The position numbers and the translations under genes are program-made. From positions 62,001 through 126,000 of the forward strand of contig NZ_CP041406.1 in assembly GCF_014905135.1 (NCBI RefSeq): DNA of 64,000 bases, read 5' to 3'. This document shows, one piece after another, positions 1 through 64,000 of the stretch. The stretch's first letter is position 1, and each line of letters begins with the position of its first letter. The notes beneath the pieces were generated by a model. That model worked only from the letters and a program-made list of their open reading frames with translations, was not told where the DNA came from and searched no databases. The stretch comes from Sulfurimonas paralvinellae. Its GTDB lineage: Bacteria; Campylobacterota; Campylobacteria; Campylobacterales; Sulfurimonadaceae.

Positions 1-563
1 GGAACGGTTACTGTTGATGTTGTCACACCGCCAAGATCATAGGCTAGACCGACAATTTCCTGTGGTGCAAAGGCAGTTGCTGCAACGACCAATATATAGC
101 CGCTGATAATGTAGTAATGGATGGGATGGCCTTTGATGATACGCCAGACACCAAGGATGATAGCAAAGCCGACAGAAAAGGCAACGACAGTTCGTAAGAT
201 TGTTGCATCAATACGTCCGTCACTGATAGAAGCGGCTTTATCGGCAATGACAATAAGTGCCGGTTCGGCGATTGTCGTACCAAAACCTATCATAAAGCCA
301 AAGATAAGCATCCAAAAGGTTGAGCCTTTATGTGCAAATTCACTTGCAAGCCCTTCACCAACTGGAAAGATACCAACTTCAAGTCCAAGTAAAAATACTG
401 CCAGACCGACACCGACTATGGCAAGGCCGATGGCAGTGGAGAGCCAATGTTCAGGTATGCTTTGGATAATGGCGAGCTGAAAGAACATAATAACAAGAAC
501 AATAGGCAAAAGGTCTCGAAAAGACTCTTTTAGCAGTTGTAAAAAGGTTCGGATGTTTAACAA
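1..563 (-). CDS. DUF1538 family membrane protein, C-terminus beyond the window
   Basis: About 187 codons are visible; the gene runs off the left edge. Translation gives alternating hydrophobic helices, a Gly-rich LGLEVGIFPVGEG segment near residue 60 and a GGVTTSTVTV segment at the edge, both of which I recognise from DUF1538 integral membrane proteins. The function of that family is not established. The start is a TTG: the only in-frame codons just upstream are AGT and a TAA stop, and an AGGGG ribosome binding site lies 8 nt before the TTG. The next in-frame ATG is about 26 codons inside and would cut the first helix. It is divergent from cobU. Family membership is from pattern memory, not a search. 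Confidence 0.7.
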   Translation of the reverse strand, partial: MLNIRTFLQLLKESFRDLLPIVLVIMFFQLAIIQSIPEHWLSTAIGLAIVGVGLAVFLLGLEVGIFPVGEGLASEFAHKGSTFWMLIFGFMIGFGTTIAEPALIVIADKAASISDGRIDATILRTVVAFSVGFAIILGVWRIIKGHPIHYYIISGYILVVAATAFAPQEIVGLAYDLGGVTTSTVTV

Positions 564-619
564 ACTTTATACCCCTGTTTTTTTAATCTAATAATAACAA
601 AAATTACTATGATTCTTGC

Positions 620-625
620 TATACT
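620..625 (+). promoter_or_regulatory. -10 box of cobU, 6 nt before the ATG
   Basis: TATACT with an upstream TG (TTGC before it). Transcription would be expected to start at about 632, which is the A of the cobU ATG. No ribosome binding site is visible. Confidence 0.5.
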
Positions 626-631
626 TATAGA

Positions 632-1129
632 ATGAAAGTTTTATTTATAGGCGGAATTAAGAGTGGAAAATCTCTTAATGCGGAAAAGTACATTCAAAAG
701 ATATCAAAAGCAAAGCCGGTATACCTCGCTACTACCGAGTTTATTGATGATGAAACAAAGCAGAGAATCCAGCAGCATCAAAAACAGCGCAGTGATAACT
801 TCATAACGGTTGAAGAAGCATTGGTACTATCAGATGAGATAGAAAAACATGAAAAAACCGCTGTTTTGGTGGAATGTTTAAGTGTCTGGGTAAACAATAT
901 GCTCTATCATGAAAAATCTTTTGAGGATATGCAAGAAGAGATAAACAAGGTGATGATGCAAGAGAGAGATGTTGTTTTTGTTATCAATGATGTTAGCTGC
1001 GGTGTTATACCTGAAAATGCACTTGCGAGAAAGTTTGTCGATGTAAATGGCAAGATAGCACAGTTGGTTGCTGCTGAGTGTGATGAGGTCTATCATGTCG
1101 TTGCAGGTATCGCAACAAAAATAAAATGA
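632..1129 (+). CDS. cobU: Adenosylcobinamide kinase / adenosylcobinamide-phosphate guanylyltransferase
   Basis: 165 aa, normal CobU length. It phosphorylates adenosylcobinamide and transfers GMP from GTP to give AdoCbi-GDP, in the cytoplasm. Visible motifs: P-loop GGIKSGKS at residues 7-14, the IQQHQKQR segment near 46-53 holding the His that takes the GMP in characterised CobU enzymes, ECLSVWVNNML near 86-96, and NDVSCGVIP near 119-127. Its stop overlaps the cobS start (ATGA), so cobU-cobS-cobC are translationally coupled. The ATG sits 6 nt after a TATACT box with no ribosome binding site, suggesting a leaderless transcript. Confidence 0.93.
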   Translation: MKVLFIGGIKSGKSLNAEKYIQKISKAKPVYLATTEFIDDETKQRIQQHQKQRSDNFITVEEALVLSDEIEKHEKTAVLVECLSVWVNNMLYHEKSFEDMQEEINKVMMQERDVVFVINDVSCGVIPENALARKFVDVNGKIAQLVAAECDEVYHVVAGIATKIK

Positions 1130-1854
1130 GCAAGGTTTTAAAAGGGTTTGCATTGTCGCTCTCAATGTTGACGACACTGCCGTTTTTTAGAGTGCATGAC
1201 TTTTACAAAGGCATCAACGGCTATGCCGTGATGTTCTATCCTCTTGTAGGTTTCATTCTGGGATCTGTTTTGTATGGAGTTTATGCTCTATTAATGTCAT
1301 ATTTTCCTCATTTTCATCTTGCTGCGATTATCTTTGCTCTGTGGGTTGTTTTAACAGGGGCACTGCATCTCGATGGTTTTGCCGATACAATCGATGGGCT
1401 ATTTGTGCCAAAAGAGAGAGCTTTGGAAGTGATGAAAGACCCTCATAACGGTGGTATGGGCGTGACGTTCAGCGTTGTGTTTCTTATTTTAAAAGCCTCT
1501 TCGCTTGTCGCTCTGCCAAATTATGCCTATGCGCTCTTGCCTCTTGTCCTGTTGTTACCACGCCTAATGATTGTCTTTTGCATCTATTTTTTCCCTTATG
1601 TATCCGGCGGAATGAGCACAATCGCCAAAGAAGAGCTGCAAAGCACTCAGGTATTCATGGCATCATTATATAGTTTGCTATTTATTTTTTTATATAACGG
1701 ATGGTTTTTGTTGATCGGTGCAGTTGTGCTGCTGTTACTTGTCAAACGATTTTTTATAAAACGTTATGGCGGTTTTACCGGTGATATCTATGGTTTTACC
1801 ATTGAAGTGACGGAGTTATTATTGCTGAACTTAATCATTTTGGGCCTTGCGTGA
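1126..1854 (+). CDS. cobS: Adenosylcobinamide-GDP ribazoletransferase (cobalamin synthase)
   Basis: 242 aa, highly hydrophobic with about six membrane segments, as expected for CobS. It joins AdoCbi-GDP to alpha-ribazole (or its phosphate) in the inner membrane, closing the nucleotide loop. The signature LTGALHLDGFADTIDGLF near residues 79-96 carries the acidic cluster of the family, followed by KDPHNGGMGV. It overlaps cobU by ATGA at the front and cobC by GTGA at the end, marking a tight three-gene operon for the late steps of B12 synthesis. Confidence 0.93.
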   Translation: MSKVLKGFALSLSMLTTLPFFRVHDFYKGINGYAVMFYPLVGFILGSVLYGVYALLMSYFPHFHLAAIIFALWVVLTGALHLDGFADTIDGLFVPKERALEVMKDPHNGGMGVTFSVVFLILKASSLVALPNYAYALLPLVLLLPRLMIVFCIYFFPYVSGGMSTIAKEELQSTQVFMASLYSLLFIFLYNGWFLLIGAVVLLLLVKRFFIKRYGGFTGDIYGFTIEVTELLLLNLIILGLA

Positions 1855-2414
1855 AGATAACACTTGTGCGTCATACAGAAGTCGATGAGAAGTATCATAA
1901 AAAATATAATGGGCATATCGACATAGGACTCTCACGCAGAGGCATTGAGCAGGCAGAGGCTTTGGCAGCACTTTTGAAAGATGAACTGTTCGATCTGGTG
2001 TACGCTTCGGACCTGTTACGCTCACGGCAGACACTCGCTCCTTTTATACAGGCAAAAAATGCAATATTTATAGAAGAACTGCGTGAGAAGTTCTGGGGCA
2101 GACATGAGGGTAAGAGTTTCGATGAGATAATTACCGAGGGGGAAATAAAGTATGAAAATTTTGAGCAATGGATAGAAGCGCTCGATGGCGAGCCTTATGA
2201 AGCCTATATGAAAAGAGTACAACACTTCTTTTTAGAGTATCTGCCAAAACAAAATGCTAACACTGTTCTAGTTATTACTCACGCAGGTGTTATCCGTGTA
2301 TTGATGGCTATTGTGAAAGACCTTTCGCTTGAAGAAGCTTTCTGCATCGATGTTCCATATGCTTCGGCTACTGTTTTTGATACGGATTTACAAACTTTTA
2401 GCACTATTAAATAA
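1851..2414 (+). CDS. cobC: Alpha-ribazole phosphatase-like histidine phosphatase
   Basis: 187 aa histidine phosphatase. The catalytic LVRHTE is at residues 4-9 and the second His lies in VITHAGVIRVL near 141-151. The start is GTG, sharing bases with the cobS stop. In B12 synthesis CobC removes the phosphate from alpha-ribazole 5'-phosphate or from cobalamin 5'-phosphate. The branched-phosphatase fold alone would not fix the substrate; the assignment rests on its place at the end of cobU-cobS. The word TGCGTGAG occurs three times in the gene (about 1931, 2090, 2278), in both orientations. Confidence 0.85.
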   Translation: MKITLVRHTEVDEKYHKKYNGHIDIGLSRRGIEQAEALAALLKDELFDLVYASDLLRSRQTLAPFIQAKNAIFIEELREKFWGRHEGKSFDEIITEGEIKYENFEQWIEALDGEPYEAYMKRVQHFFLEYLPKQNANTVLVITHAGVIRVLMAIVKDLSLEEAFCIDVPYASATVFDTDLQTFSTIK

Positions 2415-2422
2415 AAGCTTGG

Positions 2423-2428
2423 CTAAAA
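2423..2428 (+). promoter_or_regulatory. Likely -10 box of tRNA-Ser
   Basis: GCTAAAAT just after the cobC stop; the tRNA begins 18 nt downstream. It has the same GC-TAAAAT form seen upstream of other genes in the window. Confidence 0.4.
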
Positions 2429-2446
2429 TGTCACTCTTCAAACAAA

Positions 2447-2534
2447 GGACAGCTGGCCGAGTGGTCGAAGGCGCTCGCCTGGAACGCGGGTGTGGAGCAA
2501 TCCACCGTGGGTTCGAATCCCACGCTGTCCACCA
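2447..2534 (+). tRNA. tRNA-Ser (anticodon GGA)
   Basis: The acceptor arms GGACAGC and GCTGTCC pair over 7 bp and are followed by an encoded ACCA. The anticodon stem-loop CTCGC-CTGGAAC-GCGGG gives anticodon GGA (UCC/UCU). A long variable arm (TGTGGAGCAATCCACC) is typical of class II Ser tRNAs, and the T-arm GGGTTCGAATCCC is canonical. It lies alone between cobC and the methyltransferase gene. Confidence 0.97.
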
Positions 2535-2545
2535 TAATCTTATGC

Positions 2546-2551
2546 TATAAT
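2546..2551 (+). promoter_or_regulatory. -10 box 6 nt before the ICMT-like gene
   Basis: TGCTATAAT extended -10. The expected transcription start coincides with the ATG at 2558, so the mRNA is probably leaderless. It starts 12 nt after the tRNA 3' end. Confidence 0.5.
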
Positions 2552-2557
2552 CATCCC

Positions 2558-2989
2558 ATGAAAAGTAAAATCTTAGTCTTCTTACAGTTTTTCATTATTT
2601 TTTTAATGCTATTACCTTTTGGGTCACATACACTCTATCTTTATCCCGGTCTTTTTATAACAGCAGTCGGTATGATTGTTGGTTTTTTGGCGATTGGTGC
2701 GCATAAAAGGGGGAACTTTAATATTCGCCCTGATATTAAGGAGAGCTGTGAACTCGTTACTCATAGCATCTATGCCTATGTTCGGCATCCTATGTATCTT
2801 TCAGTACTCTTGATGATGCTTGGTATCACTGTGATCTATTTTAGTTACTATGAACTTGTGCTCTATCTTTTATTAGTGATTACCCTGCTTGTGAAGCTCA
2901 CGTATGAAGAACATTTATGGCAGTGTCACAGTGAAGTGTATGAAGCTTACAAAAAGCGGACAAAACGGCTGATTCCTTTTCTCTTTTAA
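2558..2989 (+). CDS. Isoprenylcysteine carboxyl methyltransferase (ICMT/PEMT)-like membrane methyltransferase
   Basis: 143 aa with about four hydrophobic segments. The C-terminal half contains YAYVRHPMYLSVLLMMLG and a later EEHLWQ..EVYEAYKKR stretch, the RHP-Y and EE motifs that bind S-adenosylmethionine in ICMT- and PEMT-like membrane methyltransferases. The bacterial substrate is unknown; lipids or small isoprenoids are possible. A longer reading frame from 2492 would run through the tRNA, so the ATG at 2558 is chosen. It is directly followed by the fatty acid isomerase gene, so a membrane-lipid role is conceivable but only inferred. Confidence 0.75.
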   Translation: MKSKILVFLQFFIIFLMLLPFGSHTLYLYPGLFITAVGMIVGFLAIGAHKRGNFNIRPDIKESCELVTHSIYAYVRHPMYLSVLLMMLGITVIYFSYYELVLYLLLVITLLVKLTYEEHLWQCHSEVYEAYKKRTKRLIPFLF

Positions 2990-2995
2990 TTTGCT

Positions 2996-3001
2996 ATAAT
3001 A
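2996..3001 (+). promoter_or_regulatory. -10 box of cti
   Basis: TTTGCTATAAT overlapping the end of the preceding gene; predicted start near 3008 leaves a short leader with AGG before the cti ATG. Confidence 0.5.
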
Positions 3002-3023
3002 GACTAAATGAAAAGGCAGGTGT

Positions 3024-5393
3024 ATGCGGTTTTATCTTCTTAGTGCTGTGTTTATTCTTTTATTGAGCGCCTGTAGTGCTCCTATTCCGAAACCGGTGGC
3101 TGTTGAAAGAGCAGATAAAACAGTGGATTATCTTACGGATGTCAAGCCTGTCTTGGACAAACGCTGTGTCGTTTGCCACTCTTGCTATAACTCCCCTTGC
3201 CAGGCAAAGTTCAGCTCTTTTGAGGGTATAGATCGCGGAGCGAGTAAAATGGCGGTTTATAATGCCACTCGGTTGCGTGCCGCTGATCCTACTCGTCTGT
3301 TCATTGATGCCCAAACAACACAAGAGTGGAGAAAAAAAGGCTTTTTTACGCTCACGCAGTCAAAAGAGAATAACATCACTCATAATGATTCGATTATGAT
3401 GCATCTTCTTTATGACAAAAAGATGCATTCTGAAATCATTGGTGATTATTCACCTGAACATGACGAACTCAGCTGTCCGAAAAATAAAGAAGAACTTGCA
3501 GATTATCTTGATGACAAGCCAAATCACGGAATGCCATACGGTTTTCCACAGCTTACAAACAAAGAGTACATGACAGTTGCACAGTGGCTCGCTCAAGGTG
3601 CCAAAGGACCAAATGCCAAAGAACAGAAAAAGCTGACGACACCTTCTCCAGCTGCTTTGCGTGAGATAACAAAGTGGGAAAAGTTTTTCAATGCTCCTGA
3701 CGCCAAACATCAGATGACAGCACGTTATCTCTATGAGCATCTCTATCTTGCACATATCTATTTTCCATCGGCAAAAGGGGAGTATTTTCAGCTGGTACGA
3801 TCCTACACGCCAAGCGGAAAAAAAGCAGAAGTCATTCCTACACGAAGGCCTTTTGATGATCCGGAGGTCGATCACTTTTATTATCGTTTTGTAAAACTGC
3901 ATACAACGATCGTTCATAAAACACATATGGTCTTTTTGTTTGACAATGCTGCGCTTTCGCGTTTTAACACTCTCTTTATACAACCAAAGTGGCGGGAAAA
4001 CCCTCATCTCATCTCTTTTGATGCTAAGGTAAGTGCAAATCCTTTTGTCGCCTTTAAACAAATTCCGGCGCGCTCACGCTATCAATTTTTACTTGACAAT
4101 GCACACTATATTATTATGACCTTTATCCGCGGTCCTGTCTGCCGTGGTCAGATGGCACTCAATGTTATTCATGATCATTTTTGGGTGATGTTTGAAGATC
4201 CAAAGTATGATATTGCCGTTATCCATCCGGAGTTTATAGATTCACAGATTGAAAATCTTTCTTTGCCTATAGAAAAAGTCGACAATGGACTCATGGAGAC
4301 ATTTAGTGATGCTTATAGAGAGCGTTATAAAAACTATTTGTTAGCAAAGAAAAGAGTAGCGAACAGACTTTACAAAAAAGGTCTGCCTCTGCAATCGATT
4401 TGGGCGGGTGAAAAAGCCTCAGACGCACCTCTCCTTACTGTCTACAGACATTTTGACAGTGCATCCGTAAGCAAAGGTATTTTAGGAGAGAAACCGCGGA
4501 CGATGTGGGTCATTGACTATGCACAGTTCGAACGTATTTATTATGCGCTTGTCGCCGGTTACGATGTCTTTGGAAATGTGTCACATCAGACAAATATCAG
4601 GCGTTATATGGACTTTTTACGTATGGAAGGCGAGCTGAACTTTTTATCGTATATGCCAAAAGAAAAACGACTTTCAATGCTCAAATCGTGGTACATAAAT
4701 GACAGCAGTGTCGATGATTATAAATACCGGGAGATAGAAAAAATCGGCAATGCAATTGATTTTAAAACACCATATCCAAAATATGAATTTATTAACAAAC
4801 TTCTTGACAAACGCATTTTAAAAAGCACCGGTATAAAGTTTGATACATTGAATTTTAAAAATCCGACAAAACCGATTCCAAAAATGCCAAAAGAGTTGAA
4901 AACGACAGAGGATTATATCGAAGCAGCACGCTCTATGACACTGCCGGGAAGTGGTTTTACCAGATATATGACCTACCAAGTAGTGAACAATATATTTTTA
5001 CGTATAGATATGCCTGATGGAACATATATAACAAAAAATCTTGTCATTAATCGATGGCATGATAATGTAAACTCTCTTTTTAACGAAGAGAGCCGCCTAA
5101 ATCCGGCAAAAGATACGATGGATATTCTGGATGACAATGTAGGATCGTACCCAAATGCTTTTGTTATTGTAAAGTTTACAGAGCTGGCAGATTTTATAGA
5201 TCTTATGAAAAATATGCAGGGCAGTGATGAAGATATAGAGAAGTTGAAAAAGTACTTCATCTCACGCTCAGATAAAGATTTTTGGAAAGTGTATGATTGG
5301 TTCCAAAAGCACTTCAATGAAACAGAGCCTATCCGTTCAGGCTTGTACGATCTTAATCGGTATGCACCTACTCCATGGAAAAAAGCTCAGTAA
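3024..5393 (+). CDS. cti: Fatty acid cis/trans isomerase, lipoprotein with c-type heme motif
   Basis: 789 aa, the usual Cti length. Cti converts cis-unsaturated fatty acids of membrane phospholipids to trans forms from the periplasm, which quickly stiffens the membrane under solvent or heat stress. The N-terminus is a lipoprotein signal with lipobox LSAC (Cys17). A CVVCH motif at residues 48-52 is the c-heme site expected of Cti, followed by two more Cys (54, 59). The rest matches the family in having the long conserved body with SAPTPWKK-like end (YAPTPWKKAQ). The stop overlaps the start of the next gene (TAATG). Cti is best known from Pseudomonas and Vibrio, so its presence here is notable. 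Confidence 0.88.
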   Translation: MRFYLLSAVFILLLSACSAPIPKPVAVERADKTVDYLTDVKPVLDKRCVVCHSCYNSPCQAKFSSFEGIDRGASKMAVYNATRLRAADPTRLFIDAQTTQEWRKKGFFTLTQSKENNITHNDSIMMHLLYDKKMHSEIIGDYSPEHDELSCPKNKEELADYLDDKPNHGMPYGFPQLTNKEYMTVAQWLAQGAKGPNAKEQKKLTTPSPAALREITKWEKFFNAPDAKHQMTARYLYEHLYLAHIYFPSAKGEYFQLVRSYTPSGKKAEVIPTRRPFDDPEVDHFYYRFVKLHTTIVHKTHMVFLFDNAALSRFNTLFIQPKWRENPHLISFDAKVSANPFVAFKQIPARSRYQFLLDNAHYIIMTFIRGPVCRGQMALNVIHDHFWVMFEDPKYDIAVIHPEFIDSQIENLSLPIEKVDNGLMETFSDAYRERYKNYLLAKKRVANRLYKKGLPLQSIWAGEKASDAPLLTVYRHFDSASVSKGILGEKPRTMWVIDYAQFERIYYALVAGYDVFGNVSHQTNIRRYMDFLRMEGELNFLSYMPKEKRLSMLKSWYINDSSVDDYKYREIEKIGNAIDFKTPYPKYEFINKLLDKRILKSTGIKFDTLNFKNPTKPIPKMPKELKTTEDYIEAARSMTLPGSGFTRYMTYQVVNNIFLRIDMPDGTYITKNLVINRWHDNVNSLFNEESRLNPAKDTMDILDDNVGSYPNAFVIVKFTELADFIDLMKNMQGSDEDIEKLKKYFISRSDKDFWKVYDWFQKHFNETEPIRSGLYDLNRYAPTPWKKAQ

Positions 5394-5839
5394 TGGATAT
5401 TGTTTTATTGATAAAGTCCATTATGGGGTTGGTTGTCATCTTGGGAATTTTAATCGTTTTTTTTCTTTATATGCCTTTTGGCAAGGAACAGAAGACGCAA
5501 AAGAAAAAGGTTTATACGCAGCCGAGTAAACCAAAGCCAAAGCATGAGTTAAAAGAACTTCTGTCGGTCATTCGTGACAAAAATGCAACGAATCAGCAGC
5601 TTTCAGAAGCACTCGATGCCATCATAAAATATCATGGACATATCCCGTCAAAACTCGGTATACGCTGTCATCCTGATTTTGACATCTACTCAGAGATACT
5701 ACTGCGAATCTGCAGGCATCCAAATACAGATAAAGATATCATTGTTAATTTTGATAAAGAGCTGGAAAAACGCAACCCCGAATATGTCAGAGAGATAAAT
5801 GACTCTTTGACAAAGGGGCTGAATTCGCGGGGAATTTAG
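5393..5839 (+). CDS. Small membrane-anchored protein of unknown function
   Basis: 148 aa from the ATG that overlaps the cti stop (TAATG); an upstream in-frame ATG at 5375 would add six residues. One N-terminal membrane segment (about residues 3-27) is followed by a Lys/Pro-rich linker and a soluble domain of about 100 residues with no catalytic motif I recognise; two Cys occur (CHPDFDIY, ICRHPN). Overlap with cti suggests co-expression. I do not recognise a family with a known role. Confidence 0.75.
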   Translation: MDIVLLIKSIMGLVVILGILIVFFLYMPFGKEQKTQKKKVYTQPSKPKPKHELKELLSVIRDKNATNQQLSEALDAIIKYHGHIPSKLGIRCHPDFDIYSEILLRICRHPNTDKDIIVNFDKELEKRNPEYVREINDSLTKGLNSRGI

Positions 5840-5845
5840 CTAGGG

Positions 5846-6931
5846 CTAGTTGTCCTTTTTTGCAGTTGCTTCTTTGACTGCCTGAAGCAATTCAATGAAT
5901 CCTTCTTCACTTGAGTGTTCAACTTTTGTGAGTGCTTCAAGAGCTGCACTCATATTGCCGTTTGCTGCGTCATGCATAGCTGATTTGATACCTTGGTGAA
6001 CTGTAGCATGGTGTTTTGATATATTGCCCAGATGTGAGCTTCCTTTGAGAAGGTCATGAGAGATTGTGTTGAACCATTTACCGAATCGACAGCTGTTTTC
6101 ATCGGCTATGCTCTCTTCTCTGTGTGCCATAACTGCTTTGTATCCTATGATCTTTAGGGAGATATGGTCGATTTTTCCATTGCTGACATTGAACTCATTC
6201 GTGAGTGACAATGTTTTGTTTTTGATCTCATTTGAATTGTCGACAACTTTGTTGATGTTCTCTCTAAAGGTTTCAATGATCTCCATAACCTTGGATGTTT
6301 CATCTATAAAGGTGTTGCTTATCTCCATCATGGAGTTGGAGTTTTGTTTGAGGCCGTTGATATTGATCTCTACTTCCTGCGTTGCTTTTTGTGTTCGTTC
6401 TGCAAGTTTTCTTACCTCATCGGCAACAACGGCAAAACCGCGTCCATGTTCGCCGGCACGAGCCGCTTCAATGGCAGCGTTGAGGGCCAAAAGGTTTGTT
6501 TGATCGGAGATGTCCTTGATGAGATTGATGATCTCTGCGATGGACATAACACTGTCATTGAGTGAATTTGAATCGTCACCAAGTGTATTGGCATGTTCTT
6601 GAATATTCTCGATAGTAGAAGCGATCTCAGAGGTTTGTGCTTCAACATTGATCATTCTGTCATTTGTTTTGGCATTGAGTTCGTTTATCTCTTCAAGCTG
6701 TAAAAGGTTGTCTTCGATTGTTGCCTGCAAAAACTTGGTACCGTCACTGTAGCTGTTTATAATGAGGTCTAAAAGTTTTTTTTGATCTTCATCTTCTTTT
6801 GGAGCTTCTTTAATAGAGCGCAGATGAGACAGCTCATCTCGGAGTCTTTGCGCTTCTTCTTCTAAAGTCTGAATTCTATCCTCGTATGTTTTTTCAAGTT
6901 TTTCTACTTTATCCCTGCATCCAAACATCAC
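5846..6931 (-). CDS. Soluble methyl-accepting chemotaxis protein with CZB zinc-binding domain (TlpD-like)
   Basis: 361 aa with no membrane segment. Order: N-terminal coiled coil (residues 1-45), signalling domain with the conserved hairpin tip around [24 protein letters not shown] (about 153-176), then a C-terminal CZB domain. Candidate zinc ligands are His256, Cys281 (CRFGKW), His308 and His312 (HATVH). This layout is that of Helicobacter pylori TlpD, a cytoplasmic receptor tied to oxidative stress, redox or zinc sensing. Convergent with the cti operon. Its own promoter (TATAAT at 6955-6960) and an AAAGGA ribosome binding site precede it. The true ligand is unknown. Confidence 0.88.
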
Positions 6932-6954
6932 TATCCTTTTATTTGATTTTGTTT

Positions 6955-6960
6955 ATTATA
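6955..6960 (-). promoter_or_regulatory. -10 box of the TlpD-like gene
   Basis: TATAAT on the minus strand; the leader holds AAAGGA shortly before the ATG, so this gene has a normal leadered transcript. Confidence 0.5.
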
Positions 6961-6982
6961 ACTCATAAATGACTTTTTTATA

Positions 6983-8902
6983 CTAAAAAGTGTCCGTAAT
7001 CGGTCCCTGTACTTTGTCAATGTGCAGTTTTTGCAATGTTTCGAGTTCCTGTTTGTCTTTTACAAATGTGGCAATCAGATCTATACCGAGTGATTTTGTG
7101 ATAACTTCAAGTGAGTTCATGGACTCCTCTGTCTGATCGAGTAAAAAGGAGACATCGGCTTTTATAAACTCCGGGTTAAGCTCTTTAAGATAGTGAAAGT
7201 CATTGCTCTCACCACTAAAGGCATTGATGCCAAAACCGTAACGGTACTCTTTGAAGAGATCCACAAAACCTTTTACTGTCGCCGTATTATGGATTGCAAA
7301 GCTGTCTGCTACCTCAAAAGAGAGTTTGAAGTCAAGCTTTTTCCCATAGTGATAAAAGAGCTTGGAGAGCTCTTCAAAGGCCTTTGAATCTTTAAGAAAT
7401 TCATTTGAGAGTCGGATGGAGCAGATAGTGCCTGTAAGTTCAGAATGCCTTTTTGTCAGAAGATCCTTGAGTGTTACAAGATACATTTTGCCAACGAGAC
7501 CAAGATTGATAGCCGGTGCGATAAAATCACCATAATAAAACTGTTTGTCTTTGCCGTCGTCTATAGTGAAGGTCATTACTTTGTGATTGACGGTTTTTGT
7601 TTTGACATCCATCGTAGGCCAAAATTTCAGACTGAAATAATTTTTTTCGATGGATTCTTCAAGGATATTTCTCCATTGCTCTTTTGGCAGGGCGTTTTTC
7701 TCATTTTTCTCTTCATATACATAGATATGCTGACGCTCATCCGCTTTTGCTTTTGTCAGAGCATCATCCACGCGTGTGAGCAGATCACTGATAGAGACCC
7801 CCGGTCTGTATCTGTAAATACCGATGTTTATATAGACGACTGACGTGTCAACGCCATGATCGTCTGCAAGGTCGAGAAAGCACTCAAAAATACTGCGTGC
7901 AATGGATTCTGAGAGATATGATTCGCAATCAGGCAGCATAAGTGTAAACTCTGTTCCGTTGACGCGGGCTATGACCTTTTCTTCGATGTCTTCACACTCT
8001 TCTATGAAGTTCTGTGCCAAAGCAGCGAAGAAGGCATCTGCATCTTTGCGTCCAAGCTGTTTATTGAGAATATCTGCGCCATTGAGTGCCACAAGCAGGA
8101 TGCTGCCGCCCTGATTTTTTGTTTCAAGTGTAAGAAGTTCCGGCAGGCGAAGCATAAGATAACGTCTGTTATAGAGTTTTGTTACCGGGTCATTATAGAG
8201 CAGCTCTTTGTTGCGTTTGGCGGCCTCATTGGCCTTGTTGAAAATCTCTTCGACCTTTTTCACCATGGCATTCATTGCGTGAGATACTTCTTTGAACTCT
8301 GTCGTATAAGGTTCTTTTGTTTCAATGACAAACTCATTGTTAAGGATGGCTTCGGCTTGATGCTGGATTCGCTTGAGAGGTTTGAGAATATAATGCAGCA
8401 AAATGTTTAGAAGCACTAAAGAGACAGTGACAAAAATTATAAAAAGATAGAAGAGTTTGCGAGATATCTGATAAAGAGATTCATACACTATTGTAGTGTC
8501 TGCTTCGATGGTCACAGTTCCGATGATATTCCAGCCGGAAGTGACATCTGCTGTTACCGGTTTGAGATGGATGTCGGCAAAGTTTACAAACCACTCAGGA
8601 ACATTTTCTATAGGGTCATTATCAACCTGTTCGTACTTAAAGCTTGCATCGTTGGAGATAAACTTGATACGTTTATAGTAACCGCTGTCAAATTCTGAAT
8701 CGATAATGCTTGTTATAACGGCAGGTTCACCACCTGTCTCTGAGAGTTTGTTTGTTAGTGACGAGATGTTGTTCACAGTTGTCTGATAGAGACTTTCAAG
8801 CATATCTTCCTTGGCTGTTTCATAGTTTATGGCCATAACAGAGCCCAAGATGATTATAATTAAAAGAGAGAGAGCCAGGGCCATCTGTTTAAAGAGAGTC
8901 AT
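6983..8902 (-). CDS. lapD: LapD-like c-di-GMP receptor (periplasmic LapD_MoxY domain, HAMP, degenerate GGDEF and EAL)
   Basis: 639 aa. Membrane helix at about 7-24, periplasmic domain with the characteristic Trp124 in TSGWNIIG, second helix about 150-172, HAMP about 173-225, GGDEF-like domain with NGTEF in place of GGDEF, and an EAL-like domain lacking the EAL triad. In known systems such a protein binds c-di-GMP inside and sequesters the protease LapG outside, keeping a large adhesin on the surface. The ATG at 8902 has AAGGA about 7 nt upstream and overlaps the lapG stop as ATGA, so it is preferred to a start further upstream inside lapG. The pairing with lapG is strong support. Confidence 0.88.
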   Translation of the reverse strand: MTLFKQMALALSLLIIIILGSVMAINYETAKEDMLESLYQTTVNNISSLTNKLSETGGEPAVITSIIDSEFDSGYYKRIKFISNDASFKYEQVDNDPIENVPEWFVNFADIHLKPVTADVTSGWNIIGTVTIEADTTIVYESLYQISRKLFYLFIIFVTVSLVLLNILLHYILKPLKRIQHQAEAILNNEFVIETKEPYTTEFKEVSHAMNAMVKKVEEIFNKANEAAKRNKELLYNDPVTKLYNRRYLMLRLPELLTLETKNQGGSILLVALNGADILNKQLGRKDADAFFAALAQNFIEECEDIEEKVIARVNGTEFTLMLPDCESYLSESIARSIFECFLDLADDHGVDTSVVYINIGIYRYRPGVSISDLLTRVDDALTKAKADERQHIYVYEEKNEKNALPKEQWRNILEESIEKNYFSLKFWPTMDVKTKTVNHKVMTFTIDDGKDKQFYYGDFIAPAINLGLVGKMYLVTLKDLLTKRHSELTGTICSIRLSNEFLKDSKAFEELSKLFYHYGKKLDFKLSFEVADSFAIHNTATVKGFVDLFKEYRYGFGINAFSGESNDFHYLKELNPEFIKADVSFLLDQTEESMNSLEVITKSLGIDLIATFVKDKQELETLQKLHIDKVQGPITDTF

Positions 8903-9522
8903 AATTTTTTCCTTTTCATATTGGCTTCGAGTTTTTTCCATTTTTTCGATTTAGGTCCGGTGTCACCATTTATCATTTTAATTACCTTAATTAGATCAGG
9001 TCTTTTGGATGCCGGAAGCACGAGCCTGTTGTTATTGCCTAAAATGAGAATATCATCTTTTGATCTTGGCTTGGCTACCTTGAAGTAGGCAAGGACCATA
9101 TGCGATATTTTTCTGCCTCGTCTGTCTTTGTAGATTACATAAGCAAATTTCATTCTCTTTGGATCTATGCCAAGCTCTTTGAGAATATAATATTTTGCTA
9201 TAGTGTAGTCTTCACAGTCACCGGCATTTTTTCCGATGAACTCGTAGAGTGTCGCCCAGTAGTCACTTACGCCGTAGAGCTGTTTGTCACTCTTGTAATG
9301 AATGAAATTTACCCAGGTGTTGACAGTGTTGAGTTTTTTGATATCTGAGACAGATTGGAGTTTGGTTAGCAGGTCTTTGTCGATGGCGACAAATCTGTTT
9401 TTGGCAAAAGAACCGTATTTTTCGAGTGCAGCATTCTCTATTTTTGTATCTATGAGCTTATCCGCATCTAATAAGGCCGTAAGTAACAATAAAAAAAAGA
9501 GGAGTTTTTGCACAAAAGACAT
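8899..9522 (-). CDS. lapG: LapG-like periplasmic transglutaminase-fold cysteine protease, third catalytic residue altered
   Basis: 207 aa with an N-terminal signal peptide. The bacterial transglutaminase-like protease motifs are present: Cys103 in GDCEDYTIA and His141 in SHMVLAY. The Asp normally found in an LDN motif is replaced: the corresponding segment reads ILGNN with Gly162. LapG cleaves the N-terminal region of LapA-type adhesins when LapD is free of c-di-GMP. The gene overlaps lapD (ATGA). A TATAAT lies 5 nt before the ATG, inside the end of the upstream gene, so lapG-lapD probably has its own promoter and a leaderless start. No adhesin gene is in the window. Family assignment good; activity uncertain. 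Confidence 0.85.
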   Translation of the reverse strand: MSFVQKLLFFLLLLTALLDADKLIDTKIENAALEKYGSFAKNRFVAIDKDLLTKLQSVSDIKKLNTVNTWVNFIHYKSDKQLYGVSDYWATLYEFIGKNAGDCEDYTIAKYYILKELGIDPKRMKFAYVIYKDRRGRKISHMVLAYFKVAKPRSKDDILILGNNNRLVLPASKRPDLIKVIKMINGDTGPKSKKWKKLEANMKRKKL

Positions 9523-9527
9523 GTTTT

Positions 9528-9533
9528 ATTATA
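9528..9533 (-). promoter_or_regulatory. -10 box 5 nt before lapG
   Basis: TATAAT followed by AAAAC and the ATG; no ribosome binding site. It lies between the radical SAM stop codon and lapG. Confidence 0.45.
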
Positions 9534-9539
9534 CTCAAT

Positions 9540-11036
9540 TTATTGCTGTCTTTTATTAAAACCCGATGTTCCTAGTTTTGCCTCTGTTTTAAAATCTTTC
9601 GCATAAGCTTTCAAATATGGAGGAACGGCGCGTCCTTTGAGCTTGAGTATATCACCCAGCATTGGTATAGCAACGCTCTCTTGTGGAATATTTTTCTCCT
9701 GCGTGAGGTAGGTAAAGAGCAGTTCTCCAAGACGAGGCAGTGAGATTTTCCAAGTGGAATCGGTTTGCTCATATATCCAGAGTGAAAAAGCGTAAAAATT
9801 TTTAAAGACGCTCTCGTCCTGCCATAAAAGAACAAGAGAGTTTTTGAAGTTGCCGCTGTTGTAGTAGAGGTCCCAAAAACGTGCGAAACGTTTCATGATC
9901 TGTATATCTTTAAAACTCAGTTGGTTGTTCTTGAGAATGTCATAGGGAGGAATGTCACTGTAGACCATACCGTGCTCAATGTCATGGCGGTTAATGTGTG
10001 TTCCTGAGAGCTTTTTAAGTATGCCTATCTGAATCTCACAACTGCTGAGCTCCATGAGCTTATCAAGATTGTTTCCAAAGCTTTCCAAGCTCTCTCCCGG
10101 CAATCCTACAATAAGATCGAGATGAATGTGGGCTGTCGTCTCATTCTCTAAAAAGGAGATATTCTCCTGTATTTTGTCGAGTTTGAGATTGCGTGAGATA
10201 TTGTTGGCAATCTCGAGATTGAGTGTCTGTATTCCGATCTCAAGCTGCAGTGCACCATGAGGAAAGCGTTTTATCTTCTCACGCAGAGTTTCAGGAAAAT
10301 GGTCGGGAATAACTTCAAAGTGGGCAAAGTAGGGTGGTTCTTTTTCCAAGAAGAAGTCTAAGATTCTGTTTGCGGCTTTCATGTTGAGATTGAACGTTCT
10401 GTCAACGAACTTGAAATTCCTAGCACCTCTGCTCCAGAGCTTGTCAAACTCATTAAGCACTACATCAAGATCAAAGGCGCGTACTTTTTCATCCATGGAA
10501 GAGAGGCAGAATTCACATGCAAAAGGACAGCCGCGTGAGATTTCGACATAGATGTAGCGGTTGGCGATATCATGGTCACTGTAGTACTCATAAGGCAGGG
10601 CTATAGCTTTGAGGTCCGGGATGCTCATACGGATGATGCGCTCACTCTTTTGCCTCTTTTGTATCTTGCGGCAAAGCTCAAAAAAGGCGAGATCCCCTTC
10701 ACCCTGGATGATATAATCAGCCAGTGAAAAATCAACCCGAAAAGGTTCATAAGTGACTTCAGGGCCACCAAGAACGATTATTGTCTCAGGGGATATCTTT
10801 TTGAGTATATGGATAAGTTCGTGTATCTCTGAAGCATTCCAGATATAGACACCAAGACCTATGATGCCGGGATTTTCATCGAGCAGTTTTTCAGCGACAC
10901 TTTGAACGGCATCGTTGATGCTAAACTCTAGTATCTGCGTGTTTGTCTGTAGCTCCTGCATGTTTGCATAAAGATAACGCAGCCCTATGGCAGAGTGGGT
11001 GTAACGGGAATTAAGCGTACTTAGGATGATTTTCAT
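9540..11036 (-). CDS. B12-binding-domain radical SAM protein (DUF4080 type)
   Basis: 498 aa. The N-terminal ~125 residues resemble a B12-binding Rossmann domain (IIGLGVYIWN, VLGGPEV), followed by a radical SAM core with Cys170, Cys174 and Cys177 (RGCPFACEFC) as [4Fe-4S] ligands, then a C-terminal domain with LIVGLPGES. Such proteins use S-adenosylmethionine radical chemistry, often methylation or rearrangement, and may carry cobalamin, which would link it to the B12 genes on both sides. The substrate is unknown. A TAGACT box lies exactly 6 nt before the ATG, suggesting a leaderless mRNA. Confidence 0.85.
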   Translation of the reverse strand: MKIILSTLNSRYTHSAIGLRYLYANMQELQTNTQILEFSINDAVQSVAEKLLDENPGIIGLGVYIWNASEIHELIHILKKISPETIIVLGGPEVTYEPFRVDFSLADYIIQGEGDLAFFELCRKIQKRQKSERIIRMSIPDLKAIALPYEYYSDHDIANRYIYVEISRGCPFACEFCLSSMDEKVRAFDLDVVLNEFDKLWSRGARNFKFVDRTFNLNMKAANRILDFFLEKEPPYFAHFEVIPDHFPETLREKIKRFPHGALQLEIGIQTLNLEIANNISRNLKLDKIQENISFLENETTAHIHLDLIVGLPGESLESFGNNLDKLMELSSCEIQIGILKKLSGTHINRHDIEHGMVYSDIPPYDILKNNQLSFKDIQIMKRFARFWDLYYNSGNFKNSLVLLWQDESVFKNFYAFSLWIYEQTDSTWKISLPRLGELLFTYLTQEKNIPQESVAIPMLGDILKLKGRAVPPYLKAYAKDFKTEAKLGTSGFNKRQQ

Positions 11037-11042
11037 AAAAGA

Positions 11043-11048
11043 AGTCTA
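11043..11048 (-). promoter_or_regulatory. -10 box 6 nt before the radical SAM gene
   Basis: TTAGACT on the minus strand; predicted transcription start falls on the ATG at 11036. Confidence 0.35.
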
Positions 11049-11073
11049 ACATAAAAAATCTGTTTTTGGAGGA

Positions 11074-11115
11074 AAAACAGCCAAGAGAAATAAAAGGGGA
11101 AAACTTGGCTGTTTT
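11074..11115. repeat. 12-bp perfect stem-loop in the divergent intergenic region
   Basis: AAAACAGCCAAG (11074-11085) and its exact complement CTTGGCTGTTTT (11104-11115) flank an 18-nt purine-rich loop containing AAAAGGGG. It lies between two divergent genes, so it is not an ordinary gene-end terminator. Downstream is a TAGGAG followed by two tiny overlapping reading frames (starting near 11133 and 11144). Purpose unknown. Confidence 0.6.
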
Positions 11116-11214
11116 AAAAATTTATAGGAGTATATGTCTCGCTTATGAAAGGGGGAAAACATAATTGAGATGTTGAAATTATAATAATTATAAGTAAATC
11201 ATAGGTAAATATAC

Positions 11215-11220
11215 TATAAT
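11215..11220 (+). promoter_or_regulatory. -10 box 5 nt before the MFS gene
   Basis: TATAAT then TCACT then ATG. No ribosome binding site; likely leaderless. Confidence 0.5.
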
Positions 11221-11225
11221 TCACT

Positions 11226-12332
11226 ATGTTTTTTTTACTTGGTCTCTTTTATTATTTTTATTTTTCCATTGTCGGCATCTATATTATCTTTTTACCGAAG
11301 GTCTTGAGCGGTGTGGGTTACAGTGCGAGTGAGATAGGTATTATTTTCGCTGCCGCTCCACTCATTCGTTTTATTTTACCCTTTTTGTTCATTAAAGGAC
11401 TGCAGCTAAACGCAGCTATTTTCAAGGTCTCTCTTGTTTTTACTGTAGTCAGTGCTTTGTCATTTTATCTCTCATTGGAGCATTTTTACCTCTTGCTCTT
11501 GTCCAATGTTGCTCTTGGTGTAGGTTTGGCACTTATACTGCCTTATGTCGAGTTGATTGCATTAGATACTATCGGTAAAGAGCATTATGGCAAGGTTAGA
11601 CTCTTTGGCTCGCTTGGCTTTATCATTGTGGCTTTGTTGCTTGTGAGATTTTTATCTTCGGCATATGTCGCTCTTGATTTTCTCTTTGCCATGACGTTCG
11701 TTATGACGATGGCCGGCTATTTGGTACAAAGAGAGAGCACGAACGATATAAAAAATTCCGAGAAATATCACAACGATATCTCTTTACTCAAAGATTGGCA
11801 GTTATGGTTTGGGCTCTTGTTGATGCAGATGAGCTTTGGCTCTTTTTACAACTTTTTTACCATATATGAGACAGACAGAGGCATCTCTTTGGATATGACC
11901 GTTTATCTTTGGAGTTTTGGTGTTATCGTTGAGGTGGCGATGCTCTTTTTTCAGGGACGCTTGCTTCGCGGCACTCTTTTAACTGTACTGCAAGTGACCA
12001 TCTTTGCAACAGTAATTCGATGGTTTTTACTCTTTGCCTATCCGACGACACTTGAAGTGCTCTTTTTTGCACAGTCGCTGCATGCGCTCTCTTTTGCGCT
12101 CTTTCACTCTGCGGCGATAAGTTATCTTTTTTCTCACTACAAACACAAAAGTCTTGCACAGCAGTTCTTCTCAGGCATCACCTACGGTCTTGGCGGTCTG
12201 GGCGGTGCTTTATTGGCGGGGTTCATTTATGAGTACTATCCCGATTATCTGTTTCTGAGTTCGTCGTTTATTGCTTTGGGGGCACTACTAATGGTAAGTC
12301 TATATAAAAGAGGGCAAGTCTCACTTGCGTGA
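11226..12332 (+). CDS. Major facilitator superfamily transporter
   Basis: 368 aa with about twelve hydrophobic helices. The sequence resembles the LacY/nucleoside-symporter/HcaT-like branch (MFS_1_like): first helix FYYFYFSIVGIYIIFLPKVL and the short loop KVRLFGSLGFIIV before the fifth helix. It would be a proton-coupled inner-membrane carrier; the substrate cannot be told from the sequence. The last codons are part of a perfect hairpin (12317-12336) that contains a TGCGTGAG word. Confidence 0.8.
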   Translation: MFFLLGLFYYFYFSIVGIYIIFLPKVLSGVGYSASEIGIIFAAAPLIRFILPFLFIKGLQLNAAIFKVSLVFTVVSALSFYLSLEHFYLLLLSNVALGVGLALILPYVELIALDTIGKEHYGKVRLFGSLGFIIVALLLVRFLSSAYVALDFLFAMTFVMTMAGYLVQRESTNDIKNSEKYHNDISLLKDWQLWFGLLLMQMSFGSFYNFFTIYETDRGISLDMTVYLWSFGVIVEVAMLFFQGRLLRGTLLTVLQVTIFATVIRWFLLFAYPTTLEVLFFAQSLHALSFALFHSAAISYLFSHYKHKSLAQQFFSGITYGLGGLGGALLAGFIYEYYPDYLFLSSSFIALGALLMVSLYKRGQVSLA

Positions 12333-12336
12333 GACT
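12317..12336. terminator. Hairpin at the convergent MFS / DUF481 gene ends
   Basis: AGTCTCAC - TTGC - GTGAGACT, 8-bp perfect stem, overlapping the MFS stop codon. It has an A-tract rather than a T-tract on the plus side, so termination is uncertain. The right arm and loop include TGCGTGAG. Confidence 0.4.
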
Positions 12337-12353
12337 CACAAAAAAAGTGTTTG

Positions 12354-13154
12354 TTAGTAATCCATAATGAGATTGAGCGTAAGTGTCGTATCTGTATGCT
12401 CTTTATCAGATGCAGGCTGGTTTACATAGTCGGCTTTATAGCTGATACCTGCTGAGAATATATCAGAGATCTTAGAGCTCAGAGATGTTTTTGAATAACC
12501 AAAGTAGTTTTGTATATCATCGATCTGTCCTCTGATAGAAAGTTCCTGACCAAACTTGAGCGTTTTTGTAATTTGATAGTCATAAACACCTTTGAATCTG
12601 TAAGCAGCATAGTCATCTTTTTTACCATAATCTATTGCCGCTACAGGAAGATTGTCAGCATTTGGATAGTCAATGACAACTGTTTTTGCTGCATCGGCGT
12701 ACCTGATATCAGCTCCTTGGTCTTGTGAATAGAGGATATTTCCGCTAAGAGTGAGTTTGTGCTGCTCGGTTACAATAGCTTTGTACTCTGCACCGGGACC
12801 GGTATAGAACTGATAATCATAACTTGAGAACTTGTCTACTTTATAACCGACAAGATAGTCAAATGCAAATCTGTCTGTAAATGCGTAGTTGTAGTTGAGT
12901 TCAAGGATGTACTTGTTTTTCGTCTCTGTACCGCTGTCTTCTGCATACTGACCGTCAAAATGTGCTTTGCCCTCATGTTTGCCCCATTTTTTTTCTGCTT
13001 TTGCATCGAGGTTGAAGGTTTTTGTTTTTGTATTACCATTTGTTTCTATGTAACCAAACTCTGTATGTGTTGTCAGTGGCGTTACTTTTACATCTTCGGC
13101 AAGTGCCAATGTAGCAGTTGTTATGACTGCTGCAGAGAGTAAAATTTTTTTCAT
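12354..13154 (-). CDS. DUF481 family outer-membrane beta-barrel protein
   Basis: 266 aa beginning at MKKILLSAAVITTATLALA, a clear Sec signal peptide; AAAGGA lies 7 nt upstream, so this start is preferred to one 87 nt earlier. The mature part has alternating aromatic/hydrophobic strands (HTEFGYIETNGNT, LELNYNYAFTDRFAFDYLVGYK) and ends in LNLIMDY with a terminal aromatic residue, typical of barrels. DUF481 proteins (E. coli YdiY-like) are salt- or acid-induced outer-membrane proteins of unclear role. The downstream-of-MscS position might suggest an osmotic link, which is inference. Confidence 0.8.
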   Translation of the reverse strand: MKKILLSAAVITTATLALAEDVKVTPLTTHTEFGYIETNGNTKTKTFNLDAKAEKKWGKHEGKAHFDGQYAEDSGTETKNKYILELNYNYAFTDRFAFDYLVGYKVDKFSSYDYQFYTGPGAEYKAIVTEQHKLTLSGNILYSQDQGADIRYADAAKTVVIDYPNADNLPVAAIDYGKKDDYAAYRFKGVYDYQITKTLKFGQELSIRGQIDDIQNYFGYSKTSLSSKISDIFSAGISYKADYVNQPASDKEHTDTTLTLNLIMDY

Positions 13155-13176
13155 TTTTTTCCTTTGTTTGTGTTTG

Positions 13177-13998
13177 TTAGTTTTCTTTGTCCGTGTGCAC
13201 ATCCATCTGTGGATACGGAATGGAGATCCCTTTTGCATCAAAAGTGAGTTTCACGGTCTCAAGCATATCGAAGTAAACATCCCAGTAATCATCTGTACTT
13301 GTCCAAGCACGTACAACGAAGTTTACACTTGAGTCTGCCAGTTCTGTCACAGCAACGAATGGTGCAGGATCTTGTAAAATCCGCTTGTCAGCATTGACTA
13401 TTTCCGTCAGCGTCTCTTTTGCAAGTTTGAGATCATCATCGTAACCGATACCAAAGACATGATCGACTCTTCTTGTATCTCTGTTTGAGAAGTTCGTGAT
13501 GTTTCCGCCGATGATGGAGGAGTTCGGTACGATGACCATACGTTTGTCAATAGGGGTGATAATAGTTGAGAAGAGATTGATATCGGTCACTTCTCCCGTT
13601 ATACCTGCAGCCTCGATGACATCACCAACTTTAAAAGGACGGAACAAAATGATAAGTACCGCTGCCCCGATGTTTGAAAAAGAGCCTTGCAGTGCCAGAC
13701 CAATAGCCAAAGTAGCAGCACCAAATACCGCTACAAATGAAGTTGTATTGACGCCAAGCTGATTTAATGCGGCGATAATAACCATAAGAAGCAGAGTAAA
13801 GTAGATGATACTTTCGCTAAACTCAACTAAAGTTTTATCAATTGCTGCTTTTGTCATCATTGTTTTTATCAATGCAGTAAGTTTTGTCGCTGCCCACTTA
13901 CCAACGACAAAGATGATAAGCGCGGCGATGATCTTCAGACCATATTCACTGGCGTACATAAGCGCCAGCTCTTTATATTTTACAATATCTATGTCCAT
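13177..13998 (-). CDS. mscS: Small-conductance mechanosensitive channel MscS
   Basis: 273 aa, close to E. coli MscS (286). Three N-terminal membrane helices; the pore helix region reads FGAATLAIGLALQGSFSNIGAAVLIILFRPFKVGDVIEAAG, the MscS signature. The beta domain with VPNSSIIGGNITNFSNRDTRRVD and the C-terminal alpha/beta domain follow. It forms a heptameric inner-membrane channel that opens on membrane tension to release solutes. A TATAAT box (14026-14031) and AAAGGA precede it. Confidence 0.95.
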   Translation of the reverse strand: MDIDIVKYKELALMYASEYGLKIIAALIIFVVGKWAATKLTALIKTMMTKAAIDKTLVEFSESIIYFTLLLMVIIAALNQLGVNTTSFVAVFGAATLAIGLALQGSFSNIGAAVLIILFRPFKVGDVIEAAGITGEVTDINLFSTIITPIDKRMVIVPNSSIIGGNITNFSNRDTRRVDHVFGIGYDDDLKLAKETLTEIVNADKRILQDPAPFVAVTELADSSVNFVVRAWTSTDDYWDVYFDMLETVKLTFDAKGISIPYPQMDVHTDKEN

Positions 13999-14025
13999 AG
14001 AATATCCTTTTGTTTAAACTGTTCA

Positions 14026-14031
14026 ATTATA
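14026..14031 (-). promoter_or_regulatory. -10 box of mscS
   Basis: TATAAT in GTTATAATTG on the minus strand, about 27 nt before the ATG; an AAAGGA follows in the leader. Confidence 0.5.
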
Positions 14032-14049
14032 ACGGAATCTCATAAACAA

Positions 14050-14364
14050 CTAGTTGAGTTTTTGTGCTAAAAGTTCTACATCTCGTGAAAGCTGATAGTA
14101 GTCGTTGAGATACGGGGAGTCAATTTTGAAAAGAAATTGGCGGTATTTGAGATAGTTTTGCCATACTTTTTTACTCTGAGGGATTCTGCCTCGTTTTATA
14201 AGTTCAAAACTAACAGCTGCGTTGATAAGCCCCTTGATTAGCATGACCTCGGCACTCTTTTCGCTGCGGCGTGGAAACCAGAGTGCTTCTAATGCCTCAT
14301 GTGCGTCGTAAAAACGCTCCTCACGGAGGCATTTGGCAAATTCATCAATCTTTATTTGTGTCAT
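14050..14364 (-). CDS. DUF309 family protein
   Basis: 104 aa starting at MTQIKIDEF. The family pattern is present: ERFYDAHEALEALWF near residues 17-31 and LIKGLINAAVSFELIKRG near 44-61. These are small all-helical proteins of unknown function. The start overlaps the end of the rhodanese gene by about 20 nt; a slightly longer start two codons up is possible. Co-transcribed with the rhodanese. Confidence 0.8.
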   Translation of the reverse strand: MTQIKIDEFAKCLREERFYDAHEALEALWFPRRSEKSAEVMLIKGLINAAVSFELIKRGRIPQSKKVWQNYLKYRQFLFKIDSPYLNDYYQLSRDVELLAQKLN

Positions 14365-14674
14365 TTTCATCCAGCAGTTGCATATTTTTCCGCCAGTATC
14401 CTCTGCCACCTTTTAAGGAGATGCAGTGATGTTGCGGAAATTTTTCTTTATACTCTTTGAGTCTGTCCATTGTCGCTTTGCCTGTGTCACAGTAAAAGAC
14501 AAAGATGCTTCCCTCCGGATACTGCTTGAGCTCATAAGGGTTGTAGGTAATGGTGTCTGCCTTTTCAATTGGTGAGAGAATAGTATCGACCAAAACGACG
14601 GCAACACCCTCTTTTTCAAGACGCTTTTTGTTTTCCAGGAACTCTTTTTGAGTCCATTCATCAGGGTAATTCAT
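14345..14674 (-). CDS. Single-domain rhodanese-like protein
   Basis: 109 aa. The domain ends with the active loop FVFYCDTGKATMDRLKEYKEKFP, whose Cys is the sulfur-accepting residue, followed by HHCISLKGGRGYW. It would carry persulfide sulfur or transfer it between proteins, useful in a sulfur-oxidising lineage. A TATAAT lies exactly 6 nt before this ATG; a TTG two codons earlier would fall upstream of the predicted transcript start, so the ATG is preferred. Confidence 0.8.
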   Translation of the reverse strand: MNYPDEWTQKEFLENKKRLEKEGVAVVLVDTILSPIEKADTITYNPYELKQYPEGSIFVFYCDTGKATMDRLKEYKEKFPQHHCISLKGGRGYWRKNMQLLDENDTNKD

Positions 14675-14680
14675 GTCCAA

Positions 14681-14686
14681 ATTATA
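14681..14686 (-). promoter_or_regulatory. -10 box 6 nt before the rhodanese gene
   Basis: TATAAT then TTGGAC then ATG on the minus strand. It is back-to-back with the helicase -10 box (14700-14705); both genes look leaderless. Confidence 0.5.
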
Positions 14687-14699
14687 TAATAACTTGTGT

Positions 14700-14705
14700 T
14701 ATAAT
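14700..14705 (+). promoter_or_regulatory. -10 box 6 nt before the SUV3-like helicase gene
   Basis: TGTTATAAT extended -10; the predicted transcription start is the A of the ATG at 14712. Confidence 0.5.
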
Positions 14706-14711
14706 CAAAGT

Positions 14712-17510
14712 ATGGCAAAAAAGAATAAAAAAAACAGTAAGATTAACCAAAGAATACGAAAATATTTTGATGACGACCCCTTTGATGTGGGTATAGAGAG
14801 AGTCGAGAGCAAGACACTGAGTGAACTCTTTGCAGCCCTTGGCATCTACGATATAGAACATAATAAAAAACTGATGATAAAGACCCTTCGAATGATATGG
14901 TCAGAGGCTGAGAGTACTATGCGGCAGGATATTTTGCACTTCTTTGAAGCTGACGGCAGAGTCTATAAATCAGAAAAACCAAAAGACGAACCTCATTTCA
15001 ATCGGGAAGAAAAGATCGATGCGATCATCGCAGAACTGGATGTAAACGACGAAGAAGCACTCCGTCTGCGTGAGGCATTTGCAACGGTACGTGCCAAAAA
15101 GATCACAATAGAGAAGATGGAATCAAAGCTGCGACATATCCATTTCGAGTTAAAAAAAGAGAAGTTGGAGCGTGAGCTTGAAGGTATCTTTGATATTGAT
15201 GACAGTTTTGAGTTCAATGCTTCGCTGAAATACTCTCTGTATGATCAAAGTTTTCATAAAATCCTTACACTGCATACGAAGCCTTATTCGTATGAACTTA
15301 TCGAAGAGAGTGATTTTGACGCATTAGCGGCTAAGATAAGTGAAGATAAGATGCAGGCAGTTGCAGCAAAACAAAAGAGTATTGATGCATTTCTCGCTTC
15401 ACTGAAATATCCTCACGCTTATTTGACAACAAAGGAGATAATAGATTCTTTACGGGCTTCACCGCCAAAGACGACATTGGCATATCCGCTTATCAGTGCG
15501 AAGGTCTTAAAGAAGATAGTGCGTGAGAAGATAGAAGCAAAAGAGATAGAAGTGCATTCTCAGGAGCTTTTGATCGTTGTCGACGAAGTGCTGCAGCTGC
15601 CTTATTCATCAAAAGAGTTGACTTATAATCTGGAGCTCTCGATTGAGCTTGACGGCGTGCTTGAAGAGATATGGGAATCGAAGCGTTTTAATTTCGATGC
15701 AGTTCGTGCAGATGTTAAAAAAGAGTATGAAGAGAGCTTTTTAGATGCTTTGGAAGCCTTGGTAGAGGAGTGCAGAGGGTATGCAGAGCTTTTACACTTC
15801 AGCGAAGAGGAACTGCATGAGCGCATCTATGCTTTTTTACTGGATTTTATGCCGCGATCACTGCATCTCACGCAGAAGATCCATCGAAAAGTGGCACGAA
15901 GATTCCTTCAGTCCATACAGGGTGAACTCATCAAGAAACAGCGACAGGAGCTTTTGGCACGTACGATCCGTGATTTTAAGAACCTTTTTCCTATCGCACG
16001 AGGTATGCGACGAAAACTTACGCTTCACATAGGACCGACCAACAGCGGTAAAACATATACAGCCATGAAGCAATTGGAAGAAGCCGATACGGGCTACTAT
16101 TTGGCACCTTTGCGACTTTTGGCGCTGGAGGGTTATGAAACGCTGCGGTCAAAAGGCATCGATGCTTCACTCATTACAGGAGAGGAGCAGATACTCGATG
16201 AAGAAGCGACACATATCAGCTCGACGATAGAGATGATGAACTATGATGTCGATGTCGATGTCTGTGTCATTGATGAGGTGCAGATGATAGATGACCGTGA
16301 CCGTGGTTGGGCGTGGGCAAATGCGATCATCGGCGCACCTGCCAAGGAAGTGATAATGACAGGTTCGCCCAATGTAAAAGAGGCTGTCATTGCACTTGCG
16401 GATTATCTTGGAGAAGAGTTGGAGATCATAGAGTTTGAGAGAAAGAATCCGCTGGAGCTTTTAGAGCATCCGACAGATTTTAAAAACATCGAAGCAGCGA
16501 CGGCGGTTATCGCTTTTAGTAGAAAAGATGTCCTCAAACTCAAACAGCGACTCTCGGCAGACTTTAACGTGAGTGTTGTTTACGGCAATCTCTCCCCGGA
16601 GGTCAGACGGGAAGAGGCGCGTCGCTTTCGTGAGGGTGAGACAGAGATCCTTGTCGCTACCGATGCCATAGCGATGGGTATGAACCTGCCTATTAAAACC
16701 ATACTTTTCTCAAAAGCGGAAAAGTTCGACGGCATCACGCAGCGCAATCTCTTTCCTTCGGAAATTTTACAAATTGCCGGAAGAGCAGGGCGTTACGGCC
16801 TGCATGAAAATGGGTACGTGGGCGCTTTGAACAAAGAAGCCCTGAGTATTTTAAAGAAAAACTTCTCAAAAGAGCCCAAAAAGATAGGGACACCGTTTAA
16901 AGTCATGGCTTCGCTCGATCACATTAAGCTGGTAAGCTCCATCCTAGAAGAGAACTCCTTAGAGGAGATCTTACGCTTTTTCATTAAAAATATGGAGTTC
17001 AACGGTCCTTTTTATGCGGCAAGTCTGGATGATATGCTCGAAGCCTCACGCATAGTGGATTCGTATGATCTGGATATCGCGACGAAGTATCATCTTGCCT
17101 GTGCACCGCTTACACTGAAGTCTTCCTACATTATCGAAGCCTATGAGAGTTATATCCATGCATTGGAAAAACAAGAGCCGGTTTACTATCATCCGCCGAA
17201 ATTGCAAGGGGTTTATGCGCAGACATCTGATGAACTGCTGCGGGCTGAAGATATGGTAAAGGAGATATCGCTCTATCTATGGCTTTCATACAGATTTGAA
17301 GACTATTTTGTAGATGCCGAGAAAGCAAGGCAGTATCGTGGAGTGCTTAACAGATACATAGAGAATACTTTGCAACAGACCCAGCTTGTTCAATCTTGCA
17401 AGCTCTGCTCAGCTCCGCTGCCGTACAACTCAAAGTATGCGATCTGCCAGTCATGTTTTAAGAAGCATTATACACATAGAGGCAGAGGACAAAGGCGTTC
17501 TCCCCGTTAA
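14712..17510 (+). CDS. SUV3-like DExH RNA/DNA helicase with C-terminal zinc motif
   Basis: 932 aa. A long N-terminal region (about 430 residues, Glu/Lys-rich, helical, with no domain I recognise) precedes a superfamily 2 helicase core. Motif I is GPTNSGKT near residue 440, followed by YYLAPLRLLALEGYE, motif II is DEVQM near 520, motif III MTGSPN, and QIAGRAGRYG is motif VI. These match mitochondrial SUV3 more than DEAD-box or RecQ proteins. The C-terminus has a four-Cys motif (CKLC..CQSC near 893-914) and a basic Arg/Gly tail. SUV3 unwinds structured RNA for degradation; a similar role here is inference. The start at 14712 is preferred because a start 39 nt earlier would precede the promoter. 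Confidence 0.85.
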   Translation: MAKKNKKNSKINQRIRKYFDDDPFDVGIERVESKTLSELFAALGIYDIEHNKKLMIKTLRMIWSEAESTMRQDILHFFEADGRVYKSEKPKDEPHFNREEKIDAIIAELDVNDEEALRLREAFATVRAKKITIEKMESKLRHIHFELKKEKLERELEGIFDIDDSFEFNASLKYSLYDQSFHKILTLHTKPYSYELIEESDFDALAAKISEDKMQAVAAKQKSIDAFLASLKYPHAYLTTKEIIDSLRASPPKTTLAYPLISAKVLKKIVREKIEAKEIEVHSQELLIVVDEVLQLPYSSKELTYNLELSIELDGVLEEIWESKRFNFDAVRADVKKEYEESFLDALEALVEECRGYAELLHFSEEELHERIYAFLLDFMPRSLHLTQKIHRKVARRFLQSIQGELIKKQRQELLARTIRDFKNLFPIARGMRRKLTLHIGPTNSGKTYTAMKQLEEADTGYYLAPLRLLALEGYETLRSKGIDASLITGEEQILDEEATHISSTIEMMNYDVDVDVCVIDEVQMIDDRDRGWAWANAIIGAPAKEVIMTGSPNVKEAVIALADYLGEELEIIEFERKNPLELLEHPTDFKNIEAATAVIAFSRKDVLKLKQRLSADFNVSVVYGNLSPEVRREEARRFREGETEILVATDAIAMGMNLPIKTILFSKAEKFDGITQRNLFPSEILQIAGRAGRYGLHENGYVGALNKEALSILKKNFSKEPKKIGTPFKVMASLDHIKLVSSILEENSLEEILRFFIKNMEFNGPFYAASLDDMLEASRIVDSYDLDIATKYHLACAPLTLKSSYIIEAYESYIHALEKQEPVYYHPPKLQGVYAQTSDELLRAEDMVKEISLYLWLSYRFEDYFVDAEKARQYRGVLNRYIENTLQQTQLVQSCKLCSAPLPYNSKYAICQSCFKKHYTHRGRGQRRSPR

Positions 17511-17516
17511 TGTTTG

Positions 17517-19106
17517 TTAGCTTTTAAATTCGTCTATTGTGGATTGGAGTGAAGAAGCCACCGCTACCAATCTCTCCAAGTCATTTTCAATGCTCAGAAC
17601 ACTTGTTTTGTTGGCTGTTGAAAGTGCTTCTATATCAGAGATGTATTTGATGATCTCTTGAATGCTTTGACTCATTTTCATGCTGTCCTGTGCAGATTTT
17701 TCCGCTACTGCCGTTGAACTTTCCATCGCTTGAGTGGTGGTATTGATTTTGTCATTCACATCTTCCGATATATCTGAAAGTGCTTCGATATTTTTGGCAT
17801 TATCTGTCATCTTTTCACTGATGTCATTGATGGACTGAACGATTGTACTGACAGAGATATCAATCTCTCCAAGGCTTTTTTGCGTGCGTTCTGCAAGTTT
17901 TCTTACCTCATCGGCAACAACGGCAAAACCGCGTCCATGCTCACCGGCACGTGCTGCTTCGATGGCGGCATTGAGAGCAAGAAGATTGGTCTGCTCCGCA
18001 ATCTCACGAATGATATTAAGTACATCTTTTACTTGGTCTGCATCGGTTTTTAAGGTGGCAAGTTCTTCAACAAGTTGTGCTTCTGAATCAACAACATTGA
18101 CAACTTCCCGGCTTAAAGCACTGAGAGAGTCTTTTGCGCTGAGAAGTTCTTCTTCGGATACCTGTATCTTTTTCTGAGTCTCTGCAGCTGCTTCGATAGT
18201 CAAATTTAAAATCTCTTGAATATTTTCACTTTTTGTAACGGTCTTGTCAACGATACCCTGCTCTTGCTGTGTGCCTTTACGAATAATATGCGAAGCCGTT
18301 GCTATTTCACTGGCTATTGCTTTATTCTGATCTCCTAGATGTTTGACATCGTTCACGGTTCCCTGAATCATCGCTATAAAGTTGTTGACCTCCTTGGCGG
18401 CATCGCCAAACTCATTGCCATTTTTGTACTCAAGTCTTTTTGTAAGGTCTTTGTCTCCACTGATAAGATCAGCTATCTTGGCTTTGAGTGTTGCCAGCGG
18501 TGTAAAGATCTCACGGGCAAAGAAGATAAGAGCAACTATGGCAAAAAGTATACCGGCAATGATAAGCGAGATAATCAGTGTCATATTGGTCTCGCTGATT
18601 TCAGCGTCATTTTTATCTAGAGAAATTACAAGGTCAACTGCTCCAAGGACATTACCTGCAGTGGCATTGTAGTGACACTGCAGACATCTTTTTTCTGCTA
18701 CCATCGGTTTTATCATGCGAATAGTATGGTGTCCGTTTTTGTTTTCTTCAAGAATTTTTGTCGTTTTATTGTTAAGGACATCACGAATCAGTGTATCGGA
18801 TGTGAATTTTTCTTCAGGAGCGTACACTTCAATAACCGCTTTTGATTTGGCGATATCAAGATGCTCAATACCCTCAATCTTTCTGGCATTCTCAAAAGCG
18901 CTCTGAACAACTTCAGGATCTCCCATCATCATGCTTGTCGTCATTGTTTGAAAGATGGACTCGCTTAACATTTTGAGTGATTTCTTCGCTGTTGTATTGG
19001 AGAGTTCATGCAGTGTTGCAGAGAGATAGTAACTAATGGAGATAAGTCCGACAATACTGAGTGTGACAATGGAGAGAATAACTTTTGATTTTACCGATGC
19101 AAGCAT
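17517..19106 (-). CDS. Methyl-accepting chemotaxis protein with periplasmic c-type heme motif
   Basis: 529 aa. Membrane helix about 8-30, periplasmic domain of about 145 residues, second helix about 176-198, HAMP, then the signalling domain with the conserved [24 protein letters not shown] tip. The periplasmic part contains RCLQCHYN: Cys141, Cys144 and His145 form a CxxCH heme-attachment site close to the second helix. This suggests a receptor sensing redox state, oxygen or NO through covalent heme, or one using the heme pocket for another ligand. It is monocistronic with TATAAT at 19142-19147 and an AGGA ribosome binding site. Confidence 0.88.
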
Positions 19107-19141
19107 AATGAGTCCTGAGGTCTATTTTCTAAGCTAGTAGT

Positions 19142-19147
19142 ATTATA
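19142..19147 (-). promoter_or_regulatory. -10 box of the heme chemoreceptor gene
   Basis: TTGCTATAAT on the minus strand, followed by a leader of about 28 nt with AGGA near the ATG. Confidence 0.5.
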
Positions 19148-19181
19148 GCAAAAAATATTTTCACTATAATGTTTGACCTGC

Positions 19182-20237
19182 TTATATACTATACAAGAGT
19201 AGTTCGACCTGTTCTAAAAGCTGTGTATTGGTATGTTCATTTTTCACAGCATATGCAAGTGCAGCTCCTGCACCGACACCTTCTTTTGCTTCACCGTCAT
19301 CATATTTGTGTAAGATAGGAATTTCCGACTCGGCGAATGAAAATACTGTATAGATGGCATGCGGCGTATAGCTGAGCTTTTGCAGTATATTTGCTATATC
19401 TGCATTTTTATCCTTGGCCACCCACTGGGTTGTTGCCAAGGTAATGTTGTTGTGGTTGATGCGCATTAAAACATCCTCACGCAGTTTGTCTGCAATAAGC
19501 AGACAGGCGGCCATCTGTGTTCCACCGGCGAGTACGACATGAAAACGGCGGCTTGCTTCAAGTAAGAAACCGGCACAAAATATAAGCATGTTATCGCTGA
19601 CATATCCGAGTTTTTCAAAGTTGCTCATATCGTCGTTTATGAGCGAAAGTGCTTTGTCGATAGTCTTTTGTTTGATGCTCTTTGGGGCATTTAAAAAGCT
19701 TGAAGAAAAATCATCGGCTACATCAAATCCGAGTGCCAAAGCGGATGCTGTTGCAGTTGTCGTACCAGCAGGTGTACTCTCACCAAGGATGAGATAGTTG
19801 CCTTTTAGCTCATACTCTCGCCCGGTTTTTCGCCCTTTTTCAAAAACTGCTTCTGCATCGATGCCGGCACCCTGTGCAATGCTTTGTGAGGGTTCGATAT
19901 TAAAGTTATGCACAATAGAATTCTGCGGCTGTTTTTCAAGACCAAGGTCGAAGATCCCAATAGTGGAAAATGGTGTGAGGTTATGGCTTGCACGGGTGAT
20001 GAGTGCCGGAGTAGGAACGCCGGTAGGTGTTTCGGCAAGTTCACCGAGTGAAAAGACCTTTTCGGTGGAGATAAATTCTGCATCGAGTGTCGGCGTGAGG
20101 GGAATCATTCCCGGAATACCGGCTTGCGTGATGCCCTCTATTTCACAGGTTTTTGTAACGCTTGCGGCTAAAACAAAGTCCGCTTTTCCATCTGGCAAAG
20201 TGTCTGCTTTATTTGTAAAGATGTTGAATGTATTCAT
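19182..20237 (-). CDS. cobT: Nicotinate-nucleotide--dimethylbenzimidazole phosphoribosyltransferase (TIGR00303-type CobT)
   Basis: 351 aa. It makes alpha-ribazole 5'-phosphate from nicotinate mononucleotide and a lower-ligand base. Conserved segments seen: GESTPAGTTTATA near residues 153-165, VVLAGGTQMAA near 232-242 and EGVGAGAAL near the end. Overall it resembles the archaeal/cyanobacterial-type CobT-like family (TIGR00303) more than the E. coli/Salmonella enzyme; this is a judgement from motifs. The start overlaps the cbiB stop (ATGA). Last gene of the minus-strand cob operon; product feeds CobS/CobC encoded at 1.1-2.4 kb. Confidence 0.88.
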   Translation of the reverse strand: MNTFNIFTNKADTLPDGKADFVLAASVTKTCEIEGITQAGIPGMIPLTPTLDAEFISTEKVFSLGELAETPTGVPTPALITRASHNLTPFSTIGIFDLGLEKQPQNSIVHNFNIEPSQSIAQGAGIDAEAVFEKGRKTGREYELKGNYLILGESTPAGTTTATASALALGFDVADDFSSSFLNAPKSIKQKTIDKALSLINDDMSNFEKLGYVSDNMLIFCAGFLLEASRRFHVVLAGGTQMAACLLIADKLREDVLMRINHNNITLATTQWVAKDKNADIANILQKLSYTPHAIYTVFSFAESEIPILHKYDDGEAKEGVGAGAALAYAVKNEHTNTQLLEQVELLLYSI

Positions 20238-21163
20238 GACAGGTAACCTTTGTTTAATATAAATGCAATAATAGCAAGAAGAATTAAAAATCCTATAATT
20301 GTCTTGTCGATTTTTTTGGCAAACTGCAACATGGTCTGCAGGTCGTTCGCATTAATCTCTTCTCTCCCCTTGCCAAAAAAAGCTTTTTCTTTCATAACGC
20401 CAAAGTAAGCAGTGTTACCGCCGAGCTTGATGCCAAGTACCAAAGCCATCGCTGTAATTGGATGTCCTGCATTTGGACTCTCATGGAGTGAGCCGTTTTT
20501 GTAAAAAGAGAAGAGATGTTTTTGCTTTGCAACTGCCATAATCAGCAGGGCAGTTATGCGGGCAGGAATGAAATTGACAAAGTCATCAAGTAGCGCGGCA
20601 GCTTTGCCAAACTTTTCATACCTTTCGTTTCTGTAGCCGACCATGGAGTCCATCGTATTGATGGTCTTATACAAAATGATGCCCGGTAGTCCAAAGAGCA
20701 GCAGGTAAAATAGTGGAGCGATGACGCCGTCGTTGAGATTTTCGGCATAGGTCTCTATGGAAGCTTTGTATATGTCACTTTCATTTAGGTTTTGGGTGTC
20801 ACGTGAGACTAACTGTGAGAGTAACTCTTTTTTGTTCGTGGCATAAAGTATCTCAGAAACTGCATCGAAGAGCATTCTGTGTGCTAAGAACATTGAGGCA
20901 AGAAAAGCGCTGAGTACGATGTAAAGAGCAGGTGCTAAAAGCTGCAGATAGAAATAAATGGCAAAAACAAAAAAGCTAACAACACTCAAAACAAACAAAA
21001 CAAGCAGCAAACCTCTTTTTACAGAGTCTTTGTAAAACTTCTCTTCAAAAAAGGTGATGATATCCCCAATGTAGATGATGGGATGTTTTAAAAAGGGAAA
21101 CTCTCCAAAAATTTTATCGATAAGATAGGCTAAAAGCGCTATGTATATATTACTGAGTATCAT
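20234..21163 (-). CDS. cbiB: Adenosylcobinamide-phosphate synthase
   Basis: 309 aa integral membrane protein that attaches (R)-1-amino-2-propanol (phosphate) to adenosylcobyric acid. Motifs of the family: an N-terminal DKIFGEFPFLKHPIIYIG (residues 16-33), YAENLNDGVIAPLFYLLLFGLPG near 135-157, the MDSMVGYRNERYEKFG loop near 167-182, and SPNAGHPITAMAL near 230-242. Overlaps the cbiP gene upstream by 14 nt and cobT downstream by 4 nt. Called cobD in some bacteria. Confidence 0.93.
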   Translation of the reverse strand: MILSNIYIALLAYLIDKIFGEFPFLKHPIIYIGDIITFFEEKFYKDSVKRGLLLVLFVLSVVSFFVFAIYFYLQLLAPALYIVLSAFLASMFLAHRMLFDAVSEILYATNKKELLSQLVSRDTQNLNESDIYKASIETYAENLNDGVIAPLFYLLLFGLPGIILYKTINTMDSMVGYRNERYEKFGKAAALLDDFVNFIPARITALLIMAVAKQKHLFSFYKNGSLHESPNAGHPITAMALVLGIKLGGNTAYFGVMKEKAFFGKGREEINANDLQTMLQFAKKIDKTIIGFLILLAIIAFILNKGYLS

Positions 21164-22544
21164 CCAGTTTCTCTTGTATATAATGTAAATCTATGTGTTT
21201 TTCAATATGTTTGGCAAAATCATTAATGGCCTTGGCTTTATAGGCTTGAAAATCATAACCTCTGTAGTCTGGATCAATCTTACGAAATATCTTCTGACGC
21301 AGGGCATCACTCTCAAAAAGACCATGCACGAAAGTGCCGTAGAAGTTCTTTGCTTTTTTGGCTCTTTTTTTCGTAGTACCGTTATGGATCTCATAGCCGT
21401 TGCACATAGTTCCAAAGAGATTGTAGCACCCTTTTGTTAGCACTTTGTTAGCTTGAAAGGTTACATCGCCTTTAATCCTTCCAAAGCCCTGCATCATTTT
21501 TATATCTGATTCAACACCGTTCTCATCGATCAAATTTTCAAACATCATCTCATAACCGCCGCAAACAGCAACTACTCTTTGTTCTTTGTTTTGCAGTACC
21601 TGCTCAAAACCTTGCTCACGCAGCCAATGAAGATCGTCAAACACACGCTTGCTTCCCGGAAGTATGAGCAGGTCGTAGTTCTTAGCTTTATTGATGGTGT
21701 TGATGAAGTCAAGTGCTATCTCTCTGTCTGCAACAAGCGGCTCAAAGTCGGTAAAGTTTGAGATATGCGGCAGTTTTATTACAGCGATTTTGATGATGGC
21801 ATCATGCGTATTCTGTTGATAGTTCATTAGTGAAGCGGCATCTTCAAAGCCGAGATTAAAAGGCAGATAGGGAACAACACCTAAAACCTTGATGCCGAAA
21901 TCTTTTTCGATTATCTTCACACCTTCATCAAAAAGGCTTCGATCGCCTCGAAATTTGTTTACAATGACGCCGATGAGATTTTTTCGCAGCTCTTTTGGAA
22001 GAAGATTGTAAACGCCGTAGATGGATGCAAAGACACCGCCGCGTTCAATGTCCGCTACGAGGACGATCTTTGTTTTAAATTCTTTGGCAACATAGATATT
22101 GGAGAGGTCTTTATCCATGAGGTTTAGCTCTACAGGACTTCCCGCTCCTTCGGCTACGATACATTCATACTCATGCAGAAGCTCTTCAAAGGCTTTTTTG
22201 ACAACAGGTTGGAGCTTGCTGATATTTTTATAGTATGTATGGACATCGGTATCTTTTACATTTTTGCCGTTGATGATGAGATGGGCTTTGTTCTTTGCTC
22301 CGGACTTTAAAAGGATGGGATTGAAAAGAGGTGTAGTCTTTAATCCAATCACTTCGGCCGCAAAGGCTTGGGGAATAGCGATCTCACCTGTGTCAATGTC
22401 GGTTACGACGGAATTGTTTGAGACGTTCTGTGCTTTAAAAGGAGCTACTTTAATGCCCTGTTTATGCAGCAGATAGGTAATGGCAAAGCTGAGTGTCGAT
22501 TTTCCGGCATCGCTGCTTGTTCCAAAGATGCTAAGCGAATGCAC
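21150..22544 (-). CDS. cbiP: Adenosylcobyric acid synthase (glutamine-hydrolysing)
   Basis: 464 aa, usual length for CbiP/CobQ. N-terminal ATP-binding region FGTSSDAGKSTLSFAITYLL (residues 8-27), then VAEGAGSPVELNLMDKDLSN near 124-143 and a C-terminal type 1 glutamine amidotransferase domain with VVAVCGGYEMMFENL (Cys nucleophile) and FYGTFVHGLFES (His). It adds four amide groups to adenosylcobyrinic acid a,c-diamide. It overlaps the cobD-like gene upstream by 14 nt, so translation is coupled. Confidence 0.94.
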   Translation of the reverse strand: MHSLSIFGTSSDAGKSTLSFAITYLLHKQGIKVAPFKAQNVSNNSVVTDIDTGEIAIPQAFAAEVIGLKTTPLFNPILLKSGAKNKAHLIINGKNVKDTDVHTYYKNISKLQPVVKKAFEELLHEYECIVAEGAGSPVELNLMDKDLSNIYVAKEFKTKIVLVADIERGGVFASIYGVYNLLPKELRKNLIGVIVNKFRGDRSLFDEGVKIIEKDFGIKVLGVVPYLPFNLGFEDAASLMNYQQNTHDAIIKIAVIKLPHISNFTDFEPLVADREIALDFINTINKAKNYDLLILPGSKRVFDDLHWLREQGFEQVLQNKEQRVVAVCGGYEMMFENLIDENGVESDIKMMQGFGRIKGDVTFQANKVLTKGCYNLFGTMCNGYEIHNGTTKKRAKKAKNFYGTFVHGLFESDALRQKIFRKIDPDYRGYDFQAYKAKAINDFAKHIEKHIDLHYIQEKLDDTQ

Positions 22545-23532
22545 TAAGTGCCTCTTTTAGTTTTGTGTGAGCAGTTTCATCTTTAACGGCAAAACGCAGC
22601 CAGGAGTTGTCAAGAAAATCAAAACTTTCACAACTTCGTACTAAGATTTTATGCGCTAAGAGATGCTCAAAAATTTCACTTGCGTGAGATGACTGCGTGA
22701 GGATGAAGTTTGCTTCACTTGCAACGATGGTATCAAAAAGTCTAGACTCTTTGAGGAGTCTCTGCAGCTCCTCTTTTTGTTTGAGATGTGTTGCGCGAGC
22801 CTTGTTTTTGAAATCTTCATCATTGAGACGTTTTTGCAAAAAGGCTGCATCGAGTGAAGAGATATTCCAAAGAGGCGTATTAAGTGAACGAATGTTCTTT
22901 TTATGGGAGAAAACAGCACCGATCCGTACACCTGCACAGGCATAAAACTTTGTAAAAGATTGGATTATATAGAGTTTTTTGTAGTCATCTATTTGATTTT
23001 TCAAAGATTTATGATTTTCAAATTCTATGAAACTCTCATCAACAATAATGGTGCATTTTTTCTTTTTCCACATTAAAAAAAGCTCTTCAATGTCATAAAA
23101 ACTGCCTTCCGGCGTTGCAGGATTGACAAAAATGACAATGGATTTTTTTTCTACTTTGGCATCGATATTTTCAATGCGGTTTATTTTATAAATGTTTTTT
23201 TTTGCAGCAAGTGCTGCTTTTTCATACTCACCGTAAAGCGGCGCATAAAGAGTGACCTTTTTACTTTTGAGTGAACTAAGCAGTGCATAGATGGCAGCTG
23301 TCGCGCCGTTGTAGAGTGCGATGTTTTGGCTTGCTGTTTTGTAGTTTGCCGCGATGGTCTGTTTTAGTTCAGGATAGTTGCTGTCGGCATATTTTGTTAC
23401 GAGGCTGCTAGAACATTCGATGAGCGTCTCAGGAGCATAGCAGTTGATATTTGATGAGAAGTCGATTATCTCGTCAGGCTTGCAGTCAAGCTCTTTTGCG
23501 TATTTGTAAATATTTCCGCCGTGGTGCATCAT
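22531..23532 (-). CDS. cobD: Threonine-phosphate decarboxylase-like PLP enzyme
   Basis: 333 aa fold-type I aminotransferase. The N-terminal MHHGGNIYKYA is the CobD-type signature that separates it from histidinol-phosphate aminotransferase. The PLP lysine lies in SFTKFYACAGVRIG near residues 192-205; the usual NPNNPTG motif is altered to NPATPEGSFY. CobD makes (R)-1-amino-2-propanol phosphate for CbiB, which fits its position next to cbiP and cbiB. The start may be the first or second Met. Two TGCGTGAG words lie 13 bp apart near its 3' end. Confidence 0.85.
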   Translation of the reverse strand: MMHHGGNIYKYAKELDCKPDEIIDFSSNINCYAPETLIECSSSLVTKYADSNYPELKQTIAANYKTASQNIALYNGATAAIYALLSSLKSKKVTLYAPLYGEYEKAALAAKKNIYKINRIENIDAKVEKKSIVIFVNPATPEGSFYDIEELFLMWKKKKCTIIVDESFIEFENHKSLKNQIDDYKKLYIIQSFTKFYACAGVRIGAVFSHKKNIRSLNTPLWNISSLDAAFLQKRLNDEDFKNKARATHLKQKEELQRLLKESRLFDTIVASEANFILTQSSHASEIFEHLLAHKILVRSCESFDFLDNSWLRFAVKDETAHTKLKEALSAFA

Positions 23533-23741
23533 TCATCTATCTCCACACCTGACCAGAACTCATCATAATCCAGATTCGTCATTGCATTTTCATCGGCAAG
23601 GTTCTTCTCAAGCAGTTTTTTTTGTTCATTGGCAAAGTACTCTTCAAGTGCCTCGTTTATGAGTTCAGAGATATCTTTTTTCTTCAGCTCGCTGAAGGCC
23701 TCGAGATTTTGCATATTGTAGTCATTAATGGTTATTTGCAC
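23529..23741 (-). CDS. Small ribbon-helix-helix or antitoxin-like protein
   Basis: 70 aa, starting MQITINDYNMQ, a short beta strand followed by two helices (residues 9-45) and an acidic tail. The shape resembles small ribbon-helix-helix or antitoxin proteins, but no toxin gene adjoins it. It overlaps cobD by 4 nt and the Cys-rich gene by 17 nt, so it belongs to the cob operon. A regulator of the operon or a stray antitoxin are both possible; I cannot assign a function. Confidence 0.65.
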   Translation of the reverse strand: MQITINDYNMQNLEAFSELKKKDISELINEALEEYFANEQKKLLEKNLADENAMTNLDYDEFWSGVEIDE

Positions 23742-24168
23742 TTTTTACCTCACATATGGACATGATCTTGCTCCAGTCCAGATTAAAATGTTTTGCCACG
23801 TAGGCTTTGGTATGGGGAATTTGACAGCCTGAGCAGTCTTGATGAATCGTTTCGCCATACACACCTTGTCTACCGTCTTTTGAGTCAATGCCGCAGTAGC
23901 TGTATTGTGTTTTGTCATCCACCTTTTTTATGCCCTTATCTGAAAAACAGAAGTTTGGACAGGAGCAGAGATAGCAGTTTAGCTCCTCCATATCGTGACA
24001 TTTTTTGTTTTGGGCATAGAGCGGACAGAAATCACGCTCTTTGTTTTTCATATTGTCAAAGTCAAAATACTCAATTATCTCATCCTGCGTGAGATTCTCA
24101 GCAAGTAGCTTTTCAATGATCTCTTTATGCTTTTGCGCATGCTCACGCAGCCATTTGTTATAGCTCAC
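23725..24168 (-). CDS. Cysteine-rich small-domain protein (PF04071-like) of the cobalamin cluster
   Basis: 147 aa with a GTG start just after the upstream stop. The first 40 residues are helical. A Cys cluster follows: FCPLYAQNKKC, NCYLCSCPNFCF, YCGID, and IHQDCSGCQIPH. The C-x2-C-x-CP and DCSxCxIPH spacing matches the Cys-rich small domain often found near cobalamin genes in archaea and anaerobes, presumably metal-binding. The role is not established: a metal-handling step for cobalt or a lower-ligand step are guesses. Confidence 0.7.
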   Translation of the reverse strand: MSYNKWLREHAQKHKEIIEKLLAENLTQDEIIEYFDFDNMKNKERDFCPLYAQNKKCHDMEELNCYLCSCPNFCFSDKGIKKVDDKTQYSYCGIDSKDGRQGVYGETIHQDCSGCQIPHTKAYVAKHFNLDWSKIMSICEVKSANNH

Positions 24169-24171
24169 GTG

Positions 24172-25017
24172 TTAGGCTGTATAGATGAGTTTTTGGTTTA
24201 TTGCATTTCCTGAGAGCTCAACATAACGCATCGGGTACATATCTAGATCTTTTGGACGAATGAAACCGCGTGTGACAATGACATTGACATCATTTATCTT
24301 TGAGACTGAGTCGATGTGTTTGTGTCCTGAGAGCGTAAGAAGAAGATTTTTATAACCAAAGAGTCTTTTTTGCGTCTCTAGTGTATTGTTAAGCACATAT
24401 TTGTGAATATCTTTTTCTTCAGTGCCGTTCCAGTAGTTTGTGTAGGGGTGGTGGTTTATGATAACTGTCGGCTTTTTGTTTTGCAGTGTCTTCTCTGCAA
24501 ATGCAAGTGTCTCTTGGGTATATCGTCCATTGTTTTGATGCTCGATGCAGCTGTCAAGTCCCAAGATGTTGTAGCCTTTTGTCTCAAGCAGCCAATCTTT
24601 GCCCGAAGTTTTTAAACCGCGATCGTTGACAAACATCTTTTGAAATTCTGCAAGGTTTATCTCATCATCACCTTTTGGAGAGGACTCTTTGTTGCCGCGA
24701 ACAGTGTAGTAAGGACAGTGCAGTTTTGCAACAATATCTTTAAAGACAAGAGTATCTTTGTCACCGGCTACATTGTTGTTAAAATTGTCGCCGCCAAAGA
24801 GTACAAAATCCAGATCAGGATAGTTTTTGTTGATAAATTCTACCGCGAGCTTCATCGCATCAACAGAGTCACTGTCTCCCAAATCCATATGTGAGTCGGT
24901 AATGTGCATAAATTTGAGACTTTTTTTATCTGTTTTTTCTTGTGCTGATGCTAGCATAGGCAATGTGGCTGCTGCAACAGCTCCTTTTAAAAATCCGCGT
25001 CTTGATATTTTTGGCAT
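24172..25017 (-). CDS. Tat-exported calcineurin-like metallophosphatase
   Basis: 281 aa. A twin-arginine signal (SRRGFLKGAVAAATLPMLASA, residues 5-25) directs export of the folded protein. Metallophosphoesterase motifs follow: ITDSHMD (38-44), GGDNFNN, RGNKES (GNxE replacing GNHE), NHHPY and SGHKH. It is the first gene of the minus-strand operon leading into cob genes and is preceded by AAGGA. It may dephosphorylate a nucleotide or corrinoid intermediate in the periplasm, but that is inference from position. Confidence 0.82.
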   Translation of the reverse strand: MPKISRRGFLKGAVAAATLPMLASAQEKTDKKSLKFMHITDSHMDLGDSDSVDAMKLAVEFINKNYPDLDFVLFGGDNFNNNVAGDKDTLVFKDIVAKLHCPYYTVRGNKESSPKGDDEINLAEFQKMFVNDRGLKTSGKDWLLETKGYNILGLDSCIEHQNNGRYTQETLAFAEKTLQNKKPTVIINHHPYTNYWNGTEEKDIHKYVLNNTLETQKRLFGYKNLLLTLSGHKHIDSVSKINDVNVIVTRGFIRPKDLDMYPMRYVELSGNAINQKLIYTA

Positions 25018-25119
25018 GGAGAATCCTTTTTAGATTAATGAATTTTGATTATATCGAAAGTTTGTAATTTTATACTCTTTTAACAGAGATATGTTAGACT
25101 ACGCAAATTTTATAATTTA

Positions 25120-26832
25120 ATGGATTTTTTTGTGAATAAAATAGACTTACATGCTTTGATAAAGCGCACAAAACCGCTGCATCTTTTGGTGGTAGAAGAT
25201 GATGAAGCAATGCGCAAGGTTACAGTTACTTTTTTAAATACATTTTTTGACAACATTCACTGTGCTGGCGATGGTGTAGAAGCACTTCAGGTCTTGGGTG
25301 AAGAGCCTATAGATATGATTCTTACAGATATTAATATGCCAAATATGAACGGTTTGGAGTTTATAGCAAAACTGCGTGAGATGAATTGTGATCTGCCTAT
25401 TATGATACTCTCTGCACATGCAGAACCGAGTTACTTTTTGCAGAGTATAAAGTATAGTGTTGATGGTTATTTGCTGAAACCTTTTGATATTGAACAGTTC
25501 TTTCCTCTGCTGCTTAAAATCGTCAAGTGTTTAGAAGATAAGAAAGAGTTGCTGGAGTATCACAATCAGTTAGAAACAATGGTGGCGCAAAAGACAAAAG
25601 AGCTTGAATACCGCTGTCTTCATGAATACTATACAGACCTTCCAAATGCAATTATGCTGCATCAAGATTTAGAAAAATGGAAATGTGGTTATATGCTGCT
25701 TTTGGATATGTCGCATTTTTCTGTTATTAATAAAGAGTATGGAAAAGCGTTTGCAAATCATGTCATCATCAGAACAGCACGTATTTTAGAGAAGCATATT
25801 CATAAAAATGCAAAACTTTATAAGACAGAGTCAGATCGTTTTGCGATTTTACTCAAAGAGAGTCCCTTAAAAGAGGTCTATCTTTACTGCGATCAAATCA
25901 TCTCCTTTTTTGACAATCACAACATCGGAATTGATGATACAGAGTTGAATATAACATTTAATATCGGTGTCGATAAAATTCGAGCAGATGCCTCTGACAC
26001 CTTGATAAACTGTGAATATGCACTGGATAAATCTAAAGAGCTTGGAAGCAGACACTATGAAGTATTTAGTGCGCGAACGACAGCTTTTAAAGATGAAAAA
26101 GAGGCTGTGAAATGGCTGCGTCTTACACGTGAGTTGATTATGGAAGAGAAAATTGAGCCCTATTACCAACCTATAAAAGATTTAAAAAGCGGCAAGGTCG
26201 TTAAGTATGAAGCACTTGCGAGAGGAATATATAAAGATGAGATCGTAGCACCCCATTTTTTTGTACAACAGGCTGAAAAACTGGGTCTGTCAACGGCATT
26301 AACACGTCTTATGATTAACAAAAGCTTTGCTTTTTTTCAAGATAAAACAGAGGAGTTCTCTATCAATTTAACAGAGAGAGATCTGCTAGAGGGGTATTTG
26401 ATTCGATTTTTGACAGAGAAGATGAAGCAGTATAGCATAGAGCCTTCGCGAATTACTTTTGAGATACTTGAAAATATTACGGTAACAAAAAATTCAAAAA
26501 GAATCACACAAAAACTAAACCGTCTGCGTGAGATAGGATTTCAAGTGGCTATCGATGATTTTGGTATAGAGAACTCCAACTTTTCACGTCTTTTAGAGAT
26601 CAATATTGATTTTATCAAGATAGATGGTATTTTCATTCGTGATTTAAAAGAGAATGAGAAGAACAGAATGATAACACGGGCCATTGTCAATCTTGCCAAA
26701 ACGCTAGGTATTAAAACTGTGGCGGAATATGTAGAGGATGCGGAGATATACACACTCATAAAAGAGTGTGGTATTGATTATGCACAAGGCTATTTCATAG
26801 GGAAGCCTGCGCCTAAATTACTTGATACGTGA
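25120..26832 (+). CDS. Response regulator with degenerate GGDEF and intact-looking EAL domain
   Basis: 570 aa. Receiver domain with phosphoacceptor Asp70 (LTDINMPNMNG) and Lys in LLKPFD; then a GGDEF-like domain with TESDRFAIL in place of GGDEF, so no cyclase activity is expected; then an EAL domain with YEALARG near residue 363, NLTERDL, FEILEN, IDDFGIENS and FIKIDG, the metal and substrate residues of active phosphodiesterases. It probably lowers c-di-GMP in response to an unseen histidine kinase, which could feed the nearby LapD. A TATAAT lies only 3 nt before this ATG; a GTG at 25132 is an alternative start. It ends in a 15-nt tail-to-tail overlap with btuC. Confidence 0.88.
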   Translation: MDFFVNKIDLHALIKRTKPLHLLVVEDDEAMRKVTVTFLNTFFDNIHCAGDGVEALQVLGEEPIDMILTDINMPNMNGLEFIAKLREMNCDLPIMILSAHAEPSYFLQSIKYSVDGYLLKPFDIEQFFPLLLKIVKCLEDKKELLEYHNQLETMVAQKTKELEYRCLHEYYTDLPNAIMLHQDLEKWKCGYMLLLDMSHFSVINKEYGKAFANHVIIRTARILEKHIHKNAKLYKTESDRFAILLKESPLKEVYLYCDQIISFFDNHNIGIDDTELNITFNIGVDKIRADASDTLINCEYALDKSKELGSRHYEVFSARTTAFKDEKEAVKWLRLTRELIMEEKIEPYYQPIKDLKSGKVVKYEALARGIYKDEIVAPHFFVQQAEKLGLSTALTRLMINKSFAFFQDKTEEFSINLTERDLLEGYLIRFLTEKMKQYSIEPSRITFEILENITVTKNSKRITQKLNRLREIGFQVAIDDFGIENSNFSRLLEINIDFIKIDGIFIRDLKENEKNRMITRAIVNLAKTLGIKTVAEYVEDAEIYTLIKECGIDYAQGYFIGKPAPKLLDT

Positions 26833-27780
26833 GATAATAAGATAGATAAAAAATGGTCCGCCGATAAGGGCGGTGATGATGCCGATTGGCAGTTCGCTCT
26901 GTGTCGGCAGACTGCGTGAGAGTGTATCGCAAAAGACCAAGAAAAATCCTCCAAAAAGAGCTGTTTTTATGATGCGTTTTGCAATTGTTACAGGGTAGAG
27001 CTTTGCAACGATGTGCGGTACGACAAGCCCTACAAATCCGATAGGCCCGGAGATGCTCACAAGCAGACCGATAGACAAAGAGGCGATGAGCAGTAAAATG
27101 AGCGTGATCTTTTTACTCTCCACACCTTTGAGCGTTGCGCTCTCCTCTGAAATACCAAGGAGTTGCAGCTCGAACCGGTAGCTATAGACTCCGATTAGCA
27201 AGACAACGGCGGCAACACTGATGAGCAGCGGTGAATTCCAGCCGATGATGGAGAGTGAGCCCATGGTAAAGCGGATGAGCATATCGTTTTGGATGGTATT
27301 GCCAAGATAAAAGACAAGCATCAAAGCAGAGGTGTAAAAGAGTGAGAGTGCGATGCCTAAAAGCAGTAGTGATGTTTGTTGAGAGCCTTTTAAAAATCTG
27401 GCGAGATAGAGCAGTAAAAAGATGGTAAGCATTGCGCCTAAAAAGCCAAAGAGAGTTACTGCTCCAATGCCAAAGAGAATGGAGGCAAGACCGAGTTTGA
27501 TGGCAATGCCGGCACCCAATGTTGCCCCGCTTGAGATGCCTAAAGTATAAGGTGTCATCAGAGAATTGCGAAAGAGAGTTTGAAAAAGCAGACCGCTGAG
27601 TGCTAAAATAAGTCCGGCAAAAAAGGTAAAGATAACACGCGGCAGACGGATGTCATAAAAAATCTGCGCACTGAGTGTATCTAGATGAAAAATGTCTGAA
27701 AGGTTCAGATCAACTGCTCCCATAAAGGGAGAAAAGAGTAAAACACCAATAAGCAGACCCCAGATGACAAATCTAGGCAT
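26818..27780 (-). CDS. btuC: Cobalamin/iron-type ABC transporter permease
   Basis: 320 aa, about ten membrane helices, FecCD/BtuC family: DIRLPRVIFTFFAGLILALSG (42-62), SLMTPYTLGISSGATLG, and SGPIGFVGLVVPHIV (248-262), which is the loop that contacts the ATPase. Forms the channel dimer with BtuD. Substrate inferred as vitamin B12 because btuD, btuF and btuB adjoin and cob genes are near; a siderophore transporter of the same family cannot be excluded by motif alone. Confidence 0.85.
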   Translation of the reverse strand: MPRFVIWGLLIGVLLFSPFMGAVDLNLSDIFHLDTLSAQIFYDIRLPRVIFTFFAGLILALSGLLFQTLFRNSLMTPYTLGISSGATLGAGIAIKLGLASILFGIGAVTLFGFLGAMLTIFLLLYLARFLKGSQQTSLLLLGIALSLFYTSALMLVFYLGNTIQNDMLIRFTMGSLSIIGWNSPLLISVAAVVLLIGVYSYRFELQLLGISEESATLKGVESKKITLILLLIASLSIGLLVSISGPIGFVGLVVPHIVAKLYPVTIAKRIIKTALFGGFFLVFCDTLSRSLPTQSELPIGIITALIGGPFFIYLIISRIK

Positions 27781-28498
27781 ACTGCACCGCCAAAGATTGG
27801 ATCTTTACATCATAGAGGCTGCTGAGATTATCATCTTCAAAAAAGTTCTCGGTAAAATAGTGTGCTTTTTTCTCTTGTAAAAAAAGAACAGGCGAGTCAA
27901 TGTAGTGTGCCAAATGTAAGTCGTGTGTTATTAAAACTGTTTGGTGTGTTTGTTTGAGATTTTTGATATGCTCGGCGATTATTTTGGAGTTTTTTGGATC
28001 AAGATTTGCCGTTGGTTCGTCAAAGATGATAATCTCGCTCTCCTGCGTGAGCGCTTGTGCAATGAGCGCAAGTGCGGTCTCCCCTGAACTGAGGGATGAA
28101 AGTGTCTGCTCTTTTAGATGAGCAAGACCAAAGAGTTCTAAATTTGCGGAGGCGATGCTCCTGTCTTTATCGCTATAGTCCAAAAAACTCTCTTTGTGTG
28201 CGAATCTCCCCTGCAAAACGAACTCCGCAAGCGTTATAAACTCATCATAAAACTCTAGCTTTGTAGGAATGTATGCTATCTTCTTCGCTCTCTCTTTTGC
28301 TTCATATGCTTTCAGATTTTTTGTATCAATGATAATCTTGCCTGTGTAATCAAGCAGACCGCAAAATGCTTTTGCAAGTGTGCTTTTTCCCGAACCGTTT
28401 GCACCGAGAATATTCAGGTGAGAATCAATGATTAACGAGATATCTTGCAGTATCGGTTTTTCATCATAGCCCAGAGAGAGGCGGCTGAGTTCAATCAT
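27773..28498 (-). CDS. btuD: ABC transporter ATPase for cobalamin uptake
   Basis: 241 aa from MIELSRL. Walker A GANGSGKST near residues 33-41, signature LSSGETALALIAQAL near 131-145 (SSGE in place of SGGQ), Walker B IIIFDEPTANLDP near 150-162 and a switch His in LITHD. It powers the BtuC channel. A GTG four codons earlier is possible, but the ATG shares bases with the btuF stop and gives the natural family N-terminus. Overlaps btuC by 8 nt. Confidence 0.87.
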   Translation of the reverse strand: MIELSRLSLGYDEKPILQDISLIIDSHLNILGANGSGKSTLAKAFCGLLDYTGKIIIDTKNLKAYEAKERAKKIAYIPTKLEFYDEFITLAEFVLQGRFAHKESFLDYSDKDRSIASANLELFGLAHLKEQTLSSLSSGETALALIAQALTQESEIIIFDEPTANLDPKNSKIIAEHIKNLKQTHQTVLITHDLHLAHYIDSPVLFLQEKKAHYFTENFFEDDNLSSLYDVKIQSLAVQYA

Positions 28499-29312
28499 CC
28501 AGCATCTCACGTGAGAGGCGTTTGATTGTCAGAGCGACTCTTTGGGATGGAATGTGCAGGTAGTCTTCATCAACGATGGATATCTTTTTGTTTCTCGCTG
28601 CGGCAGTCGGCAATGCATACCAAGCGGCCAAAGCTTTTTGAACATTTACATTTGGTTCGGTTGCGTGAGAGTGAAGGATGATGATCTGTTCGGGATTGAG
28701 GGCAATGATGTTTTCATAACCCAGCACCGGTTGCGAGACGGCATCATCTTTGTAGGCATTTGTATTGCCCGTGAGTTTAATGATGTCATCAAAAAAGATA
28801 TCGCTGCCGGCTATATAGATGCCGCTTCTCAGATCCTCATGCAGTCCGTAAACGATGAGAACGGAGTGTGGTTTTTTTGATTTTTTGATTTTATTGATAC
28901 TATTTGTTATATCTGTTATAAGTTTGTTAGCCTGTTTTGTTTTTGAGATTGTTTGACCTAAAAGGAGTATGGAATTTTCTATGTCTTTAATAATTTTTAG
29001 TTTGAGTTTAAGTGTCTTTATATGAAAATAGCCCAGTTTTTCTAAAGTTTGTGCGTTAAATGTCTGTCCCACGACAAGTGTCGGATGGTGAGAGAGGATC
29101 TTTTCTATGTTCGGGTTGGTATAACCGCCGATAATCGGCAGCTTTTGCGCCGCTTTTGGATAGAGCGAATAAGAAGAGGTCGCCACAAGTTCATCTCCCG
29201 CACCAAGACCGTAAATGATCTCGGTAATGGAAGGCGAGAGCGAAATAATCCGCTCACCTGCGTGAAGGTTGAGTATAAAAAATGAGATAAGGAGAAATAT
29301 TTTTATACTCAC
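28491..29312 (-). CDS. btuF: Periplasmic cobalamin-binding protein
   Basis: 273 aa with a signal peptide (residues 1-18). The start of the mature part, RIISLSPSITEIIYGLGAGDELVATSSY, is the BtuF/TroA-fold signature, and PIIGGYTNPNIEKILSHHPTLVV follows. It would deliver cobalamin from BtuB to BtuCD. Lies between btuB and btuD with an 11-nt gap to btuB, so one operon btuB-btuF-btuD-btuC is likely. Confidence 0.85.
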   Translation of the reverse strand: MSIKIFLLISFFILNLHAGERIISLSPSITEIIYGLGAGDELVATSSYSLYPKAAQKLPIIGGYTNPNIEKILSHHPTLVVGQTFNAQTLEKLGYFHIKTLKLKLKIIKDIENSILLLGQTISKTKQANKLITDITNSINKIKKSKKPHSVLIVYGLHEDLRSGIYIAGSDIFFDDIIKLTGNTNAYKDDAVSQPVLGYENIIALNPEQIIILHSHATEPNVNVQKALAAWYALPTAAARNKKISIVDEDYLHIPSQRVALTIKRLSREMLDD

Positions 29313-29323
29313 ACTGTTTCCTT

Positions 29324-31201
29324 TTAGTATTTTAGATTAAGACCGACGTAGGCACTGCGTCCTGCTGTTGCATATCCGTCAACAGTTTGATAGTATTTAT
29401 CTGTAATATTGTCAATTTTAGCATAAAATGTGAGATTTTTATTTGCTCTGACATTTGTTACGAAATTTGCAACTGTATATTTACCTGTTTGTGCACCTTG
29501 ATTATCTGCTTTGTCGTAACGTGTTCCAATATATTGTGCATTGACACCAAAATCGATATCATCAGTTGCATAGTACGTTGCCGTCACATCAAGTTGTGAT
29601 TTTGGGCGACGAGCAAGATTTTTATTATCTGCATCTTTTGCATCAAGGTAAGTGTAGAGAGCTTTCACTCCTAAAAAGTCAAAATAGAAATCTTCATACC
29701 CGAGTTCAACACCTTTAAATTTTGATATACCGGAAATTTGAATATAGCCAAGTGTCCAGTCATAATCAATTAAGTCGGTGATTTCATTATAAAAACCTGT
29801 TACCCAAACAGTATCATTACCAAAAGTGATGTCACTTGTCTTTGATTTTTCAGGTTTAAGGTTTGGATTTGCTCCCCATTGTCCATAAAGTTGCCCAAGT
29901 GTAGGTGCATTATAGCCTGAACCTATATTGGCACTAATATACAGATCATCTTTTAAAAACTGCTTGATACCTAGTTTACCAGTAAGAGAATTATCAAAAT
30001 TATTGTATTTGTCATAACGGACAGACTCTGTGATGATTGTGTTGTTATCAGCTAAAAGATGAAGTTTATTGTAGTTTGTACCATAAACGGCAATTGCAGA
30101 ATAGCTTTTATCAACATTTGGCGTAATATCAGTCTGCTTAAATTTTTGATAGGATGCTCCGACTCTTAAAAAACTATCTTTCATATAGTCTATCTTATCA
30201 TCTAGCTTGATTTCGTTTACAGAACCTTTGTAATTTGTAGTAGCTGGTAAAGAAGTAAACCAATCCACATATGTTACATCTCTTTTGAAAGTAGATAAAT
30301 TGTATTGCAGGGTAATATTATTGAGGGTGTCTTTGTGTTTTAATGCAAGTGTATAGAAACGATTCTGTAAGTATGTATTTGGCACTGTTGAATCATTTGC
30401 AGTTCCTGCTCCTTTGTCATAATGTACTAAAGAGTTGATTGCCTGAATATTTGCTTCTACTCTATCATTATCTGTGATGTTGTATCCAAATTTTGTATTG
30501 AGTGTTTTGTTTTCATAGCTGTCTTTTTCAAGTCCCAAATCATCATATCTTTTTCCATAATTTGTTTCAGATTGTGTTGGTTCTGCAGCTGAAAACCCGT
30601 CATTATCAAAATAGGTTCCTGATGCAAGAAAATCATATTTTTTAGTGGCATACGAGGCAGTAAGTGATGTTTGCAGCGTATCATATGCGCCATATTCCAT
30701 GTTTACATTTGTATGCAATCCTTTTTTCGCTTTTGATGTGATGATATTGATAACACCTCCACTTGCATCACTTCCCCAAACGCCTGATTGGGCACCTTTA
30801 ATGATTTCAATCTGTTCTACATTATTTAGCATAATTTGTGAAAATTCTGCTGTTGCACCAATGGCTGTAGGATTGTTGTAACGTACACCATCGATAAGAA
30901 CGAGAATTCTTTTTGAACTCATACCTCTAAGATAAATAGATGAAGATGTTCCTGGTCCACCATTTTGAGTCATAGGCATATTTGCCAATTTGTGAAGCGC
31001 TTCATTGAGTGTTGTAACACGAGAATCTTCTATTTCTTCTTTTGTAATAACAGTTACACTGTCTGTTACATCCTTTTTATTAAGTGCTGTTCCTTGTGAA
31101 GTGCTTACTTCAATATTGTTCAATGTGTATTGATTCTGTGCTTGAAGTGTTCCTGCTAGTAGAGCAACTGAAATGAGTGATAGTTGTATTGTTCTTTGCA
31201 T
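29324..31201 (-). CDS. btuB: TonB-dependent outer-membrane receptor, probable vitamin B12 receptor
   Basis: 625 aa. Signal peptide (1-21), a plug domain with LNNIEVSTSQG near the N-terminus, SSIYLRGMSSKRILVLIDGVRYNNP, IEIIKGAQSGVWGSDASGGVINIIT, and a 22-strand barrel ending YVGLNLKY. Length and position ahead of btuF support BtuB. AAGGA lies before the ATG. No B12 riboswitch box is visible in the 240 bp upstream; that space instead holds a possible 52-codon reading frame. The gene appears more AT-rich than its neighbours and holds none of the frequent TGCGTGAG words, which could mean later acquisition. Confidence 0.87.
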   Translation of the reverse strand: MQRTIQLSLISVALLAGTLQAQNQYTLNNIEVSTSQGTALNKKDVTDSVTVITKEEIEDSRVTTLNEALHKLANMPMTQNGGPGTSSSIYLRGMSSKRILVLIDGVRYNNPTAIGATAEFSQIMLNNVEQIEIIKGAQSGVWGSDASGGVINIITSKAKKGLHTNVNMEYGAYDTLQTSLTASYATKKYDFLASGTYFDNDGFSAAEPTQSETNYGKRYDDLGLEKDSYENKTLNTKFGYNITDNDRVEANIQAINSLVHYDKGAGTANDSTVPNTYLQNRFYTLALKHKDTLNNITLQYNLSTFKRDVTYVDWFTSLPATTNYKGSVNEIKLDDKIDYMKDSFLRVGASYQKFKQTDITPNVDKSYSAIAVYGTNYNKLHLLADNNTIITESVRYDKYNNFDNSLTGKLGIKQFLKDDLYISANIGSGYNAPTLGQLYGQWGANPNLKPEKSKTSDITFGNDTVWVTGFYNEITDLIDYDWTLGYIQISGISKFKGVELGYEDFYFDFLGVKALYTYLDAKDADNKNLARRPKSQLDVTATYYATDDIDFGVNAQYIGTRYDKADNQGAQTGKYTVANFVTNVRANKNLTFYAKIDNITDKYYQTVDGYATAGRSAYVGLNLKY

Positions 31202-31255
31202 TATAATCCTTATAGTTATGTTTGTTTTTTGTTTTGCTAATTAGGTTTTATTGGA

Positions 31256-31414
31256 TTATGCAGAGGGTGGGGAAGCTATTTTAATGACAAGAGGCTTGCC
31301 GTTTAGAGTGCATACCGAAGCGCTGCTTGCAACTATCTTTTGAAGAGATATATAGGCTTGTATCGCTGCTAATGTAAAGTAGTTTTTTCCAAAACCTTTA
31401 GGTGTATGCTTCAT
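31256..31414 (-). CDS. Possible 52-residue small protein upstream of btuB
   Basis: ATG-initiated frame of 52 codons beginning MKHTPKGFGKNY and ending KIASPPSA, stopping 55 nt before btuB. A TAAAAT box lies 7 nt before the ATG, the same spacing as at clearly real genes. It has one Cys and no membrane segment. It could be a real small protein co-transcribed with btuB, a leader peptide, or chance. No homologue is known to me. Confidence 0.35.
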   Translation of the reverse strand: MKHTPKGFGKNYFTLAAIQAYISLQKIVASSASVCTLNGKPLVIKIASPPSA

Positions 31415-31421
31415 AAATCGA

Positions 31422-31435
31422 ATTTTAGCTAAAAT
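31422..31435. promoter_or_regulatory. Palindromic -10 element serving both strands
   Basis: ATTTTAGCTAAAAT is a 14-bp perfect palindrome. Read rightward its TAAAAT ends 6 nt before the NFACT-protein ATG (31442); read leftward its TAAAAT ends 7 nt before the small-ORF ATG (31414). A shared bidirectional promoter is likely. Confidence 0.45.
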
Positions 31436-31441
31436 AATCTT

Positions 31442-32767
31442 ATGAAACTATCCCATCTCAAACAAATTGTAAACTATTTAAAGAATTTTAAAAAAATCAG
31501 TGCTGTCCATCGAGTCAGTGACACCATTATTAAAGTCGTTTTTGACAAAAATGATACGCTCTACTTCAATATGCAGCGCTCCAACTCTTCCATCTTTAAG
31601 TGTCAGGAGTATCCGCGTTCAAAGGTCTATAACGCTCCTTTTGATGTTATCTTGGCGAAGCGTTTTAACCGCTCGAATATTTTAGGCATTGAACTTGTCA
31701 ACGGCGATAAGATCATTCGTTTTAAAACCTCGCTGGCTTCGGCGTACAAAGAGGAGATAACCTATCTTCAGTTTGAATTTACCGGAAAATATACCAATGT
31801 CATCATTTTAGATGAAGATATGGTCGTTTTGGAAGCCCTGCGCCATATTGATCTCTTTTCTTCGTTTCGTGAGGTGCGTGTCGGGCAAAAACTCCTTGAT
31901 GTTCCGGCGGCTCCGTTTACACCAAAAGAGTATCCGCTTGAAGATGTTGAAGCCTATCTGTATGAGGTTTATGAAAAAGAACAAAATGCAAAATTGAGCA
32001 GCCTTAAAAAACAAAAAGTGGCACTGCTGAGTAAAAAGCTTAAAAAACTGCAAAAACTTTACGAGAGATTGGAGTCACAGGAAGAGCTTGAAGCAGAAGC
32101 ACAGAGGTATGAGCATTATGGCAATCTTGTCCTTTCTAATGTGCACAATATCAAACCTTACAGTGAAGTGCTTTATCTCAATGATTATGACGGCTCTGTT
32201 GTTGAAGTACCGCTGCAGAAGCCTCACGCAACACCCTTTACCATAAGTGAAATGTTCTTTACAAAAAGTAAAAAGGCAAAACAACGCGCAAAACATCTGC
32301 ATATTGAAGAAGAATCTCTGAGAAGTAAGATAGAGCATATCAAACTCTTTATCAATACCGTCGAGGAAGCAAAAGACATTGCTAAAATTGAGCTGCTCTT
32401 TCCAAAACGCATACAGAATAAAAAGGTCAAACAAGATGATTCCATAGAGACATTCTGGATAGAGGGATATAAAGTAGAGTTGGGCAAGAATGAAAAGGGC
32501 AATATCGCCGTGCTTAAAAATGCCAAAGCGAGAGATATCTGGCTGCATATGCGAGATATGCCTTCGTGTCATGTTATCATTCATACCGACAAACAGCAGC
32601 TGCCGCAAAACATTATAGCCGCAGCGGCAAGGCTCTGTGTTGATTTTACAACGACTTCAAAAGATCGATATTTAGTCGATTATACTCCAAGACGTGAAGT
32701 GACCATACAAAATGGGGCAAATGTGCTGTATAATAAGTACAAGACAATAGAGGTAGATACGCGATAA
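31442..32767 (+). CDS. NFACT family protein (RqcH/fibronectin-binding-like)
   Basis: 441 aa. The N-terminal NFACT-N region is followed by a long coiled coil (about residues 180-225 and 275-305) and a C-terminal NFACT-R domain with ARDIWLHMRDMPSCHVII and NIIAAAARLCVDF. RqcH-type members bind stalled 50S-peptidyl-tRNA complexes and add C-terminal Ala tails that tag the chain for decay. At 441 aa it is shorter than Bacillus RqcH (about 570). Promoter TAAAAT sits 6 nt before the ATG without a ribosome binding site. Confidence 0.85.
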   Translation: MKLSHLKQIVNYLKNFKKISAVHRVSDTIIKVVFDKNDTLYFNMQRSNSSIFKCQEYPRSKVYNAPFDVILAKRFNRSNILGIELVNGDKIIRFKTSLASAYKEEITYLQFEFTGKYTNVIILDEDMVVLEALRHIDLFSSFREVRVGQKLLDVPAAPFTPKEYPLEDVEAYLYEVYEKEQNAKLSSLKKQKVALLSKKLKKLQKLYERLESQEELEAEAQRYEHYGNLVLSNVHNIKPYSEVLYLNDYDGSVVEVPLQKPHATPFTISEMFFTKSKKAKQRAKHLHIEEESLRSKIEHIKLFINTVEEAKDIAKIELLFPKRIQNKKVKQDDSIETFWIEGYKVELGKNEKGNIAVLKNAKARDIWLHMRDMPSCHVIIHTDKQQLPQNIIAAAARLCVDFTTTSKDRYLVDYTPRREVTIQNGANVLYNKYKTIEVDTR

Positions 32768-32869
32768 CTGTGAAAATCTTAAAAAGTAGAGCTTTTTGTA
32801 GCTTTAGTGCCCTAGCGGCTAGCGGAGTAAAAGGGATTTTATTCCTTTTGCGGACAAAATAATGCAAGA

Positions 32870-32890
32870 GGTTCCCTTGTTTTGGGAACC
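32870..32890. repeat. Perfect stem-loop in the leader of the 107-aa gene
   Basis: GGTTCCC - TTGTTTT - GGGAACC, 7-bp stem, just before the GGGAGAG ribosome binding site of the gene at 32909. A second imperfect stem-loop (AAAAGG...CCTTTT) lies at 32829-32849. The 141-bp gap otherwise holds no gene. Confidence 0.6.
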
Positions 32891-32908
32891 AAAAGAAGGG
32901 AGAGTATT

Positions 32909-33232
32909 ATGGCTGTAGGACCAATCGGAAACGCAATACTTGTTAACCAGATGACGCCTGCAGTTACTCCTGTACAAGGTGGGCAGTATACTCGTTATGA
33001 ACTGCAGAATATCGCCGCGCAGATGGCAGTTCAGGAAAAACAAAAAGAGGTCGAAGAGGTTCGTCCTGCCGAAGAGAACCATGCCGTAGATCCTGATCGT
33101 GAGCATACCCGTCAGGAAGCTGATGAAGAGATGAGTGAAGAGGCAAAGTCACCCAGAAAAACAGCTTCAGAAGATGAAGCTAAAGAGATTGAGAAAGAAG
33201 AGGGTATTCACCTATTAGATATTAAAGTCTGA
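32909..33232 (+). CDS. Conserved small acidic protein of unknown function
   Basis: 107 aa from MAVGPIGNAI; GGGAGAG lies about 6 nt upstream, so an earlier frame start at 32882 is rejected. The first 45 residues are neutral with NQMTPAVTPVQGGQYTRYELQN; the rest is very rich in Glu, Lys and Arg and probably helical or disordered. I recognise the N-terminal pattern as recurring in Campylobacterota but know no function. It is followed by cdsA. Confidence 0.72.
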   Translation: MAVGPIGNAILVNQMTPAVTPVQGGQYTRYELQNIAAQMAVQEKQKEVEEVRPAEENHAVDPDREHTRQEADEEMSEEAKSPRKTASEDEAKEIEKEEGIHLLDIKV

Positions 33233-33237
33233 TTGGG

Positions 33238-33243
33238 TATAAT
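33238..33243 (+). promoter_or_regulatory. -10 box of cdsA
   Basis: TATAAT immediately after the preceding stop codon; the leader contains AGGAA before the cdsA ATG. Confidence 0.5.
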
Positions 33244-33269
33244 CTCACAATTACAATTTAGGAATTTTT

Positions 33270-34025
33270 ATGAGTATGTTTGGTGAGCATAAAGAGCGAA
33301 TTTTAACAGGTCTTGCACTTTTAGCAGGTGTTTTGATCGTCGGTTTTATAGATAACTTTTTTCTGATGTGGCTTGTTTTTGGTGTCATTTACATTCTTGC
33401 TTTTAAAGAAGCGATCAAGCTTTTTGGTGTTGAGAGAGACGGGCTCATCCCTTTTGCTGTCGGCCTTTGGCTGATTGCCGGAATATATCCTTACGGTGAT
33501 GACCTCTTCGTTCTTGCAGGTGTGGCTTATGCCGGTGCTGTGGCTTTTAACAAAGAGCTTAAATGGGTAGATTTCTTCCCGTTCATCTATCCGACCGCCG
33601 GCATCTTGTTTATGTTTACGATGTATGAAGAGTATGGTGTAATGGCGCTGCTTTGGCTTGTAGCGGTTGTGGCATTGACAGATATCGGTGCGTATGCTGT
33701 AGGAAAAAGCATAGGAAAAACTCCTTTTTGTGAGACATCTCCAAATAAAACCATGGAAGGGGTTGTTGGCGGTGTAGTCGTCGCGACTGCAGGAGGTATG
33801 TTCTTTGGACTGCCGATCGTTGATCTTGGAGTTGCATTTTTAATCTCATTTTTTGTTGCAGTGAGTTCCGTGTTTGGTGACCTTTTTGAATCTTCTCTCA
33901 AACGTCAGGCTGGTGTAAAAGACAGTGGTGATCTACTGCCTGGACACGGTGGTGTACTTGACCGCATAGACGGCTATCTTTTTGGTGGTATCGTCATGCT
34001 TGTTCTGCTTCGAGGACTTGTCTAA
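33270..34025 (+). CDS. cdsA: Phosphatidate cytidylyltransferase
   Basis: 251 aa, about eight membrane helices. The C-terminal family signature is clear: SPNKTMEGVVGG (near 150-161), FGDLFESSLKRQAGVKDSGDLLPGHGGVLDRIDGYLFG (near 202-239) with the metal-binding acidic residues. It makes CDP-diacylglycerol from CTP and phosphatidic acid in the inner membrane. The stop is followed without a gap by the TTG of dxr, so cdsA-dxr-tsaD is an operon. Confidence 0.95.
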   Translation: MSMFGEHKERILTGLALLAGVLIVGFIDNFFLMWLVFGVIYILAFKEAIKLFGVERDGLIPFAVGLWLIAGIYPYGDDLFVLAGVAYAGAVAFNKELKWVDFFPFIYPTAGILFMFTMYEEYGVMALLWLVAVVALTDIGAYAVGKSIGKTPFCETSPNKTMEGVVGGVVVATAGGMFFGLPIVDLGVAFLISFFVAVSSVFGDLFESSLKRQAGVKDSGDLLPGHGGVLDRIDGYLFGGIVMLVLLRGLV

Positions 34026-35111
34026 TTGTCCATAGTTCTTTTAGGTTCAACCGGTTCTATTGGGGTCAATACTCTGCTTGTCGCAAAACGTTTCGGTATC
34101 AAAGTTGAGGTGCTTGTCTGCGGTAAGAATATTGCACTTTTAAATGAACAGATTCAAGAGTATAGTCCAAAAGTTGTTGTTATCGCTGATAAAGCAGATG
34201 TGCCAAAAGTCAATCATGTCTGCGTGAGATATGGACAGGAGGCTATTTTAGAAGCCATCGAGGCATCGCAAAGCGGACTTGTTGTCAATGCACTTGTTGG
34301 TTTTTTAGGGCTTCGTCCAACGCTCAAGGCAATAGAGTGCGGCAAGCGTGTCGCCCTGGCAAATAAAGAGTCTCTTGTAGCAGGCGGTGCTTTTATTGAC
34401 ACCTCGAAGATTCAGCCAATAGACAGTGAACATTTTGGGCTGTGGTATCTACTGCAAGATCGGCCGGTTTCAAGGATGACAATTACGGCAAGCGGTGGTG
34501 CATTTCGTGACTGGCCGCTTGAAAAACTCGCTCACGCAACGCTTGCAGATACTCAAAAACATCCAAACTGGTCGATGGGACAAAAGATAACCATTGATTC
34601 AGCTACAATGGTCAATAAAATGTTTGAGCTTTTAGAAGCGCGCTGGCTTTTTGGCGAGGGCAAAAATGGGGTAACGGCGTTTGATGCTATCATCGAGACA
34701 AAGTCGCTCATTCATGCTATGATTGACTTTAAAGACGGCTCAACGACAGCACACTTTGCTCACGCAAGCATGCAGTTGCCTATTGCGTATGCGCTTGATA
34801 AAAAGATGGATGAGAGTATTTTAGAGCATGTCAATCTACTTGATGTTGGCTCATTGGAATTTAGAAAAATAGAGAAAGAGCGATATCCAGTATGGGAAAT
34901 CAAAGAAGAACTCTTGAAAAATCCATATCTTGGTGTTGTTATCAATGCTGCTAATGAAGCTGCCATAGAGAAGTTCATTGCAAAAGAGATAGGATTTATG
35001 GATATTAGTAAAAATATCATTCATGCTTTTGAAAATTTTAGTGATGCCGTTCCTGCCAATGTGGATGATGTATTTACTATTGATGAAGAAGTGCGAAATT
35101 TTGCAAGGTAA
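34026..35111 (+). CDS. dxr: 1-deoxy-D-xylulose 5-phosphate reductoisomerase
   Basis: 361 aa. NADPH-binding LLGSTGSIGVNTL at residues 5-17, LANKESLVAGG near 115-125, the metal/substrate region IQPIDSEHFGLWYLL, ITASGGAFRDWP and WSMGQKITIDSATMVNKMFE near 177-196. It makes MEP, the first committed step of the non-mevalonate isoprenoid pathway. The start is a TTG directly after the cdsA stop; the family N-terminus fits it. Confidence 0.95.
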   Translation: MSIVLLGSTGSIGVNTLLVAKRFGIKVEVLVCGKNIALLNEQIQEYSPKVVVIADKADVPKVNHVCVRYGQEAILEAIEASQSGLVVNALVGFLGLRPTLKAIECGKRVALANKESLVAGGAFIDTSKIQPIDSEHFGLWYLLQDRPVSRMTITASGGAFRDWPLEKLAHATLADTQKHPNWSMGQKITIDSATMVNKMFELLEARWLFGEGKNGVTAFDAIIETKSLIHAMIDFKDGSTTAHFAHASMQLPIAYALDKKMDESILEHVNLLDVGSLEFRKIEKERYPVWEIKEELLKNPYLGVVINAANEAAIEKFIAKEIGFMDISKNIIHAFENFSDAVPANVDDVFTIDEEVRNFAR

Positions 35112-35117
35112 AGTATA

Positions 35118-36101
35118 GTGATATTAAGTATAGAAAGTTCATGTGATGATAGTGCAGTAGCAATTACTGAGATCGCAACAAACAAATTGTTATTCCATAA
35201 GAAGATATCCCAAGAGATAGAGCACTCTGTCTATGGAGGTGTCGTTCCTGAACTAGCAGCAAGGCTTCATGCAGAAGCACTTCCAAAGATTTTAGAGCAG
35301 TGTGAGCCTTATTTTGACAAGCTCAAAGCTGTAGCGGTAACATCTTCTCCGGGACTGGCTGTGACACTTGTAGAAGGGGTTACAATGGCAAAGGCAGTTG
35401 CTGTTGCACTTGATATTCCCATCATAGGCGTCAATCATCTTATTGGTCACATATATTCACTCTTTATGGAAAAAGAGACGACTTTTCCGCTGACGGTGCT
35501 TCTTGTTTCCGGAGGACATACTCAGGTTATGGAAGTAAAGAATCTGCGTGAGATAGAGACAGTTGCCAAAAGTATGGATGACTCCTTTGGTGAGAGCTTT
35601 GATAAGGTCGCTAAAATGATGGGGCTTGGTTATCCCGGCGGTCCGCTTATCCAAGAGCTTGCAAAAGATGGTGATCGGTTGGCCTATAACTTTACAGTGC
35701 CGCTGCACCAGTCACCTTTGATAGCCTTTTCCTACTCAGGTCTGAAGAATGCAGTGCGTTTGGCAGTAGAAGAAGCAGGCGAAGATAAAGAGAAGTATAA
35801 AGATATAGCTGCCTCATTTGAGCATATTGCTACAAAACATCTGACGATGAAGCTCAAAAAGTATTTTAAATCTCATCCGCCAAAGACATTTGCTATCGTA
35901 GGCGGAGCGAGTGCCAATCTTTACCTGCGTGAGCAGATAAAAGAGCTGCTCAAACCCTACGGAGCAAAACTAATACTCAGTGAACTGCAGTACTGTTCGG
36001 ACAATGCTGCAATGATCGGCAGAGTAGGTGTTGATATGTACAAAGAAGGAATGTTCAGCTCACTCGAAGAGCTGAACATCTCACCAAAAAGCAAGCTTTA
36101 A
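35118..36101 (+). CDS. tsaD: tRNA N6-adenosine threonylcarbamoyltransferase subunit TsaD
   Basis: 327 aa with GTG start preceded by AAGG. ASKHA fold: [15 protein letters not shown] at the N-terminus, [10 protein letters not shown] near 108-117 with the two iron-binding His, [11 protein letters not shown] near 130-140 and [11 protein letters not shown] near 295-305. With TsaB, TsaE and TsaC it makes t6A37 on ANN-decoding tRNAs. The last codons form an 11-bp perfect inverted repeat. Confidence 0.95.
36051..36079. repeat. 11-bp perfect inverted repeat inside the tsaD 3' end
   Basis: ATGTTCAGCTC (36051-36061) and GAGCTGAACAT (36069-36079) with a 7-nt loop, encoding [10 protein letters not shown]. 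No T-run follows, so it is not a classical intrinsic terminator; it could be an mRNA-stabilising end or a terminator of another kind. Confidence 0.55.
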
Positions 36102-36161
36102 ACTTAAAAAAAACTTATGCAAAAACAGTTGTTTTCTAAATAAGACAAATATTATCCGATT

Positions 36162-36167
36162 TAAAAT
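36162..36167 (+). promoter_or_regulatory. -10 box of tpx
   Basis: TTTAAAAT; the expected start near 36174 gives a long leader of about 165 nt before the tpx ATG. Confidence 0.4.
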
Positions 36168-36191
36168 ATACTTCGGTTACAAAAAAGGTTT

Positions 36192-36310
36192 GAAGCTCTT
36201 TAGCTCAAAAAATGCTAAGGCATTTTGGGCTTCCTGCCGAAGGAAACACAGCGTTAGCGTAGAGGAAGGAATTACTTTCTTACTCGTTAGCATTAAATGA
36301 TGGTTCCTTC
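36192..36310 (+). other. Structured 5' leader of tpx
   Basis: Three stem-loops are seen in order: GAAGC...GCTTC (36192-36196 with 36229-36233) enclosing AAAATGC-TAAG-GCATTTT (36209-36226); TTCCT-GCCGA-AGGAA (36231-36245), which competes with it for two or three bases; and GAAGGAA...TTCCTTC (36265-36271 with 36304-36310). The gap from 36102 to 36340 has no gene. Whether this is regulatory is unknown. Confidence 0.5.
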
Positions 36311-36340
36311 ATTTTATAAAATAAAATAAAGGATTTGAAT

Positions 36341-36847
36341 ATGGCAACGACTAAATTCAAAGGTACAGACGTAGAGTTATTAGGTAATGAAGTAAATGTT
36401 GGAGACAAAGCTCCTGAGGTTAATGTAGTTAACTCAGACGGTCTTGGTGATGTTAAAGTTGGTGGAGCACAAGGTGTTAAACAACTTGTAATCGTTGTTC
36501 CTTCTTTAGATACAGGTGTGTGTGCAACGGAAACTCGTAACTTTAACGCGAAAGCTGCAGAGCTTGACGGTGTTAAAACTGTTGTTGTTTCTATGGACCT
36601 TCCATTTGCTGCAGGACGTTTTTGTTCAGCTGAAGGAATCGATAAATTAACTGTTGCTTCTGACTTCAGAAACAAAGATTTCGCTAATGCATACGGTGTA
36701 CTTTTAGGTGGTTCTCCACTTGCTGGTGTTACTGCTCGTGCTATCTTCGTAATCGATGAAAACGGTGTTGTGACTTACAAAGAGATCGTTCCTGAGATCA
36801 CTGAAGAACCACAATACGACGCTGCTATCGAAGCTGCGAAAAAGTAA
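36341..36847 (+). CDS. tpx: Thiol peroxidase (atypical 2-Cys peroxiredoxin)
   Basis: 168 aa from MATTKFKG; AAAGGA is 7 nt upstream, so an in-frame TTG at 36335 is not used. Peroxidatic Cys in SLDTGVCATETRNF near residues 58-71 and resolving Cys in AAGRFCSAEGI near 90-100, the Tpx spacing. It reduces hydrogen and organic peroxides in the periplasm or cytoplasm using thioredoxin. Codon choice is strongly biased (AAA, GTT, CTT, GGT) as in highly expressed genes. Flanked on both sides by arrays of stem-loops. Confidence 0.95.
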   Translation: MATTKFKGTDVELLGNEVNVGDKAPEVNVVNSDGLGDVKVGGAQGVKQLVIVVPSLDTGVCATETRNFNAKAAELDGVKTVVVSMDLPFAAGRFCSAEGIDKLTVASDFRNKDFANAYGVLLGGSPLAGVTARAIFVIDENGVVTYKEIVPEITEEPQYDAAIEAAKK

Positions 36848-36872
36848 TTTTTCTCCTATAAAACAGGTTTTA

Positions 36873-36936
36873 AAATTAAGGTGTCCAACTTAATTTAAAG
36901 CGATTTTATCGCTCCCTTGCCGCCATTGGTGGCAAG
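36873..36936. repeat. Three consecutive stem-loops after tpx
   Basis: AAATTAAG/CTTAATTT with an 8-nt loop (36873-36896), AGCGAT-TTT-ATCGCT (36899-36913) and CTTGCCGCC-ATT-GGTGGCAAG (36916-36936, one G-T pair). They sit back to back before the strong terminator at 36978, in a 250-bp gap without a gene. Confidence 0.65.
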
Positions 36937-36977
36937 AAAGTGAAGTGAGCTATGTCTCATTTTATTTCTCCTTCTTT

Positions 36978-37007
36978 GGGGTTTGGCTTTTGCCAAACCC
37001 CTTTTTT
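36978..37007 (+). terminator. Strong rho-independent terminator of tpx
   Basis: GGGGTTTGGC - TTTT - GCCAAACCCC, 10-bp perfect stem, followed by six or seven T residues. Confidence 0.93.
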
Positions 37008-37065
37008 ATTTTAACCTTCAAATAATTTAATTTCTCTATTTAAGAAAGTCCATATATTGCTCTGA

Positions 37066-37071
37066 TATAAT
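37066..37071 (+). promoter_or_regulatory. -10 box of the outer-membrane barrel gene
   Basis: TGATATAAT, followed by a leader with AGGGGAT before the ATG at 37099. Confidence 0.5.
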
Positions 37072-37098
37072 ATTTTCACTTATTTAACAGGGGATAGA

Positions 37099-37866
37099 AT
37101 GAAAAAAACAATTTTAAAGACAGCTCTTTTAGGCTCTTTGATGGTTTCAGCGGCAAACGCTGATATAGCACGCGTAGAACTGGGCGGTGGTATTTGGCAG
37201 CAAACACCAAACGGAACGATAACATATACAGATGGCAGTGCTACAGGTACATATACATCAGATAAAAAAGAAGATAACGGTGCATATGCCTGGCTCTTGA
37301 TCAAACATCCGATCCCTATCATCCCAAATCTTCGTTTAGAGTATGCAGACATAAAAGACAAAGGTGTCGTCACCGGAGATTTTAAAGATTTTACAGTACC
37401 TGGTGCTACAACAACGGCTCGATTTGAAATGAAACAGTATGACATTATTCCGTATTACAATATTCTTGATAATACGATGTGGACAACGATTGATCTTGGA
37501 ATTGATGTGAAAGTTGTTGATGCCACTTATGAAGCAGACAATGTAACGGTTGGTGGTGTACCTACTTCAAATTATACAGATTCAGATACAGTAGCAATTC
37601 CTTTGGTGTATGCAAGAGCACGTGTAGAAATACCGGCAACAAATATCGGTTTGGAAGCTGACGGGAAATACATTACTTATGATGGTTCGACAGTGTATGA
37701 CTTCCGTGCAAAAGTTGACTATACTTTTGACTTTGTTCCCGTTGTGCAGCCTGCCATTGAAGTAGGGTACAGAGTACAAAAGTTTGATGTTAAGTCAGAT
37801 GATGACAAAACAAAACTAAATATAGATTTTTCAGGTGTTTATGCCGGTTTAATGCTGAGATTTTAA
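37099..37866 (+). CDS. Outer-membrane beta-barrel protein (TIGR04219 type)
   Basis: 255 aa. Signal peptide (1-21, ending ANA), mature start DIARVELGGGIWQQTPNG, typical of the TIGR04219 outer-membrane family common in Campylobacterota. Repeated amphipathic strands (LLIKHPIPIIPNLRLEYADI, FEMKQYDIIPYYNIL) and a C-terminal Phe in YAGLMLRF support a barrel. Function unknown. A hairpin at its end serves both this gene and the convergent murB. Confidence 0.82.
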   Translation: MKKTILKTALLGSLMVSAANADIARVELGGGIWQQTPNGTITYTDGSATGTYTSDKKEDNGAYAWLLIKHPIPIIPNLRLEYADIKDKGVVTGDFKDFTVPGATTTARFEMKQYDIIPYYNILDNTMWTTIDLGIDVKVVDATYEADNVTVGGVPTSNYTDSDTVAIPLVYARARVEIPATNIGLEADGKYITYDGSTVYDFRAKVDYTFDFVPVVQPAIEVGYRVQKFDVKSDDDKTKLNIDFSGVYAGLMLRF

Positions 37867-37873
37867 AGTTTTT

Positions 37874-37890
37874 CCAGAGTTTTACTCTGG
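37874..37890. terminator. Bidirectional hairpin between the barrel gene and murB
   Basis: CCAGAGT - TTT - ACTCTGG, 7-bp perfect stem with T-tracts on the left and a short TTT on the right; it includes the murB stop codon. Confidence 0.5.
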
Positions 37891-38694
37891 TTTAAACGCT
37901 TGAAAATCTCTATCCAAAACAACAATCTCCAACTCAAGTAAGATTCCAAACTTTTCATAAACTTTTTTTTGTGCTTCATAGATGAGTGTTGCCGCATCCT
38001 CAAATTTTCCGCCTCCCGTATTTACCAAAAAGTTTGCATGCTCTTGACTGAAACACATAGCCCCCTGCATCTTGCCTTTCAGACCTACCGCTTCAATGAG
38101 TCTGCCTGCATAATCTCCATCGGGATTTTTAAAACAGCTTCCTGCAGAGGGAGTCGATGGTTGGTTGGAACGCATTTTTTTAAACATTGCAACTTTTTGA
38201 GTATCATATCCATAGCTCAGTTCAAAAACAGCTTCGAGTATAGGTTCGTCTATATTTGTAAACCTGTATCCATATTGAATCTCATCTCGCTTCTTTTCTC
38301 CGTTTAAAGTGGTAATAGATAGAAGATGATTAAATATTTCATACTCTTTGAGTCCTGCGTTCATGAAGACAAGACCGCCAAGTTTTCCTGGAAGATGTGA
38401 GAGAAATTCAAAATTGGCGATATTGTTTTTTTTACAGTAAGAGGCGATTTTCCCTGAAGGTGTTGCCGCTCCGATTTTTAAGAGATTGTCTTCCTTCTTA
38501 ATATAATCGAACTCTTTGGATAGCATCATAAGCGTCGGAGGGTTGTTGCCTATAAGAATATTGTTACACGAGCCAATAAGGTAGTAGTCGTTGAGATTGT
38601 CAAGCTCTGCGTGAGCATCTAAAAGGTGCACATCAAAGGTGCCGCCTATCTTAAAAGAAGAGTAGTTTGAGAAATTGATGGATTTTGTATTCAT
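37882..38694 (-). CDS. murB: UDP-N-acetylenolpyruvoylglucosamine reductase
   Basis: 270 aa. FAD-binding residues in SSFKIGG (12-18), GSCNNILIGNNPP (42-54) and LGGLVFMNAG (107-116); active-site Ser in PSAGSCFKNPDG near 182-193 and a late Glu in GILLELEIV. It makes UDP-MurNAc for peptidoglycan. The start overlaps the fliQ stop (TAATG), and the fliQ-murB order is also found in Campylobacter. Confidence 0.95.
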   Translation of the reverse strand: MNTKSINFSNYSSFKIGGTFDVHLLDAHAELDNLNDYYLIGSCNNILIGNNPPTLMMLSKEFDYIKKEDNLLKIGAATPSGKIASYCKKNNIANFEFLSHLPGKLGGLVFMNAGLKEYEIFNHLLSITTLNGEKKRDEIQYGYRFTNIDEPILEAVFELSYGYDTQKVAMFKKMRSNQPSTPSAGSCFKNPDGDYAGRLIEAVGLKGKMQGAMCFSQEHANFLVNTGGGKFEDAATLIYEAQKKVYEKFGILLELEIVVLDRDFQAFKPE

Positions 38695-38960
38695 TACTCG
38701 ATGAAGGTAGGAATCAAAGCAAAGACATGAGTGGAAAAGTCAGTCATTTCATTAAGCATCCACGGCATTGTAAGAACGATAACGATGACAACGCCGATGA
38801 TCTTTGGAATAAAAGAGAGGGTCATCTCATTTATCTGTGTAGTTGCTTGAAAAATAGAGATGGCAAGACCCATCAGCATCCCCACAAGCAACGCAGGCAG
38901 TGCCAAATAGAGGGCAATTTGAAATGTTTCAACACCAAGCTCTATAAGTTTTGCTTCCAT
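38694..38960 (-). CDS. fliQ: Flagellar export apparatus protein FliQ
   Basis: 88 aa, normal FliQ length, with two membrane helices: FQIALYLALPALLVGMLMGLAISIFQATTQINEMTLSFIPKI is the conserved core. It is part of the FliPQR export gate of the flagellar type III system. Lies between mqnD and murB with almost no spacing, so one minus-strand operon mqnD-fliQ-murB is likely. Confidence 0.95.
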   Translation of the reverse strand: MEAKLIELGVETFQIALYLALPALLVGMLMGLAISIFQATTQINEMTLSFIPKIIGVVIVIVLTMPWMLNEMTDFSTHVFALIPTFIE

Positions 38961-39824
38961 TTATGAATTCCTTAGCTCTTTGTACTCTGTTGGAATTAAA
39001 TAATCTTCTATCTTCACAAGTGTATCATAAAAACCGTGCTCATAGCCAATTTCAAAGAGCTTGTTTATGGCTTTGTATTGAATATCACTGAGTGTAATCG
39101 AGTCATCGTTTGCATAGAGTTCGAGATATTTATCAAGCGTCGGTGCATCTATACGAACGAGATTGCGTTCTATGAGCATTTTGCTAAGGCGTTCTTTGTG
39201 GTCACGCGCAACTTGAACAGCTTTTGTCAATGTCGCTTCATACTCTATGGCTTTGTTGAGAGGAATGGAGCGACGAATAGCCATACCGCCAAGTGGCAGC
39301 GGCAGATCTTTGCCTGCAAGTTCCTGCCAGATATCCCACATCTCACGTTCCACTTCTAGTTTATCATTGTAGGTAAGAATGGATTCATGAATAAGTACAC
39401 CGGCATGAACCGTTCCGTCTAAAACTGCCTGTTCGATATCCAAAAAGTTCATGTATGTTATGCGTGCTTCGGGGTAAGCGATGCGAAAGAGCATGGCGTT
39501 TGTCGTGTGTTTACCGCTGAGAGCCACTTTGAAATTTCGTTTGAGCTTTTCGCCTTTACGTTTAATGACCTTCGGCCCGTAACCCTCACCGAAACTGACG
39601 GCTGTACGAAGAGGTGCATACTGCTCTTTTATGTGAGGATAGAGAGCAAAAGAGATAGCGACAATGTCATAAACACCACCCAGTGCATCTTCGTTAAGGG
39701 TTTGAATGTCTTTTGCAATATTGTCAAACTGGACATCTTGCATTCCTACCCAGCCAAATTTAATGGCATAGTACATAAAAATATCGTCGGCGTCAGGTGA
39801 GTGTGCTATAAGGGTTTTTTTCAT
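38961..39824 (-). CDS. mqnD: 1,4-dihydroxy-6-naphthoate synthase (futalosine menaquinone pathway)
   Basis: 287 aa from MKKTLIAHSPDADD. The AHSPDADDIFMYYAI segment, SFALYPHI, SFGEGYGPKVI, SGKHTTNAML and LPLPLGGMAIRR are the MqnD family blocks. It turns cyclic de-hypoxanthine futalosine into 1,4-dihydroxy-6-naphthoate. An earlier in-frame start at 39881 would read through the inverted-repeat element and is rejected. The start codon lies 2 nt from the end of a 25-bp inverted repeat, so its ribosome binding region could be sequestered. Confidence 0.9.
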   Translation of the reverse strand: MKKTLIAHSPDADDIFMYYAIKFGWVGMQDVQFDNIAKDIQTLNEDALGGVYDIVAISFALYPHIKEQYAPLRTAVSFGEGYGPKVIKRKGEKLKRNFKVALSGKHTTNAMLFRIAYPEARITYMNFLDIEQAVLDGTVHAGVLIHESILTYNDKLEVEREMWDIWQELAGKDLPLPLGGMAIRRSIPLNKAIEYEATLTKAVQVARDHKERLSKMLIERNLVRIDAPTLDKYLELYANDDSITLSDIQYKAINKLFEIGYEHGFYDTLVKIEDYLIPTEYKELRNS

Positions 39825-39825
39825 A

Positions 39826-40094
39826 AGACTTCTTTCATAATCTCTGATACCCTTCAGTAAACTATACAACATGATAGTCAAGACGGATGTTCTTCAACGT
39901 AGCCGTAGCTACGGTGAAGGTTATCCAACGCAGAATATCTTTTTGTATAGTTTACCCGAAGGGAGGGTTAAAAAGAATCAACCTTGCACAAAAGTTTTCA
40001 TCACCGTAGCTACGGCTACGCTTCAAAAAACATTTTGCACAATCTTAACTCTTTTTAGCCCTCTGAAGAGTATCAGAGATTATGAAAGAAGTCT
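39826..40094. repeat. 269-bp nested inverted-repeat element between mqnD and recA
   Basis: Ends: 39826-39850 and 40070-40094 are exact 25-bp inverted repeats, extendable to about 32 bp with one or two mismatches. Inside, on the minus strand, arm P2 pairs 40033-40063 with 39963-39993 (31 positions, about three mismatches) and arm P3 pairs around 39943-39963 with 39850-39869 and continues imperfectly. Each arm is capped by a CGTAGC-nnnn-GCTACG hairpin, and the caps (39898-39917 and 40001-40020) are exact 20-nt complements of each other. TTGCACAA occurs twice. A minus-strand TACAAT (40100-40105) would start a transcript almost exactly at the element's end. No protein is encoded; the whole gap is 39825-40277. 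Confidence 0.85.
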
Positions 40095-40099
40095 GCAAA

Positions 40100-40105
40100 A
40101 TTGTA
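40100..40105 (-). promoter_or_regulatory. Possible -10 box for the mqnD leader
   Basis: GTTACAAT on the minus strand; transcription from it would begin near 40094, the outer end of the inverted-repeat element. Confidence 0.35.
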
Positions 40106-40240
40106 ACCAAATAAGTATGAAATAGGACTAAAAGAGGCTTCCTTTTACTTTATTTCGTTAAAATTACACATATTTATGGTGAAGCTTTTTAAAAAATATG
40201 ACAATATGACATAATTTTTACAAGTCTGAAAAAAATCATC

Positions 40241-40246
40241 TACAAT
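40241..40246 (+). promoter_or_regulatory. -10 box of recA
   Basis: TACAAT about 31 nt before the recA ATG; no obvious LexA-type operator was seen. The stretch 40095-40240 shows nothing else I can name. Confidence 0.4.
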
Positions 40247-40277
40247 ACTTCCAAATTTCATAATAAGTGAGTCCAAC

Positions 40278-41315
40278 ATGGATGCAAATAAACAAAAGTC
40301 ATTAGACTTGGCTATGAAGCAGATAGACAAAGCTTTTGGTAAAGGTGCGTTAATGCGCCTTGGTGATAAAGACATTGAACCTATACAGTCGATCTCTACA
40401 GGGTCGTTAGGGCTTGATCTTGCACTCGGTATCAATGGTGTGCCACAGGGAAGAGTTGTTGAAGTTTATGGGCCGGAGAGTTCAGGGAAAACGACACTGG
40501 CACTACAGATTACGGCAGAGTGTCAAAAACAGGGAGGCGTTTGTGCCTTTATTGATGCGGAACATGCACTTGATGTTATTTATGCGAAGAATCTTGGAGT
40601 AGATATTGACAATCTATTGGTTTCACAGCCTGATTACGGTGAGCAGGCGCTTGATATCGTTGAAACAGTTGCAAGAAGCGGTGCAGTTGATTTGATAGTG
40701 ATTGACTCTGTTGCGGCATTGACACCAAAAGTAGAACTTGAAGGTGAAATGAACGATCAACAGGTCGGTGTTCAGGCTCGTTTGATGTCAAAAGCACTCC
40801 GTAAACTTACAGGAGTGCTTAGTAAGATGAACTGTACGGTTATTTTCATTAACCAGATTCGTATGAAAATAGGGATGATGGGGTACGGATCACCTGAAAC
40901 TACAACAGGTGGAAATGCATTGAAGTTCTATGCATCTGTTCGTATCGATGTACGACGTATCGCTTCGCTTAAACAGGGTGAGAGTCAGATCGGTAACCGT
41001 GTAAAAGCGAAAGTCATTAAAAATAAGGTAGCGCCGCCGTTCCGCCAAGCAGAGTTTGACATCATGTTTGGCGAAGGAATCTCTAAAGAAGGTGAGCTTG
41101 TTGACTATGGTGTAAAGCTTGATATAATTGATAAAAGCGGAGCATGGTTTAGCTATGGTGAGACAAAACTGGGTCAGGGACGTGAAAATGTCAAAGCGAA
41201 GTTCAAAGAAGAACCGGAACTCGCACGTGAGATAGAAGATAAAATTCGTGAAGCAATGGGAATGAGTTCGCTGATGACAATGGATACTTCAGAAATAGCC
41301 GAAACTGACGTATAA
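40278..41315 (+). CDS. recA: Recombinase RecA
   Basis: 345 aa. Walker [10 protein letters not shown] near residues 63-71, [13 protein letters not shown], Walker [11 protein letters not shown] near 138-147, and the L2 region [28 protein letters not shown] near 200-227. It forms filaments on single-stranded DNA for strand exchange and repair. recA-eno adjacency is typical of Campylobacterota. There are no TGCGTGAG words in the 38.6-46.7 kb stretch that includes it. Confidence 0.98.
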
Positions 41316-41338
41316 ACAAAGTTTTAATCAAATTTAGC

Positions 41339-41344
41339 TAAAAT
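41339..41344 (+). promoter_or_regulatory. -10 box of eno
   Basis: TAGCTAAAAT shortly after recA; leader contains AAGG before the ATG at 41373. Confidence 0.45.
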
Positions 41345-41372
41345 ATCGCAATTTATTTAATAAGGCAGATAT

Positions 41373-42638
41373 ATGTTTATAGATAACGTAAGTGCAATAG
41401 AAGTAATGGATTCTCGCGGAAATCCAACAGTAAAAGCTACAGTTACTTTAAGTGACGGAACATCAGCGAGTGCTATTGTTCCTTCTGGAGCAAGTACAGG
41501 AAAGCGTGAAGCTTTGGAACTTCGTGACGGCGGTGAGCGCTATATGGGCAAAGGCGTGCTACAGGCTGTTGAAAATGTCAACAGTGTTATTTCCGATGCA
41601 CTCATTGGTATGAGCCCATTCAATCAAGCCGTAGTCGATGCTGTCATGAAAGAGATTGACGGTACTGAGAACTATGGAAAACTGGGTGCCAATGCAGTAC
41701 TTGGCGTTTCTATGGCAGTAGCTCGTGCAGCAGCTCAAAGTCTTGGTGTGCCGCTTTATCGTTACCTTGGCGGTGCGAATGCTATGGTTATGCCGACACC
41801 GATGTTAAATATCATTAACGGTGGAAGCCATGCTGACAATTCGGTAGATTTTCAAGAGTATATGATTATGCCGGTAGGCTTTGAAGATTTCACTGACTCT
41901 TTAAGAGCATCTGCAGAGGTCTATCATAATCTTAAAAAGATTTTGGCAGAGCAGGGTCACATGACAGCACTTGGAGATGAAGGTGGTTTTGCACCAAATC
42001 TTTCATCAAATGAAGAGCCTATCCAAGTTATTATGCAGGCAATCGAAAAGGCCGGATACAAAGCGGGTGAAGAGATTGCAATTGCTCTTGATGTTGCAGC
42101 ATCTGAATTGGTCACTGAGGGCGGATACAGACTCGATAGTGAAAACCGTACAGTAACAAGTGAAGAACTAGTCGCTTATTATGAAGAACTGTGCGCTAAA
42201 TATCCTATTGTTTCTATAGAAGACGGTCTTGGTGAAGATGACTGGGACGGTTTTAAACTGATGACTGAAAGACTTGGTGATAAGATTCAGATTGTCGGTG
42301 ATGATCTTTTCGTTACTAATGCAAATATCTTAAATGAGGGCATTCAAAAAGGGATTGCCAATGCGATTCTTATCAAGCCAAACCAAATCGGCTCTGTAAG
42401 TGAAACCATGCTTACTGTGCGTCTTGCACAAAGAAATGGTTATAAATGTGTTATGAGTCACCGTTCAGGTGAGAGTGAAGACGCATTTATCGCTGATTTT
42501 GCCGTCGCTCTTAACTGTGGTGAGATCAAAACAGGTTCAACTGCAAGAAGTGAAAGAATTGCTAAATACAATCGTCTTTTAGAGATTGAAAATGAAATCG
42601 TTTATGGTGAGTACTTGGGATCGGCTCTTTTTAACTAA
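41373..42638 (+). CDS. eno: Enolase
   Basis: 421 aa. [13 protein letters not shown] at residues 11-23, [20 protein letters not shown] near 152-171, metal ligands in [18 protein letters not shown] and GDDLFVTN, catalytic Lys in [10 protein letters not shown], and SHRSGESED near 364-372. Converts 2-phosphoglycerate to phosphoenolpyruvate. Upstream of the FtsB-like gene with 8 nt between. Confidence 0.98.
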
Positions 42639-42646
42639 GAGAATTC

Positions 42647-42925
42647 ATGCAAAACGAAGAACTTTATGAAGAAATTGATACTGAGGAGAGCATAACACAG
42701 AGATATCTGGGGCTCTCTCTTGGAAAGTTTTTTCTTCTGGTCTCTTTTATAGTTGTATTGGGTATTTATCTTGGTGTTTTGCTTTACGGTACAAACTCTT
42801 TGGAAGTACTGTTTGGATTGGATGATTATGAAAATTATCTCCAGGACGAAGTTGTAAGACTCAAAAATGAAAATGCCGAACTGCAGCGTGAGTATTTTGA
42901 GCTCAAAGAGATTTCTGCACAATAA
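42647..42925 (+). CDS. FtsB/DivIC-like small membrane coiled-coil protein
   Basis: 92 aa. One membrane segment (about residues 29-49, FFLLVSFIVVLGIYLGVLLYG) then a coiled coil DEVVRLKNENAELQREYFELKEI. This is the septum-formation-initiator layout. It takes the place of the small gene that follows eno in Helicobacter and Campylobacter (the HP0155-type position), which supports a divisome role. Assigned by shape and synteny. Confidence 0.7.
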   Translation: MQNEELYEEIDTEESITQRYLGLSLGKFFLLVSFIVVLGIYLGVLLYGTNSLEVLFGLDDYENYLQDEVVRLKNENAELQREYFELKEISAQ

Positions 42926-42939
42926 ACCTATAAATTCGC

Positions 42940-42945
42940 TATAAT
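42940..42945 (+). promoter_or_regulatory. -10 box of the AMIN-domain gene
   Basis: CGCTATAAT, followed by a leader with AGGTG before the ATG at 42970. Confidence 0.45.
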
Positions 42946-42969
42946 GTTTAGAAAAAATCAGGTGTTTGC

Positions 42970-43626
42970 ATGATACGACTCTTCTTTCTTCTGCTTCTAA
43001 TTCCTATGACACTCTTTTGCCGTGAAAATCCTTTTTTCCCAGTTGACTCGGCGCAGGATATTCCATTAACCACAAATCAGACACCAAAGATAGAGCCTCT
43101 TAGGCGTGCGACAATGACGCTTTCTTCAACTGCAAGAGTCTTAGAGAGTGTAACAGTTACCTATAAAAATCTTGATGGCTCAATTGCAACAAAAAAAATA
43201 GAGTTGGGAAATGCAATAGACTGGCATCTGCCTATTTTTATCTCTCAAAATTACGGTTCGTCACCGGAAATTCCAAAAATAAAGAAAAAGCAGACAGCGA
43301 AGAAAGCTGTTTTGACGGAGAAGTTTACTAAGATTGCTTCGTTGCCGTTCATTACTTTTTACGCTGATGCGAAGAAGTTGAAAGTAGTTACAAAAGATAA
43401 ACTTCTTCGTAGTTTTTTACTTGTTAAACCGCATCGTATCGTGTGTGATTTTAAACGTGAGACAGACATACGAAGTTATGTGAAAAGTATCAAAAAACCT
43501 TCACTATTTAAAAAGATACGAGTCGGAACGCATAAAGGGTACTACCGTGTCGTAATTGAGCTTGATGGGTACTATCAGTATAAAGTGAAAAAGATACAAA
43601 ATGGATATCTTTTTACATTGTTATAA
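42970..43626 (+). CDS. AMIN-domain periplasmic protein
   Basis: 218 aa with a signal peptide (about 1-18). A C-terminal domain with ITFYADAKKLKVVTKDKLLRSFLLVKPHRIVCDFKRE and KIRVGTHKGYYRVVIELDG fits the AMIN fold, which binds peptidoglycan or localises envelope enzymes. In Helicobacter the equivalent gene also follows eno and the FtsB-like gene. Partner likely the glucosaminidase or a divisome protein; inferred. Confidence 0.75.
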   Translation: MIRLFFLLLLIPMTLFCRENPFFPVDSAQDIPLTTNQTPKIEPLRRATMTLSSTARVLESVTVTYKNLDGSIATKKIELGNAIDWHLPIFISQNYGSSPEIPKIKKKQTAKKAVLTEKFTKIASLPFITFYADAKKLKVVTKDKLLRSFLLVKPHRIVCDFKRETDIRSYVKSIKKPSLFKKIRVGTHKGYYRVVIELDGYYQYKVKKIQNGYLFTLL

Positions 43627-43656
43627 AATAGAAATTTAATTACAAAGGCACATATT

Positions 43657-44346
43657 ATGAAATATTTACTTCTCTTCTCTTTACTAATTCAAGGGGTTTT
43701 TACAAATGCGTTCGCTGCACAAGAAAAACATTACTCAGCGAGTGTTGTACCGAAGAATATGTCCGTTGCTGAGAAAAAAAAGAGATTTTTCGCTCTTTTA
43801 GTTCCGGCAGTGGAAGATGTGCACAAAGAGCTTGAAGCACAATACCAACAAGTACAAAAAGACATCAAAGAGCATAAGAATCCAGAGAAAATTGCAGCAC
43901 TGAAAAAGAGATACAATGCAAAAACAGATAAGGAACTGCTTATAAAAATAAGGCCGCATCCTATGAGCATTGCATTAGCGCAAGCTGCTATGGAGAGTGC
44001 ATGGGGAACATCACGATTTTTTCGTCAGGCAAATAACATCTTTGGCGTTTGGAGTACGAGTTCAAAACAAAAACGAATAGCCGCAGGTGAAAAACGAGGT
44101 AAGAAAACTATATGGGTAAGAAAGTTCGATAACCTTGATGAAGCAATCAGACAATACTATTTTATGCTCTCAACGGCACCGAGGTATAAAAATTTTAAAA
44201 AGATGAGCTATGAAGGCAAGCCGGTTTCAGAGATTATTAAAGGATTGAAGTATTACTCGGAACGAGGAGATGCCTACGTCAAAGAACTCGGCAGTATGAT
44301 TCGTTACAACAAGCTTACGAAATATGATACTAAAGTAGCAAAATAA
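43657..44346 (+). CDS. Bax-like N-acetylglucosaminidase-domain protein
   Basis: 229 aa with a signal peptide (1-20). Residues 106-225 form a glucosaminidase (GH73-type) domain: IALAQAAMESAWGTSRFFRQANNIFGVW holds the catalytic Glu, and YSERGDAYVKELGSMIRYNKL is the closing motif of Bax proteins. It probably cleaves peptidoglycan in the periplasm. An AAAGG precedes the ATG. Confidence 0.85.
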   Translation: MKYLLLFSLLIQGVFTNAFAAQEKHYSASVVPKNMSVAEKKKRFFALLVPAVEDVHKELEAQYQQVQKDIKEHKNPEKIAALKKRYNAKTDKELLIKIRPHPMSIALAQAAMESAWGTSRFFRQANNIFGVWSTSSKQKRIAAGEKRGKKTIWVRKFDNLDEAIRQYYFMLSTAPRYKNFKKMSYEGKPVSEIIKGLKYYSERGDAYVKELGSMIRYNKLTKYDTKVAK

Positions 44347-44360
44347 GCTCTATAACCTGC

Positions 44361-44366
44361 TATAAT
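44361..44366 (+). promoter_or_regulatory. -10 box 7 nt before mgtE
   Basis: CTGCTATAAT; predicted transcription start within 1 nt of the ATG at 44374, and no ribosome binding site. Confidence 0.5.
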
Positions 44367-44373
44367 TGCGCTC

Positions 44374-45702
44374 ATGAATGAAATTAAAAATTATATAAAA
44401 TCTCATGAGATGAGTGAGATGCACCCCTCTGAAATTGCCACTATTTTGCGTGGCATGGATGATGAGAAATTTTCAAAAGCTATCAAGCTTGTTCCAAAAA
44501 AACTTGTAGGGGATGTAGCGCTCGCACTTCCAGATAGATATTTTGATGATGTCGTTGAAAATCTCAGTGTCGATGAACTCTCCCAAGCAGTTTCAGAACT
44601 TGAGTCAGATGACCAAGTAGAGTTTATGCAGGAACTTGAAGATGTCGATGAAAACGTCGCATCAAAAGTTTTTGAAACACTTGATGAAGATGATAAAAAA
44701 GAGATTACACAACTTCAAAAATATAATGAGAATGAAGCCGGTGCTTATATGCAGCTGGAGGTCTTTACGGCTCATGCAGATGAGATCGTTCAGGATGTCA
44801 TAAAACGATTTGCCCGTCTTCGAAAAGAGAATGAACTCGAAAATGTCCAAAATCTTTTTATCGTTGATAATCATCATAAACTTCTCTACTCTGTAGGTCT
44901 TGATGATCTGCTCATTTTTGACTTTTCAAAGACAATCGAAGAGAATATAAAAGAGAGTGATGAATCTTTTGAGCCCATTAAGGCTTATGATAAAGAAGAT
45001 ATCAAAGTAGTAGTTGAACGCTTTAAACAATATGATGTTTCCGTTATGCCTGTTGTTAATGAACATGGTATTTTACGCGGACGTATAACTTCGGATGATA
45101 TCTATGATATAATTAATGAACATGCAACAGAACAGATGTATAATCTTGCTGGTGTTGATGACGAAGCCGAAGATGATGAAGATGTTTTAAAAGCCGGTAG
45201 AAAGCGTGCTTATTGGCTTGGTATCAATCTTTTAACTGCCATTGCAGCTTCTTTGGTAATCGGGCTATTTGAAGATACTATCAACTCTATGGTAGCACTT
45301 GCAGTACTGATGCCGATTGTTGCATCTATGGGAGGTAATGCCGGAACGCAGACACTGACCGTTGTCGTTCGTCAGCTCGCTCTTGGCGAGATATCCAATG
45401 GTGATGCATGGCGTAGTATTAAAAAAGAGGTCGCTATCTCTTTGATGAACGGTTTTTTATTCGCAGTTGTGATGGGTATTATCGCGTATTTGTGGTTTAA
45501 GATGCCGATGCTCGGGGTGGTTATAGGTCTTTCGATGATTATAAATCTGCTTATGGCAGGTTTCTTTGGTGCTATGATTCCCTTAGCGCTCAAATGGCTT
45601 AAAATCGATCCGGCTATCGGTAGTACAGTCATCTTAACGACGGTAACAGATGTTGTAGGATTCTTCTCTTTCCTATGGCTCGCTAAAATTATACTTTTAT
45701 AA
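44374..45702 (+). CDS. mgtE: Magnesium transporter MgtE
   Basis: 442 aa, the normal length. N-terminal Mg-sensing helical domain (about 1-125), tandem CBS domains (about 126-255) with VMPVVNEHGILRGRITSDDIYD, then five membrane helices; the pore segment reads LMPIVASMGGNAGTQTLTVVVRQLALG. Forms a dimeric Mg2+ channel gated by cytosolic Mg2+. Followed by a DUF21-CBS protein also linked to divalent cations. Confidence 0.96.
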   Translation: MNEIKNYIKSHEMSEMHPSEIATILRGMDDEKFSKAIKLVPKKLVGDVALALPDRYFDDVVENLSVDELSQAVSELESDDQVEFMQELEDVDENVASKVFETLDEDDKKEITQLQKYNENEAGAYMQLEVFTAHADEIVQDVIKRFARLRKENELENVQNLFIVDNHHKLLYSVGLDDLLIFDFSKTIEENIKESDESFEPIKAYDKEDIKVVVERFKQYDVSVMPVVNEHGILRGRITSDDIYDIINEHATEQMYNLAGVDDEAEDDEDVLKAGRKRAYWLGINLLTAIAASLVIGLFEDTINSMVALAVLMPIVASMGGNAGTQTLTVVVRQLALGEISNGDAWRSIKKEVAISLMNGFLFAVVMGIIAYLWFKMPMLGVVIGLSMIINLLMAGFFGAMIPLALKWLKIDPAIGSTVILTTVTDVVGFFSFLWLAKIILL

Positions 45703-45715
45703 GGATGTGTAAAAC

Positions 45716-46774
45716 TTGGAACTTTTAATACTATTTTTTCTTTTATCGGTAGGTGTTTCTTTTATCTGCTCTGTTTTAGAGTCAGTGCTGCTTTCAATCA
45801 ATATGTCTTATGTGGCGGTATTGGAAAAAGAGAAACCGTCTGTGGGTGCTCTTTTACGTCTGCAAAAAGAAAATATCAATAAGTCCATCGCATCCATCTT
45901 GATCTTAAACACTATTGCAAATACACTAGGTGCAGCTGCTGTCGGTGCTCAGGCATCGGAAGTATTTGGTAATGATGCCGTTGTCATTGTCTCTGTTGTA
46001 TTGACTTTTGCTATTTTATTTCTTTCAGAGATTATTCCAAAAACGATCGGCGCAATCTACTGGAAGCAGTTGGCACCGCTTGCAGCCTATTTTATTCGCA
46101 TCTTCATCTGGTTGACATATCCTATTATTTTAACGACACTGGCTGTAACAGATAAGATCTCAAAAGGCAAAGATGATGCAAATACACTCACAAAAGAAGA
46201 ACTTTTAGAGAGTATGCTTATGAGTGAAGATGAAGGTGTCATTGATGAAAAAGAGTCAGACGTCATTGAAAACATGCTCAATCTTGATAATATAAAAGTC
46301 TCTGAAGTCCTCACACCGAGAAGTGTTGTTTTTGCACTCGATGAAAACATGAGCGTCAAAGAGGTTATAGCCAAAGAAGAGTCTATATTTAAATTCTCAC
46401 GTATTCCTGTTTACAATGAAAGTATAGAAGATGTAACAGGGCTTGTCTTGACAAAGAAACTCTTTCATCAGGCGCTTACAGATGATACGGTCTCACTAAA
46501 ATCTGTCAAAAAAGATATCTTTGCCATCAATGAAAATGTGCCGGTCAGTAAAGCACTTGATCTCTTCATTGCTAAAAAAGAGCATATGTTCTTGGTGAAA
46601 GACAACTATGATCAGACTGAGGGAATATTGACGTTAGAAGATTGTGTTGAAACAATCTTGGGTGTTGAGATCATGGATGAAAGCGACACGACGGCAGATA
46701 TGCGTGAGCTTGCAAAGCGAAAGATGAAGCTCAAGCGTAAACTCGAAGAGAGGAAAGCCAATCAGAAGGCTTAA
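45716..46774 (+). CDS. DUF21/CBS (CNNM/CorB-type) membrane protein
   Basis: 352 aa with TTG start preceded by AAGGATG. DUF21 membrane domain (about 1-175), then ESMLMSEDEGVIDEKESDVIENML and two CBS motifs (VLTPRSVVFALDE; LEDCVETILGVEIMDE). The C-terminal transporter-associated domain is missing; a short basic tail is present. Relatives are Mg2+ or Co2+ efflux or modulator proteins; the mgtE neighbour supports Mg2+. Confidence 0.85.
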   Translation: MELLILFFLLSVGVSFICSVLESVLLSINMSYVAVLEKEKPSVGALLRLQKENINKSIASILILNTIANTLGAAAVGAQASEVFGNDAVVIVSVVLTFAILFLSEIIPKTIGAIYWKQLAPLAAYFIRIFIWLTYPIILTTLAVTDKISKGKDDANTLTKEELLESMLMSEDEGVIDEKESDVIENMLNLDNIKVSEVLTPRSVVFALDENMSVKEVIAKEESIFKFSRIPVYNESIEDVTGLVLTKKLFHQALTDDTVSLKSVKKDIFAINENVPVSKALDLFIAKKEHMFLVKDNYDQTEGILTLEDCVETILGVEIMDESDTTADMRELAKRKMKLKRKLEERKANQKA

Positions 46775-46783
46775 GCCCGCTGC

Positions 46784-47965
46784 CTACATTCCCGGAATTC
46801 TAGGAATCTTTCCGAGTTTTGAATTTCTACAATAAAATCCCCAGGCTTTTTTCATCCAGTGCCCTATAAAAGGCATTGGAAACATAAAAGCACGTTTCTC
46901 ATCTCTATAGACAAATGCCGCTCCGTCGCCGCTGTCCATAACACATAATATATTGAGATGTTCATTGTATCCTTTAAAGTTATTGCCGCCATTGTCGCGT
47001 TGTTCAATGTTGTGTGCACAGTTTTTTGCCATAACCTCTGCGATGTGTCCCTGTTTTGCACGCCATTCATAACCTTCAAGAGCAGCAACATCACCGATAG
47101 CGTAGATGTTACTCATAGAGCCGTCTTCATTTAAAACACAGGAATAATCATCGGTTTTTACAAAGCCTGCTTCATTTTGCGGCAGATCGGAATTTTTGAT
47201 GACTGCATGGCCGTTTCCTGCGGGAATGAACATTGTCAAATCAGATTCGAGTCTGCTGTCATCTTCAAAAACAACACCATCATCTTCAAATTTTGTTATT
47301 TTCTTGCCAAAATGTTTATGTATGCCTAGTTTTGAAAAGAAAACATCCATCATTTTCAGTGCCTGCGGTCCCATTCTTTTGCCGGGTTCCGCCATAGGTG
47401 CAAAAAATGTCAGTTCAAAATTATCGCGGATACCTTTCTTTTTAAGCATATTATGGACATTGAAAAGCAGTTCAAAACCCGGACCGCCACGAACAGCAGA
47501 GGTATCTTTTGGATTGCCGCCAAAGCCCATAGCAATCTTGCCGCTTCCTTTCTCTACAAGTCTGTCAAGTGCATCTCGAATTTCCAAAGACTGTTCCGGT
47601 GCTCCACAGATGGAAAGTGTATGCTCAACGCCTTGAGGCTTCATTTTTGAAGCACCAATGGCAATGATAAGGTAGTCATAGTCATCAATAACTTTACCGC
47701 TGGTAAAAGCAACACTATTATTTGCTTTAGAGATACTCTCAACACTGTCAACAATGACTTTAAATCCATGTGCTCTTTGAAACTCATCTAAATTGACACA
47801 GACATCTTGAAATTCACTTTCATGAGTCGGTATCCAAATAGAAGTAGGGTAGATATAAAAGTAGTCTCTGTCACTCACAAGTGTTACATCATACCCCATC
47901 TTTTGAAGATGTGTTGCAGCATCAACACCGGCAAATCCACCACCTAGAACAAGCACTTTTTTCAT
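46784..47965 (-). CDS. FAD-dependent oxidoreductase related to sulfide:quinone reductase
   Basis: 393 aa. FAD-binding VLVLGGGFAGVDAATHL at residues 4-20, a second motif DYLIIAIGAS near 96-105, FIPAGNG, and IYAIGDVAAL near 290-299. The C-terminal PMPFIGHWMKKAWGFYCRNSK is like the membrane-attachment end of SQR proteins. Several Cys are present (SICGAPE, DYSCVLNE, LCVMDSG, FYCRN) but I cannot align them to the SQR redox pair with certainty. An SQR or flavocytochrome-c-like sulfide dehydrogenase role fits the lineage; a type II NADH dehydrogenase is less likely. Confidence 0.75.
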   Translation of the reverse strand: MKKVLVLGGGFAGVDAATHLQKMGYDVTLVSDRDYFYIYPTSIWIPTHESEFQDVCVNLDEFQRAHGFKVIVDSVESISKANNSVAFTSGKVIDDYDYLIIAIGASKMKPQGVEHTLSICGAPEQSLEIRDALDRLVEKGSGKIAMGFGGNPKDTSAVRGGPGFELLFNVHNMLKKKGIRDNFELTFFAPMAEPGKRMGPQALKMMDVFFSKLGIHKHFGKKITKFEDDGVVFEDDSRLESDLTMFIPAGNGHAVIKNSDLPQNEAGFVKTDDYSCVLNEDGSMSNIYAIGDVAALEGYEWRAKQGHIAEVMAKNCAHNIEQRDNGGNNFKGYNEHLNILCVMDSGDGAAFVYRDEKRAFMFPMPFIGHWMKKAWGFYCRNSKLGKIPRIPGM

Positions 47966-48053
47966 TGGAGCTCCCTATATTATTCAAATTTATAAATAAT
48001 ATTACACTAATTGATGTTAAAAATACATTAAGAGGCTAGTTTTATCGTCAGTT

Positions 48054-48914
48054 TTATTTTTTATTGATAAAGTAAACGGCTAGCATGCTGATAGCACCGC
48101 CGATGATGATATGGGGTTGCATAGGCTCATCTAAAATCAGCCATGCAGAAAACAAAGCGAAGAGTGGCACGAGGAACATATAAGAACTTGTTTTTTCACT
48201 GCCGAGCCTGCCGCTTGAGATAAAGAAGATTGTTGTGGCGATCGTTTGTCCAAAAACAGCAAGATAGATCATGGCTGTCCAGAATGCTGCACCTTGGTGA
48301 AATACCGCTCCCAGATCTGAATCTTTTGCATAGAGGAATGTGAAGAGAGTTGCGATGAGTGAGATAGCAAAACTGTAGTGAATAGGATGAATGTGCTTTT
48401 GCGAGTGTTGCGAGAGAACAGTTACGCCGGCCCAGATAAGTGCACAAAGCAAAAAGTAGAGGTTCGAAGAGTTTAAAAAGAGTGAAAAGTCATTGAGTTG
48501 CAGGAGAATATAGCCGCCGATTAGACCGAGTAAAAGACCGAAGTATTGTCTTGTTTCAAGTCTGTTTCGAAATAAAACGGCTACAAGCAAAAATGTCATA
48601 ATCGGGCTGAAAGTTGTGATGATGACACTGCCGCCTCCGGCATAACCATACTTGACGCCGTAAAAAGATGAAATCATAAAAGAGACATTTAAAACAGAGC
48701 TGCCGAGAATATATTTCAAAGAGTGCAGATCAAGCTTAAAAGGTATTTTGAAATAGATGATGATGGGGATAAAGGCAAGACTCATCAAAAAAAATCGCCA
48801 GAAGATGATGACATCCATAGGGAGATTATAGGTAAGAATCTTGAGTGCCGTCCATCCGCCGCCCCAAAAGAACATGGCAAGAAGCATAAGATAGGAAAAG
48901 TGTCTCTCTTGCAT
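48054..48914 (-). CDS. EamA-family (DMT) transporter
   Basis: 286 aa with ten hydrophobic helices in two repeated EamA halves. The Met at 48914 lies just after the asnB stop and begins MQERHFSYLMLLAMFFWGGGW; an earlier frame start at 48968 would overlap asnB by about 50 nt and is less likely. Substrate unknown: such proteins export amino acids or metabolites. Confidence 0.82.
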   Translation of the reverse strand: MQERHFSYLMLLAMFFWGGGWTALKILTYNLPMDVIIFWRFFLMSLAFIPIIIYFKIPFKLDLHSLKYILGSSVLNVSFMISSFYGVKYGYAGGGSVIITTFSPIMTFLLVAVLFRNRLETRQYFGLLLGLIGGYILLQLNDFSLFLNSSNLYFLLCALIWAGVTVLSQHSQKHIHPIHYSFAISLIATLFTFLYAKDSDLGAVFHQGAAFWTAMIYLAVFGQTIATTIFFISSGRLGSEKTSSYMFLVPLFALFSAWLILDEPMQPHIIIGGAISMLAVYFINKK

Positions 48915-48919
48915 ATTTC

Positions 48920-50728
48920 TCACAGCAACTCTCTTTGTATCCAGTGTGAAAGTACATAAAGTCCCCAAATATGCTGTTTAAAACTTCCCTGAGAAGCTGA
49001 TTTTAGATAAAGTTCAAGCTCATCTTTTTTGAACATTCCTGTTTGTTGGTTAACCTCTTGAATGAGCGATATCTTTCCGGAATTGATGAGATACTCCATA
49101 TAAGGATTGGAAAATCCTTTTTTCTTTCGCGTTAGTATTTCGTTAGGCAGTTTGTTAGCTAACAGCTCTTTGAGAAGGGCTTTTGTTTTGCCCTCTTTAT
49201 AACGCAGAACAGGATCGATGCTAAAGACGAGCTCTGCGAGTTTATGATCTAAAAAAGGGGTGCGTGATTCGATTGCGTGAGCCATGCTGACACGATCGAG
49301 TTTTGTCAAAAAGTGCTCCGCCTGAAAGAGGTTGATGTCGATGTAGCTGTACCAGATGGACTCATCAGTGTGCGCTGAGTTTTCAAAACGCTGACGGTAG
49401 GGGGAGAGATATTGCAGTGATTCGTTGTCACGGACATTTCTTCGCAGCAGCAGATTTTTTTGCAGATCGGTAAATTTGTCACCGCTTGTGCGAAAGAGCA
49501 GTGTTTCATCAAAGACACGTTTGTACCACTCCCACTCTCTGTTTTTGGAAAAGTTTGAACGAAAGTATTTTTTGAGCCAATTTTTATGCATCAGATTCTT
49601 AGCGTTTTCAATGTCCAGGTATTCGAAGTATTGACGGTATCCCAAAAAGAGCTCATCGCTGCCTTCTCCGCTCATAACCACTTTGTAGCCGTCATCCTTT
49701 ATGGCGTCAAAAAGCAGATAGAGTGGTACGGCAGCGGGGTCGTTGAGTGGTTCATCAAGTGAAGCAAATACTTGCTCTGTCGCTTGGATAAAACTGTTTT
49801 GATCTATCTCTACGGTTCTGTTGTCAATACCAAGCAGTTGGGCACTTTTGGCTGCATTGTTACGTTCATCGTATTTTGCAAACTCCTTATAGCCCAAAGT
49901 GTATGTCTGTAGGTTCTTTTCCTGTTCTTTGGCATAGTAGTTGATAGCAGCGCTGTCGATGCCTCCCGAGAGCAGAGCGGCCATCGGTGCTTCACTACGT
50001 AGACGCAGATCGATGGACTCTTTTAAAAGCTTTTCCAGTTTTTTTAAAGCTTCCTCTTTGTCGGTTATGCGTGATGGCTGTGTATTGAGCAGGTCATAAT
50101 AACGCTTTGTTGTTATTTTCCCGTTTTCATGTCTCAGGTACTCTCCGGCTGCAAGTTTTTGGATGCCTTTGTAAAACGTATGCGGCGGTGTGGGTGCCAA
50201 AAATGAAAGATAGCTCAGCAGTGCATCATTGTTCATCGCTTTTTTTGCTAAAAAGGGTGTAAGTCCCTTTATCTCCGAAGCGAAGATGAATGCCTCTTTT
50301 GTCTGCATATAAAAAAGCGGTTTTTTCCCAAGCCTGTCACGAAAGAGGTAGAGCTTCTTACCATCGAGCAGGGCAATGGCAAACATTCCACGGAGATGCT
50401 TGACAAAATCAACGCCCCATTTGAGATAAGCGGCAATGATGACCTCAGAATCGCTCTGTGTTTTAAAATCAAAATCAAAATCCAACTCCTCACGCAGCTC
50501 TTGAAAGTTATATATCTCACCATTGAAAGAGAGGAGAATTTTTTCATGCTGAAGCGGTTGGTGCGCTCTTGCGTGAGCATCGGTGATGCTGAGCCTCTGA
50601 TGGGCAAAAAAGAGCTGCCTGTTTTGTTCTATGCCGCAGTGATCTGGCCCTCGGTGTGCAAGACGCGAAAGGGCATACTTTGCCTGCTGCTCATCATACT
50701 CGCCGATGATTCCAAATATGGCACACAT
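48920..50728 (-). CDS. asnB: Asparagine synthase (glutamine-hydrolysing)
   Basis: 602 aa. N-terminal class II glutaminase with nucleophile Cys2 (MCAIFGIIGEY), RLAHRGPD and SFNGEIYNF; C-terminal synthetase with PP-loop LLSGGIDSAAINYYA near 250-264, MSGEGSDELFLGYRQY and ESRTPFLDHKLAELV. Makes asparagine from aspartate, or in some clusters amidates surface sugars. Starts at the methyltransferase stop (TAATG). Confidence 0.93.
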   Translation of the reverse strand: MCAIFGIIGEYDEQQAKYALSRLAHRGPDHCGIEQNRQLFFAHQRLSITDAHARAHQPLQHEKILLSFNGEIYNFQELREELDFDFDFKTQSDSEVIIAAYLKWGVDFVKHLRGMFAIALLDGKKLYLFRDRLGKKPLFYMQTKEAFIFASEIKGLTPFLAKKAMNNDALLSYLSFLAPTPPHTFYKGIQKLAAGEYLRHENGKITTKRYYDLLNTQPSRITDKEEALKKLEKLLKESIDLRLRSEAPMAALLSGGIDSAAINYYAKEQEKNLQTYTLGYKEFAKYDERNNAAKSAQLLGIDNRTVEIDQNSFIQATEQVFASLDEPLNDPAAVPLYLLFDAIKDDGYKVVMSGEGSDELFLGYRQYFEYLDIENAKNLMHKNWLKKYFRSNFSKNREWEWYKRVFDETLLFRTSGDKFTDLQKNLLLRRNVRDNESLQYLSPYRQRFENSAHTDESIWYSYIDINLFQAEHFLTKLDRVSMAHAIESRTPFLDHKLAELVFSIDPVLRYKEGKTKALLKELLANKLPNEILTRKKKGFSNPYMEYLINSGKISLIQEVNQQTGMFKKDELELYLKSASQGSFKQHIWGLYVLSHWIQRELL

Positions 50729-51309
50729 TACTTGAAAAATCCTACTGTGATGTCGCCGTCGAGATAGCCCTCACGCAGACGCATATCTGCAACACTAAGT
50801 TCGGAAGCTATCTTTTGCAGAGACTCCTGTGTGAGATAATTATATGTTGCTGAGTTGTTCTCTCCATACAAAATATTGAAAATAAAGGCTTTTTTTGATG
50901 CCTTGAAGCAGTTTTGCATAAACTGTATCGTCTCAAAAGGGGTAAGAACGTTCATCGCGCCGCTGCAGATAACATAATCACTAACAGGAAGTTCACTGTT
51001 AGTTATATCTTGAGAGAAGATATCTTGAGAAGTCCGCTGCTTAGCAATGGTGCACATCGCATCTATAGAATCGATACCAATGTATTGTTTCGGTTTATTT
51101 GCAGCATTTTGCAGGTAGAGATAAAAATCTCCAAAGCCACAGCCTGCATCGGTGAGTGTAAACGTTTCAAGGTTATCAGGAAGCAGTTCACAGATAGTCT
51201 CAAAACGAATCTGTTGATGAGCATAACTGAGCCAGCAGACACCTGCGGGAGTGATACCGTGTTTTTTTATGGCGTTTTTGTAAAAAGCTTCACTGTCAAT
51301 ACGCGGCAA
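50728..51309 (-). CDS. SAM-dependent class I methyltransferase
   Basis: 193 aa, TTG start preceded by GAGGAG. SAM-binding LTDAGCGFGDFYLYL near residues 53-67, YIGIDSIDAM near 75-84 and VICSGAMNVL near 112-121. The N-terminal SYAHQQIRFETICELLP is typical of small bacterial methyltransferases of unknown substrate. Coupled to asnB by a one-base overlap. Confidence 0.8.
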   Translation of the reverse strand: MPRIDSEAFYKNAIKKHGITPAGVCWLSYAHQQIRFETICELLPDNLETFTLTDAGCGFGDFYLYLQNAANKPKQYIGIDSIDAMCTIAKQRTSQDIFSQDITNSELPVSDYVICSGAMNVLTPFETIQFMQNCFKASKKAFIFNILYGENNSATYNYLTQESLQKIASELSVADMRLREGYLDGDITVGFFK

Positions 51310-51338
51310 TACTTACTCCTCTTTTAGTGCTGATATTA

Positions 51339-51344
51339 TATAAT
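51339..51344 (+). promoter_or_regulatory. -10 box of panE
   Basis: TATAAT in the divergent space; leader contains AAAGGA before the ATG at 51364. Confidence 0.45.
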
Positions 51345-51363
51345 AATTCAAAGGAAAAATATT

Positions 51364-52230
51364 ATGAAAATTGCAGTAGTTGGTCTTGGTGGTGTTGGTG
51401 GATATTTAGCGGCTTGCTTTGCAAAAGCTGGATTTGATGTGACGGGTTTTGCGCGTGGAGAGCATCTACAGGCGATTCAAAGAGATGGGTTGAAGATCAT
51501 TGAAGATGAGAATGAATGGAGCGTTCATCTCAAAGCACAAGAGCTGCGTGAGGCAGAAACTCTTTTTGATATTGTCATTTTCTGCGTGAAGAGCTATGAT
51601 ATTGCCGAGTCATATAGACAAATAGCGTCTTGCGTGAGCGAGAAGACGATTCTTATCTCGTTTTCAAACGGCGTGAACAATGGCGATATCCTGTGTGAGC
51701 TGTCAAAAGCCAAGGTACTTGAAGGTGCTGTTTATATCCTTTCATATATAGAAAAGCCGGGAGTTGTTCGTAAAAAAGGGAAGGTCTTTGCAGCTATTTT
51801 TGGCGGCGAGAAAGCATCGACCGAAACTTTAGCAGCACTCTTTGAAAAGAGTGGACTTCGATACAAAACCCCCGAAGATATAAAAACAGCTCTGTGGAAG
51901 AAGTATATCTTTATTTCTGCATTTGCAACGCTTACCTCTTACTATGACAAGCCAATAGCCGTTGTTTATAAAGAGCATAGAGACGAGGCGGAAGAGTTGC
52001 TGCGTGAGATAGCGGCTGTCGCAAAAGAGCAGGGTGTCAACATTGATGATGAGGTGCAAAAGGCGCTTGAGACTGCTTCAAAACTGCCAGAGGATGCTTC
52101 AACCTCTATGCATCTCGATTTTCAAAACGGCAAAAGAGTGGAGCTTGAAAGCTTAAGCGGATTGATTGCCAAAAGTGATAAAGCACCCTTAATGTTGCGT
52201 ATGTATAATGCCTTAAAAAAGAGAGAGTAG
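51364..52230 (+). CDS. panE: 2-dehydropantoate 2-reductase
   Basis: 288 aa. NADPH-binding VVGLGGVGGYLAACFAKAG at residues 5-23, FCVKSYD near 77-83, the active-site Lys in ALWKKYIFISAFATLTSYY near 177-195 and STSMHLDFQNGKRVELESLSG near the end. Makes pantoate for coenzyme A; some paralogues reduce other 2-oxo acids. Contains three TGCGTGAG words. Followed by msrA with 4 nt between. Confidence 0.9.
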   Translation: MKIAVVGLGGVGGYLAACFAKAGFDVTGFARGEHLQAIQRDGLKIIEDENEWSVHLKAQELREAETLFDIVIFCVKSYDIAESYRQIASCVSEKTILISFSNGVNNGDILCELSKAKVLEGAVYILSYIEKPGVVRKKGKVFAAIFGGEKASTETLAALFEKSGLRYKTPEDIKTALWKKYIFISAFATLTSYYDKPIAVVYKEHRDEAEELLREIAAVAKEQGVNIDDEVQKALETASKLPEDASTSMHLDFQNGKRVELESLSGLIAKSDKAPLMLRMYNALKKRE

Positions 52231-52234
52231 AGCA

Positions 52235-52762
52235 ATGAAAAAAGAGCAAATAGTTTTAGGCGGCGGCTGTTTTTGGTGCATCGAGGCGGTCTATAGAAAT
52301 GTTAAAGGTATGATTTCCGTGGTTAGTGCCTACACGGGCGGTGCACGGGCTAATCCGACCTATGAGAATGTCTGTTCCGGTGCTACGGGACATGCAGAGG
52401 TCGTTGATATCACATACGATGCAGATGTTATCTCTCTTGCAGAGATATTGGACATCTTTTTTGTCATTCATGATCCGACAACGCTCAACCAACAGGGTGC
52501 AGATAAAGGAACACAGTACCGTTCGGTAATCTACTACGAAAATGAAGAGCAGAAAAAGGTTATAGAAGAATCAATCGCAAAACATCAAAATGGTTTTGCC
52601 GATACGATCGTTACCGAGGTGAGTCCGCTTGGAGAGGTTTACCCTGCGGAGCCGTATCATCAAAATTATTACAATCTCAATGCACAGCAGGGGTACTGTC
52701 AGGTCGTCATCGCACCGAAACTGCAGAAGTTTATGATGACCTTTCCTGAAAAACTCGGTTAA
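52235..52762 (+). CDS. msrA: Peptide-methionine (S)-S-oxide reductase
   Basis: 175 aa. Catalytic Cys in LGGGCFWCIEAVYRNVKGM near residues 10-26, AYTGGARANPTYENVCSGATGHAEVV, PTTLNQQGADKGTQYRS and a C-terminal Cys in QQGYCQVVI as resolving residue. Repairs methionine-S-sulfoxide using thioredoxin. Its end overlaps the convergent gene by 4 nt. Confidence 0.96.
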   Translation: MKKEQIVLGGGCFWCIEAVYRNVKGMISVVSAYTGGARANPTYENVCSGATGHAEVVDITYDADVISLAEILDIFFVIHDPTTLNQQGADKGTQYRSVIYYENEEQKKVIEESIAKHQNGFADTIVTEVSPLGEVYPAEPYHQNYYNLNAQQGYCQVVIAPKLQKFMMTFPEKLG

Positions 52763-53130
52763 TCCAACTCTTTGAGGATACAGGGAATATCATCTTCCTT
52801 GCGCATCTCCTCAAAACTTTCAAACTCCTCATCCATTGTCTGAGCGAAGTTCTCTATGGTTTCGTTAAGTTTCTCCTGTGCCTGGGTTACCAGTTTTTGC
52901 TGCTCTTCTTCAACGTTTTTAAATTTTTGCATTGTTTGGAGATAGAACTCTTTGTCATCGGTAAGAAGAAGGATCTCATCTTTGTTCACCCATTTTCTGA
53001 CAATTTTTCCATCGATCTTAAATTCAAAAATGACATTGTCACTATTTTTCTTCGTGATGAATTTCGGTACTTTAAAACCTATAAACTGTGTAGGATGGGT
53101 ATCCATTTTTTTCTTTATGACATAATACAT
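52759..53130 (-). CDS. Hypothetical protein with C-terminal coiled coil
   Basis: 123 aa. N-terminal 60 residues look like a small beta-rich domain (FIGFKVPKFI, VIFEFKIDGKIVRKWVNKDEILLLTDD), followed by a coiled coil (about 70-115). No known family comes to mind. TATAAT lies exactly 6 nt before the ATG at 53130; a second Met at residue 9 is an alternative start. Confidence 0.7.
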   Translation of the reverse strand: MYYVIKKKMDTHPTQFIGFKVPKFITKKNSDNVIFEFKIDGKIVRKWVNKDEILLLTDDKEFYLQTMQKFKNVEEEQQKLVTQAQEKLNETIENFAQTMDEEFESFEEMRKEDDIPCILKELD

Positions 53131-53136
53131 ACTATT

Positions 53137-53142
53137 ATTATA
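53137..53142 (-). promoter_or_regulatory. -10 box 6 nt before the coiled-coil hypothetical gene
   Basis: TATAAT then AATAGT then ATG on the minus strand; no ribosome binding site. Confidence 0.45.
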
Positions 53143-53185
53143 CGATAATATGTTAAACTTTTTAATAAATGTTGAGGAGTGGCGA

Positions 53186-54139
53186 ATGGATCACATATAT
53201 GAACTGGCTATTGTCGGAGCAGGACCTGCTGGAATTGCAACGGCTGTTGAGAGTTATTTGCAGGGTATTCGAGATATCGTTTTGTTGGAAAAAGATGAAA
53301 ATCATAACTCGACGATACGAAAGTATTATAAAGACAATAAACGTGTCGATGTGGAGTGGAAAGGTCAAAAGGTCGAACTTGACGGTAATATCTACTTTAT
53401 AGACGGGACGAAAGAGACTACTCTGGACTTTTTTGATGAGATTCTATCCAAGCATTCCGTTGAACTGCAGACACATGTTGAAGTGACAGGAATCGAAAAA
53501 AAAGACGGCTATTTTGAAGTGCATATGGCAGGCAAGAGCATTAAGGCAAAATATGTTGTTGTTACCATAGGACGCATGGGAAAACCGAATAAACCAAGCT
53601 ATAAGATACCTCCTGCCATTCGTAAAAAAGTGAACTACACGACAGATGAATGCGGTAGTGGCGAGAAGATACTTGTTGTCGGCGGCGGTGATAGTGCTGT
53701 TGAGTATGCGGTTGATTTGAGTGCAAACAATGATGTAGCTATTTGCTACAGACGTGAAACATTCCGTCGTGCAAATCCGACAAACCAGAGAGATATTGCC
53801 AATGCAATTGCCCATAATGAAGTACGCCCGATTTTAGGTGTCAATATTGACGGTCTTGAAGCGACCGAAGATGGGAAAATAAAAGTACTCTTCAATGAAA
53901 TTGAGCCGGAAGTTTTTGACAGAGTCATCTATGCCATCGGAGGAACAACACCTTCTGCATTTCTGGCGAGTTCGGGCATTCAAGAAGCAGATGGGAAACC
54001 GGTTCATGATGAGCATTATGAGACAAATATTCCAGGACTGTTCGTTGCCGGTGACATTACGCAAGAAAGCGGCGGGAGTATTGCTCTTGGACTCAACCAT
54101 GGCTATGCCATAGCCTGTCGCATCAACAACCTTTGCTAG
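53186..54139 (+). CDS. NAD(P)/FAD-dependent oxidoreductase, thioredoxin-reductase-like without CxxC
   Basis: 317 aa from MDHIYELAIVGAGPAGIATAVES; GAGGAG lies upstream, so a start 36 nt earlier is not chosen. Second nucleotide site ILVVGGGDSAVEYAVDL near 171-187 and GLFVAGDITQESGGSIALGLNHGYAIA near the end. The redox CxxC of thioredoxin reductase is absent. It resembles YpdA- or ferredoxin-NADP reductase-type enzymes; the electron acceptor is unknown. Confidence 0.82.
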   Translation: MDHIYELAIVGAGPAGIATAVESYLQGIRDIVLLEKDENHNSTIRKYYKDNKRVDVEWKGQKVELDGNIYFIDGTKETTLDFFDEILSKHSVELQTHVEVTGIEKKDGYFEVHMAGKSIKAKYVVVTIGRMGKPNKPSYKIPPAIRKKVNYTTDECGSGEKILVVGGGDSAVEYAVDLSANNDVAICYRRETFRRANPTNQRDIANAIAHNEVRPILGVNIDGLEATEDGKIKVLFNEIEPEVFDRVIYAIGGTTPSAFLASSGIQEADGKPVHDEHYETNIPGLFVAGDITQESGGSIALGLNHGYAIACRINNLC

Positions 54140-54468
54140 GCTCTGTGTGAGATGACTCCCTCGGGAGTCTGCAGTGAGAGCTCTATCTCAGCTTCGAGAT
54201 ACTCTGAGAGTGTCAGCGGCTCGGAGTTTGTATCTTCAAAAGCGGCTATCTTTGCGCCGTTGATTATATTGTCAATGAGCGGCTTTGTCGCAATATCTTC
54301 ATAATATCCACGGACTTCATCATCAACAATAATTTTGAGTGTCATAACAACAGATTCCTGCAGTGGCGGATACTGTTTTAAAAGAGCATCCTTGTCTATA
54401 AGGTTTCTGGCCTGAAAAACTTCATTTATCGACTCATGTGCTAGTTGAATTAGAAACGGACGGCTCAC
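54136..54468 (-). CDS. Short AMMECR1-like protein
   Basis: 110 aa. The sequence runs like the first part of AMMECR1 proteins: LIQLAHESINEVF, VVMTLKIIVDDEVRGYYEDI (in the place of the LRGCIG motif), PLIDNIINGAKIAAFED and PLTLSEYLEAEIELSLQTPEGV. The conserved LRGCIG is lost and about 70 C-terminal residues of the family are missing. Overlaps the antiporter gene by 4 nt. Function unknown; could be a degenerate or specialised member. Assignment by pattern only. Confidence 0.5.
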   Translation of the reverse strand: MSRPFLIQLAHESINEVFQARNLIDKDALLKQYPPLQESVVMTLKIIVDDEVRGYYEDIATKPLIDNIINGAKIAAFEDTNSEPLTLSEYLEAEIELSLQTPEGVISHRA

Positions 54469-55643
54469 GCGAGGGCCTTTTGTTCTTTTTTTGTTTTGTA
54501 GACATTGATGAGTTTTATCATGATCATAACGGAAATGACCTGAAAGAGCGCAGCAAGAATGAAAGCGTAGTAGTGAAGCTTATCAATGGAGTTTGCGCTG
54601 TATGCTAAAGTAGCCATCGCAATAAGAAGCGTCAGCGGCATGGAATGAGAAAGCCCCAATAAAATCGTATCTGTAATCCCCAGGTCTTTTATGAAGACCA
54701 AAGAGGCAAAGAGACGCATTAAGATCATGACAACGGTAATGAGCAGTGCTTTTTCAATCAAACCGCTGATAAACAGAGCATCAAGATCAAATGAACTGCC
54801 GATATGGATAAAAAAGATAGGAATCAAAAGTCCAAAACCAAAAGAGCCGAGCTTTTCCGGAAGATCATGTTTATGCTCAAAGAATGTCGGAATGAATATG
54901 CCCGCTAAAAAAGCACCAAAAGCAAGTTCGAGATGCAGATAGAGCATAGCGCCGACAAGCAGAAAAAAGATTCCCATGGAAAGACGGATATCCTGTTCCT
55001 GATTATCCTCATGGGGCATAAGGGCAGTGGAGACCTTTGGAAACCACCAAAAGATAAGCTCCATTGCGCGAAAGAGCAGAAACATAAACAAAATAAAAGC
55101 GATCAAAGCCATGATGCTTTGGAATAGTCCAAGACCTATGCCTGATTTCAAAGTAGCCGATGTTATGGTCAAGATGACGATACTCACGACTTCACCAATA
55201 CCACCGACGGTCATAGAGAGTGTTATCCAAGGGGTTTTTCCATACTCTTTTGCCAAAGAGGCAACAAGACCAACCGAGATAAGCGGCAGCAATACCATAA
55301 AGATCTTGCCAAGATGAAACTGCATCGAAAAGGCGATGGAAAAAGCGTATAAGAAGAAGAGATAGAGCGCTACTTTTTTGATGGTATGAACAGGAGTTTT
55401 GAGAACATTTTTCAGGTTGATTTCTGTTCCTGCGATGAACATAAGGTATAAAAAACCAAGTTCCGCAACGATATTAAAAAGATGCTCGTCATGTAAAAAA
55501 CCGACATAACCAAGCAGTGAGCCTAGAATAATCTCGATAGGAGTTGTGGGCAGTTTGACACTCTTTGCAATAAAAGGCGAGAACATAATGATAAGCGATA
55601 TCGTCGTAATGAGAAGGATGTTATCGCTTAGTGTATGACTCAT
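54465..55643 (-). CDS. CPA2-type cation:proton antiporter
   Basis: 392 aa, about twelve helices, Kef/NapA-type: PTTPIEIILGSLLGYVGFLHDEHLFNIVAELGFLYLMFIAGTEINL, and VGGIGEVVSIVILT, LAFGAFLAGIFIPTFF. No C-terminal TrkA-N domain. Exchanges Na+ or K+ for protons in the inner membrane. Sits between bioB and the AMMECR1-like gene in one run. Confidence 0.88.
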   Translation of the reverse strand: MSHTLSDNILLITTISLIIMFSPFIAKSVKLPTTPIEIILGSLLGYVGFLHDEHLFNIVAELGFLYLMFIAGTEINLKNVLKTPVHTIKKVALYLFFLYAFSIAFSMQFHLGKIFMVLLPLISVGLVASLAKEYGKTPWITLSMTVGGIGEVVSIVILTITSATLKSGIGLGLFQSIMALIAFILFMFLLFRAMELIFWWFPKVSTALMPHEDNQEQDIRLSMGIFFLLVGAMLYLHLELAFGAFLAGIFIPTFFEHKHDLPEKLGSFGFGLLIPIFFIHIGSSFDLDALFISGLIEKALLITVVMILMRLFASLVFIKDLGITDTILLGLSHSMPLTLLIAMATLAYSANSIDKLHYYAFILAALFQVISVMIMIKLINVYKTKKEQKALA

Positions 55644-55647
55644 ATGT

Positions 55648-56496
55648 CTAACCTGCTACACTCTTGGCAATGTCAAGTCCGAGAGATTCAAGCATTTCAA
55701 GGTCTTTGTTCATCGCCCGTCCGGAAGTTGTCAGATAGTTTCCAATGACGATGGAGTTCGCACCTGCATCGAAGATCTCACTTTGGCGCTCACCGAACAT
55801 CAACTCACGTCCGCCTGCGACCATAATACGCTTAGCATTTGGAATCATCTCTCTTGTGAGCTTGATGAGAGAAAGGGCATCTTCAACTGTCAGTGGATTT
55901 GGACTGAGCTGCAGCGCTTCATTGTGATGATAGAAGTTGATAGGCACGGAGGTAGGGTTGAGTGATGCTAAAGACTCCAGCATCGAGATTCTGTCAGCTT
56001 GCGTCTCGCCGAGTCCGAAGATGCCGCCGGTAATGAGAACAAGCCCTGCTTCGTTGACATTTTGGCAGGTCTTGTAACGCTCAGACCATGGATGCGTCGT
56101 GCATATCTGCGGATAAAACGCTTCGCTTGTTTCGAGATTGTGATTGTATGCTTTGATGCCTGCATCTTTCAATGTCAGCAGCTGATCTAATGTCGCTGTA
56201 CCATTACAGGCAATCAGACGCAGTTCGGGTGCGACTTCTTGAACTGCGTGAGCGACATTGCAGACAAATTTCAAAGTCTTGTCATTGAGACCTTTGTCCG
56301 CCGTTACAAGACAAAAACCGAGTGCGCCGTTATCACGGGCATTAATAGCCTCTTGTTGGATATCTTGGATGGGTTTTTGTTTATAGCGATCAATGTCGGC
56401 TTTATAGCGCACACTCTGTGAGCAAAATTTACAATCTTCTTTGCATGTACCGCTGTTGATGTTACAGATGGAACATAGAAATATCTTCTCACTCAC
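55648..56496 (-). CDS. bioB: Biotin synthase
   Basis: 282 aa from a GTG (VSEKIFLCSICNINSG), chosen because AAAAGG stands about 8 nt before it and it matches the short N-terminus of Campylobacter BioB; an ATG at 56517 has no ribosome binding site. Radical SAM motif CKEDCKFC near residues 17-24, NHNLETSEAFYP, GGIFGLGETQADR and GANSIVIGNYLTTSGR. Inserts sulfur into dethiobiotin using a [2Fe-2S] cluster. Overlaps the phosphoesterase gene by 8 nt. Confidence 0.94.
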   Translation of the reverse strand: MSEKIFLCSICNINSGTCKEDCKFCSQSVRYKADIDRYKQKPIQDIQQEAINARDNGALGFCLVTADKGLNDKTLKFVCNVAHAVQEVAPELRLIACNGTATLDQLLTLKDAGIKAYNHNLETSEAFYPQICTTHPWSERYKTCQNVNEAGLVLITGGIFGLGETQADRISMLESLASLNPTSVPINFYHHNEALQLSPNPLTVEDALSLIKLTREMIPNAKRIMVAGGRELMFGERQSEIFDAGANSIVIGNYLTTSGRAMNKDLEMLESLGLDIAKSVAG

Positions 56497-57013
56497 TCTT
56501 TTGCCTTTTAAATTCATACGTTTTTTGCAGTTTGAACTCTTTTTTTGGTTTTCGTGTATAGTAGTTTACTATAAATTTGTTTGATTTCACTTCAAGCATC
56601 ACACACTCTGAGAGGGCTTTGTTTCTTGCGCAGACTTCGCCGGGATTGAGATAAAGCGTTTTGCCTTTAAATTCAATCTCGAAAGCATGGGTATGACCGA
56701 AGATGACCACCTCGGCATCCGCTGTCATATAAAACGGCAGATGCATCAGTTTGAACTTTGTGTCGGCGAGTTTGAAGTAATAAGGCTCTTGGACGAGATT
56801 GTAGTCGTTATGATAAGCTGCGAGGTGTGCGTCATTGTTTCCGTAGACTGCGATGTACTTTTTGCCGCAGTTGGCTAAAAGCTCCAAAATCTCAGGCTCG
56901 ACAATATCCCCCGCATGGATAATAAACTCAGCCCCCTCGGCTATTAAAAAATCAAGAGCGATCTTTGCACGCTTGATTTTCGAATGTGTATCGGAGAGAA
57001 CACCTATTTTCAT
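56489..57013 (-). CDS. YfcE/MJ0936-type metallophosphoesterase
   Basis: 174 aa. GVLSDTHSKIKRA at residues 4-16, IIHAGDIVEPEILELL near 31-46, VYGNNDAHL near 56-64 and IFGHTHAFEIEF near 104-115: the full metal-binding set of the family. It hydrolyses phosphodiesters in vitro in relatives; natural substrate unknown. Two nt downstream of topA, so probably co-transcribed. Confidence 0.9.
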   Translation of the reverse strand: MKIGVLSDTHSKIKRAKIALDFLIAEGAEFIIHAGDIVEPEILELLANCGKKYIAVYGNNDAHLAAYHNDYNLVQEPYYFKLADTKFKLMHLPFYMTADAEVVIFGHTHAFEIEFKGKTLYLNPGEVCARNKALSECVMLEVKSNKFIVNYYTRKPKKEFKLQKTYEFKRQKSE

Positions 57014-57015
57014 GA

Positions 57016-59247
57016 CTATTTTTGCTCGTCTATCTCTTCACGCGGTGTTCGCGCTTTACATTTGACACACTCATAGACCTCTTTATTTCTGTAGGTTCTA
57101 GGAGCAAGCACACCTGTACAGCCTTTTTCTTTACATTTGATGGTTGTCGGTTCGAACTTGGAGATGAACTTACAATCAGGGTAGTTTTCACATCCCCAAA
57201 ACGGTCCTCTGCGTGAGTTCTTGAGGCTGATTTTGCCGCCACAGTCGGGACATGGCGTTTCACTTACTTTCTCTTCGACATTGATGCTTTTCGTATTTTT
57301 ACAATCAGGATAGTTCGAACAGGCTAAAAACTGTCCGTTACGACCATTTTTTACAATCATATCGGCACCACACTTCTCACATTTGTCATCACTCGTCTGC
57401 TCTTTTTTCTCTACAGGGTTGCCCTCTTCGTCACACTGCTCTGTGTATTTACATTTTGGAAATCCGCTGCAGGCGATGAACTGTCCGAAACGCCCGCTTC
57501 GAAGCAGTAGCTCGCTGCCGCATTTAGGACAGTTTCTGCCTAACGGTTTGGCAACTTTGAGTGAAACGATCTTCTCTTTCCCCTCTTCAATCTGCTTCAT
57601 AAAACTTTCATAAAAATCAATGAGCAGTTTTTGCCAATCTTCATGCCCTTCGGCTATCTCATCAAGCTTCTCTTCCATCTCTGCTGTGAAGTTGATGTCG
57701 ACGATATTTGGAAAATGCTTCTCTAAGATTTCTGTTACCGTAAAGGCGATCTCAGTAGGGATGATCTGCTTCTTCTCAATGGTTACATAGGTGCGGTTCG
57801 AGAGTGTCGCGATTGTCGGTGCATAGGTTGAAGGACGTCCGACACCTTCGGCTTCGAGCTTTTTGATTAGACTTGCTTCTGAATATCGTGAAGGTGGCTC
57901 GGTGAAATGCTGCTCAGGTTTGACGCTTTGAATATCGGCTTTGTCACCCTCTTTTAGAGTAGGAAGGAGTTTGTCTTTGTCTTCTGTTCCTGTTACGGCA
58001 TAAAAACCATCAAAGATGAGTTTACGCCCGCTTGCACGGTACTCGTTTTCATTTCCTTTAAAAATGATGCTCTGCTGCTCGAAGAGGGCATCTTCCATCT
58101 GACATGCCATAAAACGCTCATAAATGAGGCGGTAGAGTTTTATCTCGTCTGGTTTGAGGTATTTGACCGCTACTTCAGGAGTGAATTGCAGCATAGTAGG
58201 GCGGATAGCCTCGTGCGCTTCCTGTGCCCCTTTTGCTTTTTTCGTGTAGACTTTCGGACTTTTCGGCAGGTATTTTTTACCGTAGCGGTTTTCGATAATG
58301 CCGCGAACTGCACCTACAGCCTCTTGTGCCAGATTGAGTGAATCGGTTCTCATGTAGGTGATGACCCCTGATGTTCCGTCAGGTGTTTTGACACCTTCAT
58401 AGAGTGTCTGGGCTATCATCATCGTCTTTTTCGGTGTGAAACCGAGTTTGCTTGAAGCTGTTTGCTGCAGTGTTGACGTCATAAATGGTGGCGGTGTTGC
58501 TGATTTTCGTTGTTTTGTCTCTATCTTTGCGATTGTAAAGTCATCGTTTTTTACACTCTGCGTGATAGATTCCGCTTTTTCTTTGTTCTCTATAGAGAGC
58601 TTGGAGAGCTTTTCGCCTTTATGTTTGATGAGGTTTGCGTCGATGTTTGTTTTAAAGACAGTGTCAATTGTCCAGTACTCTTGGGGAACAAAGGCTTTTA
58701 TCTCACGCTCACGGTCAACGACGAGCTTGAGTGTCGAAGATTGAACACGCCCGCCTGAGAGTCCTTTTTGAATCTTTGAAGCTAGAAGCGGAGAGAGCTT
58801 GTAACCCACGATTCTGTCAAGAAGACGGCGTGCCTGTTGCGCGTTTACCATCTTCATATCTATCTTGCGTGCAGATTCAAGCGCGTGCTTGATAGCGCCT
58901 TTTGTGATCTCATGAAAGACGATACGCGGCAGATCTTCGGGGTCTTTTTTGATGGCGTGCGCGATATGCCAGCCAATAGCCTCTCCCTCGCGGTCCTCAT
59001 CGGTCGCGATATAGATAGTGTCCGCTTTTTTCGCTTTTTCACGTATCTCTTTCACGGTAGGGGCATTCTCTTTGGCAACGGAGTATTTTGGAACAATCTC
59101 ATGATGTTCTTCATCTATGGTTATCCCAAAGCGGGATTTCGGCAGGTCGCGGATGTGTCCTTTTGAAGCGATGACATCATAACCCTTCCCAAGAAAGTTC
59201 TTGATAGTACGGGCTTTTGCAGGTGATTCGACGATAATTAAGTTCAA
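57016..59247 (-). CDS. topA: DNA topoisomerase I
   Basis: 743 aa with TTG start preceded by AGGAAA. TOPRIM domain at the N-terminus (IVESPAKARTIKNFLG; ATDEDREGEAIGWHIA), catalytic Tyr in GVITYMRTDSLNLA near residues 298-311, and four C-terminal zinc ribbons (CPKC..FPKC, CEKC..YPDC, CPDC..YPDC, CKEKGC..CVKC). It relaxes negative supercoils. Four complete-looking ribbons is on the high side for the family. Confidence 0.97.
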   Translation of the reverse strand: MNLIIVESPAKARTIKNFLGKGYDVIASKGHIRDLPKSRFGITIDEEHHEIVPKYSVAKENAPTVKEIREKAKKADTIYIATDEDREGEAIGWHIAHAIKKDPEDLPRIVFHEITKGAIKHALESARKIDMKMVNAQQARRLLDRIVGYKLSPLLASKIQKGLSGGRVQSSTLKLVVDREREIKAFVPQEYWTIDTVFKTNIDANLIKHKGEKLSKLSIENKEKAESITQSVKNDDFTIAKIETKQRKSATPPPFMTSTLQQTASSKLGFTPKKTMMIAQTLYEGVKTPDGTSGVITYMRTDSLNLAQEAVGAVRGIIENRYGKKYLPKSPKVYTKKAKGAQEAHEAIRPTMLQFTPEVAVKYLKPDEIKLYRLIYERFMACQMEDALFEQQSIIFKGNENEYRASGRKLIFDGFYAVTGTEDKDKLLPTLKEGDKADIQSVKPEQHFTEPPSRYSEASLIKKLEAEGVGRPSTYAPTIATLSNRTYVTIEKKQIIPTEIAFTVTEILEKHFPNIVDINFTAEMEEKLDEIAEGHEDWQKLLIDFYESFMKQIEEGKEKIVSLKVAKPLGRNCPKCGSELLLRSGRFGQFIACSGFPKCKYTEQCDEEGNPVEKKEQTSDDKCEKCGADMIVKNGRNGQFLACSNYPDCKNTKSINVEEKVSETPCPDCGGKISLKNSRRGPFWGCENYPDCKFISKFEPTTIKCKEKGCTGVLAPRTYRNKEVYECVKCKARTPREEIDEQK

Positions 59248-59348
59248 CTCATTTTTCCTATATATAGTATAGTGATCTATTTTTTGATTGTGGAAGTGTA
59301 CCCAAAAAATCTAAAATTGTAAAAAAATGAAAAATTTCACATTTTTTC

Positions 59349-59375
59349 TAAAGTTATTTTTTTGGGTGACGATAT
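59349..59375 (+). promoter_or_regulatory. Sigma-28 (FliA) promoter of the flagellin gene
   Basis: TAAAGTT (-35, 59349-59355) and GACGATAT (-10, 59368-59375) with about 12 nt between, as in Campylobacter and Helicobacter FliA promoters. The leader has a small hairpin AAGAGC-GATAG-GCTCTT and an AAGGA. Confidence 0.75.
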
Positions 59376-59456
59376 TGATACAGTCTGAGGCAGGGAAGCC
59401 AAAAGATAATACAAAAAACAAAGAGCGATAGGCTCTTCCATAGAAAAGGATTTATT

Positions 59457-60266
59457 ATGGGTTTTAGAATTAACACAAACATCGGTGCGATGAATGCACA
59501 CAAAAATGCTGTTTTTAACAATCAGGCGCTTGATAAAAGTTTAAATAGACTTTCATCTGGTCTAAGAATAAATAAAGCTGCTGATGATTCAGCTGGTCTA
59601 GCGATTGCAGACAAACTTTCTGCGCAGTCACAAGGTCTTGGTCAGGCTATTAGAAACGGGAACGATGCTATCGGTCTTATTCAAACTGCTGATGGCGCTT
59701 TACAAGAGTATACACAAATTGTACAGCGTATTCGTACACTTGCTGTTGAATCATCAAATGATACGCAAGATTCTGCTTCAAGATCATTTATTCAAACAGA
59801 GGTTAACCGTCTTATCTCTTCTGCGAGTTTTATTAATTCACAGACTAAATTTAATGGTAAAACATTGTTTACAGATAGTAGTTTTACATTTCATATTGGA
59901 GCGTATGCAAATGAAACAACAAAAACTACTATTGATTCTATGACAGCATCTAATGTTATTGGAACTGCTGGTGTATCAACGCAATCGGCGGCAGAAGCTA
60001 CAATCTCTGCAATGGATAGTGCTTTAAAAACGATTGATACATTGAGATCAACACTTGGTTCAGCTCAAAATCAACTTGAATCGACTATTAGAAATATCTC
60101 TACAACTCAAGTTAATGTTACAGCGGCTGAGTCTCAAATTCGCGATGTTGATTTTGCTGCTGAGTCTGCAAACTTCAACAAAAGAAACATCTTAGCGCAA
60201 TCTGGTTCATATGCGATGAGTCAGGCTAATGCTGTTCAACAAAACGTGTTAAGACTTTTACAGTAG
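59457..60266 (+). CDS. flaA: Flagellin, short form
   Basis: 269 aa. Conserved N-terminal D0/D1 (GFRINTNIGAMNAHKNAVFNNQALDKSLNRLSSGLRINKAADDSAGLAIADKL) and C-terminal D1/D0 (RDVDFAAESANFNKRNILAQSGSYAMSQANAVQQNVLRLLQ) with only about 60 residues between, so the surface D2/D3 domains are missing; typical Campylobacter flagellin is about 570 aa. Secreted by the flagellar type III system and polymerised into the filament. Exposed Ser/Thr are likely targets of the glycosylation genes downstream. The symbol flaA is by analogy. Confidence 0.93.
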   Translation: MGFRINTNIGAMNAHKNAVFNNQALDKSLNRLSSGLRINKAADDSAGLAIADKLSAQSQGLGQAIRNGNDAIGLIQTADGALQEYTQIVQRIRTLAVESSNDTQDSASRSFIQTEVNRLISSASFINSQTKFNGKTLFTDSSFTFHIGAYANETTKTTIDSMTASNVIGTAGVSTQSAAEATISAMDSALKTIDTLRSTLGSAQNQLESTIRNISTTQVNVTAAESQIRDVDFAAESANFNKRNILAQSGSYAMSQANAVQQNVLRLLQ

Positions 60267-60280
60267 TAGCAACACATTTA

Positions 60281-60307
60281 AACTAAGCCTTTTGGCTTAG
60301 TTGTTTT
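60281..60307. terminator. Bidirectional terminator between flagellin and the Maf gene
   Basis: AACTAAGCC - TTTT - GGCTTAGTT, 9-bp perfect stem followed by GTTTTT on the plus strand. The stem is also the last codons and stop of the convergent gene. Confidence 0.8.
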
Positions 60308-62328
60308 TCCATCTCTTTTATGAAATTTTCCAGATAATTTTTATAATACTCAACGAGTTTTATCATTTGTGCTGTTAAAAGTTTACTCAGCTTTTTAATA
60401 TGTTTTTTTGGATTTGTGACTTCTCTTGTATTGATAAAATCAAAAACATAACCACTGACCATTTGAATATACAGTGAAATGACACCATTCGTATCTTCTG
60501 CTTCTTGAACATCATCTTCTGCTAATATATTGATAAAAAGTCCAAGCAACTCATAATGAAAAATATTCATAGAATTAAATTTCATTTTTTGAAATGACTC
60601 CAACAGATTTAAGACATTATTTGCATGAAAAACACGCTTTTGCATATGCTCTATTTCATTTTCTGTCAATCCTATGGTAGATGATGATTCAAAAAGTTCT
60701 GTGAGTTGTTTTTGAATGTATGTTTTATCCTCGGATTCTAATTTTTCTTGTTCTAAACTATCAACCTTGAGTGGAATCGTACACTCAATAGCAGCACCGT
60801 CTGAGAGGTTAAATATCGTTTGCTTGGGAGATTTCATACGAATAAGCATACCCTTTATTTCCATTAAAGAACTGAGAAAATTAGGTGTTGTCGGTATTTC
60901 ATCCGTAAAATTTCCTTTTGTAAAAAAGACACTATCATGATAACTGATATTTTCTTCCAATGATACTTTATGATTGATATCGAGTTCTTTGCTATGAACA
61001 TGGTCTGAGAGATGCGTACGCCCTGTTTTAGCATCTAAAGCCATATCGAGACCAAGCAGGTAGAGTTTTTGCGTTTGAAACATGACAGGCAGAATACAGC
61101 TGATTATCCCTACATTTGAAGCCGTTATGAATTGATATCCCTCTTTTATAGAAACACCTGATTGGAAAATATAGAGTTTATCCAAGTTAAAAGAAAGAGA
61201 TAACTCAGGATAGGTAAATGTTGAAAAAAGTTTGATAGAGTCATTGAAGAAATCTATAGAAGTTACATTCTCAAGGTGTTTCATACTTGCTTCAAAGCCA
61301 TCAATGTGGACAAGTATATCTGGATGTATATTATTTTTTTCCAGCAAACTCATTGCTGCTGTTGCTGCAATTATGATGAATTTTTCCTGATTTTTGTGAA
61401 CCCACTCTATATTTTTTTGTAAAGACGGTCCTGCACCCAGAACTAACACTTTGTGTTTTTTAAATTCTTTGGAGTCGATGATTTTTGTAAGGTTTACAAA
61501 TTTAAATTTATTCTGTAAATAATCCAGAGGTCTTAAAAAAGCGAGTAAAACGGCTGAATGGGGAAACTTTAGATAATCTTGCGAAATGACGACATTATGC
61601 ATAGCTTTTAATTTTTCATCACTGTGACTTAAAAGCAGAAAATATTTTAGATAGTGGTTGTAGATTGGCATGTCTCGTAAAAAAGCAAATGCCTTGTATC
61701 GAAAATCAGCTTCTTCTTCAAAAACGGAAAAGTGAAGATTTGCGCCATTGTCTGTCAGTGAAGCGTAATCACAGGTAAAAAGTGAAAGATAAAAAAGTTC
61801 CAGATCATCTTCTATAATGAAATAGACATTGGATTGAAGTTTTTCATGTACTTTTGGAAGATGCAACCCAAGACCGACACCAACAAAGATAAACTTATAG
61901 ATTTTTTTCATAGTGGTTGTTTTGTCTGCATATTGGTTTGTATAATGAACGATTGGAGCGATAGTTGCGAGTGAAGATTCTATGAGATCCATCTGTTCGT
62001 ATTTTTCAACATCTTCATCTGTAAAGCGTAAATCTCTAAAAGTTTCAAATAGATTATCTTCTTTTGAAAAATCAATACTTTTTGTAATTTTCTCTGCATG
62101 TTCATTACTGTCAATATTATAAAGCCATTTACCAGTTTCTTTTTCTATGACATCGAAGTAGCCTTCATTCTTATATTCAAGATCATATTTTTGTGTATAA
62201 AAACCGTTTTCAATAGCATTTTCAAAAGCTGAGATTTTTTCATAAAGATCAAAGTGTGATGATTGTAGAAAAAGAATGTTCTTTGTGTATACTTTCTGTG
62301 TCTGTTGTTGTATCTGTTGCATATCCAT
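60283..62328 (-). CDS. Motility accessory factor (DUF115, Maf family), flagellin glycosylation
   Basis: 681 aa, usual Maf length. Central DUF115/MptE-like domain: KVLVLGAGPSLQKNIEWVHKNQEKFIIIAATAAMSLLEKNNIHPDILVHID near residues 292-342 and LYLLGLDMALDAKTGRTHL near 418-436. Maf proteins transfer nonulosonic acid (pseudaminic or legionaminic) to flagellin Ser/Thr before export. Located between flagellin and two sugar-nucleotide genes, which fits. A ribosome binding site AAGGA precedes the first Met; a second Met follows two codons later. No TGCGTGAG words. Confidence 0.88.
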   Translation of the reverse strand: MDMQQIQQQTQKVYTKNILFLQSSHFDLYEKISAFENAIENGFYTQKYDLEYKNEGYFDVIEKETGKWLYNIDSNEHAEKITKSIDFSKEDNLFETFRDLRFTDEDVEKYEQMDLIESSLATIAPIVHYTNQYADKTTTMKKIYKFIFVGVGLGLHLPKVHEKLQSNVYFIIEDDLELFYLSLFTCDYASLTDNGANLHFSVFEEEADFRYKAFAFLRDMPIYNHYLKYFLLLSHSDEKLKAMHNVVISQDYLKFPHSAVLLAFLRPLDYLQNKFKFVNLTKIIDSKEFKKHKVLVLGAGPSLQKNIEWVHKNQEKFIIIAATAAMSLLEKNNIHPDILVHIDGFEASMKHLENVTSIDFFNDSIKLFSTFTYPELSLSFNLDKLYIFQSGVSIKEGYQFITASNVGIISCILPVMFQTQKLYLLGLDMALDAKTGRTHLSDHVHSKELDINHKVSLEENISYHDSVFFTKGNFTDEIPTTPNFLSSLMEIKGMLIRMKSPKQTIFNLSDGAAIECTIPLKVDSLEQEKLESEDKTYIQKQLTELFESSSTIGLTENEIEHMQKRVFHANNVLNLLESFQKMKFNSMNIFHYELLGLFINILAEDDVQEAEDTNGVISLYIQMVSGYVFDFINTREVTNPKKHIKKLSKLLTAQMIKLVEYYKNYLENFIKEMEKQLSQKA

Positions 62329-62330
62329 TA

Positions 62331-63017
62331 TTATCCTTCGTTTATTAAAAACTGCGCAAATTTAAAGTCTAGTTCTGTATCGATGTCTATTGATTTTTCT
62401 TGTGGCATTTTATAGGCATAAATTTTACTGTTCAAAAAGAAAGTTTTTTCTTTGAGCACTCTTTTGGTATCTGCAATATATATAGCTCCATTCAGCCTGT
62501 AGTAAGGTTCAAGATCTTGACTTCTTTTGTTCTTTGCTTCAGCTTGTAAAAAGTTTTGCATACTGTTGTCTTCAGGGAGTTGGTTTGACCATAGAGGTGA
62601 ATGTTCCGTCTTACAAACACTGATGACGGCATCAGCTTTTTTTGTCATAAGCAACTCTATAGCTTCATCGATTTCTTTGGAAGTTCGTAGGGGACTAGTT
62701 GGTTGTAGTAGTACGATAAAGTCGTATGTATCACTGTTCTCAATTGTGTGAATGACTGTTTCAATACTGCTTGCTGTGTCACTTGCAAGTTCTTGAGGCC
62801 TTTGTAAAACATCACTACCATACTCTTTAGCAATTTCCAAGATCGTTTCATCATCACTCGTGACGATAACTTTGTCTATGTATGTACTCTGTAGTCCCGC
62901 TTCTATGCTCCATGCTATTAATGGCTTTCCTGCCAGGTCGAGTATATTTTTCCTTGGTACTCTTTTACTCCCGCTACGCGCTGGAATAATTGCTAAAAAA
63001 GTTTTTTTCTGTAACAT
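62331..63017 (-). CDS. ptmB: CMP-nonulosonate cytidylyltransferase (PtmB/NeuA/PseF-like)
   Basis: 228 aa. Nucleotide-binding IIPARSGSKRVPRKNILDLAGKPLIAWSI at residues 10-38, VTSDDETI, LLQPTSPLR near 103-111 and YRLNGAIYI near 173-181. Activates a nonulosonic acid to its CMP form for transfer to flagellin. Whether the sugar is legionaminic or pseudaminic acid cannot be settled here; the PtmE-like neighbour favours the legionaminic route. Its start overlaps the ptmE stop. Confidence 0.88.
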   Translation of the reverse strand: MLQKKTFLAIIPARSGSKRVPRKNILDLAGKPLIAWSIEAGLQSTYIDKVIVTSDDETILEIAKEYGSDVLQRPQELASDTASSIETVIHTIENSDTYDFIVLLQPTSPLRTSKEIDEAIELLMTKKADAVISVCKTEHSPLWSNQLPEDNSMQNFLQAEAKNKRSQDLEPYYRLNGAIYIADTKRVLKEKTFFLNSKIYAYKMPQEKSIDIDTELDFKFAQFLINEG

Positions 63018-64000
63018 TAAAAGATCTCACCATACTCGTTTTGTGCCTGTTCAAAGTCACTCATCCGACCAATGTCGAGCCAATATTCATGGATAGGAAA
63101 AGAGATTGATTTTAGCTCATCTTTGATGATATCCTCAAAGAGTGTTGGCATATCATAGAACTCATTTTTTGGTATATACTCAAAGACTTGTGGTGAAAGA
63201 GTGTAAATACCGGCATTGACAAAAAATTTATGAACTGGTTTTTCTTCTATGGATGTAATACGACTGCCATCTGTTTGTATGACCCCATAAGGAACCTGAT
63301 AATCGTACTCACGCACACACATCGTAGCAACAGAGTGTTCCATCAAGTGAAAATCGAGCAGATGTTCAAAGTTTACATTTGTCAAAAGGTCGGCATTCAT
63401 CACAAAAAACGGCTCTTGCGGACGTTCCTGTATGAGACTGAGCGCTCCTGCCGTGCCAAGGCGCTTCGTTTCTTCGATATAGTCAATATTTACACCCAAA
63501 TCACTTCCATCCCCAAAATATTTTTTGATCATATCAGCTTTGTAGTTGACACTAATAGTAATATTGACAAAACCATACTTGGCAAAGTTTTCGATAATTG
63601 TCTCAAGAATCGGTTTATTGCCGACTTTTAAGAGTGGTTTTGGAATATCTTCGGTCAAAGGACGAAGACGTGTTCCCAGGCCTCCTGCCATTAAAATCAC
63701 CCTGTTGTTTTTTGCATTTGTTTTTAACAGTTTTGAGATCTCTTCGATCTTTACTAACTTACCTTCATCATCTACGATAGGAATCTGGTATATTTGTTTG
63801 CGAACAGCTTTTTGAATAATCAGTTCTTTAGAATCATTGATATTTGCCAGTGTCGGTTCTTTAAAGTAAAGATTTTCTATACTTGATTCAAGCGTGAGAC
63901 CATCAAGCAGTCCACGACGAATATCTCCATCACTCAAAGTTCCAACAACTTTTTCATCATTATCCAGTACAATAGCAATACGCATTGCTCCTTTGTCGAT
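63017..64000 (-). CDS. ptmE: CBS-domain nucleotidyltransferase (PtmE/LegB-like), 5' end beyond the window
   Basis: 327 codons visible; the frame stays open to the right edge (IDKGAMRIAIVLDNDEKVVG), so the gene begins outside and the Met at 63985 is internal. Residues in view: CBS pair (TLSDGDIRRGLL; QIPIVDDEGKL) then nucleotidyltransferase with LMAGGLGTRLRPLTEDIPKPLLKVGNKPI, MNADLLTNVNF and NAGIYTLSP. PtmE in Campylobacter makes GDP-glucosamine for legionaminic acid. First gene in view of the ptmE-ptmB-maf operon. Confidence 0.87.
   Translation of the reverse strand: MDKGAMRIAIVLDNDEKVVGTLSDGDIRRGLLDGLTLESSIENLYFKEPTLANINDSKELIIQKAVRKQIYQIPIVDDEGKLVKIEEISKLLKTNAKNNRVILMAGGLGTRLRPLTEDIPKPLLKVGNKPILETIIENFAKYGFVNITISVNYKADMIKKYFGDGSDLGVNIDYIEETKRLGTAGALSLIQERPQEPFFVMNADLLTNVNFEHLLDFHLMEHSVATMCVREYDYQVPYGVIQTDGSRITSIEEKPVHKFFVNAGIYTLSPQVFEYIPKNEFYDMPTLFEDIIKDELKSISFPIHEYWLDIGRMSDFEQAQNEYGEIF

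Follow-up and report, generated by a model that had tools for sequence, protein, structure and literature searches.

A probable MITE-like element, two-armed and with differing ends, upstream of mqnD in Sulfurimonas paralvinellae

The closest described systems are the classical MITEs of the Correia/NEMIS, RUP and ERIC types, which, in the available portions of the sources, measure about 100–200 bp, form long stem-loops closed end to end (PMC2229807) and are transcribed (PMC10969869, PMC2229807); in the same portions, RNase III cleaves the transcripts of Correia, and the action of ERIC depends on its orientation. The element reported here resembles these repeats by its terminal inverted repeats, its terminal TA, its small size and its intergenic position (PMC10969869, PMC2229807, as excerpted). 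Compared by description only with what those excerpts give, it differs by its length of about 268 bp, by a closing stem that bears two arms, and by a single core associated with five end types over an order. Other repeats share part of this organization. The CIR repeats of Caulobacter and Brucella also have two long arms and a linker, but they carry a GANTC motif and are without terminal inverted repeats, again by description and within the available part of PMC2229807. The GTAG/CGTC REP repeats from Sulfurovum are likewise palindromic and interspersed, but these are palindromes of 20–40 bp in the accessible text of PMC3733652, against about 268 nt and two arms here. Finally, according to the part of PMC3049150 at hand, the BOX, RUP and SPRITE repeats of pneumococcus are over-represented between convergent genes, where the present family is on the contrary depleted. 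Rfam gave three matches for the region of the window, all far under the gathering scores, and none at E<=0.05 for five loci from across the order; among the matches listed from the open-licence literature, no title concerns such an element in Sulfurimonas or Campylobacterota.

The window, i.e. the whole stretch of 64,000 nucleotides of S. paralvinellae DNA that was analysed (contig NZ_CP041406.1, positions 62,001 to 126,000), contains the element directly before a gene for which we keep the name mqnD given in the earlier note. The features are the following:

39826..40094, minus strand: whole putative mobile element, 269 nt, with A-type ends; its sense strand runs toward mqnD
40063..40094, minus strand: 5' half of the closing stem P1, which is the outer terminal inverted repeat (AGACTTCTTTCATAAT...); these ends are common to the IS5-family element L142
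39826..39857, minus strand: 3' half of P1, which is the inner terminal inverted repeat, adjoining the mqnD start
39964..40062, minus strand: arm P2, with the conserved TTGTGCAAAA / TTTTGTGCAA and tandem G.U positions
39955..39963, minus strand: inter-arm hinge CCC-TTC-GGG, CCC-NNN-GGG in most aligned copies
39856..39963, minus strand: hinge and arm P3, the region matched order-wide by the covariance model R1
39920..39939, minus strand: conserved internal loop of P3, strand 1 (Sulfurimonas consensus TACTCTGCGTTAGAT)
39870..39890, minus strand: conserved internal loop of P3, strand 2 (Sulfurimonas consensus ATCTGCCTTGATTA)
39898..39917, minus strand: P3 hairpin cap, perfectly complementary to the P2 cap
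40001..40020, minus strand: P2 hairpin cap
39829..39836, minus strand: GAAAGAAG, a Shine-Dalgarno-like stretch supplied by the element and paired within P1 in the full-length fold; putative ribosome-binding role
38961..39824, minus strand: coding sequence of mqnD, beginning with the ATG at 39824; it matches Pfam PF02621 (menaquinone biosynthesis) and no NCBIfam family
40100..40105, minus strand: TACAAT, a -10-like box; putative promoter

The closing stem, the two arms and the complementary caps that the earlier note had described before mqnD are confirmed, and the TACAAT box that it linked to an RNA start at the outer end is located as listed. By inverted-repeat search the closing arms (39826–39857 and 40063–40094) are 32 nt long and 97% complementary, their pairing reading as 25 perfect pairs, one mismatch, then six pairs; the caps are perfectly complementary over 20 nt and each holds CGTAGC-nnnn-GCTACG. 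The sense strand is predicted to fold into the closing stem and two arms, with a minimum free energy of -139.4 kcal/mol (321 nt), where 100 shuffles give -65.7 +/- 4.5 (z -16.5). The gap to the mqnD ATG, formerly given as 2 nt, is 1 nt (ATG 39824–39822); it is 2 nt if the element is bounded GAC...GTC plus a TA target duplication. The nested inverted duplication also proposed is real as an architecture: the first and last ~92 nt match inverted at 75%. As the element is in this way imperfectly palindromic to itself, it might alternatively fold as a single long hairpin with CCCTTCGGG as its cap. As for a kissing of the P2 and P3 cap loops, the caps are without covariation visible by eye in the aligned copies.

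Further copies, for which the earlier note had advised a search, exist in number. There are six elements in the S. paralvinellae genome, and all 20 matches of R1—a model built from 38 P3 arms—lie inside these six. Taken in the sense that leads to mqnD, the six copies all have a gene start downstream, and four of them end 0–1 nt 5' of the start codon; the genes are mqnD, nth (TIGR01083), gmhB (TIGR00213), one of MlaD/MCE type (PF02470), a short one that matches no family, and one for a DbpA-type RNA helicase (NF008744). In the genus, 33 of 100 Sulfurimonas genomes have BLAST matches to the window copy, and R1 at E<=0.001, with E-values that are rough, has matches in 84 of 135. In the order, to which Sulfurovum belongs like Sulfurimonas, R1 at E<=1e-6 has matches in 85 of 298 genomes and 27 of 81 genera, the 298 including the window genome and other members of the genus. 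An exact-pattern scan of genome contigs gives at least 11 matches, a lower bound since the pattern was narrow. Phage and plasmid records gave no match to the element at E<=1e-5, and viral contigs none with exact patterns, the first of which was narrow. Over a wider set of copies, the genes that follow 104 sites belong to 92 clusters, with no shared gene class to be seen, so that no regulon is visible. A riboswitch or leader RNA specific to mqnD is rejected on account of this diversity and of the six copies placed before six different genes. Six copies in one genome, an order-wide distribution, one folded core with differing ends and a position near gene starts all point instead to a mobile element.

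The ends are in agreement with mobility. Clean A- or G-type terminal inverted repeats bound 58 of the 66 copies of the first set, that is those found with the window copy. Target-site duplications, a check suggested in the earlier note, are apparent in the family but not at mqnD: TA stands on both flanks of 41 of the 49 A-type copies, and the window copy is flanked by CA/TT, its duplication having either decayed or never been TA. An IS of about 900 bp in a related species (L142:1501-2399) has the same kind of ends, TAGACTTCTTGCATAACC at either extremity with TA flanks, and two overlapping ORFs matching IS5 models. These ORFs score 59 and 110 bits against NCBIfam IS5, under the 140-bit whole-protein cut-off, as expected for a split transposase gene, while the Pfam HTH_Tnp_4 and DDE_Tnp_4 scores exceed their cut-offs. 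A second locus, L137, has ends similar to those of L142, to which alone the IS5 assignment applies. When both are compared by BLAST with 100 elements, the ends align over about 17–28 nt (best E 3e-6); their interiors, taken 35 nt from each end, display no significant similarity (best E 0.21). As the interior of the element shows no sign of derivation from this IS, we use the label "MITE-like"; the criterion of interior derivation is itself loosely applied in the literature on MITEs. An autonomous relative with matching ends was recognised for A-type ends only, and an inspection by eye of loci whose ends are G-type (20) or D-type (14) showed no cognate IS.

Orthologous loci support the same idea. 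Among 30 mqnD ortholog loci searched with R1, that of the window genome is the only one to carry an element at mqnD, the one in L247 lying elsewhere in its locus. Over the 700 nt that precede mqnD in 25 orthologs, BLAST finds no strong similarity to the elements, with weak matches (E<=0.01) in L266 and L274, neither of which belongs to the genus; recA is kept on the opposite strand in 9 of these 25. A loose motif screen had put elements upstream of mqnD in 7 of the 25 orthologs, which R1 and BLAST dismissed, the weak L266 and L274 matches aside. A TAAAAT/TATAAT-like box lies about 6–8 nt 5' of the mqnD ATG in 12 of 14 Sulfurimonas orthologs inspected by eye, so that mqnD looks leaderless in most of these Sulfurimonas relatives and the window copy fills the gap; the insertion would have taken place between the -10-like box and the ATG. 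Terminal repeats, TA flanks, empty ortholog sites and an IS5-family element with the same ends make the element look like a non-autonomous DNA transposon, and we hold the MITE-like reading, one of those proposed in the earlier note, to be probably the right one. An IS5-type transposase would then move it in trans through the terminal repeats.

Mobility may nevertheless belong to the past. The 187-nt query made of the IS end is matched in 13 of 100 genomes of the genus and has no match in the window genome, so that the mqnD copy may be immobile now; and remnants of 48–53 nt reduced to the closing stem, in this genome (C1:295736-295788) and in G018, indicate that a site may lose the core and keep the stem. 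Both observations are compatible with a former mobile element which now only lengthens the mqnD leader, its arms staying complementary solely by replication-slippage correction, an explanation that we find rather unlikely although not negligible. A purely passive sequence accounts poorly for the constancy in length: 262–272 nt in 53 of 58 first-set copies, and, among 20 loci from across the order, 267–281 nt in the 17 for which both ends were located. As a separate remark, D-type ends also form short palindromes made of the closing stem only, of roughly 40–60 nt (L349, L362, L364; G200).

The core also recurs at the scale of the order. We read 20 loci, picked from the best R1 matches listed so as to spread over families. 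By eye they divide into 2 with A-type ends, 9 with GGGCAC-like G-type ends, 4 with AACTGA C-type ends, 4 with ACCGCACCAAC D-type ends and 1 with TAAGTACC E-type ends; in L278, L290 and L291 one end or stem is not cleanly found. Within family f20, G, D and E types all occur. As judged by eye from these sequences, the same two-armed core is found with five unrelated end types across the order. Mixed combinations occur: in L005, which belongs to the window genome, and in L060, the ends are G-type (0.90 and 0.80 identity to G-type versus 0.47 to A-type) but enclose an A-type P3 (0.79 and 0.87 identity to A-type versus 0.56 and 0.57 to G-type). In family f10 (G162:C2, G239:C119; L276, L277) both arms match R1 in opposite orientation, giving a near-symmetric form which may be closer to the ancestral state. 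A core that lasts across the order as its ends change would mean that the interior of a non-autonomous element, and not solely its match to one transposase, can persist.

The helices covary, 27 of the 34 P3 pairs being changed on both sides, which raises the question of the level, RNA or DNA, at which pairing is kept. In pairs predicted on both strands, G-U and A-C combinations number 81:99 over 66 distinct copies of both sets, 80:107 over 54 distinct first-set copies, and 40:60 over the 33 sense copies situated within 40 nt of a start, whereas RNase P RNA, taken as a control (26 distinct Sulfurimonas sequences), gives 26:9 for common pairs and 199:11 for the sense fold; these cells are not independent events, so that all such counts are descriptive. 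In the variable pairs G-U is not above A-C, unlike in RNase P RNA, and the covariation looks DNA-level. In the covariation check recommended beforehand the helices covary without any sense-strand wobble excess on both-strand pairs, and the idea that the wobble-rich arm betrays selection on RNA is not supported. Covariation as a proof of RNA was rejected on the RNase P control; the excess over the whole sense fold, 371:105, remains. This G-U excess resides largely in a small number of near-invariant columns, and the opposite strand shows almost the mirror image of it: the 11 sense-only pairs hold 231 G-U cells and the 8 antisense-only pairs 177 A-C cells, fixed wobbles being therefore only slightly one-sided. 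The comparison with RNase P illustrates how strong covariation in mobile palindromes can pass for RNA selection.

These figures bear on two alternatives. One is a structured RNA leader under selection, whose sense core would set the translation or stability of any downstream gene, mobility serving only to spread it; we regard it as doubtful. The whole sense fold speaks for it, both by its G-U excess and because G-U occupies four columns in 80% of copies or more, A-C a single one; the balanced both-strand pairs, even in the near-start sense copies, the antisense A-C cells, the lack of a common downstream gene class and the Rfam result, with no match at or near a gathering score, speak against it. 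The other is the passive sequence already mentioned: near-equal G-U and A-C counts fit palindrome correction, which would however erase the internal-loop mismatches, and these are retained in most aligned copies, in the genus and beyond. Conservation of the internal-loop sequences across the order goes beyond what we would expect for a passive MITE, and this counts against the MITE-like reading. We read the alignments as those of a palindrome whose pairing is preserved in the DNA, apart from specific mismatches that may be recognised, whether as single-stranded DNA, cruciform or RNA. Arm complementarity could be maintained by a cruciform or hairpin function, or by palindrome-correcting template switches, and certain mismatches of each arm might be kept because the folded strand is recognised.

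Position relative to genes brings other arguments. Automatic gene calls around 126 copies resolved 105, with orientations ++ 47, -+ 42, -- 15 and +- 1. The baseline was random intergenic TA insertion (3000 of 3137 sites, 464 kb of the window genome); since it comes from one genome, the copies from many and the starts from automatic calls, a modest bias is all that we claim from the comparisons that follow. Convergent sites are fewer than simulated (1/105 versus 171/2323, p 0.007). The sense-side end lies <=35 nt from a start about twice as often as simulated (54/96 versus 459/1688, p 9e-9), while the other end is near the baseline (19/57 versus 391/1459, p 0.29); the second set alone gives 18/36 (p 0.004) and 10/27 (p 0.27) respectively. 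Between tandem genes, sense and antisense copies counted by gene cluster stand at 25:4 for the first set, at 15:10 for the second (p 0.42) and at 37:13 overall. A near-universal sense orientation, expected from the first set, was dropped after the second, and only weaker claims are kept. The selected RNA leader gains from the sense-side enrichment, from the tandem total and from the depletion of convergent sites, opposite to the pneumococcal repeats (PMC3049150, in its available part); the orientation bias, strong in the first set only, is against it. The sense-side enrichment near start codons leaves room for an effect at the RNA level. Insertions might survive mainly just 5' of start codons, the element being then often transcribed as a leader. 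With this placement, reverse to that reported for the pneumococcal repeats, one can test directly whether many unrelated genes are affected. In a few tandem cases (L003, L006, L046, L049, L052) the upstream frame stops at a TAG formed at the element edge, so that insertion at a TA lying between stop and start spares both reading frames.

At mqnD, the element, if transcribed, would bury the ribosome-binding region according to the fold model. For a full leader starting at the outer edge of the element, the 13 nt ahead of the last element nucleotide, which include GAAAGAAG, have an unpaired probability of 0.00; in a fragment cut 14 nt from the end of the element, the mean unpaired probability, taken over this stretch plus the start, goes up from 0.29 to 0.56, a gain that is small in L002 (0.26 to 0.31) and L004 (0.29 to 0.40) among the five copies tested. 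The closing stem could then either bury this region or be cut by RNase III, as the available part of PMC10969869 describes for Correia. A scan of 39700–40300 found no intrinsic terminator.

Could the element rather drive transcription? Sitting directly 5' of starts, it might be a portable promoter for the downstream gene, and one weak match, GTTACA-17-CATAAT (9/12), extends into the terminal repeat. Yet by eye no -10 hexamer is conserved in the gene-proximal half, and promoter-like matches number 4 against 2.5 +/- 1.6 in shuffles. Upstream of the element, -10-like boxes are not clearly commoner than on the opposite strand (29 versus 26 of 42; 27 versus 20 of 47), which also led us to give up the -10 box at the outer end as a general rule and to keep it only for mqnD, on account of the orthologs. 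We judge a portable promoter very improbable.

Beyond the MITE-like reading itself, a wider proposal, which we put forward as speculative, would join these observations: an order-wide mobile unit selected for its folded two-arm core and not for its ends. It would swap terminal repeats so as to ride several IS transposases, retain defined mismatches within palindromes that are otherwise corrected as DNA, and settle in sense before start codons, the folded strand (single-stranded DNA or RNA) being recognised there and changing the expression of many unrelated genes.

A few minor points may be added. An identity with integron attC sites was considered, as the motif GTTAGAT fits their core-site consensus, GTTRRRY, and set aside, the half-sites being in the opposite order. 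The P2 arms of L131 and L086 (G027) contain nested insertions, CCCCAAGGG...GCGGGCAAG with a CATCGGCTTTGCCGACCGCTTCGCTT stretch, perhaps another small repeat. A gene which we presume to be polA-like has an element directly upstream in two species, with G-type ends in L095 (G029) and A-type ends in L100 (G048). Lastly, in the window copy (39824-39870, minus strand), L002, L004 and L100 the part of the element nearest the gene can be read through in frame with the start codon that follows, so that an N-terminal extension is possible: mqnD, nth and the MlaD-like gene are preceded by the in-frame translation ...LLKxIRxYERxLM..., and the frame of L100 before polA begins LIINLYNLLNNIRG.
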